A stretch of DNA of 39,904 nucleotides from Chlorobiota bacterium (GTDB lineage: Bacteria > Bacteroidota > Bacteroidia > Bacteroidales > B39-G9), in the NCBI GenBank assembly GCA_013152655.1, contig JAADFW010000283.1, positions 1 through 39,904 of the forward strand. The letters are read 5' to 3'. Shown here piece by piece: positions 1 to 39,904 of this stretch. A program made the position numbers and the translations under genes. Position 1 is the stretch's first letter, and each line of letters begins with the position of its first letter. The notes under the pieces were generated by a model. The model worked only from the letters and a program-made list of their open reading frames with translations, was not told the origin of the DNA and made no database searches.

Positions 1-30
1 AGTAAAATATGTACTGGCTACAACAATGTG

Positions 31-70
31 TAAAAATAAAATCCCCCTGTAAAATTAATTACAGAGGGAT
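31..70 (-). terminator. Rho-independent terminator of groEL
   Basis: The arms at 41-52 and 59-70 form a 12-position stem with one C/A mismatch and a 6-nt loop. On the minus strand the stem is followed by a T-rich tail (31-40). It begins 25 nt after the groEL stop codon, the expected place for its terminator. Confidence 0.85.
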
Positions 71-94
71 GAGAATATAGTGTTTAAATGATTG

Positions 95-1768
<1,674 letters not shown>

Positions 1769-1786
1769 TCATTTAATATTCAAGAT

Positions 1787-1984
1787 TTATAATATAATAC
1801 TTATATCAGCATTGTTAAAAACACAATATTCTTTTGCCATACATGAAAAATGTGTGGTGCTAATTATTCCATTTATATATAGCTTATTAATTTCAGGTTG
1901 AATAATTAGCTGTTTAAAATCATGAATTAATGTCAATTCATCAATCTTCTCTAATTCTTTCTTAACTTTTTCAATATTCTTCAT
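1787..1984 (-). CDS. Small hypothetical ORF upstream of groEL
   Basis: This is a 65-codon ORF on the groEL strand, ending 45 bp before the groEL start. I do not recognise the product. The N-terminal half is Lys/Glu-rich and probably helical (KNIEKVKKELEKIDEL); there is no signal peptide or membrane segment. It is not GroES, because neither the PL-D-R-V N-terminus nor the mobile loop is visible. It occupies the place where groES often lies. An internal stretch, MAKEYCVFNNA, resembles the GroEL start [11 protein letters not shown], and 12 nt are identical. It could be a real short gene, a remnant, or chance coding in a leader. There is no clear ribosome binding site, so confidence is low. Confidence 0.3.
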   Translation of the reverse strand: MKNIEKVKKELEKIDELTLIHDFKQLIIQPEINKLYINGIISTTHFSCMAKEYCVFNNADISIIL

Positions 1985-2152
1985 TAATGCTTACGTTTTT
2001 GCGACAATGGCTTCTCATATTCTATGCCAAACTATAATTCATTTTAAAATGTGATTTTTTTTCATTGCGCTAAAATGCCTGTATCGCATTGTTTAAAGAA
2101 TTTGATTATATAAACACTTGATTTTAAATGCTCTTTAATCATTTTTTCAGAC

Positions 2153-2189
2153 AAAAAAAAGTGTCAGCATGTATGACATACTGACACTT
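2153..2189 (-). terminator. Rho-independent terminator of the secG operon
   Basis: The 9-bp perfect arms AAGTGTCAG (2159-2167) and CTGACACTT (2181-2189) are extended inward by ATGT/ACAT after one mismatch. On the minus strand the hairpin is followed by eight T residues (2153-2160). It lies 24 nt after the secG stop codon. Confidence 0.92.
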
Positions 2190-2212
2190 AAACTGGAAAC
2201 TAAAAATTTCTA

Positions 2213-2548
2213 TTATTTATTTTCTTTTTTTTCAGGAACAGTTGTTGGAAAGTTCTGTATTGCTCCCGGGTCAACAGCATTTTGAATTTGTTCTTCAATT
2301 GCTGATTTGTTAGCATCGCCAGCATCTCTATTAATAGTTAAACTGGCACCTATTGAAAAAACTAAAAGAGCTAAGGCAATAGTCCATGTAGCTTTTTCAA
2401 GAAAATCGGTAGTTTTGCGTACTCCCATAATTTGATTAGAAGACGAAAAATTAGAAGCCAATCCACCACCTTTTGAATTTTGTACAAGTACAATTAAAAT
2501 AAGTAAAATGGCAGCTATAAATATAAAAACGGTAAGTAAAACGTACAT
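2213..2548 (-). CDS. secG: Preprotein translocase subunit SecG
   Basis: SecG is the small auxiliary membrane subunit of the SecYEG channel. The 111-residue protein has two hydrophobic helices, roughly residues 2-22 and 53-72. The family loop between them contains QNSKGGGLAS and then the MGVRKTTDFLEKATW segment. The C-terminal 35 residues are polar and Lys/Glu-rich, a tail common in Bacteroidetes SecG. It is the last gene of a minus-strand run (sigma-54 activator, lptE, TPR protein, secG) and is followed by a strong terminator. The 18-bp gap to the TPR gene suggests co-transcription. Confidence 0.97.
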   Translation of the reverse strand: MYVLLTVFIFIAAILLILIVLVQNSKGGGLASNFSSSNQIMGVRKTTDFLEKATWTIALALLVFSIGASLTINRDAGDANKSAIEEQIQNAVDPGAIQNFPTTVPEKKENK

Positions 2549-2566
2549 AATGCTTTTATTTAGTTA

Positions 2567-3247
2567 TTATTTAATTAATTTTTTAATTTTTTTAATTTGG
2601 TTTGCAAAGTAAATGCTTTTTTCCGGATATTTCAAACTTAATTTTTCATAAGCTAAAATAGCTTTGTTATAAGCTTTTTGTTTAATATATATTGTTGCTA
2701 ACGTTTCTGTGAAAAATTCCGTTGTTTCTTTAACACTTTCTTCTGCAAAATTTGTTATTTCTTTATCCTCACTTTGTACAGGAGTTATTTTTGGATTTGT
2801 ATCAATAAACTCATCTATTAATTGTCCGTTCTTATTATTCTTTACCGGTATATGGCCATGTTTTTCTGAAACTAATTTTATCCAATCATTAAAAAAATGC
2901 TTTTCATTTTCCGGAAAATCAATTTTCGTAACTTCTTTTGGTTTTATATAATCAAATTCAAGTAAATTTTTGTCTGTTATATTTTTATTGAAAGATAATT
3001 GCTTATCTTCTATTTTTTCAACAGCTATTTTTTCATTTCTATCTAACTTAATTAATTCATCTTTTCGCACTTCTTCTTTATCTTGTAATTCTATGTCCTG
3101 CTTATTAGTATCTTCAATTAATTCTTCTGACAATGACAAATCATCATTCTGCTTAATTTCAGGAATTATATCAAAAGAATCTTCTAAAATTTGAAGTTCA
3201 TGAATATATTCTGTATAAATCAGATTCTCAAGGTAATTATCATTCAT
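2567..3247 (-). CDS. Hypothetical protein with C-terminal TPR unit
   Basis: This is a 226-residue acidic, Lys/Glu/Asp-rich protein without a signal peptide or membrane helix. The first 150 residues look disordered or low complexity. The last 50 residues form a TPR-like helical pair: ETLATIYIKQKAYNKAILAY, then EKLSLKYPEKS, then a Lys-rich end. Its function is unknown. A TPR-containing hypothetical between lptE and secG is, from memory, a common Bacteroidetes arrangement, which supports it as a real gene. Gaps of 23 bp to lptE and 18 bp to secG point to one operon. Confidence 0.85.
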   Translation of the reverse strand: MNDNYLENLIYTEYIHELQILEDSFDIIPEIKQNDDLSLSEELIEDTNKQDIELQDKEEVRKDELIKLDRNEKIAVEKIEDKQLSFNKNITDKNLLEFDYIKPKEVTKIDFPENEKHFFNDWIKLVSEKHGHIPVKNNKNGQLIDEFIDTNPKITPVQSEDKEITNFAEESVKETTEFFTETLATIYIKQKAYNKAILAYEKLSLKYPEKSIYFANQIKKIKKLIK

Positions 3248-3270
3248 ATTTTACTAAAAATTAATTTAAT

Positions 3271-3777
3271 TTACCAGTTTGCTACCGATTTGTTAAAAAT
3301 ATCATCATTTATTTGTTCTATTATCTCTAAAACTAAGTCCTCTTCAACATCGTTCAAATTTTTTGAACTTTCGTAATCAGCATATCTCGAAAAAGTTGTA
3401 GCAAAATCTTTTTCCGGATCTAAAGCATTTGAAAATCGCACTTTAATTTTTATTGTTAATCTATTTAAGGCTGCTGTTTCATTACCTTGAATAGCTATAG
3501 GTTTTGTATCGTAATAAGTAATTTCACCTTCAAAATTTAAATCTCCAACATTATTTACTAAATTAAGATTAGTTTGTGACAAAAACAGTTCTTTTAACGA
3601 TTCAGTAAAAACCTGACTAAGATTTGGGTTGACTAATCTTGCCATATTAGGAAAATATTGTACAGAAACAGTTTTAACTTCCGGTGAAATGGATGCTCCT
3701 GTAAAAGAATAATTTATTTTACAACTTGTACTCCAAAAGCCAATTATTATAATTATAAAGAGTAGTTTTTTCAACAT
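3271..3777 (-). CDS. lptE: LptE family outer-membrane lipoprotein
   Basis: LptE is the lipoprotein partner of LptD in inserting LPS into the outer membrane. From the ATG at 3777 the product has 168 residues: a short Lys-rich start, a hydrophobic stretch and a lipobox-like STSC with Cys19. It continues with the Bacteroidetes LptE pattern (YSFTGASI, VKTVSVQYFPN, LSQVFTESLKE, LNFEGEITYY). An in-frame ATG at 3804 would add nine polar residues and overlap the upstream stop by 11 bp. I prefer 3777 because it gives a normal lipoprotein signal. The gene lies between the sigma-54 activator and the TPR gene in the same operon. Confidence 0.9.
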   Translation of the reverse strand: MLKKLLFIIIIIGFWSTSCKINYSFTGASISPEVKTVSVQYFPNMARLVNPNLSQVFTESLKELFLSQTNLNLVNNVGDLNFEGEITYYDTKPIAIQGNETAALNRLTIKIKVRFSNALDPEKDFATTFSRYADYESSKNLNDVEEDLVLEIIEQINDDIFNKSVANW

Positions 3778-3793
3778 TTTTAAATTTCTTTCA

Positions 3794-5029
3794 TCATGAT
3801 TCAATCTCGTATTCTTTAATTTTTCTATACAAAGTTCGTTCCGAAATACCTAATTCCATAGCTGCATTTTTTCTTTTGCCCTTGTGTTTTTCTAAGGCTT
3901 TTTTTATTAATTCTATTTCCTTATCAACTAATAACAGCGATTCTTCTATTATTTCTTCTGTATCAACAATATTAGTTTCTGGCCGGGATTCATTCTTAAT
4001 TTCAACCGGTTTTCTCATTTTTGACTCATTAATTTTATGGCCTTCAGTATAAATATCTTTTAAAATGTGTGTGTTAACATTTTCAAGATTTATGTTATTA
4101 TCGTCGGTTTCAATAATTTCGTGAACTAGCCTTTTAAGGTCATTCATATCTTTTTTCATATCAAACAATACTTTATAAAGTATTTCTCTTTCTGAACTAA
4201 AAGTTTTTGAATCAACAGGTTTGTAAAGTGCCGGAAGTTTACTCCCTTCATAAATTGGTAAATATTGTTTAAGTTTCTCATTACTTATTTTCCTGTTTTT
4301 TTCAATAACTGAAATTTGCTCTGTAATATTTTTAAGCTGACGAATATTGCCTGGCCACCTGTAATTAGTTAACAGATATACAGCATCATCCTCTAATGAT
4401 ATGGCCGGCATCCTATATCGTTCAGCAAAATCATTGGCAAATTTCCTAAAAAGTAAGTGAATATCTTCCTTTCTTTCACGCAAGGCAGGCACTATTATAG
4501 GTACAGTATTTAATCTGTAAAACAGGTCTTCGCGAAATTTGCCTTCTTGTATTGCATTTTCAATATTAACATTTGTAGCTGCAACTACCCGTACATTTGT
4601 TTTTAAAACTTTAGAAGAACCCACTTTTAAAAACTCTCCTGCTTCAAGTACACGAAGTAATCTTACTTGAGTTGAAATTGGCAATTCTGCTACTTCATCT
4701 AAAAATATAGTTCCTTCATTAGCTACTTCAAAATACCCTTTTCTGCTTTCGTGTGCACCGGTAAACGAACCTTTTTCATGCCCAAACAACTCTGAATCAA
4801 TTGTACCTTCAGGTATTGCACCACAATTTACAGCAATATTTTGGCCATGTTTTCTCGGACTAAATTGATGAATAATTTTTGGAAATATTTCTTTTCCCGT
4901 GCCACTCTCGCCTGATATTAACACAGACATATCGGTAGGTGCAACCTGAATGGCAATTTCAATTGCATGGTCAAGCTTTGACGAATTACCTATAATTCCA
5001 AATCGCTGTTTAATTTGTTGAACATTCAT
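3794..5029 (-). CDS. Sigma-54-dependent transcriptional activator
   Basis: This is an AAA+ enhancer-binding protein that remodels sigma-54 RNA polymerase. Its 411 residues begin almost at once with the AAA+ domain: Walker A GESGTGKE at 40-47, the sigma-54 contact loop GSFTGA at 87-92 (a variant of GAFTGA), Walker B GTIFLDEVAEL, and the arginine-finger/sensor region. A variable linker of about 110 residues follows. The protein ends in a Fis-type helix-turn-helix (AAMELGISERTLYRKIKEYE). There is no N-terminal receiver, GAF or PAS domain, so the input is not encoded in this protein. It heads the operon leading to lptE and secG and is divergent from hppA. The target promoters are unknown. Confidence 0.95.
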   Translation of the reverse strand: MNVQQIKQRFGIIGNSSKLDHAIEIAIQVAPTDMSVLISGESGTGKEIFPKIIHQFSPRKHGQNIAVNCGAIPEGTIDSELFGHEKGSFTGAHESRKGYFEVANEGTIFLDEVAELPISTQVRLLRVLEAGEFLKVGSSKVLKTNVRVVAATNVNIENAIQEGKFREDLFYRLNTVPIIVPALRERKEDIHLLFRKFANDFAERYRMPAISLEDDAVYLLTNYRWPGNIRQLKNITEQISVIEKNRKISNEKLKQYLPIYEGSKLPALYKPVDSKTFSSEREILYKVLFDMKKDMNDLKRLVHEIIETDDNNINLENVNTHILKDIYTEGHKINESKMRKPVEIKNESRPETNIVDTEEIIEESLLLVDKEIELIKKALEKHKGKRKNAAMELGISERTLYRKIKEYEIES

Positions 5030-5343
5030 ATATTTGAGGTTTGCTAATTGGCTCTTTTAATACATTTCATACAAAATACTAAAAACTAATAAGGATACAA
5101 ATTTACAATTGTTATAGAAAAACTGGTAATGGATGTTAACTCTTTTTAAATATTAACTGTTTTTTTGTTAACTAAACCACAATTTGCATTTTATCTTAAA
5201 GATAAATTAAGCACAAAAAGAGATTTTTAAAAAACCAATATTAATATAAAATGCTTTCAGATAATAGTTTGCTATTGTTTTAAATTTCTCTACTTTTGCG
5301 TTTTTAAAACAACTAATTTATAACTAACCAATTGATTTAAAAC
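5030..5343. other. Divergent intergenic region, sigma-54 activator / hppA
   Basis: These 314 bp contain the hppA promoter (5268-5298) and a possible minus-strand -7 box, CAAATTTA read on the plus strand (5098-5105), for the sigma-54 activator operon. The rest is AT-rich with several TTAAC/GTTAA words. No ORF or RNA gene is seen. Confidence 0.6.
5268..5298 (+). promoter_or_regulatory. Bacteroidetes-type promoter of hppA
   Basis: TTTG at 5268-5271, a 19-bp spacer and TACTTTTG at 5291-5298 match the Bacteroidetes primary sigma consensus (TTTG-N19-TAnnTTTG) exactly. The predicted transcript starts near 5304, giving a leader of about 40 nt before the ATG at 5344. Confidence 0.8.
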
Positions 5344-7734
5344 ATGGAAAATCTAGTTTACTATTTACCATTGGCTGGTGTAATTGGCCTTTTATTTACA
5401 TTTTGGAAATCTTCATGGGTAAGAAAACAAGAAGTAGGAAATGAAAAAATGGCTTCGATTGCCAAAAATATTGCCGACGGTGCAATGGCATTTTTAAAAG
5501 CAGAATATAAGGTATTATCTGTTTTTGTTCTTGCAGTTGCTGTTTTACTTTTATTTAAAGGCATGAATGAGCATGATTCCAACGGGTATGTTGCTCTTTC
5601 ATTTGTTATTGGGGCTTTTTCTTCTGCTTTAGCAGGATTTTTAGGAATGAGAATAGCTACCAAAGCTAATGTGAGAACCACAAATGCTGCTCGAGAATCA
5701 TTAAACAGTGCTCTTAAAATTGCTTTTTCAGGAGGTTCAGTAATGGGATTGGGAGTAGTTGCTCTTGGTGTTATTGGCTTATCGGTGCTGTTTATTTTAT
5801 ACTACTATTTTCTAGGAATTAATTGGGGAATTGTTGCAGTTTTAAATGTATTATCAGGATTCTCGTTAGGTGCTTCCTCAATTGCGCTGTTTGCACGTGT
5901 AGGTGGCGGCATTTATACTAAGGCAGCTGATGTAGGTGCCGATTTAGTAGGAAAAGTTGAAGCAGGCATTCCTGAGGACCACCCCTTAAACCCGGCAACA
6001 ATTGCCGATAATGTTGGTGATAATGTTGGTGATGTAGCAGGAATGGGTGCCGACCTTTTTGAATCTTTTGTAGGTAGTATTATTGCTACAATGGTTTTAG
6101 GTGCATCTTTTGTTCCCGGGTTTAAAGATTTAGGATTTTTCGAACTCGGAGCAATTATTTTACCATTAGCCTTAGCCGGAACCGGAATTATAGTATCACT
6201 AATTGGTACCTTTTTTATTAAAATAAAAGAAGGTGGAAATCCACAAAAGGCATTAAATGCAGGCGAATTAGTATCTGCTTTATTAATGATTATTTTTTCT
6301 TTTTTTATTATTAGATACATGCTCCCTGCCTCATGGAGTTTAAACGGCAAGACTTTTTCATCAATGGGTGTTTTTTGGTCAACTATTGTTGGCTTACTTA
6401 CCGGATTAGGAGTTGGCAGAATAACAGAATATTATACCGGAACAGGGAAAAAACCTGTATTGTCAATTGTTAAACAATCGGTTACCGGTGCTGCAACAAA
6501 TATTATCGCTGGCCTGGGAGTTGGAATGTTATCAACCGCAATACCTGTAATTTTAATTGCTGTTGCAATAATATTATCTAATTACTTCGCTGGTTTATAT
6601 GGTATTGCCATTGCTGCTGTTGGAATGCTGGCAAATACAGGAATTCAATTATCTATTGATGCTTATGGCCCTATTTCTGATAATGCCGGAGGTATTGCTG
6701 AAATGTCTAATCTGCCAAAAGATGTAAGAAAACGAACAGACAAATTAGATGCTGTTGGCAATACAACTGCTGCTATTGGAAAAGGTTTTGCTATTGCTTC
6801 TGCTGCACTAACAGCCTTAGCATTATTTTCTGCATTTATGCAACAAGCAAGAATAACATCAATTGATATTTCACAATCTAAAGTAATGGCCGGTTTATTT
6901 CTCGGTGGAGTTTTGCCATTTGTATTTTCCGCACTTGCCATGGGTGCAGTAGGACGCGCTGCAATGTCAATGATAGAAGAAGTTAGAAGACAATTTAAAT
7001 CTATTCCCGCGTTAAAAAACGCATTAGAAGTAATGAAAAAATATGATGGGGATATGGATAAAGCTTCAGAAGAAGATAAAAAGATTTTTGATGCTGCCGA
7101 TGGTGTTGCCGAATATGGAAAATGTGTTGCAATTTCCACACAAGCATCTTTAAGAGAAATGGTTCTTCCCGGGTTAATGGCAATTATTGTTCCTGCTTTA
7201 GTTGGTTATATTGGTGGTGCTGAAATGTTGGGAGGTTTGTTGGCCGGAGTAACAGTAACCGGAGTTTTAATGGCTATATTTCAAGCCAATGCAGGAGGTG
7301 CATGGGATAATGCAAAAAAAATGATTGAAGAAGGTATTGAAATAAATGGTGTTGAATATAAGAAAGGAACAGAAGCTCATAAAGCAGCAGTAGTTGGCGA
7401 CACAGTTGGCGATCCTTTTAAAGATACATCAGGCCCTTCTATAAATATTTTAATAAAACTGATGTCTATTGTTGCACTTGTAATTGCCCCAAGCATAGCT
7501 ATCACTAATCATCAGCTTGATGCAAAAGAAATGAAAATGGAAAGTATAGTAAATGTTCAATCAAATGATGATTATGAAGTAAGTGCTAATTCTTTTGTAC
7601 TTGATACAATTATTAATAAAACAGACACAATAATAGATGAAGACGGGAATATGCAAATTCAACAAACTGTTAAAGTTAGAAAACTGGATATTAAAGAAGG
7701 AATAAGCGGTAAAAGTACTGAGAAAAAAGAATGA
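5344..7734 (+). CDS. hppA: Membrane-bound ion-translocating pyrophosphatase
   Basis: This integral inner-membrane enzyme couples PPi hydrolysis to ion pumping. The 796-residue protein has about 16 hydrophobic helices. The substrate site is intact: [11 protein letters not shown] at 196-206 and DNVGDNVGD at 222-230. ADLFES places Glu240 at the position typical of Na+-pumping types, whereas H+-only plant-type enzymes have the Glu one turn later. [10 protein letters not shown] at 472-481 carries Ala476 where K+-independent enzymes have Lys, so it should be K+-dependent. Whether it pumps Na+ only or Na+ and H+ cannot be read here. A polar C-terminal tail of roughly 75 residues follows the last helix and makes the protein longer than the usual 680-750. 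It is a monocistronic unit with its own promoter and terminator. Confidence 0.98.
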
Positions 7735-7759
7735 CAATTAACACATATAGTTTAGTAGA

Positions 7760-7800
7760 GAGGCTGTTTTAAATTATAAAAACAGCCTCTTTTTATTTTA
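7760..7800 (+). terminator. Rho-independent terminator of hppA
   Basis: The 11-bp perfect arms GAGGCTGTTTT (7760-7770) and AAAACAGCCTC (7779-7789) are followed by TTTTTATTTTA. The hairpin begins 26 nt after the hppA stop codon. Confidence 0.93.
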
Positions 7801-7843
7801 TTCATTTTGTTTTTGTACATTAGAAAAAAAAGTAATTATTGAG

Positions 7844-8830
7844 ATGAAAGAATTCACAATTAATGAATTTATGCCTTTAATAAACGGGTATAAAAAAAGT
7901 CGTATCATTTTATCAGCATGGGAGTTAGATATTTTTACAATTGTGGAAAATACAGATGGGACAAAAGATAAAATTTTTAAAATGCTTAAAACTGATGAAC
8001 GAGCTACACAAATTTTACTTGATGTGTTAACTTCTTTAGGTTTATTAGTAAAAAAAGAAAATAGTTATTTTAATACCGCTTTTTCAAAAAAATATCTCGT
8101 TAAATCGTCAAAAGAGTATCTATCCGGCTTGGGACATTCCGGCAACTTATGGAATTTGTGGTCTGGATTAACAAGGGTTGTTAAAGAAGGTAAGCCTAAT
8201 ACTGCAAATGAAATAAACGAAAGGGATGAGGAATGGTTGTCAAATTTTATTGAGGCAATGCACTATAGAGCACAAAAACAAGCCCCTGAAACCATTCATT
8301 TGCTTGACTTATCAAACGTAAACTCCGTTCTGGATATAGGTGGCGGCTCTGGAATATTTTCAATGGCATTTGTTGATGCAAATTCAAAAATTAAATCAAC
8401 TGTTTTTGATTTACCTAATGTTATTCCTTTAACAAAAAAATATATTAAACAAGAAGGTTATACAAACAGCATTAAAACAAAAGCAGGCGATTATACTAAG
8501 GATGATATTGGAACAGGTTACGATTTAATTTTTTTATCAGCTATTATTCACAGTAATTCATATAAAACCAATGAACAATTAGTGAAAAAATGTTACAAAG
8601 CCTTAAACAAGGGAGGCCAAATTGTAATTTCAGATTTTATTTTAAGCAGCAACAGACTAGAACCTTATTATGCCGCAGAATTTGCAGTAAACATGTTAGT
8701 TGCAACTGCTGAAGGCAATACATATACCGAAGAAGAAATATCCAACTGGTTTGAAGATGCAGGTTTTAAAAACACAAACAAAATTGACTTGCCAACCAAA
8801 GGAGCAATGATGATTGCTTATAATTCTTAA
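7844..8830 (+). CDS. SAM-dependent O-methyltransferase (Methyltransf_2 type)
   Basis: This is a predicted soluble class I methyltransferase of 328 residues. The N-terminal 90 residues resemble the winged-helix dimerisation domain of the acetylserotonin/plant O-methyltransferase family (SAWELDIFTIVENTDGT, then a helix-turn-helix). The SAM-binding glycine motif LDIGGGSG is at 163-170. It is followed by the family signature FDLPNV and later an acidic/hydrophobic motif (GYDLIFLSAIIHS). ALNKGGQIVISDF is the usual post-IV segment. In O-methylating members the catalytic base is a His near the HS in that segment. The substrate cannot be told. The gene stands alone between hppA and convergent ribF. 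Confidence 0.88.
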   Translation: MKEFTINEFMPLINGYKKSRIILSAWELDIFTIVENTDGTKDKIFKMLKTDERATQILLDVLTSLGLLVKKENSYFNTAFSKKYLVKSSKEYLSGLGHSGNLWNLWSGLTRVVKEGKPNTANEINERDEEWLSNFIEAMHYRAQKQAPETIHLLDLSNVNSVLDIGGGSGIFSMAFVDANSKIKSTVFDLPNVIPLTKKYIKQEGYTNSIKTKAGDYTKDDIGTGYDLIFLSAIIHSNSYKTNEQLVKKCYKALNKGGQIVISDFILSSNRLEPYYAAEFAVNMLVATAEGNTYTEEEISNWFEDAGFKNTNKIDLPTKGAMMIAYNS

Positions 8831-8845
8831 TAGCATTATTTATAA

Positions 8846-9778
8846 TTAACGCGACAGTATGTTAATAATACTCTGTTTGTCAATGTTCAGTTGTTTTTGA
8901 AGCTCATTTACATTATTGAATTTTATTTCATCCCTTAATCTTTGAACAAATCTTATTTTAATATTCTTATCATAAATAATATGGTTAAAATCAAAAATAT
9001 GAACCTCAATACTTTTTTTTAAAGAGCTACTATTAACAGTTGGCCTCAATCCTATGTTTAACATTCCTTTGTAACTGTTATTTTCATAATCAATTGTTAC
9101 GGCATAAACACCATCTTTTGGTATTAATTTGAATTTTTGGCCGGGTAATATATTAGCAGTCGGAAATCCTATTGATCGTCCTATTTTGCTTCCTTCAACA
9201 ACTTTGCCGGTAATAAAATAATCATAACCTAAAAAACTATTGGCAGTTTTGATATTTCCGTTTATCAGTTCATTTCTAATTATTGTAGAACTAATCTCCT
9301 GTTTGTTTACCAGATAAGGATTACATCTTTTTAACGACAAATTAAATGCTTTTGTACAATTTAATAAATCATCATATGAACCTTCGCGTTTATGTCCAAA
9401 GTGATGATTAAAACCAACAACTAAAGTTGAAACATGCAGCTTGTTTACTAATATTTGTTCAATAAAATTACAAGAATTAAGTTTAGAAAACCCCAGATTA
9501 AATGGATAAACAATAAGATGGCCAATTCCTGTTGCTCTTATCAGTTCAATTTTTTCATCAATAGAGTTTATTAATCTTACATTATCCCCTTTGGGTTTAA
9601 AAACCATTACAGGATGAGGCCAAAATGTAAAAACTACCGATTCCTTATTTTCTTTTTTCGCAATTTCAATAACATTATTTATAACACTTAAGTGTCCTTT
9701 ATGTACACCATCAAAAACACCAATAGTTATAACGGTATTAATTGACTTAAAATCTTCTATATTATTATAAATTTTCAA
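8846..9778 (-). CDS. ribF: Bifunctional riboflavin kinase / FAD synthetase
   Basis: RibF converts riboflavin to FMN and then FAD in the cytoplasm. The 310-residue length fits the bifunctional enzyme. The N-terminal nucleotidyltransferase domain has TIGVFDGVHKGH (about 18-29), VFTFWPHPV, and VVGFNHHFGHKREGS. The C-terminal riboflavin kinase domain begins near residue 180 with GKVVEGSKIGRSIGFPTANI and contains DGVYAV and GLRPTV. Its end faces the methyltransferase gene across only 15 bp with no obvious terminator. A Bacteroidetes-type promoter lies 26 bp upstream of the ATG. Confidence 0.97.
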   Translation of the reverse strand: MKIYNNIEDFKSINTVITIGVFDGVHKGHLSVINNVIEIAKKENKESVVFTFWPHPVMVFKPKGDNVRLINSIDEKIELIRATGIGHLIVYPFNLGFSKLNSCNFIEQILVNKLHVSTLVVGFNHHFGHKREGSYDDLLNCTKAFNLSLKRCNPYLVNKQEISSTIIRNELINGNIKTANSFLGYDYFITGKVVEGSKIGRSIGFPTANILPGQKFKLIPKDGVYAVTIDYENNSYKGMLNIGLRPTVNSSSLKKSIEVHIFDFNHIIYDKNIKIRFVQRLRDEIKFNNVNELQKQLNIDKQSIINILSR

Positions 9779-9803
9779 ATTTCAACAAAATTAAAAAAGA
9801 GTA

Positions 9804-9834
9804 CAAAAATAGAAATTAAAGTTTGAGGGACAAT
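9804..9834 (-). promoter_or_regulatory. Candidate promoter of ribF
   Basis: On the minus strand a -7 box TATTTTTG (9804-9811) is preceded, across a 19-bp spacer, by ATTG (9831-9834), one mismatch from TTTG. It sits 26 bp upstream of the ribF ATG. Confidence 0.6.
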
Positions 9835-9906
9835 TGTTATTTTAGAATCATTGCTAAAGGAAAATATTGCTTTTAATAAATAAGCAGGTAAATATTGAAA
9901 AAACAT

Positions 9907-9914
9907 TACTTTTG
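9907..9914 (+). promoter_or_regulatory. Candidate -7 box upstream of the TlpA-like gene
   Basis: TACTTTTG matches TAnnTTTG and lies 65 bp upstream of the ATG at 9979. No good TTTG is seen at the -33 position, so only the -7 element is supported. Confidence 0.45.
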
Positions 9915-9978
9915 CATTTCAAATAAATCACAAATTTGTTCATTTATATAAATTCATAACTAAAAAAACTAAATTAAA

Positions 9979-11157
9979 ATGATTAATCTGTTAAAAACAA
10001 ACACAACTATTGCTATTATTGCTTTACTATTACTTATAAATGCATGTTCAACACCCGGATATAAAATTGAAGGAACTTTTGAAAATGCATCGGGGAAAAA
10101 CATAATATTAGAAGAATTGACCGTAAGAAACCTGATACCTGTTGATTCAACAACTATTGACAAAAATGGGAAATTCAAATTTTCAGGTGATTTGGAAGCT
10201 CCAAAGTTTTTTGTGCTTAAAACAGGTAATAGCGATTTGGTTACATTGTTAATTGAGCCACAAGAAAATATAACAATTACCGGTGATGCAAATAACCTGT
10301 TTAAAACATATACCATTAAAGGGTCTGAGGGATCTAAATTGGTTAAAAACCTGAATGATGTGCTTAATAAAAATATGGATAGAGTTGATTCACTTGGCAA
10401 AATTTACAAAGCCAATGTTGACAAAGCTAACTTTGCTTCTTTAAAAGTGCAATTAGATAGTAGCTATTTGAAAATCATAACAAGTCAGCAAAATTATTTA
10501 AAATATTTTATTCAAAAAAACAGTTCTTCACTTGCATGTATTCCAGCTCTTTTTCAACAAATTTCACCTAAAAATTATGTTTTAAATACAACCGAGCATT
10601 TCCAATATTTCCAGATGGTTGACACAGCATTAACAAAAAAATACAGTGATTTAGAACAGGTTAAAGCTTTTCATGAATATGTAAAAAATGAAGGGAAAAG
10701 ATTAAAAGAAAAAGTTCTAAACGATAAAGTTCTTGGTATTGGTGCTGTGGCTCCTGATATTACTCTACCTACGCCTGAAGGAGAAGAATTATCATTATCG
10801 TCGTTAAGAGGAAAAGTTGTTTTGCTTGACTTCTGGGCGTCGTGGTGTAAGCCTTGCAGAAATGAAAACCCTAACCTGGTTGCAAATTACTTGAAATTTA
10901 AAGACAAAGGATTTGAAGTTTTTCAAGTATCATTAGATAAAACAAAAGATGCCTGGGTACAAGCCATTGCTTCTGACCATTTAACGTGGAAGCATGTAAG
11001 CGATTTACAATATTGGAACTCAGGCCCTGCACGACTTTATAATGTAAGAAGCATTCCGGCTAATTTTCTTTTAGATGAAGAAGGTAAAATAATTGCCAAG
11101 AATCTTAGAGGTGATGCTTTAGGTGCTAAACTAACCGAAGTTTTTTCAAATAAATAA
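9979..11157 (+). CDS. TlpA-like thioredoxin-fold lipoprotein with DUF4369 domain
   Basis: This is an exported thiol-disulfide oxidoreductase of a type abundant in Bacteroidetes. It has 392 residues. The N-terminus has a hydrophobic segment and lipobox-like INAC with Cys23, predicting a lipoprotein. Residues of about 28-125 match the beta-rich DUF4369 pattern (KIEGTFENASGKNIILEE, then VDSTTIDKNGKFKFSG). The C-terminal AhpC/TSA-like domain starts at VAPDITLPTPEGEE. The redox motif is WCKPC, Cys290 and Cys293, and a cis-Pro segment SIPANFLLD follows. The likely role is reduction or quality control of disulfides in the envelope. The M1 peptidase gene follows after 44 bp on the same strand and may be co-transcribed. 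Confidence 0.92.
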   Translation: MINLLKTNTTIAIIALLLLINACSTPGYKIEGTFENASGKNIILEELTVRNLIPVDSTTIDKNGKFKFSGDLEAPKFFVLKTGNSDLVTLLIEPQENITITGDANNLFKTYTIKGSEGSKLVKNLNDVLNKNMDRVDSLGKIYKANVDKANFASLKVQLDSSYLKIITSQQNYLKYFIQKNSSSLACIPALFQQISPKNYVLNTTEHFQYFQMVDTALTKKYSDLEQVKAFHEYVKNEGKRLKEKVLNDKVLGIGAVAPDITLPTPEGEELSLSSLRGKVVLLDFWASWCKPCRNENPNLVANYLKFKDKGFEVFQVSLDKTKDAWVQAIASDHLTWKHVSDLQYWNSGPARLYNVRSIPANFLLDEEGKIIAKNLRGDALGAKLTEVFSNK

Positions 11158-11201
11158 AACAATGATTTTTAATTGTTTTAGAACTTCAAAATAGTTTAAA
11201 A

Positions 11202-14165
11202 ATGATCATAAAATGGATTCCTGTTTTTTTATCGGCCTGCTTGTTTTCAGCATATGCTAATGCCCAAAATTATTTCCAACAAGAAGTTAATTATGAAATT
11301 CATGTTTCGCTAAATGACCAAAATAATTCCTTAAAAGGAAATATTACCATTGAATACACTAACAATTCTCCTGATAAACTGAGCTTTATTTATTTTCATT
11401 TATGGCCAAATGCGTATAAAAATAATAATACAGCTTTAGCAAGGCAAACTATTACATTAGGAGATTTAGATTTTTATTATGCAAGTGATAGTGTAAAAGG
11501 ATTTATTGACTCACTTAATTTTAAAGGAAATAATGAATTGTTAAAATGGGAATTTGACTCTGAAAACATTGACATTTGCAAACTGATTTTAAATAACCCC
11601 CTTAACCCAAGTGAAACAATAAAAATAACAACACCATTTTATATAAAAATACCATCGGCTAAATTTTCACGTTTTGGGCATTATGGCCAAAATTATAATA
11701 TTACACAATGGTTTCCCAAGCCGGCTGTTTATGACCAATATGGGTGGCATGCCTTTCCTTACCTCGACCAGGGAGAGTTTTATTCGGAGTATGGTTCATT
11801 TAATGTATTTATAACCCTTCCTGTAAATTATGTAGTTGCAGCTACAGGTAATCTTCAAACTGAAAGAGAAAAAGATTGGTTAAATCGAAAAATTGATGAA
11901 ACAGAAAACGCAATTAAAAAAAATAAATTTCGTGATAGCACACCATCTTCAACAAATGAAATGAAAACAATTCATTTTTATGAAAAAAATATTCATGATT
12001 TTGCCTGGTGGGCTTCAAAAGACTTTTTAGTATTAAACAGTAAAGTGGAATTGCCTCGCACAAAAAAGACAGTCCACACATATGTATATTTTAAAAAACA
12101 AGTTGCTCATTCATGGAAAGATGCTACCAATTATGTAAATGACGCACTTTATTATTATTCTCTTTGGATTGGAGACTACGCGTATAATAATTGCTCGGCT
12201 GTTTATAGTTCTTATGGAACCGGAGGTGGAATGGAATATCCTACAATTACGGCAATTGGGCCAACCGGTAATGCAAAAATGCTTGAAGAGGTAATTATGC
12301 ACGAAGTAGGACACAACTGGTTTTACGGAATGTTAGGCTCCAACGAGCGGGAATTCCCGTTTTTAGATGAAGGTATAAATTCAGCTTATGAACAGCGATA
12401 CCTTGAAACTAAATATCCTGATTATAAGCTATACGAAATGCTATTTAATAATGACAAAATAGCAAAAGTATTTGGTGTTGATAATTATCCTTTTCGGGAT
12501 ATGAATTATTATGGTTACTTAACCAGTGCAAGAAAAAATATTGACCAGGCAATCTCTGAAAATTCAACTGATTATTCAACCATTAACTATCTTACTATCG
12601 TATATCAAAAATCTGCCCTTGCTTTTACCTATTTAAGGGCATTTTTAGGCGATTCTCTTTATGATGCTGCTATGAAAGATTATTTTGTTAATTGGAAATT
12701 TAAACACCCTTACCCCGACAATTTGGAAAGCATCTTTCATAATCATACCAGCAAAGACCTTTCATGGTTTTTTAATGATTTACTTACTACAACAAAAAAA
12801 ATTGATTACAAAATAAGTAAAGTTAAAAATGATAGTGTTTTGGTTAAGAATAAAGCCAAAATTAATAGTCCGGTAAATTTAAGTGGGATAAAAAACAACC
12901 AGATAACAAATACTCAATGGTTTGAGGGTTTTACAGGTAAAAAATGGCTCAAATTTCAAACAAATAGTTATGATAAAATAGCAATTGATTATCAGCAGGA
13001 TATTCCGGAAATAAAACGAACCAACAACACATTTATAACCCATAAACTGTTAAAAAAAACAGAACCATTAGCATTACAGTTTGCCGGATTAATTGAAAAT
13101 CCAAACAAGACACAACTGAATTATTTTCCTGCTTTTGGCTATAATTATTATGATAAATTAATGCCCGGTATTTTATTATACAATAATTTATGGCCACAAA
13201 AAAACTTTGAGTTTCAATTACTTCCTTTCTACAGTTTTGGAAATAATATGCTGGCAGGGAATGCCAATTTTGTTTACACTTTTTTTCCATTACAGAAATA
13301 CTTACAAAGTGCTGAACTTAAAGTTACTACTGAAAAATATGGCAGTAAAAGCTTAATAGATAAATATTATTATAAAGTTAAACTACAGGCTTCATTCGAT
13401 ATAAAAAAGAAACATTTAAACAGCCCTTATTTTAATAAAATTACCCTAAACACCATTAGTGTTCCGTATGATTTATTTTATAATCTTAAATATAGCTTTT
13501 TCAATAAAAATAAATTGCATCCTACCGGATTTAGTGTAAATATGCAAACCACCGGGAAATACTTAAAATCGTGGATTGAAGCTAACAGTAAAATACATTA
13601 TAAGATAAATAAAAGTATTTATCTTAGGTTTTTTGCCGGTAAATTTTTGTATCAGGCTAACCAGTATTACGGAAACTATAATTTTAGAATGAGTGGCTTA
13701 TTAGGAAAACAGGATTATTTATACGAAACTATTTTTCTGGGACGTGAAGAAGATGTAAGAGAAGCCAATAAAAGCACATTTTTATCCAGGCAATTTGTTG
13801 AATCAGATGGAGGATTTTCAATTTATTCTTCCCTGGGACAAACAAATAATTGGTTAATTAGTATAAATTCGAGTATTGATGTACCTTTTATAACTCCTTT
13901 AAAAGTATATTTTAATATAGCAACATTTGACAATGCAAAAAGTTTTTTGAATAACTCCGGATTTGTTTTTTACGAAACAGGTATTAAACTAAGCTTGATA
14001 AATGATATAATAAATGTGTATTTCCCAATAAGTTACTCAAATGAGATTAAACAAAATGCCGAGCTTAACAATTATTACACTAATTATGCTCAGAAAATAA
14101 GATTTTCTTTAAGTTTAAATAAAATAAACCCCTTTAAACTCGCTAAGGATTTTGTTTATTATTAA
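11202..14165 (+). CDS. M1-family metallopeptidase with beta-barrel-like C-terminal half
   Basis: This is a secreted zinc aminopeptidase-like protein of 987 residues. The signal peptide ends at about SAYANAQ. The gluzincin site is complete: GGMEY at 342-346 (the GAMEN equivalent), HEVGH at 367-371, and the third zinc ligand Glu390, exactly 18 residues after the last His. Residues of about 30-210 fit the N-terminal beta domain of the family. From roughly residue 600 to the end the sequence is unlike the M1 helical domain. It reads as alternating aromatic/polar beta strands with Tyr/Asn/Lys-rich turns, like an outer-membrane barrel. Surface anchoring is inferred from this and not proven. It lies between the TlpA-like gene and lpxH. 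Confidence 0.92.
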   Translation: MIIKWIPVFLSACLFSAYANAQNYFQQEVNYEIHVSLNDQNNSLKGNITIEYTNNSPDKLSFIYFHLWPNAYKNNNTALARQTITLGDLDFYYASDSVKGFIDSLNFKGNNELLKWEFDSENIDICKLILNNPLNPSETIKITTPFYIKIPSAKFSRFGHYGQNYNITQWFPKPAVYDQYGWHAFPYLDQGEFYSEYGSFNVFITLPVNYVVAATGNLQTEREKDWLNRKIDETENAIKKNKFRDSTPSSTNEMKTIHFYEKNIHDFAWWASKDFLVLNSKVELPRTKKTVHTYVYFKKQVAHSWKDATNYVNDALYYYSLWIGDYAYNNCSAVYSSYGTGGGMEYPTITAIGPTGNAKMLEEVIMHEVGHNWFYGMLGSNEREFPFLDEGINSAYEQRYLETKYPDYKLYEMLFNNDKIAKVFGVDNYPFRDMNYYGYLTSARKNIDQAISENSTDYSTINYLTIVYQKSALAFTYLRAFLGDSLYDAAMKDYFVNWKFKHPYPDNLESIFHNHTSKDLSWFFNDLLTTTKKIDYKISKVKNDSVLVKNKAKINSPVNLSGIKNNQITNTQWFEGFTGKKWLKFQTNSYDKIAIDYQQDIPEIKRTNNTFITHKLLKKTEPLALQFAGLIENPNKTQLNYFPAFGYNYYDKLMPGILLYNNLWPQKNFEFQLLPFYSFGNNMLAGNANFVYTFFPLQKYLQSAELKVTTEKYGSKSLIDKYYYKVKLQASFDIKKKHLNSPYFNKITLNTISVPYDLFYNLKYSFFNKNKLHPTGFSVNMQTTGKYLKSWIEANSKIHYKINKSIYLRFFAGKFLYQANQYYGNYNFRMSGLLGKQDYLYETIFLGREEDVREANKSTFLSRQFVESDGGFSIYSSLGQTNNWLISINSSIDVPFITPLKVYFNIATFDNAKSFLNNSGFVFYETGIKLSLINDIINVYFPISYSNEIKQNAELNNYYTNYAQKIRFSLSLNKINPFKLAKDFVYY

Positions 14166-14211
14166 TATTTATTATGTTTGGAATACTACAATTGTTTAAA
14201 AGATTATAAAC

Positions 14212-14961
14212 TTGGAAAAAAGGAAAAATATATATTTTGCTTCAGATGTACATTTGGGGCTACCCGATTATGAAAAAAGCCGCAACAGGGAAAAATTATT
14301 TGTAAAGTGGTTAGACGAAATTAAAAATGATGCAAAAGCTATATATTTATTAGGCGATATTTTTGATTTTTGGTTTGAATATAAAAAAGTTGTTCCTCGT
14401 GGTTTTACTCGCTTATTGGGCAAAATTTCAGAAATTACAGATTCAGGTATTCCGGTTCATTTTTTTACCGGAAATCATGACTTATGGATATTTGATTATT
14501 TGCCTAAAGAAACAGGCGTTATTATTCACAGAAATCCTGTTATAGCAGAATTTTCAGGAAAAAAGTTTTTTCTGGCCCATGGTGACGGCTTAGGCCCTTA
14601 CGACAAAGGATATAAATTGCTAAAACGCATTTTTACCAATAAAACCATACAATGGTTTTTTGCACGCCTGCATCCAAATGTAGCATTGATGATTGCCCAT
14701 TCATGGTCGAATAAGAGCAGGTATTCCAAAGGTATTGAAGCTGAAGAATTCAGAGGCAAAGACAAAGAATGGCTTTTCCTTCATGCTAAAGAACTTCTTG
14801 AACAAAATCATTATGATTACCTTATTTTCGGACACAGGCATGTAGCAATAAATATTGAAATAGGAGAAAAAAGCCGTTTTATAAATCTTGGCGACTGGAT
14901 AACAAATTATACTTATGGTATGTTTGACGGAGAAAAATTTCAGCTTTTAAAATATAATTAA
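14212..14961 (+). CDS. lpxH: UDP-2,3-diacylglucosamine diphosphatase
   Basis: LpxH hydrolyses UDP-2,3-diacylglucosamine to lipid X and UMP in lipid A synthesis, at the inner face of the inner membrane. The 249-residue protein has all the calcineurin-like metal motifs in order: SDVHLG (Asp12, His14), LLGDIFDFW, TGNHDLW, LAHGDGLG, and FGHRH near the end. The start codon is TTG at 14212; no in-frame ATG is available before the SDVHLG motif. The gap to the M1 peptidase is 46 bp on the same strand. Its last four bases overlap the convergent redoxin gene. Confidence 0.95.
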   Translation: MEKRKNIYFASDVHLGLPDYEKSRNREKLFVKWLDEIKNDAKAIYLLGDIFDFWFEYKKVVPRGFTRLLGKISEITDSGIPVHFFTGNHDLWIFDYLPKETGVIIHRNPVIAEFSGKKFFLAHGDGLGPYDKGYKLLKRIFTNKTIQWFFARLHPNVALMIAHSWSNKSRYSKGIEAEEFRGKDKEWLFLHAKELLEQNHYDYLIFGHRHVAINIEIGEKSRFINLGDWITNYTYGMFDGEKFQLLKYN

Positions 14962-15710
14962 AATATAATTGCCTTTTTTACGTCTGCCAGTTCTCTGTCA
15001 ATCATCATTTTTATTAAATAATAACCGGGAGTTAAATTATTATGTGCTATTGAAAAGTCATTTTCGCCTTTCATAGCATTAAAACTTCTTTTTAATCTGA
15101 TGTTTCCTAATAAATCGATAACCTCAATATTGGCACTTGCCTCTTTTTCAGTATAAAATTTCAAATAAATTCCATCATTAGTTGAAATGTACATAATTCG
15201 GTTTTTTTGACTACTAATTTTATCAATATTTGAAGCAGCCGAAGGACAATTATCCAAAATTAATTGAACATTATCAAGGGAAGATTTTTTGTACCATTTG
15301 TTGGGACAAACCACAAAGTTTTGCGGAAAATATTCAATATTATACATTGAATCGCTTAACACATCATTGTTACTGTAAGTTGAAAACCCAACATAATTAC
15401 CATTATATGTTGAAATAAACTCTTCAATAGCCTCATTATCGGCAAGATAACTATCAATGGCCATTAAAGTAAATTTACTACTGTCATTTTGTTCGTAAAT
15501 TGCCTGAATTAGTGGAACTTCGTCGGCACAGGTGCCACACGAAACAGAAAAAAAACTTAATAAAACTGACTTTCCTGCATTTAATTCATCGTACAGATTA
15601 TAGGAAACTCCTTTGGTATTCTCAAGGGTAAAATCAGGAGCTATTGTTTGTGTAAATGTGTTTGAAACGTATAAAGTAATTATAAAGAAAGCAAGTATAA
15701 TATTTTTCAT
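14958..15710 (-). CDS. Secreted redoxin with type IX secretion sorting domain
   Basis: This is an exported thioredoxin-fold protein of 250 residues. The signal peptide is about residues 1-20 (cleaved near TFTQ). The redoxin domain begins APDFTLENTKG, with active-site SCGTC (Cys58, Cys61). The C-terminal 75 residues have a T9SS type A pattern: VIDLLGN, then NLTPGYYLIKMM, then a Lys-rich strand ending KKAIIF. So it is probably exported by Sec and then placed on or released from the cell surface by T9SS. The residues between the redox motif and the tail contain two further Cys. The ends of this gene and lpxH overlap by 4 bp, tail to tail. Confidence 0.9.
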   Translation of the reverse strand: MKNIILAFFIITLYVSNTFTQTIAPDFTLENTKGVSYNLYDELNAGKSVLLSFFSVSCGTCADEVPLIQAIYEQNDSSKFTLMAIDSYLADNEAIEEFISTYNGNYVGFSTYSNNDVLSDSMYNIEYFPQNFVVCPNKWYKKSSLDNVQLILDNCPSAASNIDKISSQKNRIMYISTNDGIYLKFYTEKEASANIEVIDLLGNIRLKRSFNAMKGENDFSIAHNNLTPGYYLIKMMIDRELADVKKAIIF

Positions 15711-15802
15711 TACAGATTGTTAATTATGCAGTTAAAAGTAAATTTACATTTTTAGAAATTCAAGTAAAATAAATTATTGTGATTTAGGAGATTATTAACA
15801 TA

Positions 15803-17179
15803 TTATTTCGCTTGTTTTTCATTATAAGTCACTTGCATCCACTTTGGAATATTCCCTTTTGGTGGCTTTTTGCCATAAAAGAAATCATCTGAATAAAGTG
15901 CCAGATACCTGAATAAAAAATTATTTTTGATGCCTTTTCTTACTAAATTATGCATCAAATTATTTGGGTGTGCATAAGGGCAGGCTTTTATGCATTTTCC
16001 ACAATCGGTGCCTACAGAACACCAATAAGTAAAGCACGATTCTGCATTTATTTTCCAACGGTAAATTCCATCAATTTTCTCTTTTTTATCAAATGATATG
16101 GCCTTACTCGGACAATTAGCAGCACATTTTTTGCAAATTTCACAAAAATGAGCAACGGTTTTATCCGCTTTACGTTTAGAAATTACTAACGGTAAATCGG
16201 TTGTTATTACAGCAATTCTAACTCTCGGTCCCAATTTAGGCACCATCAACAACCCCATTCTGCCAATTTCTCCCAATCCTGCATCTCTTGCTACCAAAGG
16301 GCAAACAACTTCATAGTTGCCATCAATATGCGCTTTGGCAGGATAACCCAGTTCACGAATAAATTTTGCAATTTGTACAGCTATTGTTCCGGCAGACAAA
16401 TATTGTTGTGCACTTTCAAAAACAGTTGGAGCATTGGGAGCGGCATCAATATTAAATTTATCCATTTCAACCGTTAAGGCAATGGCATATTTATGATAAT
16501 TAATTATTTCTTTGCCATATTTTTCCCGCCGTCCTTTAACAGAATATAAATGATAGGGTTTTAGTTCAGTAACACCCACATCAACAGCACCCAGTTTTTT
16601 ACTCCAGTTTTTTATATAACCTGTTATTGAAATTGTGTCAACATAAGTTTTTGTATTATTTATTTCTCCATCAATAAAATTTCTATATGCTGAAACCGTA
16701 TAAAAACTTGCTTCGGCTGAAGCAAATAGAACAGGGTCGTAATTTGCTGATTTTGACGAAAGCAAACCCGGTTTAACCCTGAATTTATCATCAAGTAATT
16801 TTTGTTGAGGCTTGTTGTTGTAATAAGAATTAAATTTTTCTGTATCGGGAATTAATTCGTTTCTGGAAAACATGGTATCGCGTTCATCATGCTTTATTAA
16901 AGGCGTATCGCTTGCATTATCAATTTCTCCGTTTAAGGGAATAACGAAAATTATAACTACAAAAGCACTAATTACAATAAGAGCCAATGAAATATAATTG
17001 GAAATTTCAGTATTTGTAAAACCCGGTAAAAGAAATATGATTAAACCCGGCCATGAAATTAGAAAAAAACGGATAGATGCCCGTTTTTCTTTTTCGAGCA
17101 ATGACACAAAAGCTGCTAAATTCAATAAAATAAATAAGCTTACTCCTATTATAAATGTTACTAACTTAAGATTTATCAT
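15803..17179 (-). CDS. Membrane-anchored reductive dehalogenase-like Fe-S protein
   Basis: This 458-residue protein has three hydrophobic helices at about 5-27, 36-54 and 60-82. A soluble part follows that resembles reductive dehalogenase catalytic subunits (RdhA, related to QueG). It has GLGEIGRMGLL followed by GPRVRIAVITTDLPL, the conserved RdhA core. Two ferredoxin-type cluster motifs follow: Cys346, 349, 352 and 356-Pro, then Cys387, 393, 396 and 400-Pro within CFTYWCSVGTDCGKC. No twin-arginine signal is present. The Lys/Arg-rich first loop suggests a cytoplasmic catalytic part. The substrate and corrinoid binding cannot be confirmed; it could be a non-dehalogenating relative. The phosphatase gene is 13 bp upstream, so an operon is likely. 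Confidence 0.85.
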   Translation of the reverse strand: MINLKLVTFIIGVSLFILLNLAAFVSLLEKEKRASIRFFLISWPGLIIFLLPGFTNTEISNYISLALIVISAFVVIIFVIPLNGEIDNASDTPLIKHDERDTMFSRNELIPDTEKFNSYYNNKPQQKLLDDKFRVKPGLLSSKSANYDPVLFASAEASFYTVSAYRNFIDGEINNTKTYVDTISITGYIKNWSKKLGAVDVGVTELKPYHLYSVKGRREKYGKEIINYHKYAIALTVEMDKFNIDAAPNAPTVFESAQQYLSAGTIAVQIAKFIRELGYPAKAHIDGNYEVVCPLVARDAGLGEIGRMGLLMVPKLGPRVRIAVITTDLPLVISKRKADKTVAHFCEICKKCAANCPSKAISFDKKEKIDGIYRWKINAESCFTYWCSVGTDCGKCIKACPYAHPNNLMHNLVRKGIKNNFLFRYLALYSDDFFYGKKPPKGNIPKWMQVTYNEKQAK

Positions 17180-17192
17180 AAATAAATAATTA

Positions 17193-18299
17193 TTAAATTG
17201 AAAAACCCACTACTAAAACATCGTCAACCTGTGAATAGCCTGATTTCCAATTTTCAAAAGTAACATTTAATAATTTTTTTTGCTCAGATAATGGTTTTTT
17301 ATGAATAGATAATAGTAGTTCTTTAAATTTTTTTGACCCGAATTTTTTATTTCTTTCGCCCCCAAACTGATCAGCAAAACCATCTGAAAACATATAAAAA
17401 ATATCACTGTTTTGCAGTTCAATTGTAATATCCCTGAAAGGAATTTCCTCTAAATAAATACCAACCGGATTAGGCGTTCCTTTATATTTTATTAGTTCAT
17501 TATTTCTAATTAAGAAAAGCGGGTTGTTAGCACCTGAAAATTGCAAAATGTTCTTTTTCAGGTCAATTATTGAAACCGCAATATCCATCCCGTCTTTTGT
17601 TGAATTTTCATCATTTGTTTGATGAAGGTTCGTTTTTATCATATTACGCAAATTATCCAGCAATATTCCGGGTGAGATATCTTCTGTATCACGTAACATT
17701 TTATCCGAAATTTCCTTTAAATAAGAAATTCCCAACATGCTCATAAAGGCTCCCGGCACTCCATGTCCGGTACAATCAGCAGCTACAAGTATTATTTTTT
17801 CACTTATTTTTCTTACCCAATAAAAGTCGCCGCTTACAATATCGCGCGGTTTAAAGAAAATGAAATAGTCTGACAAAAACTCTTTAAACCTCGCCTCTTT
17901 AGGCAGAAGTGTCCTTTGAATCCTGCTTGCATAGTTTATACTATCGGTAATTTGAACATTTTTTTCATTAAGCTCATTTTTTTGCTGTTCAATTTTAATC
18001 AAATGACTTTGAATTTCTTTTTTTTGCTGCTCAATAATTTGAAGCTGCCTTTTAACAAATTTAGTCCAGTAAAACTGTCCTTCAATTATTAGCCAGAACA
18101 ACATAATGAACCAAAAAAGACTGAAATTATCAAAAATAATTTTGGCTAAATGACCGGAATTTTCAGGTACTTTTATTTGAAAAAAGAAAAAAAATACTGC
18201 TAATGACAAAAATAAAAGCCCAAGAATTAAATATAACAGTAAAAAATGCTTACGATTTATTTTAAACAAACCATAAACCTTAATTTTAATTTCTTCCAT
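17193..18299 (-). CDS. SpoIIE-type PP2C serine phosphatase with membrane anchor
   Basis: This is a predicted signalling phosphatase of the PPM/RsbU-SpoIIE class. From the ATG at 18299 it has 368 residues (an in-frame start at 18338 would add 13). Two membrane helices lie within about the first 80 residues. A coiled coil rich in IEQQKKE-like heptads follows. The catalytic domain then opens with RIQRTLLP and carries DIVSGDFYW and ADCTGHGVPGAFMSMLG, where the metal-binding Asp/Gly are intact, and later FYMFSDGFADQFGG. Such proteins act on anti-anti-sigma or similar Ser-phosphorylated partners; none is encoded nearby. It is immediately upstream of the RdhA-like gene and divergent from the LiaF-like gene. 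Confidence 0.92.
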   Translation of the reverse strand: MEEIKIKVYGLFKINRKHFLLLYLILGLLFLSLAVFFFFFQIKVPENSGHLAKIIFDNFSLFWFIMLFWLIIEGQFYWTKFVKRQLQIIEQQKKEIQSHLIKIEQQKNELNEKNVQITDSINYASRIQRTLLPKEARFKEFLSDYFIFFKPRDIVSGDFYWVRKISEKIILVAADCTGHGVPGAFMSMLGISYLKEISDKMLRDTEDISPGILLDNLRNMIKTNLHQTNDENSTKDGMDIAVSIIDLKKNILQFSGANNPLFLIRNNELIKYKGTPNPVGIYLEEIPFRDITIELQNSDIFYMFSDGFADQFGGERNKKFGSKKFKELLLSIHKKPLSEQKKLLNVTFENWKSGYSQVDDVLVVGFSI

Positions 18300-18378
18300 G
18301 GCAAAGTTATGCTGACATTCAAGTAAATTACTAAGCAATTTACTAAAAAATTATAAGCTTCATAACTTAAAGAAATGC

Positions 18379-18408
18379 TTTACCGATAAAAAACCGCATT
18401 TTACCGAT
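18379..18408 (+). promoter_or_regulatory. 9-bp direct repeat, candidate LytTR operator
   Basis: TTTACCGAT occurs at 18379-18387 and again at 18400-18408. The spacer is 12 bp, so the centres are 21 bp (two helical turns) apart. This is the known geometry of LytTR-family sites. It lies just upstream of the candidate promoter for the LiaF-like gene, which is grouped with a LytTR regulator gene. Confidence 0.55.
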
Positions 18409-18414
18409 TTCCTG

Positions 18415-18445
18415 TTTTTCAAGCTAATGTATCAACCTATTTTTG
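18415..18445 (+). promoter_or_regulatory. Candidate promoter of the LiaF-like gene
   Basis: The -7 box TATTTTTG is at 18438-18445 and fits TAnnTTTG. At the -33 position TTTT (18415-18418) stands where TTTG is expected, with a 19-bp spacer. The weak -33 element next to the direct repeat would suit an activated promoter. Confidence 0.5.
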
Positions 18446-18478
18446 AAGAAGTTATTAATCAATTAAAAAGTAAATATT

Positions 18479-19195
18479 ATGGAACGAATGAATGAAACAC
18501 AAAACAGGTTTGATAAAAGAATTATACTGGCCTTACTATTAATGCTTTTTGGCGGGTTGCTCCTGGCGGGCAATTTTCATATTATACCATATAATGTAAA
18601 ACATTACATATTTTCATGGAAAATGCTGTTAATAGTTATTGGTGTTATTAGTCTGGCAAGTCGTCAAAGTGTAATTACCGGTGTAATATTAATTGCAATT
18701 GGGGTATTTTTTATGTTACCAGATATTTTTTATATGCCATTTAATTATCACCGTTTGTTTTGGCCGGTATTTTTAATTGGATTAGGAATTTTGCTGTTAT
18801 TTAGAAGAAGAAGATACGATGATAATGGTTATCATCCTTCCTCTGTTTACGACCATGATTATATTGATGAATTGAATGTATTTAGTGGAAGCGAACGTAC
18901 AATAACCTCGCAAAATTTTAAAGGTGGCAAAATAACTTCTGTTTTTGGCGGTTCTTCTTTTGATTTGTTAAATGCCAAATTAGCTCCCGGCACTAATGTA
19001 ATTGATGTTTTCACCTTATTTGGAGGGTCAAAAATCATTGTTCCGGCAAACTGGGAAATAAAAGTTGATGTTATTTCTATTTTTGGCGGTTTTTCCGATA
19101 AACGCAGAAATGTTATTAACGTTACAGACTCCGATCAAAGACTTGTTATAAAAGGAATTGCTATTTTTGGTGGAGGAGAAATCAAAAGTATTTAA
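18479..19195 (+). CDS. LiaF-like membrane protein
   Basis: This 238-residue inner-membrane protein has four hydrophobic helices within about the first 105 residues (DUF5668-like). A short RRRR stretch comes next, then a beta-rich cytoplasmic domain like the C-terminal part of LiaF. That domain has repeated GG turns: SVFGGSSFD, TLFGGSKI, SIFGGFSD and IAIFGGGE. In Firmicutes LiaF inhibits the LiaS kinase; here the next two genes encode a LytS-type kinase and a LytTR regulator, so an analogous role is plausible but inferred. The in-frame ATG at 18488 is an alternative start. A hairpin at 19286-19312 separates it from the kinase gene. Confidence 0.88.
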   Translation: MERMNETQNRFDKRIILALLLMLFGGLLLAGNFHIIPYNVKHYIFSWKMLLIVIGVISLASRQSVITGVILIAIGVFFMLPDIFYMPFNYHRLFWPVFLIGLGILLLFRRRRYDDNGYHPSSVYDHDYIDELNVFSGSERTITSQNFKGGKITSVFGGSSFDLLNAKLAPGTNVIDVFTLFGGSKIIVPANWEIKVDVISIFGGFSDKRRNVINVTDSDQRLVIKGIAIFGGGEIKSI

Positions 19196-19285
19196 GTAAT
19201 ATTAACGATTGTATAAAAGTATCTGAAAACAAAGAGAGTAATAGGCAAAAAACTGAATAAGAGAAAGTTTAAGAGGTTGGCAAAG

Positions 19286-19312
19286 TGTTCCACTTTTTGA
19301 AAAAGTGGAACA
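19286..19312 (+). terminator. 27-nt palindrome between LiaF-like and kinase genes
   Basis: TGTTCCACTTTTT, one central G and AAAAAGTGGAACA form a perfect 13-bp inverted repeat. In RNA it would give about an 11-bp stem with a short loop, followed by TTTATATT. It is probably a terminator or attenuator 91 nt after the LiaF-like stop codon. The U tract is weak, and an operator role is possible. Confidence 0.6.
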
Positions 19313-19459
19313 TTTATATTAAAATAAAGTATATTTTAATAACTATAACTCCGTATATTTAATATCAGAATGTATAATGAACAACTTGATAGGATAAGTT
19401 TTAAAAAAACTTTATTTACAACAACATTCTTATAAATTTACACTAATTAAGTTTCAAAA

Positions 19460-20524
19460 ATGAACAATCCCATTGTAAAAAGCCCTAAATACTTTTACTC
19501 ATTTTTATCAATTTGGATAGTGCTTGCTTTTTTACAATCACTCATAGTTTATTTTTATAACGATTTTACATTTGGAGAAGCATTTGCCGATGGTTTTGTT
19601 TTTAACGGGCTATATGCCTTGCTATCGCTATTTATTTGGTTTGTGGTTAATTATAACGATTTTGAAAATCAAACTGTTTTTAATATTGTTCTGAATCATT
19701 TGGGAACGGTTGTTATTCTAACTTTTTTATGGCTTCTTGTTGGTAGGTTTTTACTCACAAACACATTCGGTTTTAGTAAAACTTATATTTCATTTCTTCA
19801 GCAAACGTTTATCTGGCGGTTTGTAATTGGTGTTATGTTTTATTTTGTGATTGTTTTAATTTATTATCTGATTATTTATTACAATAATTTGCAAGAAAAA
19901 ATTAAGCACGAAGCCGAATTAAATATACTGTTAAAAGAAACAGAATTAAATGCTTTAAAATCGCAAATTAATCCGCATTTTTTATTTAACAGTTTAAATT
20001 CTATTAGTTCGTTAACCATTTCAACACCTGAAAAAGCGCACGATATGATTATTAAATTAGGCGAATATTTACGTTATTCATTAGTACAGGATGAGACAAA
20101 ATTTACAAAATTTTCAGACGAAATTAACAATGTTATGACCTATTTAGAAATTGAAAAAATCAGGTTTGGAAATAAACTAACCATAAAGAAAAGCATTGAT
20201 CCGGAATGTTATCAAATGAAAATTCCGGTAATGATTTTGCAACCTTTATATGAAAATGCAATTAAACATGGTGTTTATGAAAGTACAGGAAACGTAAAAA
20301 TTGAAACGATTTGTCATTGCCGAAGTGATTATTTAAAAATTAACATTAAAAACAATTTCGACCCGGAAGCAGTGCATAATAAAGGGGAAGGTATTGGTTT
20401 ACAAAATATTAAAGACAGGATGAAGCTTATTTATGAAAGAACTGACCTGGTGAATATTGAAAAGAAGTCAAAAAGTTTTACCGTAGAATTACTCTTCCCT
20501 GTTATTGAAGAATCTGAAAACTAA
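19460..20524 (+). CDS. LytS/YehU-type sensor histidine kinase
   Basis: This is a membrane histidine kinase of the His_kinase (PF06580) class, with 354 residues. Four membrane helices lie in the first 140 residues with short loops, so there is no large sensor domain. A cytoplasmic coiled coil (NNLQEKIKHEAELN) leads into the phosphoacceptor motif LKSQINPHFLFNSLNS, with His173. The ATP-binding part has YENAIKHGVYES (N box) and GEGIGLQNIKDRM (G box). The partner is the LytTR regulator whose start lies 7 bp downstream. It likely senses membrane state, perhaps through the LiaF-like protein encoded upstream. Confidence 0.96.
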   Translation: MNNPIVKSPKYFYSFLSIWIVLAFLQSLIVYFYNDFTFGEAFADGFVFNGLYALLSLFIWFVVNYNDFENQTVFNIVLNHLGTVVILTFLWLLVGRFLLTNTFGFSKTYISFLQQTFIWRFVIGVMFYFVIVLIYYLIIYYNNLQEKIKHEAELNILLKETELNALKSQINPHFLFNSLNSISSLTISTPEKAHDMIIKLGEYLRYSLVQDETKFTKFSDEINNVMTYLEIEKIRFGNKLTIKKSIDPECYQMKIPVMILQPLYENAIKHGVYESTGNVKIETICHCRSDYLKINIKNNFDPEAVHNKGEGIGLQNIKDRMKLIYERTDLVNIEKKSKSFTVELLFPVIEESEN

Positions 20525-20531
20525 ATTCTAA

Positions 20532-21281
20532 ATGAAAAAATTTAAAGCTGTCATTATTGATGATGAAAAATTAGCCCGCAATCTTTTAAAAATATATTTA
20601 AAAGAGAACATGCAGATTGAAATTATTAAAGAATGTGAAAACGGTTTTGAAGGAGTAAAAGCAGTAAATGAACTAAAGCCCGATTTTATTTTTCTCGATA
20701 TTCAAATGCCAAAAATAAGCGGTTTTGAAATGTTGGAATTGTTAGATGAAAAACCGGAAATAATTTTTACTACTGCTTACGACAAATATGCCATAAAGGC
20801 ATTTGAGCATAATGCAATTGACTATTTACTAAAACCGTTTTCGAAAGAAAGATTACAAAAAGCCATAGAATCAGTGTTATTACGATTAGAAAACAGCGAA
20901 AAAAAAATTTCAGCAAATAATCTAATCAACAGTTATTTAAATAATGCTGAAAAATTAACTCGGATTGTAGTTAAAAAAAGAGCTGAAATCCATATTTTGC
21001 CTATTGATACCATTCATTTTTTTGAAGCACAAGACGATTACGTTTTAATTCATGCTGAAAAAGGAAATTTTTTGCAACAAAAAACCATGAAGTTTTACGA
21101 AAATCATTTAAATGATAAACAATTTGTAAGAATTCACCGATCATACATTTTAAATGTGAAACAAATAGTTAAGCTTGAGTTGTACGATAAAGAATCGTTT
21201 TTGGTTGTTTTAAAATGTGGTGATAAAATAAAAGCAAGCAAACCGGGTTATAAAAAACTCAAAGAAATTCTCGATTTTTAA
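20532..21281 (+). CDS. LytTR-family response regulator
   Basis: This is a DNA-binding response regulator of 249 residues. The receiver domain has IIDDEKLARNLL (Asp10, Asp11), the phosphoacceptor Asp56 in FIFLDIQMP, a Thr-Ala at TTAYDKYA and the Lys in LLKPFSKE. The LytTR domain fills about residues 145-245 and shows the usual pattern IHFFEAQDDYVLIH, then FVRIHRSYILNVKQI. Such domains bind paired 9-bp direct repeats; one candidate pair lies at 18379-18408 upstream of the LiaF-like gene. It is probably translated from the same mRNA as the kinase. Confidence 0.97.
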   Translation: MKKFKAVIIDDEKLARNLLKIYLKENMQIEIIKECENGFEGVKAVNELKPDFIFLDIQMPKISGFEMLELLDEKPEIIFTTAYDKYAIKAFEHNAIDYLLKPFSKERLQKAIESVLLRLENSEKKISANNLINSYLNNAEKLTRIVVKKRAEIHILPIDTIHFFEAQDDYVLIHAEKGNFLQQKTMKFYENHLNDKQFVRIHRSYILNVKQIVKLELYDKESFLVVLKCGDKIKASKPGYKKLKEILDF

Positions 21282-21389
21282 AAAGAAAAATTATTCATTT
21301 AGGTTATTAGAAAAGTTCCTCCTGCCCATAGTTCATTTATATATTTACAGAAAGATGATAATTCCCAAATTCTTCTGTACTTTCGAAAT

Positions 21390-21430
21390 GGCCGGCAAAA
21401 ATAAAGCCATTAGAAATTTATCTAATGGCT
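21390..21430 (-). terminator. Rho-independent terminator of pnp
   Basis: The 10-bp perfect arms AGCCATTAGA (21405-21414) and TCTAATGGCT (21421-21430) have a 6-nt loop. On the minus strand they are followed by TTATTTTTG. The hairpin is 25 nt after the pnp stop codon. Confidence 0.9.
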
Positions 21431-21454
21431 CTAAGTTTTAGAACTATTAAGCTT

Positions 21455-23593
21455 TTATTCTTTATTTTCTTTATTCTCCGGCCTTGGAGGTTTTGGAAGA
21501 AGTACTTTTCTTGAAAGTTTTAATTTACCGTTTCGGTCAATATCAATTAATTTCACTTCTATCTCCTGTCCTTCTTTTAACACATCTTCCACAGAATTTA
21601 TTCGTCTCCATTCAATTTCCGAAATGTGTAAAAGTCCATCTTTACCAGGTAAAATTTCAACAAAAGCACCAAAATTCACAATTGATTTAATTTTTCCTTT
21701 ATACACCTTTCCTACTTCAGGCACTTCAATTATACCGTTTATTCTTTCCAGAGCCATATCAATAGCTTCCTTATTATCGGCAAAAATATCAACTATTCCT
21801 TTGCTGTCAATTTCTTCAATAACTATTGTGGTTCCGGTAGTAGCTTGAATATCCTGAATTATTTTTCCACCCGGGCCAATAATAGCACCAATAAACTCTT
21901 TATCAACTGTTAACTGAACAATTCTCGGAGCATGTGGCTTTAAATCAGCTCTTGGTTCAGCAATAGTATCGGTTATTTTACCTAAAATATGCATACGTCC
22001 TTCTTTTGCCTGAGCCAATGCATGTTCCAAAACATCGTACGATAAACCATCTACTTTAATATCCATCTGACAAGCAGTAATTCCGTCTTTTGTTCCGGTA
22101 ACTTTAAAATCCATATCGCCTAAATGGTCTTCATCTCCTAATATGTCAGAAAGAATTGCATACTCTCCTTTTTCATTCATAATTAAACCCATGGCAATTC
22201 CTGAAACAGGCTTTTTAATTTTAATGCCTGCATCCATTAAAGCCAGCGTTCCGGCACAAACAGTGGCCATTGACGACGAACCGTTTGATTCTAAAATATC
22301 AGATACAATACGTATTGCATAAGGATTTGCTTCACCTGCGGGTATCATTCTTTTAAGTGCCCTGAATGCCAGATTTCCATGTCCAACTTCCCGCCTGCTT
22401 AACCCTCTAACAGGCCTGGCATCGCCAGTTGCAAAAGGTGGAAAATTATAATGAAGCATAATTTTATCTTTTCGTTGAATTAAAACATCATCAATTATTT
22501 TTTCATCTAATTTAGTTCCTAAGGTAATAGTGGTTAGCGATTGTGTTTCACCACGAGTAAAAATTGCAGAACCATGCGCAGCAGGCAAATAATCTACTTC
22601 GCACCAAATTGGCCTTATTTCGTCAGTTTTTCTCCCGTCTAAACGTTTTTTCTCAGAAAGCACTAAATTTCTAACAGCTTCTTTTTCAACATCATGAAAA
22701 TATCTTCCAACTAATGATTCATTTACTTCCTCTTCTTCATTAAACGAATCGATAAATTCTTGTTTTATACTGTCAAATTCAGTTTTTCTTTCATGTTTTC
22801 CTTTGCCTGCCTTTGCAACAGCAAATATTTTATCATATGTTTTTTCCCTTACTAACTTTCTTAATTCTTCATCGTTAGTTTCATGGTTGTATTCTCTTTT
22901 CTCTGTCTTGCCCACTTCTTTTGTAAGCTCCATTTGAACTTTACATTGCTCTTTTATTGCTTCATGAGCAATTTTAATAGCTTCAAGCATATCTTCTTCT
23001 GAAGCTTCATTCATTTCACCTTCAACCATCAATACATTCTCGTAAGTTGCTCCAACCATTAATTCTATATCAGCATTTTCAGTTTGTTCAAAAGTTGGGT
23101 TAATTAGAAACTCGCCGTCTAATAAAGCAACACGAACTTCTGAAATTGGTCCATGAAAAGGTATGTCGGAAACACTTAACGCAGCAGATGCAGCTAATCC
23201 GGCTAAAGCATCGGGCATTGTTTCTTTATCGGCTGAAATTAAATTAATGGTTACAAAAGTTTCAGCATGAAAGTTATCGGGAAATAAAGGACGAAGTGCC
23301 CTGTCAACTATTCTTGATGTTAATATCTCACTATCAGAAGGCCTGGCTTCTCTTTTCATAAAACCACCCGGAAATCGTCCGAATGATGAAAACTTCTCGC
23401 GGTATTCAACCGATAAAGGCATAAAATCAACATCTTCTCTGGCTTCAGTTGCAGAAACTACCGTAGCAAGCAACATTGTTTTACCCATTTTTACTACTAC
23501 AGAACCGTCTGCTTGTTTTGCAAGTTTTCCGGTTTCTATAATTATTTCTCGTCCATCCTTTAATTTGATGGTTTTTTCAATTTTATTATACAT
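21455..23593 (-). CDS. pnp: Polyribonucleotide nucleotidyltransferase (PNPase)
   Basis: This phosphorolytic 3'-5' exoribonuclease works in mRNA turnover and is usually part of RNA-degrading complexes in the cytoplasm. The 712-residue length is normal. The first RNase PH domain includes [20 protein letters not shown]. The second, catalytic one has [35 protein letters not shown] and [23 protein letters not shown] domain ([20 protein letters not shown]) and an S1 domain ([20 protein letters not shown]) close the protein. rpsO lies just upstream, the classic rpsO-pnp order, with a terminator between the two genes. Confidence 0.99.
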
Positions 23594-23646
23594 AATTTAT
23601 TGTTTTGATCTTGTTTGCTTATTTTCTTGACACAAAGGAATAAAAT

Positions 23647-23677
23647 AAAAAAAGGCAATTGCTTAATTGCCTTTTTT
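23647..23677 (-). terminator. Terminator between rpsO and pnp
   Basis: AAAAAAGGCAATT and AATTGCCTTTTTT form a 13-bp stem with loop GCTT (23661-23664). It starts 4 nt after the rpsO stop codon and has T residues on both strands. On the minus strand it should end or attenuate rpsO transcription, with partial read-through into pnp. Confidence 0.88.
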
Positions 23678-23680
23678 GTT

Positions 23681-23950
23681 TTATCGACGTAGCTTTAATG
23701 ATTTTATGATTTCCCGGTATCGTTCAATATCACGATTTTTAAGATAATCTAACAATCTTCTTCGTTTTCCTACTAATTTTAGCAGCGCACGTTGCGTGCT
23801 ATAATCTTTCTTATTCTCTTTTAAATAGTTTGTTAAGTTACTTATACGAAAAGTAAACAGAGCAATTTGTGCTTCAGTTGATCCGGTATCGGATTCAGAC
23901 TTTCCGTAAGTTTTAAAAAATTCTTTTTTCTTTTCAGCGGTTAAATACAT
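23681..23950 (-). CDS. rpsO: 30S ribosomal protein S15
   Basis: S15 is the primary binder of the central domain of 16S rRNA in 30S assembly. The 89-residue length matches the family. The signature is intact: GSTEAQIALFTFRISNLTNY, then a Lys-rich loop (KENKKDYSTQRALLKLVGKRRRLLDYL) and the end RYREIIKSLKLRR. It has its own promoter upstream and a hairpin terminator directly after the stop, then pnp. Confidence 0.99.
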   Translation of the reverse strand: MYLTAEKKKEFFKTYGKSESDTGSTEAQIALFTFRISNLTNYLKENKKDYSTQRALLKLVGKRRRLLDYLKNRDIERYREIIKSLKLRR

Positions 23951-24262
23951 CGTATAAATTTATTTTCAAATACAACTTCTTTTTCAGACCTGCAAAAGTA
24001 AATAAAACTTTTAAACAATCAATAATAAAGCTAATTATTTTTATAGCTCGAAAATACACTTCACTTCGCTTTTGTATGAATTAAGCGGGTTAACTTTTGA
24101 TTAACAAAATATTGAAAAAAACAAATTTGAAAAAACGAGAATTTACTATTTGCCTGATTTATGTTTTTCAATAATAATCGTAATTTAACAAGTGTGTTTT
24201 TTGATTACAATTGAAATTGAACTTAATTATTAGAAATATAATAGTATATGTATTATTGAAGT
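23951..24262. other. Intergenic region, RmlD-like gene / rpsO
   Basis: This 312-bp AT-rich stretch holds the rpsO -7 box near its left end. A short inverted repeat, GTTAA-N7-TTAAC, lies at about 24090-24106. I see no ORF, RNA gene or terminator for the RmlD-like gene. Confidence 0.5.
23993..24000 (-). promoter_or_regulatory. -7 box of the rpsO promoter
   Basis: On the minus strand TACTTTTG (23993-24000) matches TAnnTTTG, 43 bp upstream of the rpsO ATG. The -33 element is poorly conserved. Confidence 0.6.
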
Positions 24263-25159
24263 TTATATAAGTTGCCTTTGCAAAATTTCCAAGCCTTCAA
24301 TAAACGAATGAGGTTTATATTTCAATTTGTTTTTTGCTTTTTCAATAATAAACCCGGTTTTTGCAGGCCGTTTTTCCAATTCATTAAGCGTTTTAGAATT
24401 TACTGGCGATATAAGTTCTTTCGGCAAATTAAAAAACTCAGCTACTTTAATTGCTATTTCATAAATACTAAACATCTCACTTCCTGAAATATGGAAAATA
24501 CCTCTTTCTCTTTTTTTAGCTATAAGATAACATCCATATGCCAAGTCTTCAGCTAAAGTAGGTGTGCGAAACTGGTCATTAACAACTCGAATAGGGATAT
24601 TTTTTTCAAGTGATTTTTTCACCCATAAAACAATATTTGAACGATTCATGTTTTCAGTAACTCCATAAACTAAAACTGTACGAACTATTGCCCAATTTTT
24701 ACAATGCTCTTGAACCAAAATTTCTGCATCAAGTTTAGTTTCTCCATAATAATTTACCGGATTGGGTAAATCATTTTCTGCATAAGGCCCTTTTAATCCG
24801 CTAAAAACAAAATCGGTTGAACAATGAATGTAATGCGCATTTATTGAATTTGCTGCGTTAACCAGATTCCTTGTTCCTTCTACATTTACTCGTAAACATG
24901 TTTCCTTGTTTCTAAAACATTCATCCACATTTGTTATCCCGGCTGCATTTATAATAACATCAGGGTTATAATTATTTATTTTGTTGTTTACCTCATTTTT
25001 GTTTTCAATATCTATTTTTTGAAATTGAATGTTTCTTAATGATGCAATTTTGTTAGCAGATTTTGAGGTTGCCAATAAATTAATATCAACCATTTGATAA
25101 AACAGATGAACCAGCTTCTGTCCTAATAAACCATTGCTACCCGTTATTAATATCTTCAT
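24263..25159 (-). CDS. SDR-family sugar-nucleotide reductase, RmlD-like
   Basis: This is a 298-residue extended short-chain dehydrogenase of the dTDP-4-dehydrorhamnose reductase (RmlD) type. The N-terminus MKILITGSNGLLGQKLV is the NAD(P)-binding glycine motif. Then come INAAGITNVDECF, CSTDFVFSGLKGPYAE and the catalytic YYGETK (Tyr-x3-Lys). TVLVYG and FHISGSEMFSIYEIA are typical of the family's C-terminal half. Complete rmlABC neighbours are absent, so involvement in dTDP-rhamnose synthesis is uncertain; many Bacteroidetes have stand-alone paralogues. It is divergent from mltF. Confidence 0.88.
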   Translation of the reverse strand: MKILITGSNGLLGQKLVHLFYQMVDINLLATSKSANKIASLRNIQFQKIDIENKNEVNNKINNYNPDVIINAAGITNVDECFRNKETCLRVNVEGTRNLVNAANSINAHYIHCSTDFVFSGLKGPYAENDLPNPVNYYGETKLDAEILVQEHCKNWAIVRTVLVYGVTENMNRSNIVLWVKKSLEKNIPIRVVNDQFRTPTLAEDLAYGCYLIAKKRERGIFHISGSEMFSIYEIAIKVAEFFNLPKELISPVNSKTLNELEKRPAKTGFIIEKAKNKLKYKPHSFIEGLEILQRQLI

Positions 25160-25241
25160 GAATATATTATTTTCATATTAATACCTTTTGTTTGTTAAAA
25201 CAAATTAGTTACATTTAAGTTTATCAATAAATATATAACTA

Positions 25242-26669
25242 TTGAATAACAGGCTAATATACAAACCATTTGCTGTAATTATCTTATTAATGTTTTTGTT
25301 TTCATGTAATACAGACAAAAATAAAAAAGATGAACAGAAAGTTACAATTGATTTAGAACAAATAATTAAAAGAGGAAAATTAATAGCGCTTACTGACTTT
25401 AATTCAACAAGTTACTTTATTTACCGGGGAGAACCCATGGGTTATCAGTATGATATGTTAAAATTATTAGCTGATTATTTATCAGTTGACCTGGAAATAA
25501 TTGTTAGTAACGACTTAGAAGACACATTTGATAAACTTAATACAGGTAAATGCGATTTGTTAGCATTAAACCTAACAGTAACAAAACAACGAAATAAATT
25601 TTTAAATTTTGTTGAGCCATATAGCTATACAAAGCAAGTTCTGGTTCAGCGAAAACCTAAAGAATGGACAAAAATGAGTAGAAATACGTTAGAAAAAAAA
25701 CTTTTACGTAATCAATTAGATTTAGCCCGTAAAACAGTTTATGTGCAAAAAAATTCAGCCTTTAGCAAGAGACTTAAAAATTTATCGGAAGAAATTGGTG
25801 ACAGTATAAATATAATTGAAGTAGAAAATTATTCAACCGAACAATTAATCTCATTGGTATCGAAAGGAGAAATAGATTATACTGTTAGCGATGAAAATGT
25901 TGCGCTTTTAAATCAGACTTATTATCCTAATATTGATGTAAAAACGGCAATAAGCTTTCCCCAAAAATTAGCCTGGGCTGTCAGAAAAAATTCTCCTGAG
26001 TTATTAGCTACTTTAAATGAATGGGTTATTAACTTTAAAAAAACTGCCAGATATAGAATTATTTACAATAAGTATTATAAGAATAAAAAAGCTACACACA
26101 GGAAAAGCAGTGGATATTTATCTTCGCAAGGTGGAAAAATATCAGATTATGATGCTATTATTCGCAGGTATAGTAAACAAATTGGTTGGGATTGGCGTTT
26201 ATTAGCCTCATTAATTTATCAGGAATCAAGGTTTGACCCCAAAGCAGAATCGTGGGCAGGAGCTTTTGGCTTAATGCAATTAATGCCAAGAACAGCCAGA
26301 AAATATGGAGCTAATCAACGTTCTTCACCAACAAAAAATATAAAAGCCGGTGTTCAGTTTATTAAATGGTTAGACAAAAACCTAAAAGATTCAATTGCGA
26401 ACAAGCAAGAAAGAATTAAGTTTATATTAGCTTCATATAATGTTGGATTAGGACACGTACAAGATGCCATGCGATTAGCTGTAAAGAATGGGAAAAATCC
26501 AAAAAAATGGACTGATAATGTTGACTATTATATTTTGAATAAGTCGAACCCTGTTTATTATCAAGACCCGGTAGTAAAATATGGTTATTGCCGTGGTTCA
26601 GAAACGTTTGCTTATGTTACTGAAATTTTAGAACGTTATGAGCATTATAAATTAATTATAAGCAATTAA
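25242..26669 (+). CDS. mltF: MltF-like lytic transglycosylase lipoprotein
   Basis: This is a two-domain envelope enzyme that cleaves peptidoglycan to anhydromuropeptides. Its 475 residues start at a TTG; no usable ATG precedes the signal. The lipobox is FLFSC with Cys22, predicting outer-membrane anchoring. About residues 40-265 form a periplasmic solute-binding type 3 domain (GKLIALTDFNSTSYFIYRGE, then LNLTVTKQRNKFLNF). The SLT domain follows from about 300: SLIYQESRFDPKAESWAGA with catalytic Glu328, FGLMQLMPRTARKYG, and ASYNVGLGHVQDA. It is divergent from the RmlD-like gene and convergent with sodN across 31 bp without a clear terminator. Confidence 0.95.
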   Translation: MNNRLIYKPFAVIILLMFLFSCNTDKNKKDEQKVTIDLEQIIKRGKLIALTDFNSTSYFIYRGEPMGYQYDMLKLLADYLSVDLEIIVSNDLEDTFDKLNTGKCDLLALNLTVTKQRNKFLNFVEPYSYTKQVLVQRKPKEWTKMSRNTLEKKLLRNQLDLARKTVYVQKNSAFSKRLKNLSEEIGDSINIIEVENYSTEQLISLVSKGEIDYTVSDENVALLNQTYYPNIDVKTAISFPQKLAWAVRKNSPELLATLNEWVINFKKTARYRIIYNKYYKNKKATHRKSSGYLSSQGGKISDYDAIIRRYSKQIGWDWRLLASLIYQESRFDPKAESWAGAFGLMQLMPRTARKYGANQRSSPTKNIKAGVQFIKWLDKNLKDSIANKQERIKFILASYNVGLGHVQDAMRLAVKNGKNPKKWTDNVDYYILNKSNPVYYQDPVVKYGYCRGSETFAYVTEILERYEHYKLIISN

Positions 26670-26700
26670 CCCTAATTATTGGCCACTGTTTTAACAAATA

Positions 26701-27189
26701 TTATTTATGCTCATGCGTATGAAAATACGCCTCTTCAAATAACGCTACTGTTTCCCGTAATTTGTCAATGTATTCCATATCTGTTGTTTGTTTAGCTTTC
26801 ATAGCATACACAGCAATTTTATGCAAAAGTGTAAGTTGAGTAATATACTTTTGATAATTTTCATCATCGGGTTCAACAATTCTTATACGTTGATGCAAAA
26901 AATATTGACTAACAATATCCTGTATTTTTTGAGCATGCTCGTCTTTATTGTTTACCCATCTTACTAATTGATTATAGTTTACAGTTTCTTCTTTTGATAA
27001 CGCTTCAATTTTAAGCATTGATTTTTCAATAGTACTTATATCTTCATGCAACAAAGCTATTCGAATAGAATCTTCGTAAATACCACAAGGTATTTCACAA
27101 TGAGAATACGCTTTTTGAGAAAAGCTAAATAGAAACAAAGCAGCCATAACAGCTATTAAACTACTTGATACATTTTTTAATAATTTCAT
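26701..27189 (-). CDS. sodN: Nickel-containing superoxide dismutase, exported
   Basis: This enzyme disproportionates superoxide using nickel. The 162-residue precursor has a Sec-type signal, and a cut after AYS (residue 29) would leave the mature protein starting HCEIPCGIY. That is the nickel hook HCxxPCGxY, in which the free N-terminal His, Cys2 and Cys6 bind nickel. The rest matches the NiSOD four-helix family (NYNQLVRWVNNKDEHAQKI, YFLHQRI, LTLLHKIAVYAMKAKQTTD). The mature form would be 133 residues against 117 in Streptomyces. The C-terminus is His-rich (HTHEHK). No SodX-type peptidase gene is nearby. A TonB receptor gene precedes it on the same strand. Confidence 0.95.
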   Translation of the reverse strand: MKLLKNVSSSLIAVMAALFLFSFSQKAYSHCEIPCGIYEDSIRIALLHEDISTIEKSMLKIEALSKEETVNYNQLVRWVNNKDEHAQKIQDIVSQYFLHQRIRIVEPDDENYQKYITQLTLLHKIAVYAMKAKQTTDMEYIDKLRETVALFEEAYFHTHEHK

Positions 27190-27271
27190 TTTGAGAATGT
27201 TTTTTTAGGTGGTTTATTTAAAATGAATATAAATAAACACATTTTTATACTAAAAAAAACTTTTTTAACAC

Positions 27272-27286
27272 TGTTTTAATAAAACA
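27272..27286 (-). promoter_or_regulatory. Short palindrome upstream of sodN
   Basis: TGTTTTA-A-TAAAACA is a perfect 7-bp inverted repeat with a 1-bp centre, 83 bp upstream of the sodN ATG. It could be an operator. In such AT-rich DNA, chance is also a fair explanation. Confidence 0.25.
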
Positions 27287-27339
27287 ATATCGAAAATTAA
27301 GGAAAAAGAACAGCTCAAAAGTTTTGCTAAACAATTATT

Positions 27340-29625
27340 TTAAGGCAAGGCAAAAATAATTTTAATCATAAAATTTCTTTCGTTTTGTGGCATTTTTGCA
27401 GCATAATAACTACCGTTGGCACTACGCACACCCGGATGAAAATATTCTGAATTAAAAAGATTATTAACTGACAATTGTAATTTTACACTACTAATAAAAC
27501 GATATGTAATAGCCATATTTGCAATAAAATAAGGATCAATATAATCTAACGGATTATTTTTTATTGTTGTATTCTTTCCTGTTTTTCTCTTACCCATATA
27601 ATTAAACCGGGCATTTACATTCAAATTATCGAATAGAACAGCATTAATTCCAAAATTCAATTTATGACTGGCAATATCGCCAATTCTAACTAAAGTATCA
27701 CGCCCGGTATTTTGCGGGTTTGTAAAAGTATAGTTAATATAAGAACTATAATTTCCGAACTTAGCTTTCATATCAGTCTGAAAACCTTGTATTACCAATG
27801 ATCCGGTAGATTGATGTTGTGTGGTTTCGATGGTGCGCCCTTCCTCATCAACATAATTTACATCTACTGTACCTATAACATTGCTGTAATTAGCCTGATA
27901 TGCTGTAAATGAGGCATATATTCTGTCATTTATTTTCATTCCGAGGTTTGCTTCAATATTATTTACACGTTCAGGAACCAGATACGGATTGTTAAGCAAT
28001 CTGCCGGGAGTTGTTCCATATTTAACCCAGTTTTCCGCATCTTTAAAAGCTTCAGAATAAATTAATTTAAAATTCAGCGCTTTTTTTCCATAAATAATAG
28101 CAAGTTTTGGGTTAAAAACAGCTCCATATCCTCCTGTTTCTCTAACTCGATTGTAATCAAGCCTGCCTCCGGCAACAAAATCAAAATTTTCAACAATATG
28201 CCAGTTAAATTGCGAATAAACTCCAATATCAAAGCCGGGGAAATAATTGCCTCCTATAGTACCCGGATTTATTCCAGTCTCAGAAGGATTTTCAACTAAG
28301 CTGGTAATATACTCGCCTTGTATTAAACTTCTTCTAAATTCAAATCCTGAAATTATATCTATTTTACTAATAGGGGAATAGACTGCTGTCAGCTCCGAGC
28401 GTACTTGCTGCGAATACACATACCAAAAAGAATGTAACCAATATGGCTGAACCGGATTTGAACTTAAATTTCCGGTACTGTCTAAAAGGTCAGTTAAAGT
28501 AAAAATTTGATTCAAATAACCTTTGTAATAAAACTCCTCACAAGAGCCTTTTAATTGATGAATTTTATAACGTGTAAGATTTGTTAATGTAAATTTATCG
28601 CTAAATTTTTTTGTATAATTAATATAAAAAAACGAATTTTTAGGAACCCACTTCCCTCCAAAATCAGTTCCTAATTCATAATCATCTCTATACCATGCTC
28701 CATAGCCTTCGTTGCGTTGCCACATTTGTAACCCAATAGTAAAATTCTCAATTTTCATTTTCCCATTAATAAGCCAATCTTTTGTAGAATTGCTGTAATG
28801 TGGCTTTACTCCATTTAAAACCGAGTCGTTGTAAAAAGCTTGGTTATCTAACTCAATTGCAGTATTAATTATTGATAAATCATTAGTATCTAATATACGG
28901 CTATAATAATTAACATCGTAGCCTGACAAATCATAATCCCAATCGTTGTATTTTGAAAGATTCATTTCGTCTGATTTATAAATCCTTCCCGTTAACATAA
29001 TAAAAGCTTTATTTATACGAGATGTTATAGTAGCATCAAAAAACTTTGTATTCCATGAACCATAATTGGCAATACCGTTTAAATTGAATTTAGTATTTTG
29101 TTTTAGTGTTTTTGCAGGATCTTTCGTAATAATGTTTATAACACCAACAAATGCATTAGCGCCATAAAGTGTTGATGCAGGCCCGTAAATTATCTCTATT
29201 CGTTCAATATTCGACAACGGATATTGGCGTGATAGCCAAACACTTCCACTCCACAGGTCATTCTCCTCTACACCATCAATTAACAAAAGCGTCCTGTCTG
29301 TATTATTTGAACGATAACCTCTTTGATATATTTGCGAATATTGTGTTCCATTGCCTCTTGATATGTCAAAACCTGCAAAATCGTGTAGTACTTGCTCTAA
29401 GTCAATATATCCTCGTTCAATTATTTCTTGTCCGGTTATTACTGTAACAAATTGCGGTGCTTTAGTAAGTTTTTCTTCGTTTTTAGAAACAGAAGAAATT
29501 TTCAGATTCAATAATTCTTCAATTGAATAATTTACCAATTCTCCAACTTCTGTAGTATCATTTTGTGAAAAACAATAAAATGCAGAGAATAAAAAAATGG
29601 AAATAGTTATAAATTTCTTATACAT
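27340..29625 (-). CDS. TonB-dependent outer-membrane receptor
   Basis: This is an energised outer-membrane importer of 761 residues. The signal peptide ends near CFSQ. The plug domain (about 45-165) has APQFVTVITGQEIIERGYID, GYRSNNTDRTLLLIDGVE and IERIEIIYGPASTLYGANAF, typical of vitamin B12/siderophore-type receptors. The remainder is a long beta-barrel with many aromatic strands, including a segment NLFNSEYFHPGVRSANGSYY before the last strands. There is no CarboxypepD_reg domain, and no SusD partner gene follows, so it is not a SusC. The substrate is unknown; its place 150 bp upstream of sodN suggests metal or metallophore uptake, an inference only. Confidence 0.94.
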   Translation of the reverse strand: MYKKFITISIFLFSAFYCFSQNDTTEVGELVNYSIEELLNLKISSVSKNEEKLTKAPQFVTVITGQEIIERGYIDLEQVLHDFAGFDISRGNGTQYSQIYQRGYRSNNTDRTLLLIDGVEENDLWSGSVWLSRQYPLSNIERIEIIYGPASTLYGANAFVGVINIITKDPAKTLKQNTKFNLNGIANYGSWNTKFFDATITSRINKAFIMLTGRIYKSDEMNLSKYNDWDYDLSGYDVNYYSRILDTNDLSIINTAIELDNQAFYNDSVLNGVKPHYSNSTKDWLINGKMKIENFTIGLQMWQRNEGYGAWYRDDYELGTDFGGKWVPKNSFFYINYTKKFSDKFTLTNLTRYKIHQLKGSCEEFYYKGYLNQIFTLTDLLDSTGNLSSNPVQPYWLHSFWYVYSQQVRSELTAVYSPISKIDIISGFEFRRSLIQGEYITSLVENPSETGINPGTIGGNYFPGFDIGVYSQFNWHIVENFDFVAGGRLDYNRVRETGGYGAVFNPKLAIIYGKKALNFKLIYSEAFKDAENWVKYGTTPGRLLNNPYLVPERVNNIEANLGMKINDRIYASFTAYQANYSNVIGTVDVNYVDEEGRTIETTQHQSTGSLVIQGFQTDMKAKFGNYSSYINYTFTNPQNTGRDTLVRIGDIASHKLNFGINAVLFDNLNVNARFNYMGKRKTGKNTTIKNNPLDYIDPYFIANMAITYRFISSVKLQLSVNNLFNSEYFHPGVRSANGSYYAAKMPQNERNFMIKIIFALP

Positions 29626-29964
29626 AAAATATGTATTACAGATTTATATTTAATAGCCTCTTACTCATTTGAATAAGCTAAACTATATCTTCCGAACTTT
29701 ACTTTCGGGGAACTATTTTTTCTTGAAACTATTTAATAAGCTACATTATTTTATATAGCTTTTTTAACAATAAATTAAAAGCCTTTTAAAAATAAGTAAA
29801 ATGTTTAAGAAAAGCAAAGCATTATTTAGGCAGTTAATTGCTATATATATGGAGAAAACAGGAGTTTTATTATATTTCTGTTAATTAAATACAGAAAGGA
29901 TAAAAATTAAATTATAAGTTATATTATAATACTATTGATTAAAATGATTTATTAAGAAAACTAA
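29626..29964. other. Intergenic region, trpS / TonB receptor
   Basis: These 339 AT-rich bp should hold the TonB receptor promoter. No clean TAnnTTTG box, ORF, RNA gene or terminator is visible to me. Confidence 0.5.
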
Positions 29965-30954
29965 TCAGAACTTCTTAAACCCAATAATTTCTCTTACTTC
30001 TTTAAGTGTTTTTGAAGCATTTTCTCTGGCTTTTTGTGCTCCTAATTCAGCAACTTTGTGTAAATAAGAAGTATCGTTATAAATTTCAATAATTTTTTCT
30101 CTAATAGGTGAAATAAAGGTATTAATATCGGCCGCAAGTTGTTTTTTCATATCACCATACCTAATGGCACACTGGTTATATTTTTCATTATAATATTCTA
30201 CTGTATCTTTAGAAGACACTACTTCCATTAAAGTAAATAAATTTTGAATTGGCTCAGGTTTTGTCTGATTCATTTTTGTTGGGCCCGAATCAGTAACAGC
30301 ACGCATTACCTTTTTCCTAATAACCTCTTCAGTATCAGATAAATTAATAGCATTTCCTTCTGATTTGCCCATTTTACCGGAACCATCCAAGCCGGGTATT
30401 TTCACTAATTTTTGTCCAAAATTATATGGCTGTGGCTCGGGGAAAAAACTAACATTATACATTCGGTTAAATCTTTTTGCAAATTTTCTGGCCATTTCAA
30501 GATTTTGCTCCTGATCTTTTCCAACAGGCACCTTAGTAGCTTTATGAATAATAATATCTGCTGCCATTAAAACAGGATATGTTAACAAGCCGGCATTTAC
30601 ATTTTCGGGTTGCTTACGTACTTTATCTTTAAACGTTGTTGTTCGTTCAAGTTCACCAATATAGGCATTCATATTAAGCAACAAGTAAAGTTCAGCAATT
30701 TCAGGAACATCGCTTTGTATGTATAAAGTTGCCACTTCAGGATCTAACCCGGCAGCCAGGTATTCAGCCAACACCTGACGTACATTGCTGTGCAAATCAG
30801 CCGGTGTTGGATGTGTTGTAAGTGAATGAAAATCTGCAATAAAAAAATAACATTGATTTTCATGTTGCATTTTTATAAAATTTTTTAAAGCTCCAAAATA
30901 ATTTCCCAGGTGTAAATTTCCGGTTGACCGAATGCCACTTAATACAATATCCAT
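29965..30954 (-). CDS. trpS: Tryptophanyl-tRNA synthetase
   Basis: This class I aminoacyl-tRNA synthetase charges tRNA-Trp. It has 329 residues from the ATG at 30954, the usual family length. The start is MDIVLSGIRSTGNLHLGNYFGAL, which holds the HIGH-like HLGN motif. The KMSKS counterpart is GSGKMGKSEGN. MAADIIIHKATKVPVGKDQEQ is the Trp/AMP-binding segment. An in-frame ATG at 30978 would add MHKLKNNK, but it falls inside the candidate -7 promoter box at 30976-30983. I therefore choose 30954. Confidence 0.97.
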   Translation of the reverse strand: MDIVLSGIRSTGNLHLGNYFGALKNFIKMQHENQCYFFIADFHSLTTHPTPADLHSNVRQVLAEYLAAGLDPEVATLYIQSDVPEIAELYLLLNMNAYIGELERTTTFKDKVRKQPENVNAGLLTYPVLMAADIIIHKATKVPVGKDQEQNLEMARKFAKRFNRMYNVSFFPEPQPYNFGQKLVKIPGLDGSGKMGKSEGNAINLSDTEEVIRKKVMRAVTDSGPTKMNQTKPEPIQNLFTLMEVVSSKDTVEYYNEKYNQCAIRYGDMKKQLAADINTFISPIREKIIEIYNDTSYLHKVAELGAQKARENASKTLKEVREIIGFKKF

Positions 30955-30975
30955 TTTGTTGTTTTTTAATTTATG

Positions 30976-30983
30976 CAAAACTA
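30976..30983 (-). promoter_or_regulatory. -7 box of the trpS promoter
   Basis: On the minus strand TAGTTTTG matches TAnnTTTG. It predicts a transcript start near 30969 and a leader of about 15 nt before the ATG at 30954, which decides the trpS start. No clear -33 element is visible. Confidence 0.55.
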
Positions 30984-31109
30984 AAAAAACTTAAGTATTA
31001 TTTATTAGACTCTTTAAAAGAAATAATTCTACTTGTTTAACCTTTTAAAGATTAATATTGTTATAAATAATTTTAAAAATGTTATCAATTTATTTTAGTA
31101 GTAATTCTT

Positions 31110-31117
31110 TATTTTTG
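31110..31117 (+). promoter_or_regulatory. Candidate -7 box of the Asp-box protein gene
   Basis: TATTTTTG matches TAnnTTTG, 32 bp upstream of the GTG start at 31150. Only a degenerate T-rich -33 element is present. Confidence 0.45.
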
Positions 31118-31149
31118 ACCAATATTAATTTTATAACAAATTTACTAAA

Positions 31150-32736
31150 GTGAATTTATTAAATTATTTTTTAAGAAATTTTAATCGGTATTTACTATTC
31201 TTATACTTTTTTATTGCAAACAATTATTTTTTAAGTGCACAGCATACAAATATTTTAATTAACAATTTAAATTTTCCTAATGAGCCTTCAATTGCAATTA
31301 ATCCATTAAATACTAATTCTCTTGTTGCCGGTTCAAATTTAAACAAAGTCTTTTATTCTAATAATGAAGGATATTCCTGGCAATATAATTCTCTTACTTC
31401 CGAATATGGCGTTTGGGGCGACCCATGTGTAATTGCAGGAAAGAATAATACATTTTTTTATTTTCATCTTTCAAACCCTGATGACGGAAACTGGATTGAC
31501 AGAATTGTGTGCCAAAAATCTACTGATGGAGGAATTAACTGGAATTCAGGAACCTACATTGGGCTAAATGGGACAAAAGCACAAGATAAAGAATGGGCTG
31601 TTTATGACAGGCAAAATGATATTATATATGTAACATGGACACAGTTTGATGAGTATGGAAGCGTACGGCCTGAAGACCAATCGTTAATTCTGTTTTCAAA
31701 ATCAATTGATGGTGGAAATAGCTGGGCGACACCAATTGTTATAAGTGACGAAGCCGGAGATTGTATTGATGACGATAATACGGTTGAAGGTGCTGTTCCG
31801 GCTATTGGCCCCAACGGAGAAATTTTTGTTTCATGGGCAGGCCATGAAAAAATTTATTTCGACAAATCAGTTGATGGTGGTGAAACATGGCTTAATCAGG
31901 ATAAAATAATTGCAAATATGCCCGGAGGCTGGGTTTTTGATATTCCCGGAATAAACAGATGTAACGGAATGCCAATAACTACTTGTGATACAAGCCGGGG
32001 AATTTACCGTGGCAATATATATGTGAATTGGGCAGACCAGCGCAATGGTGAAAACAATACTGATATTTTCATTACAAAATCGGTTGATGGTGGAGAAACA
32101 TGGAGCAATGCAAAACGAGTAAATGATGATATAACTGAAAACCATCAGTTTTTTTCATGGATGACAATTGACCAGGCAACCGGTTATATTTACATTGTAT
32201 TTTACGATCGCAGGAATTATGATAATAATTATACAGATGTTTTCATGGCTTTATCAAAAGATGGTGGAGAAAGTTTTACAAATTTTAAAATTAGTGAAGA
32301 ACCTTATTATCCTTATTCATCTGTTTTTCTGGGTGATTATATCAATATAACTGCATATAATAATATAATAAGGCCTATTTGGGTTAGTTATGAAAATGAT
32401 GAATTAAATCTTTGGACAGCCGATATTAATATTGATTCTTTAGAAACATCTTCCAACTTGTCTGTTCCTTTTGTTGTGGAACAAAATTATCCCAACCCTT
32501 TTTCCGAATTAACAATTTTTACCTTTAGATTAAAAAGGAAATCAAAAATTAATCTTTACATATATTCTACTTTTGGAGAAAAATTAGCAACAATTATTGA
32601 TAATGAAGAAAAAAATATTGGTAAATATGTATATACACTTCAGGCAAACATATTAAATCTGAAACCGGGTGTTTATTTTTTAGAATTAACTTCAAATAGC
32701 CAAAAAATTATTAAGAAAATGATTTATATAAAGTAA
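31150..32736 (+). CDS. Asp-box (BNR/sialidase-like) protein secreted by T9SS
   Basis: This is a 528-residue secreted protein with a GTG start. The signal peptide ends near FLSAQ. The body is a probable beta-propeller with at least five Asp-box turns of the S-x-D-x-G-x-x-W type: KSTDGGINW, KSIDGGNSW, KSVDGGETW (twice) and SKDGGESF. NNEGYSW is a degenerate copy. The catalytic Arg triad and Tyr/Glu of true sialidases could not be assigned, so enzyme activity is uncertain. The C-terminus is a T9SS type A sorting domain, with NYPNPF at 446-451, then strands ending LKPGVYFLEL and a Lys-rich end. It stands alone between trpS and the sensor gene. Confidence 0.92.
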   Translation: MNLLNYFLRNFNRYLLFLYFFIANNYFLSAQHTNILINNLNFPNEPSIAINPLNTNSLVAGSNLNKVFYSNNEGYSWQYNSLTSEYGVWGDPCVIAGKNNTFFYFHLSNPDDGNWIDRIVCQKSTDGGINWNSGTYIGLNGTKAQDKEWAVYDRQNDIIYVTWTQFDEYGSVRPEDQSLILFSKSIDGGNSWATPIVISDEAGDCIDDDNTVEGAVPAIGPNGEIFVSWAGHEKIYFDKSVDGGETWLNQDKIIANMPGGWVFDIPGINRCNGMPITTCDTSRGIYRGNIYVNWADQRNGENNTDIFITKSVDGGETWSNAKRVNDDITENHQFFSWMTIDQATGYIYIVFYDRRNYDNNYTDVFMALSKDGGESFTNFKISEEPYYPYSSVFLGDYINITAYNNIIRPIWVSYENDELNLWTADINIDSLETSSNLSVPFVVEQNYPNPFSELTIFTFRLKRKSKINLYIYSTFGEKLATIIDNEEKNIGKYVYTLQANILNLKPGVYFLELTSNSQKIIKKMIYIK

Positions 32737-32829
32737 AGCATAATGCTTAGATTTGTATTTGATTTTTTAATATTATTATACCACCTTTAAAGCAGCAATA
32801 AAGAAAAGTGAATCTTAATACGTAATAAA

Positions 32830-34926
32830 ATGAACAATTTTTTCAGCAAATTAAAAATATCATACAAGTTATTTATTAGTTTAATTGTAACAAGTATTGT
32901 TCTTATATATTTGGCTGTTCAGTTTAGTTTTGTTATAAAAAAACTGGAACATCAAAATCAAATATTAAATTCAGGAATTGTTTTTTCAGATGCCGTTTTT
33001 GAAGCAAAATATTTTTTACGTTCTGACATGCATATATTGTTAGAACTGGCACTTTGCGACGATGAAAGTACTTTTAATTATTGGTGGGGCGAGCATAATT
33101 TTCAAATACAATTTTTTAACGACCAAATTAAAAAAATTGAAGGAAACAATTTATTGAACAACAATAGCCAATATCAACAATATGTTGAAGAAATAATTAC
33201 CTATACAAAAAATATTAAATCGCAATATAACGATGTGTTTTTAACATATTTTGGAGATGTAAAAAATCGGAAACTGGAAGAATTTTCCATGCTTAAAAAA
33301 CTTCAATCAGACGGTTCTGATACATCTAACTATTCTGAATTCAATGAAAATAATATAATTGTTACGAACAGGAAAAAAATACAGGAAATTAATTCTAAAG
33401 TGTCTGATAAAGGAATAAGCATGATTAAAATGCTTGATAATGTAAAAACAGATTCACAATTAATTGTAAAAGATGCTAAACAAAGTATTGAAACTAAGCT
33501 TAACGCTGTTTACAGAAATGTACTTATTGCTATTTTGCTTGGTTTAATATTATCTTTTTGGTTTACTATTTATATGTCAAAAACCGTTTCGGGTGCTGTT
33601 ATTAAAATTCGAAAGTTAGTTGATCAGTTAGCATTGGGCATGCATCCAAAAACAATTAGTTTAAGAATAAAAGATGAAATAAGTGATATTGCTACTTCAT
33701 TAAATAGGCTTATCAAAGGATTACAAAAAACGTCAGATTTTGCTGCTCAAATTGGAAATGGCAAATTAGAAGCTGAATTTGAACCGTTAAGCAACAAAGA
33801 TGTTCTGGGAAATGCATTGTTAGAAATGCGGGATAGTTTATTAAAAGCCTCAAAAGAAGAAAACAACAGAAAAGAAGAAGACAAAAAAAGAAACTGGGCA
33901 ACAGCAGGATTAGCCAAATTTGGCGATATATTACGTACTTATAATAACAGTTTTAAAGAACTTTCTTTTCAGGTAATGAGTAACCTGGTAAAATATTTAG
34001 ATGTAATTCAAGGCGCAATGTTTATTTTAAACGATGATAATAAGGAAGATATTTTTTATGAGTTAACTTCAGCAATAGCTTTTGGCCGCGATAAATTAAT
34101 AAACAAACAAATAAAAGTAGGACAAGGGCTTGTTGGAAGAGCAGCGCACGAAAAAATGATAATTCATTTAACAGAAATACCCGAAGATTACGTAAATATA
34201 AATTCTGGCTTAGGAGATGCAAATCCTACTGCAATATTAATTATACCCTTAAAACTTAATGATATTGTTTACGGAGTAATTGAATTGGCTTCTTTTAATG
34301 ATTTTCAACAACATCAAATAGATTTTTTAGAGCAACTTGGTGAAGATATTGCCTCTATTATTTCCAGCGTAAAAGTAAATATTAAAACAGCCAAATTGCT
34401 GGAAGAATCACAACATCAGAGTGAAGAACTATCAGCTCAGGAAGAAGAAATGAGGCAGAATATGGAAGAACTTCAAGCAACACAAGAAGAAGCTGCAAGA
34501 AGGCAAGAGGAATCAGAAAGTCTTTGGAATGCTTTAAACAAATCAAATTTAGTTGTTGAATTTGACAGAAATGGAAAAATTTTAAATGTGAATGAACGCA
34601 ATTATGAACTTACCGGAGTTCCTGCTGATAAAACAATTGGTAAAAACATTAAAGACCTTGCCGCAGAAGCAAAAACAAACCCGGAAGCATTTTTAAAATT
34701 CTGGGAAGATTTATTAAATGGCAAAGCACAAAGTAGAGTTTTTTATGACAATTTTCAGGGAAGAGATATATGGGTATTAGAAAATTACACTCCGGTTTTA
34801 AACGACAATGGAGAAGTAGAGCGTATCTTAAGCATAGGCACAGATATCACAAATATAAAAATGAAAGAATTAGAATTACAAAAACAGGTTGATGAACTAC
34901 AATCAAAAGATTCTGATTCTAACTAA
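32830..34926 (+). CDS. Membrane sensor with HAMP, GAF and PAS domains, no output domain
   Basis: This is a 698-residue signalling protein. TM1 is at about 13-35. A helical periplasmic domain of roughly 190 residues follows, with TM2 at about 228-250. A HAMP-like linker is followed by a second HAMP-like segment (LEAEFEPLSNKDVLGNALLEM). A GAF domain is at about 370-520 (QGAMFILND, KVGQGLVGRAAHEK, IPLKLNDIVYGVIELAS). Next is a Glu/Gln-rich coiled coil (EEEMRQNMEELQATQEE) and a PAS domain (LVVEFDRNGKILNVN) to the end. No His kinase, GGDEF, phosphatase or chemoreceptor signalling domain is present, so it probably acts through a partner protein. Confidence 0.9.
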   Translation: MNNFFSKLKISYKLFISLIVTSIVLIYLAVQFSFVIKKLEHQNQILNSGIVFSDAVFEAKYFLRSDMHILLELALCDDESTFNYWWGEHNFQIQFFNDQIKKIEGNNLLNNNSQYQQYVEEIITYTKNIKSQYNDVFLTYFGDVKNRKLEEFSMLKKLQSDGSDTSNYSEFNENNIIVTNRKKIQEINSKVSDKGISMIKMLDNVKTDSQLIVKDAKQSIETKLNAVYRNVLIAILLGLILSFWFTIYMSKTVSGAVIKIRKLVDQLALGMHPKTISLRIKDEISDIATSLNRLIKGLQKTSDFAAQIGNGKLEAEFEPLSNKDVLGNALLEMRDSLLKASKEENNRKEEDKKRNWATAGLAKFGDILRTYNNSFKELSFQVMSNLVKYLDVIQGAMFILNDDNKEDIFYELTSAIAFGRDKLINKQIKVGQGLVGRAAHEKMIIHLTEIPEDYVNINSGLGDANPTAILIIPLKLNDIVYGVIELASFNDFQQHQIDFLEQLGEDIASIISSVKVNIKTAKLLEESQHQSEELSAQEEEMRQNMEELQATQEEAARRQEESESLWNALNKSNLVVEFDRNGKILNVNERNYELTGVPADKTIGKNIKDLAAEAKTNPEAFLKFWEDLLNGKAQSRVFYDNFQGRDIWVLENYTPVLNDNGEVERILSIGTDITNIKMKELELQKQVDELQSKDSDSN

Positions 34927-34927
34927 C

Positions 34928-34950
34928 AAACCAAAAAAACTTGGTTTTAA
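34928..34950 (+). terminator. Weak terminator after the sensor gene
   Basis: AAACCAA (34928-34934) and TTGGTTT (34941-34947) make a 7-bp stem with a 6-nt loop, followed by TAA and A-rich sequence. It lies directly after the stop codon. The U tract is poor. Confidence 0.45.
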
Positions 34951-35001
34951 AATATTCAACAGATAAAATATTTTCCTTGTTTTTAATTACAGTATGTGGA
35001 C

Positions 35002-35937
35002 TTATTTTTTGCCATTGATATAAGAATTTACATGCCTTTCTTTTTTCTGTTCAAAAACATCTGAAATGGTAACCATTATTGCAGTTTCTTCAACATTTCC
35101 AAAATAAGGATTTAGAGATGTTCCAAATGTTTTCATTGTAGGCGATAAATTTATATAAGCATTTATTAACGGCGGCACATTTTCACCAAATTCCCTGACC
35201 TTTTGAGAAAGAATTTTTTGATTTTCCAAATAATCTTTTCCTGTGAAAATAGTTTCCATTTTTTTTATGTCAACATCTATTTTAAGCGGATTTTTTAATG
35301 ATAATAAATTGTCATTATCCTTAAAATGTTTATTCATAAAATATAAGATCATATTCCGGGCATCCCTGTTGTAATGCGGATACATGGTAACTTTTCCAAA
35401 AAAGTAGTTTACTTCCGGATTTTCAACAACCAAAGCTCCCAAGCCGTCCCATAAGTTATCAAGTGCAAAAAGTGCTTTTCTCCCAACTTTTGTTGATTGA
35501 TATACAGGCTGTACAAACGACCGTCCTAATTCAATTAAAACCGGCAAATAGTTGTGTTTAAAATTATCAGAAAAATTAAACAGGCGCGATGTTGCTGTAA
35601 TAATATCTCCATTTTCATCCTTCTCTGCATTTTTACAAAGCAAAAATCTATAACCACCCAGTATTTCTTCTTCTTCCGGATCCCAGACAATTAATTGTTC
35701 ATATGGAGTTTTAGCAGTATCATATTCGTCAACATCAATACTTTTACCGGTTCCGCCACCTGCATTTCTAAAAGTTAGTTCCCTTAACCTGCCTACTTCT
35801 TCTACCAATAAAGCCGAATCATGATAATTAAAAAAATAAATTTGATTATTAGCATTATTTGTTTGTCTGATAAACTTAGCTTTTTTAAGCTCTCTTTTAA
35901 TGTCTGCCTTAGAGAAAGCTTTAATTATTTTCTGCAT
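35002..35937 (-). CDS. glsB: GNAT-family N-acyltransferase, GlsB/OlsB-like
   Basis: This is a predicted acyl-ACP-dependent N-acyltransferase of the hemolysin-like acetyltransferase (GNAT) fold, with 311 residues. It has the family pattern LRELTFRNAGGGTG, DEYDTAKTPYEQLIVWD, EILGGYRF, then IELGRSFVQPVYQ and FFGKVTMYPHYN. In Bacteroides the GlsB relative adds a 3-hydroxy fatty acid to glycine as the first step of glycine-lipid synthesis; OlsB does this with ornithine. The PlsC-like gene lies 133 bp upstream on the same strand, the same pairing as glsB/glsA. The amino acid used cannot be read from the sequence. Two tandem CAAATTTA words (35977-35992) could be -7 boxes. Confidence 0.85.
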   Translation of the reverse strand: MQKIIKAFSKADIKRELKKAKFIRQTNNANNQIYFFNYHDSALLVEEVGRLRELTFRNAGGGTGKSIDVDEYDTAKTPYEQLIVWDPEEEEILGGYRFLLCKNAEKDENGDIITATSRLFNFSDNFKHNYLPVLIELGRSFVQPVYQSTKVGRKALFALDNLWDGLGALVVENPEVNYFFGKVTMYPHYNRDARNMILYFMNKHFKDNDNLLSLKNPLKIDVDIKKMETIFTGKDYLENQKILSQKVREFGENVPPLINAYINLSPTMKTFGTSLNPYFGNVEETAIMVTISDVFEQKKERHVNSYINGKK

Positions 35938-35976
35938 TTGTATAAATTAATTTTTAAATAGTTTTCTTATTAATAC

Positions 35977-35992
35977 CAAATTTACAAATTTA
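35977..35992 (-). promoter_or_regulatory. Two tandem candidate -7 boxes upstream of the GNAT gene
   Basis: CAAATTTA occurs twice without a gap (35977-35984 and 35985-35992). On the minus strand each reads TAAATTTG, fitting TAnnTTTG, 40-48 bp upstream of the GNAT ATG. They could allow separate transcription of this gene. No firm -33 element is seen. Confidence 0.35.
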
Positions 35993-36070
35993 AATATATT
36001 GATAAGCTTATTGTATGTTTTCCTGAAATGAAAAAATAACACTTATAAGTGCTATAATTAACCCTGTATT

Positions 36071-36889
36071 TTAAGACGAAAGTGCATATGCTTTTTTTCT
36101 CACTTCTTTAGCCCACTCATATATTGTTTTCGATTTATCGAAAATTTTATAAGAAATAGGTTTTCCAAAATTCACAGTAAACGATTTACCTTTATGCTTG
36201 AATGTTTCGTCGGGAAGAAAAAACATTTCTAAATTCCATTTTATTTTTAATAATTTTCGCCAGTTAGCCAAATTATAAAAACGGTTTGTATTCCGCCCTG
36301 AAATATAAACCGGAATTATATCACGCTTGTGTTTTATAGCTTTATTAATAAAATTCTTTTTCCATTCCAAATCTTTTATAATACCATTAATTTTTCGAGA
36401 TACAAGTCCGGCAGGAAAATATAATATTTGCTTATTCGAACTATAAATTTCATCAATTCGCTTTACCGAATCTTTTGACTGGCTACCGTGTTTATTAATA
36501 GGAACAAAAAAAGGCTCAAAATTTTTAAGATTCATTAAAATATCATTTACTAAAAAACGTACCGATTGAAAATGTTGCGATATTATATAAATAAGCATTA
36601 AACCGTCAAATCCGCCCAATGGATGATTAGACGCAAATATAAATCTTCCTTCTTTTGGCAGGTTTTCTATACCTTTAATATGAATAGATACATTAAACTC
36701 ATCAATAGCACTTTTTACAAATTCCAATCCGGTTTTATCTCCATGCTTTTTCAGAAAATCATTTATTTCGTCCTGATGCACAATTTTCTTAATGTATCTG
36801 AAAATAAACCCCGGAAGGATTTTATAAAGTTTTGGATTCTTATTTTTAAAAACCCGGTTAATATCAATTAAATCAATCTGGTTCGCCAT
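36071..36889 (-). CDS. glsA: PlsC-like O-acyltransferase, GlsA-like
   Basis: This is a predicted membrane-associated acyltransferase of the 1-acylglycerol-3-phosphate acyltransferase (PlsC) family, with 272 residues. The catalytic motif is NHPLGGFDG (His-x4-Asp), preceded by GRFIFAS. The acceptor-side motif is YFPAGLVSR, and IIPVYISGRN follows. In Bacteroides the GlsA relative O-acylates the N-acylglycine made by GlsB. The adjacent GNAT gene supports this role over general phospholipid synthesis. The thioredoxin gene upstream is separated by about 98 bp. Confidence 0.85.
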   Translation of the reverse strand: MANQIDLIDINRVFKNKNPKLYKILPGFIFRYIKKIVHQDEINDFLKKHGDKTGLEFVKSAIDEFNVSIHIKGIENLPKEGRFIFASNHPLGGFDGLMLIYIISQHFQSVRFLVNDILMNLKNFEPFFVPINKHGSQSKDSVKRIDEIYSSNKQILYFPAGLVSRKINGIIKDLEWKKNFINKAIKHKRDIIPVYISGRNTNRFYNLANWRKLLKIKWNLEMFFLPDETFKHKGKSFTVNFGKPISYKIFDKSKTIYEWAKEVRKKAYALSS

Positions 36890-36987
36890 TTAATTTATAA
36901 TTGTAAACGTAGAACATAAAAGAATGTAAATTTAAAAGAGATTTTTGATATACAAAAAACTGTCTGTTTCTTAAATTATATTTACAA

Positions 36988-37515
36988 CTATTGAACTTTA
37001 CCTTTATAATTTTTTGAATATTCATCAAAACTTAATTCTGTTTTATACAAGCTTTTTTTGATAAATTCCAAAAGAGGCTCCATTTTTTTTGGTTCCCAAT
37101 AACCCGGTACGGCAGTTATAAGTTGATTGCTTTCATCCATATAAACTACTGAAGGATATGACAATTTACCCTGTAATAAAGCAATAGCCAGTTGGTGTGT
37201 TGAACGTTTACCATTCCCCTCATTTACAAATTTGTGATTTTGAAAAGTAATAGTGTCGTGGCCTTCAGCATTAAATTTAACCGGATAATAATTCTTGTTT
37301 AAATATTCGGCAATTACCGGATTACTAAAAGTATTTCTGTCCATCACTTTACACCAGCCACACCAATCGGTATATACATCAATCATTATTTTTCTGGGAT
37401 TCGTTTTATTTTTTTCAACTGCTTGTTCAAAAGTGAACCATTTTACTTTTTCTTGTCCTTTAATTGTTGAAAAGCTAACAAAAAATAATGTTATAATTAT
37501 TAAAAATTTAGTCAT
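36988..37515 (-). CDS. Periplasmic thioredoxin-family protein (DUF255-like)
   Basis: This is a 175-residue exported thioredoxin-fold protein. The signal peptide ends near STIKGQ. The redox motif is DWCGWC, Cys52 and Cys55, inside KIMIDVYTDWCGWCKVMDR, the pattern of the thioredoxin_7/DUF255 group. It continues with YYPVKFNAEG and the cis-Pro region LSYPSVVYMDE. The role is probably thiol-disulfide exchange in the periplasm; a partner is not evident. It is transcribed away from the MFS gene. Confidence 0.9.
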   Translation of the reverse strand: MTKFLIIITLFFVSFSTIKGQEKVKWFTFEQAVEKNKTNPRKIMIDVYTDWCGWCKVMDRNTFSNPVIAEYLNKNYYPVKFNAEGHDTITFQNHKFVNEGNGKRSTHQLAIALLQGKLSYPSVVYMDESNQLITAVPGYWEPKKMEPLLEFIKKSLYKTELSFDEYSKNYKGKVQ

Positions 37516-37777
37516 AATATAATTTAAATGTCTGTGCTAAATTAAAAAATATAGTCTGTTTGCATTTTAAAACAAACAATTTTAACATATAAATAAAATT
37601 CAACTCTTTATATACTCTCTAAATTAGTTTAAGCATAAAGTTAGCATTTAACCAATTTAAAATAGTTCTTAAATAAAATAATTGTTAAAGTAATTGAGTT
37701 TAAATTTAAGTTTTTTAGCTTTACAGCTTTTTATAAAAAAAGAAATTCAATTTATTAAAGAAACTAAATATTTAATT

Positions 37778-39451
37778 ATGACTGACACAATAAGAAAAAC
37801 ATTAAGAGATTCTAAATCAGCAAGATGGACAGCATTGGTTGTTGTTTCATTATCTATGTTTGGCGCATATTTTTTCAATTATGCCATGTCGCCTGTTAAA
37901 CCCATGCTTGAAAGTCAATTAGGCTGGAACAGTGCAGATTTTGGACTTTATACTTCATCCTATGGCTGGTTTAACGTTTTTCTTTTCATGTTAATATTCA
38001 GCGGAATAATATTAGATAAACTGGGAATTAGAATTACAGGATTAGGCGCAACTTTTATGATGGCTCTTGGTACCGGAATAAATTATTGGGCTATTACAAC
38101 TGCGTTTCCGGCAGAAGCTATGGTTTTTGGAATTAAAGCACAGGTAGCATGGTCTTGTTTTGGTTTTGCTATTTTCGGAGTTGGAACAGAGGCTGCAGGA
38201 ATAACCGTATCAAAAGCAGTAGTGCGTTGGTTTAAAGGCAAAGAAATGGCGCTTGCAATGGGAATGCAAATGTCTATTGCCCGGCTCGGAACGGCACTTG
38301 CACTTGGAATAGCTTTACCTTTGGCAAAAAATTATAGTTATGCAACTCCTATTTTAGTTGCTTTTGTTTTTATGCTTATCAGTATTGTTACATTTTTCTT
38401 CTATATAATTCTCGACAAAAGGTTAGATGCATCTGAAGCTCATATTGAAGTGGAAGAAGAAGATCCTTTTAAATTAAAAGATATTATTCTAATTGTTACT
38501 AATAAAGCATTCTGGTTTATCGCTATTTTATGTGTTCTTTTTTATGGTGCAGTTTTTCCATTTCTATTTTATGCCACAGACTTAATGATTAACAAATATC
38601 ATGTTGATCCATATTTTGCCGGAATAATTCCCGGACTATTGCCTTTTGGCACAATTCTATTAACACCTTTATTTGGAGGTATTTATGACAAAAAAGGTAA
38701 AGGAGCAACCATTATGATTATTGGTTCCCTAATTCTTATTTTAGTTCATGGATTTTTATCATTGCCAGGTATTACCTCATGGATGTTTGCTACAGTAATG
38801 GTTATCATATTAGGTGTTGGATTTTCACTTGTACCTGCAGCAATGTGGCCTTCAGTTCCAAAAATAATTCCTGAAAAACAACTGGGTACTGCTTATGCGG
38901 TAATTTTTTGGATTCAAAATATTGGCCTTCTCGGAATTCCATTATTATTAGGAATTGTTTTAAACACAACAAATCCGGATGTTGCCCCAAATAAAGCACT
39001 TATAAAAAATGCAGTTGAAAAATCGTTTGACAAAAGTTTATCAGCATCAGCATTAAATTTTTCACCAAAAGAAATAGAAAAAGCTATTGAAAAAACCACA
39101 AATGGCATTATTGATTCTATTGTTCAATCAATATCTTATGAACCAACAATGCAAAGTGAAATTGACACAGCAAGTATAAGTGCTGAAATTTCAGCAAAAA
39201 CATTGGCAATTCTAAATACTATAGATAAAAACGGCGACAAGAATAAAGTCTTGGCGAAAGCTATTTATGCCAGTAAACATGCATCGTATGATGTTGTTGC
39301 AAAAAATAAATTAAACATTCGATACAACTACCAGGTTGACATGCTTATTTTCACCCTTTTAGGAATATTAGGCCTTTTATTTGCATTCTTGCTTAAAGCT
39401 GAAGACAAGAAAAAAGGCTACGGATTGGAATTACCTAACATTGAGAAGTAA
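37778..39451 (+). CDS. MFS transporter, OFA (oxalate/formate) family-like
   Basis: This is an inner-membrane major facilitator of 557 residues from the ATG at 37778. A TTG at 37694 would add 28 residues that do not look like part of the family. It starts with a cytoplasmic stretch and then TALVVVSLSMFGAYFFNYAM. It has the N-half motif ILDKLGIRITGLG and the C-half motif GGIYDKKGKG. About 12 membrane helices are visible. Between helices 11 and 12 there is an inserted polar stretch of about 115 residues (roughly 400-515), predicted periplasmic. The substrate is unknown; carboxylates are typical of OFA members. A strong terminator follows. Confidence 0.9.
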   Translation: MTDTIRKTLRDSKSARWTALVVVSLSMFGAYFFNYAMSPVKPMLESQLGWNSADFGLYTSSYGWFNVFLFMLIFSGIILDKLGIRITGLGATFMMALGTGINYWAITTAFPAEAMVFGIKAQVAWSCFGFAIFGVGTEAAGITVSKAVVRWFKGKEMALAMGMQMSIARLGTALALGIALPLAKNYSYATPILVAFVFMLISIVTFFFYIILDKRLDASEAHIEVEEEDPFKLKDIILIVTNKAFWFIAILCVLFYGAVFPFLFYATDLMINKYHVDPYFAGIIPGLLPFGTILLTPLFGGIYDKKGKGATIMIIGSLILILVHGFLSLPGITSWMFATVMVIILGVGFSLVPAAMWPSVPKIIPEKQLGTAYAVIFWIQNIGLLGIPLLLGIVLNTTNPDVAPNKALIKNAVEKSFDKSLSASALNFSPKEIEKAIEKTTNGIIDSIVQSISYEPTMQSEIDTASISAEISAKTLAILNTIDKNGDKNKVLAKAIYASKHASYDVVAKNKLNIRYNYQVDMLIFTLLGILGLLFAFLLKAEDKKKGYGLELPNIEK

Positions 39452-39472
39452 TAATCAAATAAAATAATTTAT

Positions 39473-39504
39473 AAAAAAGTGGAATGTTTTATTCCACTTT
39501 TTTT
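39473..39504 (+). terminator. Rho-independent terminator of the MFS gene
   Basis: AAAAAAGTGGAAT (39473-39485) and ATTCCACTTTTTT (39491-39503) form a 13-bp stem with loop GTTTT, ending in a run of T. It begins 22 nt after the MFS stop codon. Confidence 0.93.
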
Positions 39505-39548
39505 GTGCACATATATTAAATGATTTTATAAATTTGCAGCTCAATATT

Positions 39549-39632
39549 GCCCAGATGGTGAAATTGGTATACACGCCAGCTTGAGGGGCTGGTGCTCGCA
39601 AGAGCGTGCAAGTTCGAGTCTTGTTCTGGGCA
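39549..39632 (+). tRNA. tRNA-Leu (anticodon GAG)
   Basis: This is an 84-nt class II tRNA. The acceptor arms GCCCAGA and TCTGGGC pair perfectly, with discriminator A at 39632. The anticodon stem CCAGC/GCTGG holds loop TTGAGGG, anticodon GAG (CUU/CUC codons). The variable arm is long (TGCTCGCAAGAGCG), as in tRNA-Leu. The T loop is TTCGAGT. CCA is not encoded. Confidence 0.97.
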
Positions 39633-39655
39633 CTTTTCTTAATTGATTCTTTTTT

Positions 39656-39739
39656 GCCCGGGTGGCGGAATTGGTAGACGCGCTGGTTTCAGGGACCAGT
39701 GTCTTCACAGACGTGCAGGTTCGAGCCCTGTTCCGGGTA
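39656..39739 (+). tRNA. tRNA-Leu (anticodon CAG)
   Basis: This is an 84-nt class II tRNA, 23 bp after the first. The acceptor GCCCGGG pairs with TCCGGGT, leaving G1-U72 and G7-U66 wobbles; the discriminator is A. The anticodon stem CTGGT/ACCAG holds loop TTCAGGG, anticodon CAG (CUG codons). It has a long variable arm. CCA is not encoded. Confidence 0.96.
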
Positions 39740-39813
39740 CATTTATTCTCTTTTTTCAAAATATTCGAGGGTTTTATAATATTCTTCAAATGTAATTGTA
39801 CTTCAAAGAAAAA

Positions 39814-39904
39814 ATGGCTACAGTTTATATTTTGTATTCAAAAAAAATGGATTCCTATTATATTGGAAGTTGTAAAGATTTCAATATTAGACTTGAAGAA
39901 CATG
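39814..39904 (+). CDS. GIY-YIG nuclease family protein (partial, runs off the end)
   Basis: The first 30 codons are visible. VYILYSKK, then SYYIGSCKDF, then RLEEH match the N-terminal core of small stand-alone GIY-YIG proteins (VYxLxS...YYIGxxxDxxxRLxEH). The conserved Tyr, Gly and Arg are present. The gene continues past the window. Small genes of this kind often lie near RNA genes in Bacteroidetes; their function is unclear. Confidence 0.85.
   Translation, partial: MATVYILYSKKMDSYYIGSCKDFNIRLEEH

Follow-up and report, generated by a model that had tools for sequence, protein, structure and literature searches.

In the open-access literature surveyed, nickel superoxide dismutase (NiSOD) is a cytoplasmic enzyme for which a dedicated protease is required. 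The window analysed here, a stretch of DNA of 39,904 nucleotides from a Chlorobiota bacterium, carries a NiSOD gene in which the nickel-binding hook stands directly behind a predicted export signal. This raises the question of whether removal of the signal could itself expose the N-terminal histidine (His1) of the enzyme. The comparisons presented below make it very probable that the gene encodes an exported periplasmic NiSOD, in which a signal peptidase I cut after Ser29 would create His1 and nickel would be loaded outside the cytoplasm.

The NiSOD gene and its product

The features of the locus are listed in Table 1. The NiSOD open reading frame has an ATG start and no internal stops, lies on the minus strand exactly where the first-pass annotation had placed it, and is the sole NiSOD copy in the 4.0-Mb genome. 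In a profile search, the Pfam family Sod_Ni (PF09055) matches residues 26-158 with 102.6 bits (cut-off 25, E 3e-29). The sodN equivalog TIGR02753, which represents classical NiSOD, gives only 41.4 bits, under its cut-off of 90 bits, and because of this low score we read the protein as a divergent NiSOD. With the same model, five exported homologues tested scored 29-50 bits and one classical paralogue 204 bits.

Table 1. Features of the NiSOD locus in the window
Feature	Position	Strand	Evidence or remarks
Predicted exported nickel superoxide dismutase precursor, 162 aa	26701..27189	-	ORF, PF09055, AlphaFold model
Predicted Sec-type signal peptide, residues 1-29, ending ...QKA-Y-S	27103..27189	-	Sequence; 76 homologues, the window protein among them, share the design
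Ni-hook HCEIPCGIY, residues 30-38 (mature 1-9)	27076..27102	-	Sequence; conservation in homologues
Predicted mature four-helix-bundle domain, 133 aa	26704..27102	-	AF2 helices, Foldseek
His-rich C-terminal tail HTHEHK	26704..26721	-	His counts in homologues
TonB-dependent receptor upstream of NiSOD	27340..29625	-	Pfam Plug + TonB_dep_Rec; gap about 150 bp
MltF-like protein	25242..26669	+	Solute-binding family 3 and SLT transglycosylase domains
Secreted repeat protein	31150..32736	+	C-terminal region resembles type IX secretion sorting domain

Signal peptide and the boundary before His1

The first 29 residues of the precursor read MKLLKNVSSSLIAVMAALFLFSFSQKAYS, and HCEIPCGIY begins with the His at position 30. 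A signal ending A-Y-S directly before this motif, as described in the first-pass annotation, is indeed what the sequence contains: the n-region has a charge of +2, a hydrophobic core and a 5-residue c-region follow, and Ala and Ser occupy positions -3 and -1. The signal contains no lipobox (Y-S-H-C does not qualify) and no twin arginine; an RR pair is found in 2/46 exported homologues.

The boundary was examined by a rule-based check and an offset scan, in which the -3/-1 rule was defined as [AGSVTILC] at -3 and [AGS] at -1. The exported set comprises 76 proteins, window included, of which 46 form a first set and 30 a blind set; the latter are the members examined in the phylum of a Lentisphaerae genome, for which compliance with the rule had been predicted beforehand. 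The window protein has the n-, h- and c-regions of a Sec/signal peptidase I substrate and satisfies the rule at the mature N-terminus. Within the first set, 39/46 exported proteins (85%) satisfy it exactly at His1, and only 9-48% do so when the boundary is moved 1-12 residues upstream. In the blind set, HC[EQ], a hydrophobic core and the -3/-1 rule at His1 are each found in 30/30 proteins, as against at most 12/30 for the rule at offsets -1 to -8. Over the whole exported set, a residue pair compatible with signal peptidase I stands exactly before His1 in 69/76 proteins. The best 10-residue Kyte-Doolittle mean ahead of the hook ranges from 1.90 to 3.80 in the exported proteins (n=46) and from -0.44 to 1.61 in the classical ones (n=17). 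The combination of hook, hydrophobic core and -3/-1 rule at the His recurs across four or more phyla and is, judged from the sequences, beyond chance.

Classical propeptides also end A-x-A or V-x-A and satisfy the -3/-1 rule in 17/17 cases, which is what a kinship of SodX with signal peptidases would lead one to expect; the rule alone therefore cannot separate the two maturation routes. The features which do separate them, as far as sequences tell, are the hydrophobic core and the gene context, with SodX missing from the exported route.

Seven exported homologues lack a usable signal peptidase I site directly before His1. Six of these (L014, L015, L068, L069, L072 and L073) form one planctomycete subclade (support 99/92), with V, L, R or W at -1 and, in most members, a 10-20-residue spacer between the core and His1; the seventh is L053, with A-F-T before His1. 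The subclade probably needs a second cut or a maturation protease, and its poor -1 residues and long spacers indicate that two-step maturation probably exists there. A comparable process may be proposed for the window protein, in which S-F-S before Q also satisfies the rule: the first cut would fall elsewhere, for example behind residue 24, and another peptidase would trim the product to His30, so that export and exposure of His1 would be separate events. We consider this unlikely, as the core-to-cut spacing of the window signal is normal (5 residues), and in 69 of the 76 proteins, the window protein among them, the only place where the -3/-1 pattern is conserved is the one immediately preceding His1.

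Distribution of SodX

A whole-genome search for sodX, which the first-pass annotation had suggested as a check, returned nothing above the cut-off in the genome of the window. The best match to SodX (TIGR02754) scores 22.5 bits, where the cut-off is 63.25, and lies in a 476-aa LepB-like frame, which a second LepB-like gene adjoins; with genome completeness at about 92%, the absence is not absolute.

At classical NiSOD loci, an S26/SodX gene is found nearby in all 16 testable cases (14 G genomes and a Novosphingobium plasmid by TIGR02754, and Nonomuraea by eye; the locus of G505 was left out because the contig breaks off there). No S26/SodX gene adjoins any of the 46 exported NiSOD genes; for adjacent SodX in 15/15 classical versus 0/46 exported genes, Fisher's test gives p 1.4e-14, uncorrected for kinship. 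SodX also stays below the curated cut-off in all 41 genomes with an exported NiSOD alone. Four genomes (G402, G503, G572 and G594) contain both NiSOD classes, one copy of each, and in these SodX lies beside the classical NiSOD only.

Boundary conservation, the lack of a lipobox or RR pair and the lack of SodX all agree with the first-pass proposal of export with exposure of His1 by signal peptidase I. This reading is well supported comparatively, and from it we infer cleavage before His30, periplasmic nickel loading and activity.

Two NiSOD classes and their distribution across bacterial lineages

The 76 exported NiSODs, which start HC[EQ]xPC behind a hydrophobic signal, come from Bacteroidota, Zixibacteria, Planctomycetota, the phylum of a Lentisphaerae genome and Ilyobacter. 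On reading of the N-terminus, 46 proteins were assigned to the exported class (HC[EQ]) and 17 to the classical class (HCD); the classical NiSODs have short, non-hydrophobic propeptides. When the mature domains were placed in an IQ-TREE phylogeny, a single branch with support 100/100 divided the two classes, and the separation is long (2.37 + 2.5 changes per column). The window protein lies on the opposite side of this branch from the classical class. The tree bears on a further reading, namely that the window protein is a NiSOD of the usual cytoplasmic kind and that a SodX-type peptidase removes its N-terminal extension as a propeptide. Classical propeptides are likewise short and obey the -3/-1 rule, but the strongly hydrophobic core of the window signal is absent from 17/17 of them and SodX is found neither in the genome nor as an adjoining gene; with the position in the tree added, this reading is barely credible. 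The export design is, from what the sequences indicate, the norm across an entire deep clade and not a peculiarity of the window gene.

Nine relatives were identified by scanning species genomes; they belong to MAGs or genomes labelled Bacteroidota, Zixibacteria, Planctomycetes and Lentisphaerae. The Ilyobacter polytropus relative was found by a plasmid search. PF09055 is present in 3/395 sampled genomes of the window's phylum, 46/294 genomes of the phylum of Planctomycetes Poly30 and 61/388 genomes of the phylum of a Lentisphaerae genome. A NiSOD gene was found in none of 40 sampled relatives of the window genome. Inheritance within the genus was rejected on this count, and because the sampled kin lack the gene, the window NiSOD is patchy in its group and probably horizontally acquired. 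In one genome (L076, G409), the hook of an exported NiSOD starts a 452-residue open frame, compared with ~135 residues for the domain, which would represent a fusion or a C-terminal extension.

Fold, active site and C-terminal tail

The AlphaFold2 model of the mature part, based on a 10-sequence alignment, has a pLDDT of 88.8 and a pTM of 0.82, with helices at 11-36, 43-69, 83-105 and 109-127; within the apo hook, the first residues have pLDDT <50. The 15 best PDB matches in Foldseek are all NiSODs (e.g. 1q0d, 1t6u and 3g4x), with TM scores of 0.64-0.80, 15-19% identity and modest E-values (best 0.015). A PDB search with the single sequence gave no match, and a profile search reached 1q0d with E 0.0022. 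The modelled protein has the NiSOD four-helix-bundle fold; the structural matches and the Sod_Ni score bear out the earlier statement that the rest of the protein fits the family.

The Ni-hook pattern His1-Cys2-x-x-Pro5-Cys6-Gly7-x-Tyr9 is present in the window protein, and His1, Cys2 and Cys6 are its predicted nickel ligands. An alignment with SodN homologues, also suggested in the earlier annotation, confirms the ligands as invariant: H1, C2, P5, C6 and G7 are found in 46/46 exported homologues, and position 9 holds Tyr in 38 of them and Phe in the other 8. What we take to be the S. coelicolor NiSOD sequence served as the alignment guide, one row of the tree and one search query. Relative to this reference, the Arg39 and Tyr62 positions do not vary among the 46 exported proteins (as Arg48 and Tyr67), Asp3 is replaced by Glu or Gln, and the position of Arg47 is taken by an invariant His56; Glu17 is apparently not conserved, and a nearby Glu20 is invariant. 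At the classical NiSOD site, E17, N31, R39 and R47 have been named as neighbours of a modelled ligand (PMC10685849). The second shell of the exported class seems rewired, and SOD activity of the window protein is not assured, because some of these residues differ (Arg47 to His56; Glu17).

The second-shell changes, the His-rich tail and the very low sequence score to characterised NiSODs could also point to an exported nickel-binding or nickel-sequestering protein without SOD activity, similar in logic to the N-terminal-His binders DUF6702 and anglerases; secreted His1 metal binders do exist (PMC12537917). This is quite improbable: the hook, Pro5, Gly7, Tyr9 (Phe in 8/46) and the Arg39/Tyr62 positions are near-invariant (n=46), which binding alone would hardly preserve, and the overall fold is modelled as that of a NiSOD.

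At least three His residues are found in the last 20 amino acids of 28/45 exported proteins and 0/18 classical ones (p 2e-6, uncorrected for kinship), and in 14/30 proteins of the blind set. That the HTHEHK tail of the window protein might collect nickel or another metal outside the cytoplasm is speculative, a guess from its composition.

Proposed maturation and relation to known systems

In the maturation we propose for an exported NiSOD, the unfolded precursor would cross the inner membrane via Sec, and signal peptidase I (LepB) would cleave after Ser29 to leave an N-terminal His1, whose amine and imidazole would join Cys2 and Cys6 to make up the nickel site. The protein would have to fold and acquire its nickel outside the cytoplasm, perhaps aided by the His-rich C-terminal tail. 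The nickel-containing enzyme would remove superoxide coming from the respiratory chain or from outside, and the signal-less Fe/Mn SOD would serve the cytoplasm. Whether NiSOD in general consists of two ancient classes, one cytoplasmic and SodX-needing, the other widespread and exported, with a housekeeping signal peptidase making the active site and nickel captured outside the cytoplasm with the aid of the His-rich tail, appears to us evenly balanced.

The Streptomyces SodN/SodX system shares with the window protein the Ni-hook HCxxPCGxY, the four-helix bundle and the requirement for an N-terminal His. However, SodN is about 18% identical, is cytoplasmic and has an HCD hook, a non-hydrophobic propeptide and an adjacent SodX gene, whereas the exported class has an HCE or HCQ hook, a signal peptide and no SodX. 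Cyanobacterial NiSOD has been described as cytoplasmic, with the inference that a strain lacking SodX might not be able to make use of its NiSOD (PMC8346466). In the NiSOD of the planctomycete Roseiconus lacunae (WP_230780104.1), the signal ends A-S-A directly before His1 (Table 1 of PMC12537917); the likeness is one of signals. That 2025 signal-strapping paper used a planctomycete NiSOD signal (A-S-A before H) as bait for other metalloproteins and retrieved many NiSODs; in its available part, the R. lacunae protein serves as bait only, without analysis of maturation, SodX absence or clade. Because the bait signal came from a planctomycete NiSOD, the signal-peptide-bearing form is implicitly known from PMC12537917, and the window protein is best described as a known enzyme in a variant form.

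Algal ubiquitin-NiSOD fusions (PMC6332867) also carry a cleavable module ahead of the NiSOD domain, but are eukaryotic and have ubiquitin in place of an export signal. A precedent is given by bacterial LPMOs, which gain their N-terminal His through signal-peptide removal (PMC6423801); LPMOs and histidine-brace proteins share a metal ligand made in this way, but differ in using copper and in their unrelated fold and reaction. Periplasmic CuZnSOD (SodC) presumably does the same work, clearing superoxide outside the cytoplasm, but is an unrelated protein with different metals. No study of a periplasmic NiSOD was found in the open-access literature. A survey of sodN diversity by Dupont et al. in 2008 reportedly distinguished four sequence clusters; it may already mention signal peptides, and novelty is uncertain mainly on that account.

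If the exported class is real, the absence of SodX is uninformative for that class, and a nickel SOD would function periplasmically in Bacteroidota, Planctomycetota and other groups. Periplasmic nickel loading would then take place on a thiol hook exposed to oxidants and disulfide formation, and recombinant NiSOD carrying its native His1 could be obtained simply by exporting it.

Gene neighbourhood and physiology

The TonB-dependent receptor gene and the NiSOD gene are possibly cotranscribed. A dedicated nickel-receptor operon is unsupported, as the receptor adjoins NiSOD only in the window, and no conserved gene neighbourhood was found across the 12 loci compared. The receptor has partial matches in five kin genomes, mostly at 30-40% identity; from these sequences, the receptor may also be a recent arrival. 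On the other side, the MltF-like gene lies tail to tail with NiSOD. The product of the secreted repeat gene is 35% identical, over the aligned part, to that of L017 1578-3593, which is likewise near an exported NiSOD.

The genome of the window contains one Fe/Mn SOD, without a signal, and no CuZnSOD was found in it. Replacement of periplasmic CuZnSOD by exported NiSOD is unsupported: CuZnSOD occurs in 3/33 genomes with exported NiSOD versus 2/20 NiSOD-less genomes of the planctomycete phylum (p = 1). It is found in 5/11 classical-only genomes versus the same 3/33 (p = 0.016, a small contrast uncorrected for kinship). The genome also has a complete [NiFe] hydrogenase large-subunit gene, and therefore nickel is used; open reading frames resembling hypC, hypD and hypE, named from sequence reading, lie upstream of it.

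In G385 (L018, 6413-13423), the gene for the exported NiSOD is enclosed by a cbb3 oxidase locus, in the order ccoNO, ccoP, NiSOD, ccoG, ccoH and DsbD_2 on one strand; this single case fits protection from superoxide made at the respiratory membrane. In a Lentimicrobiaceae MAG (L010, 2643-6504), secDF is followed by an exported NiSOD ~170 bp away on the same strand.
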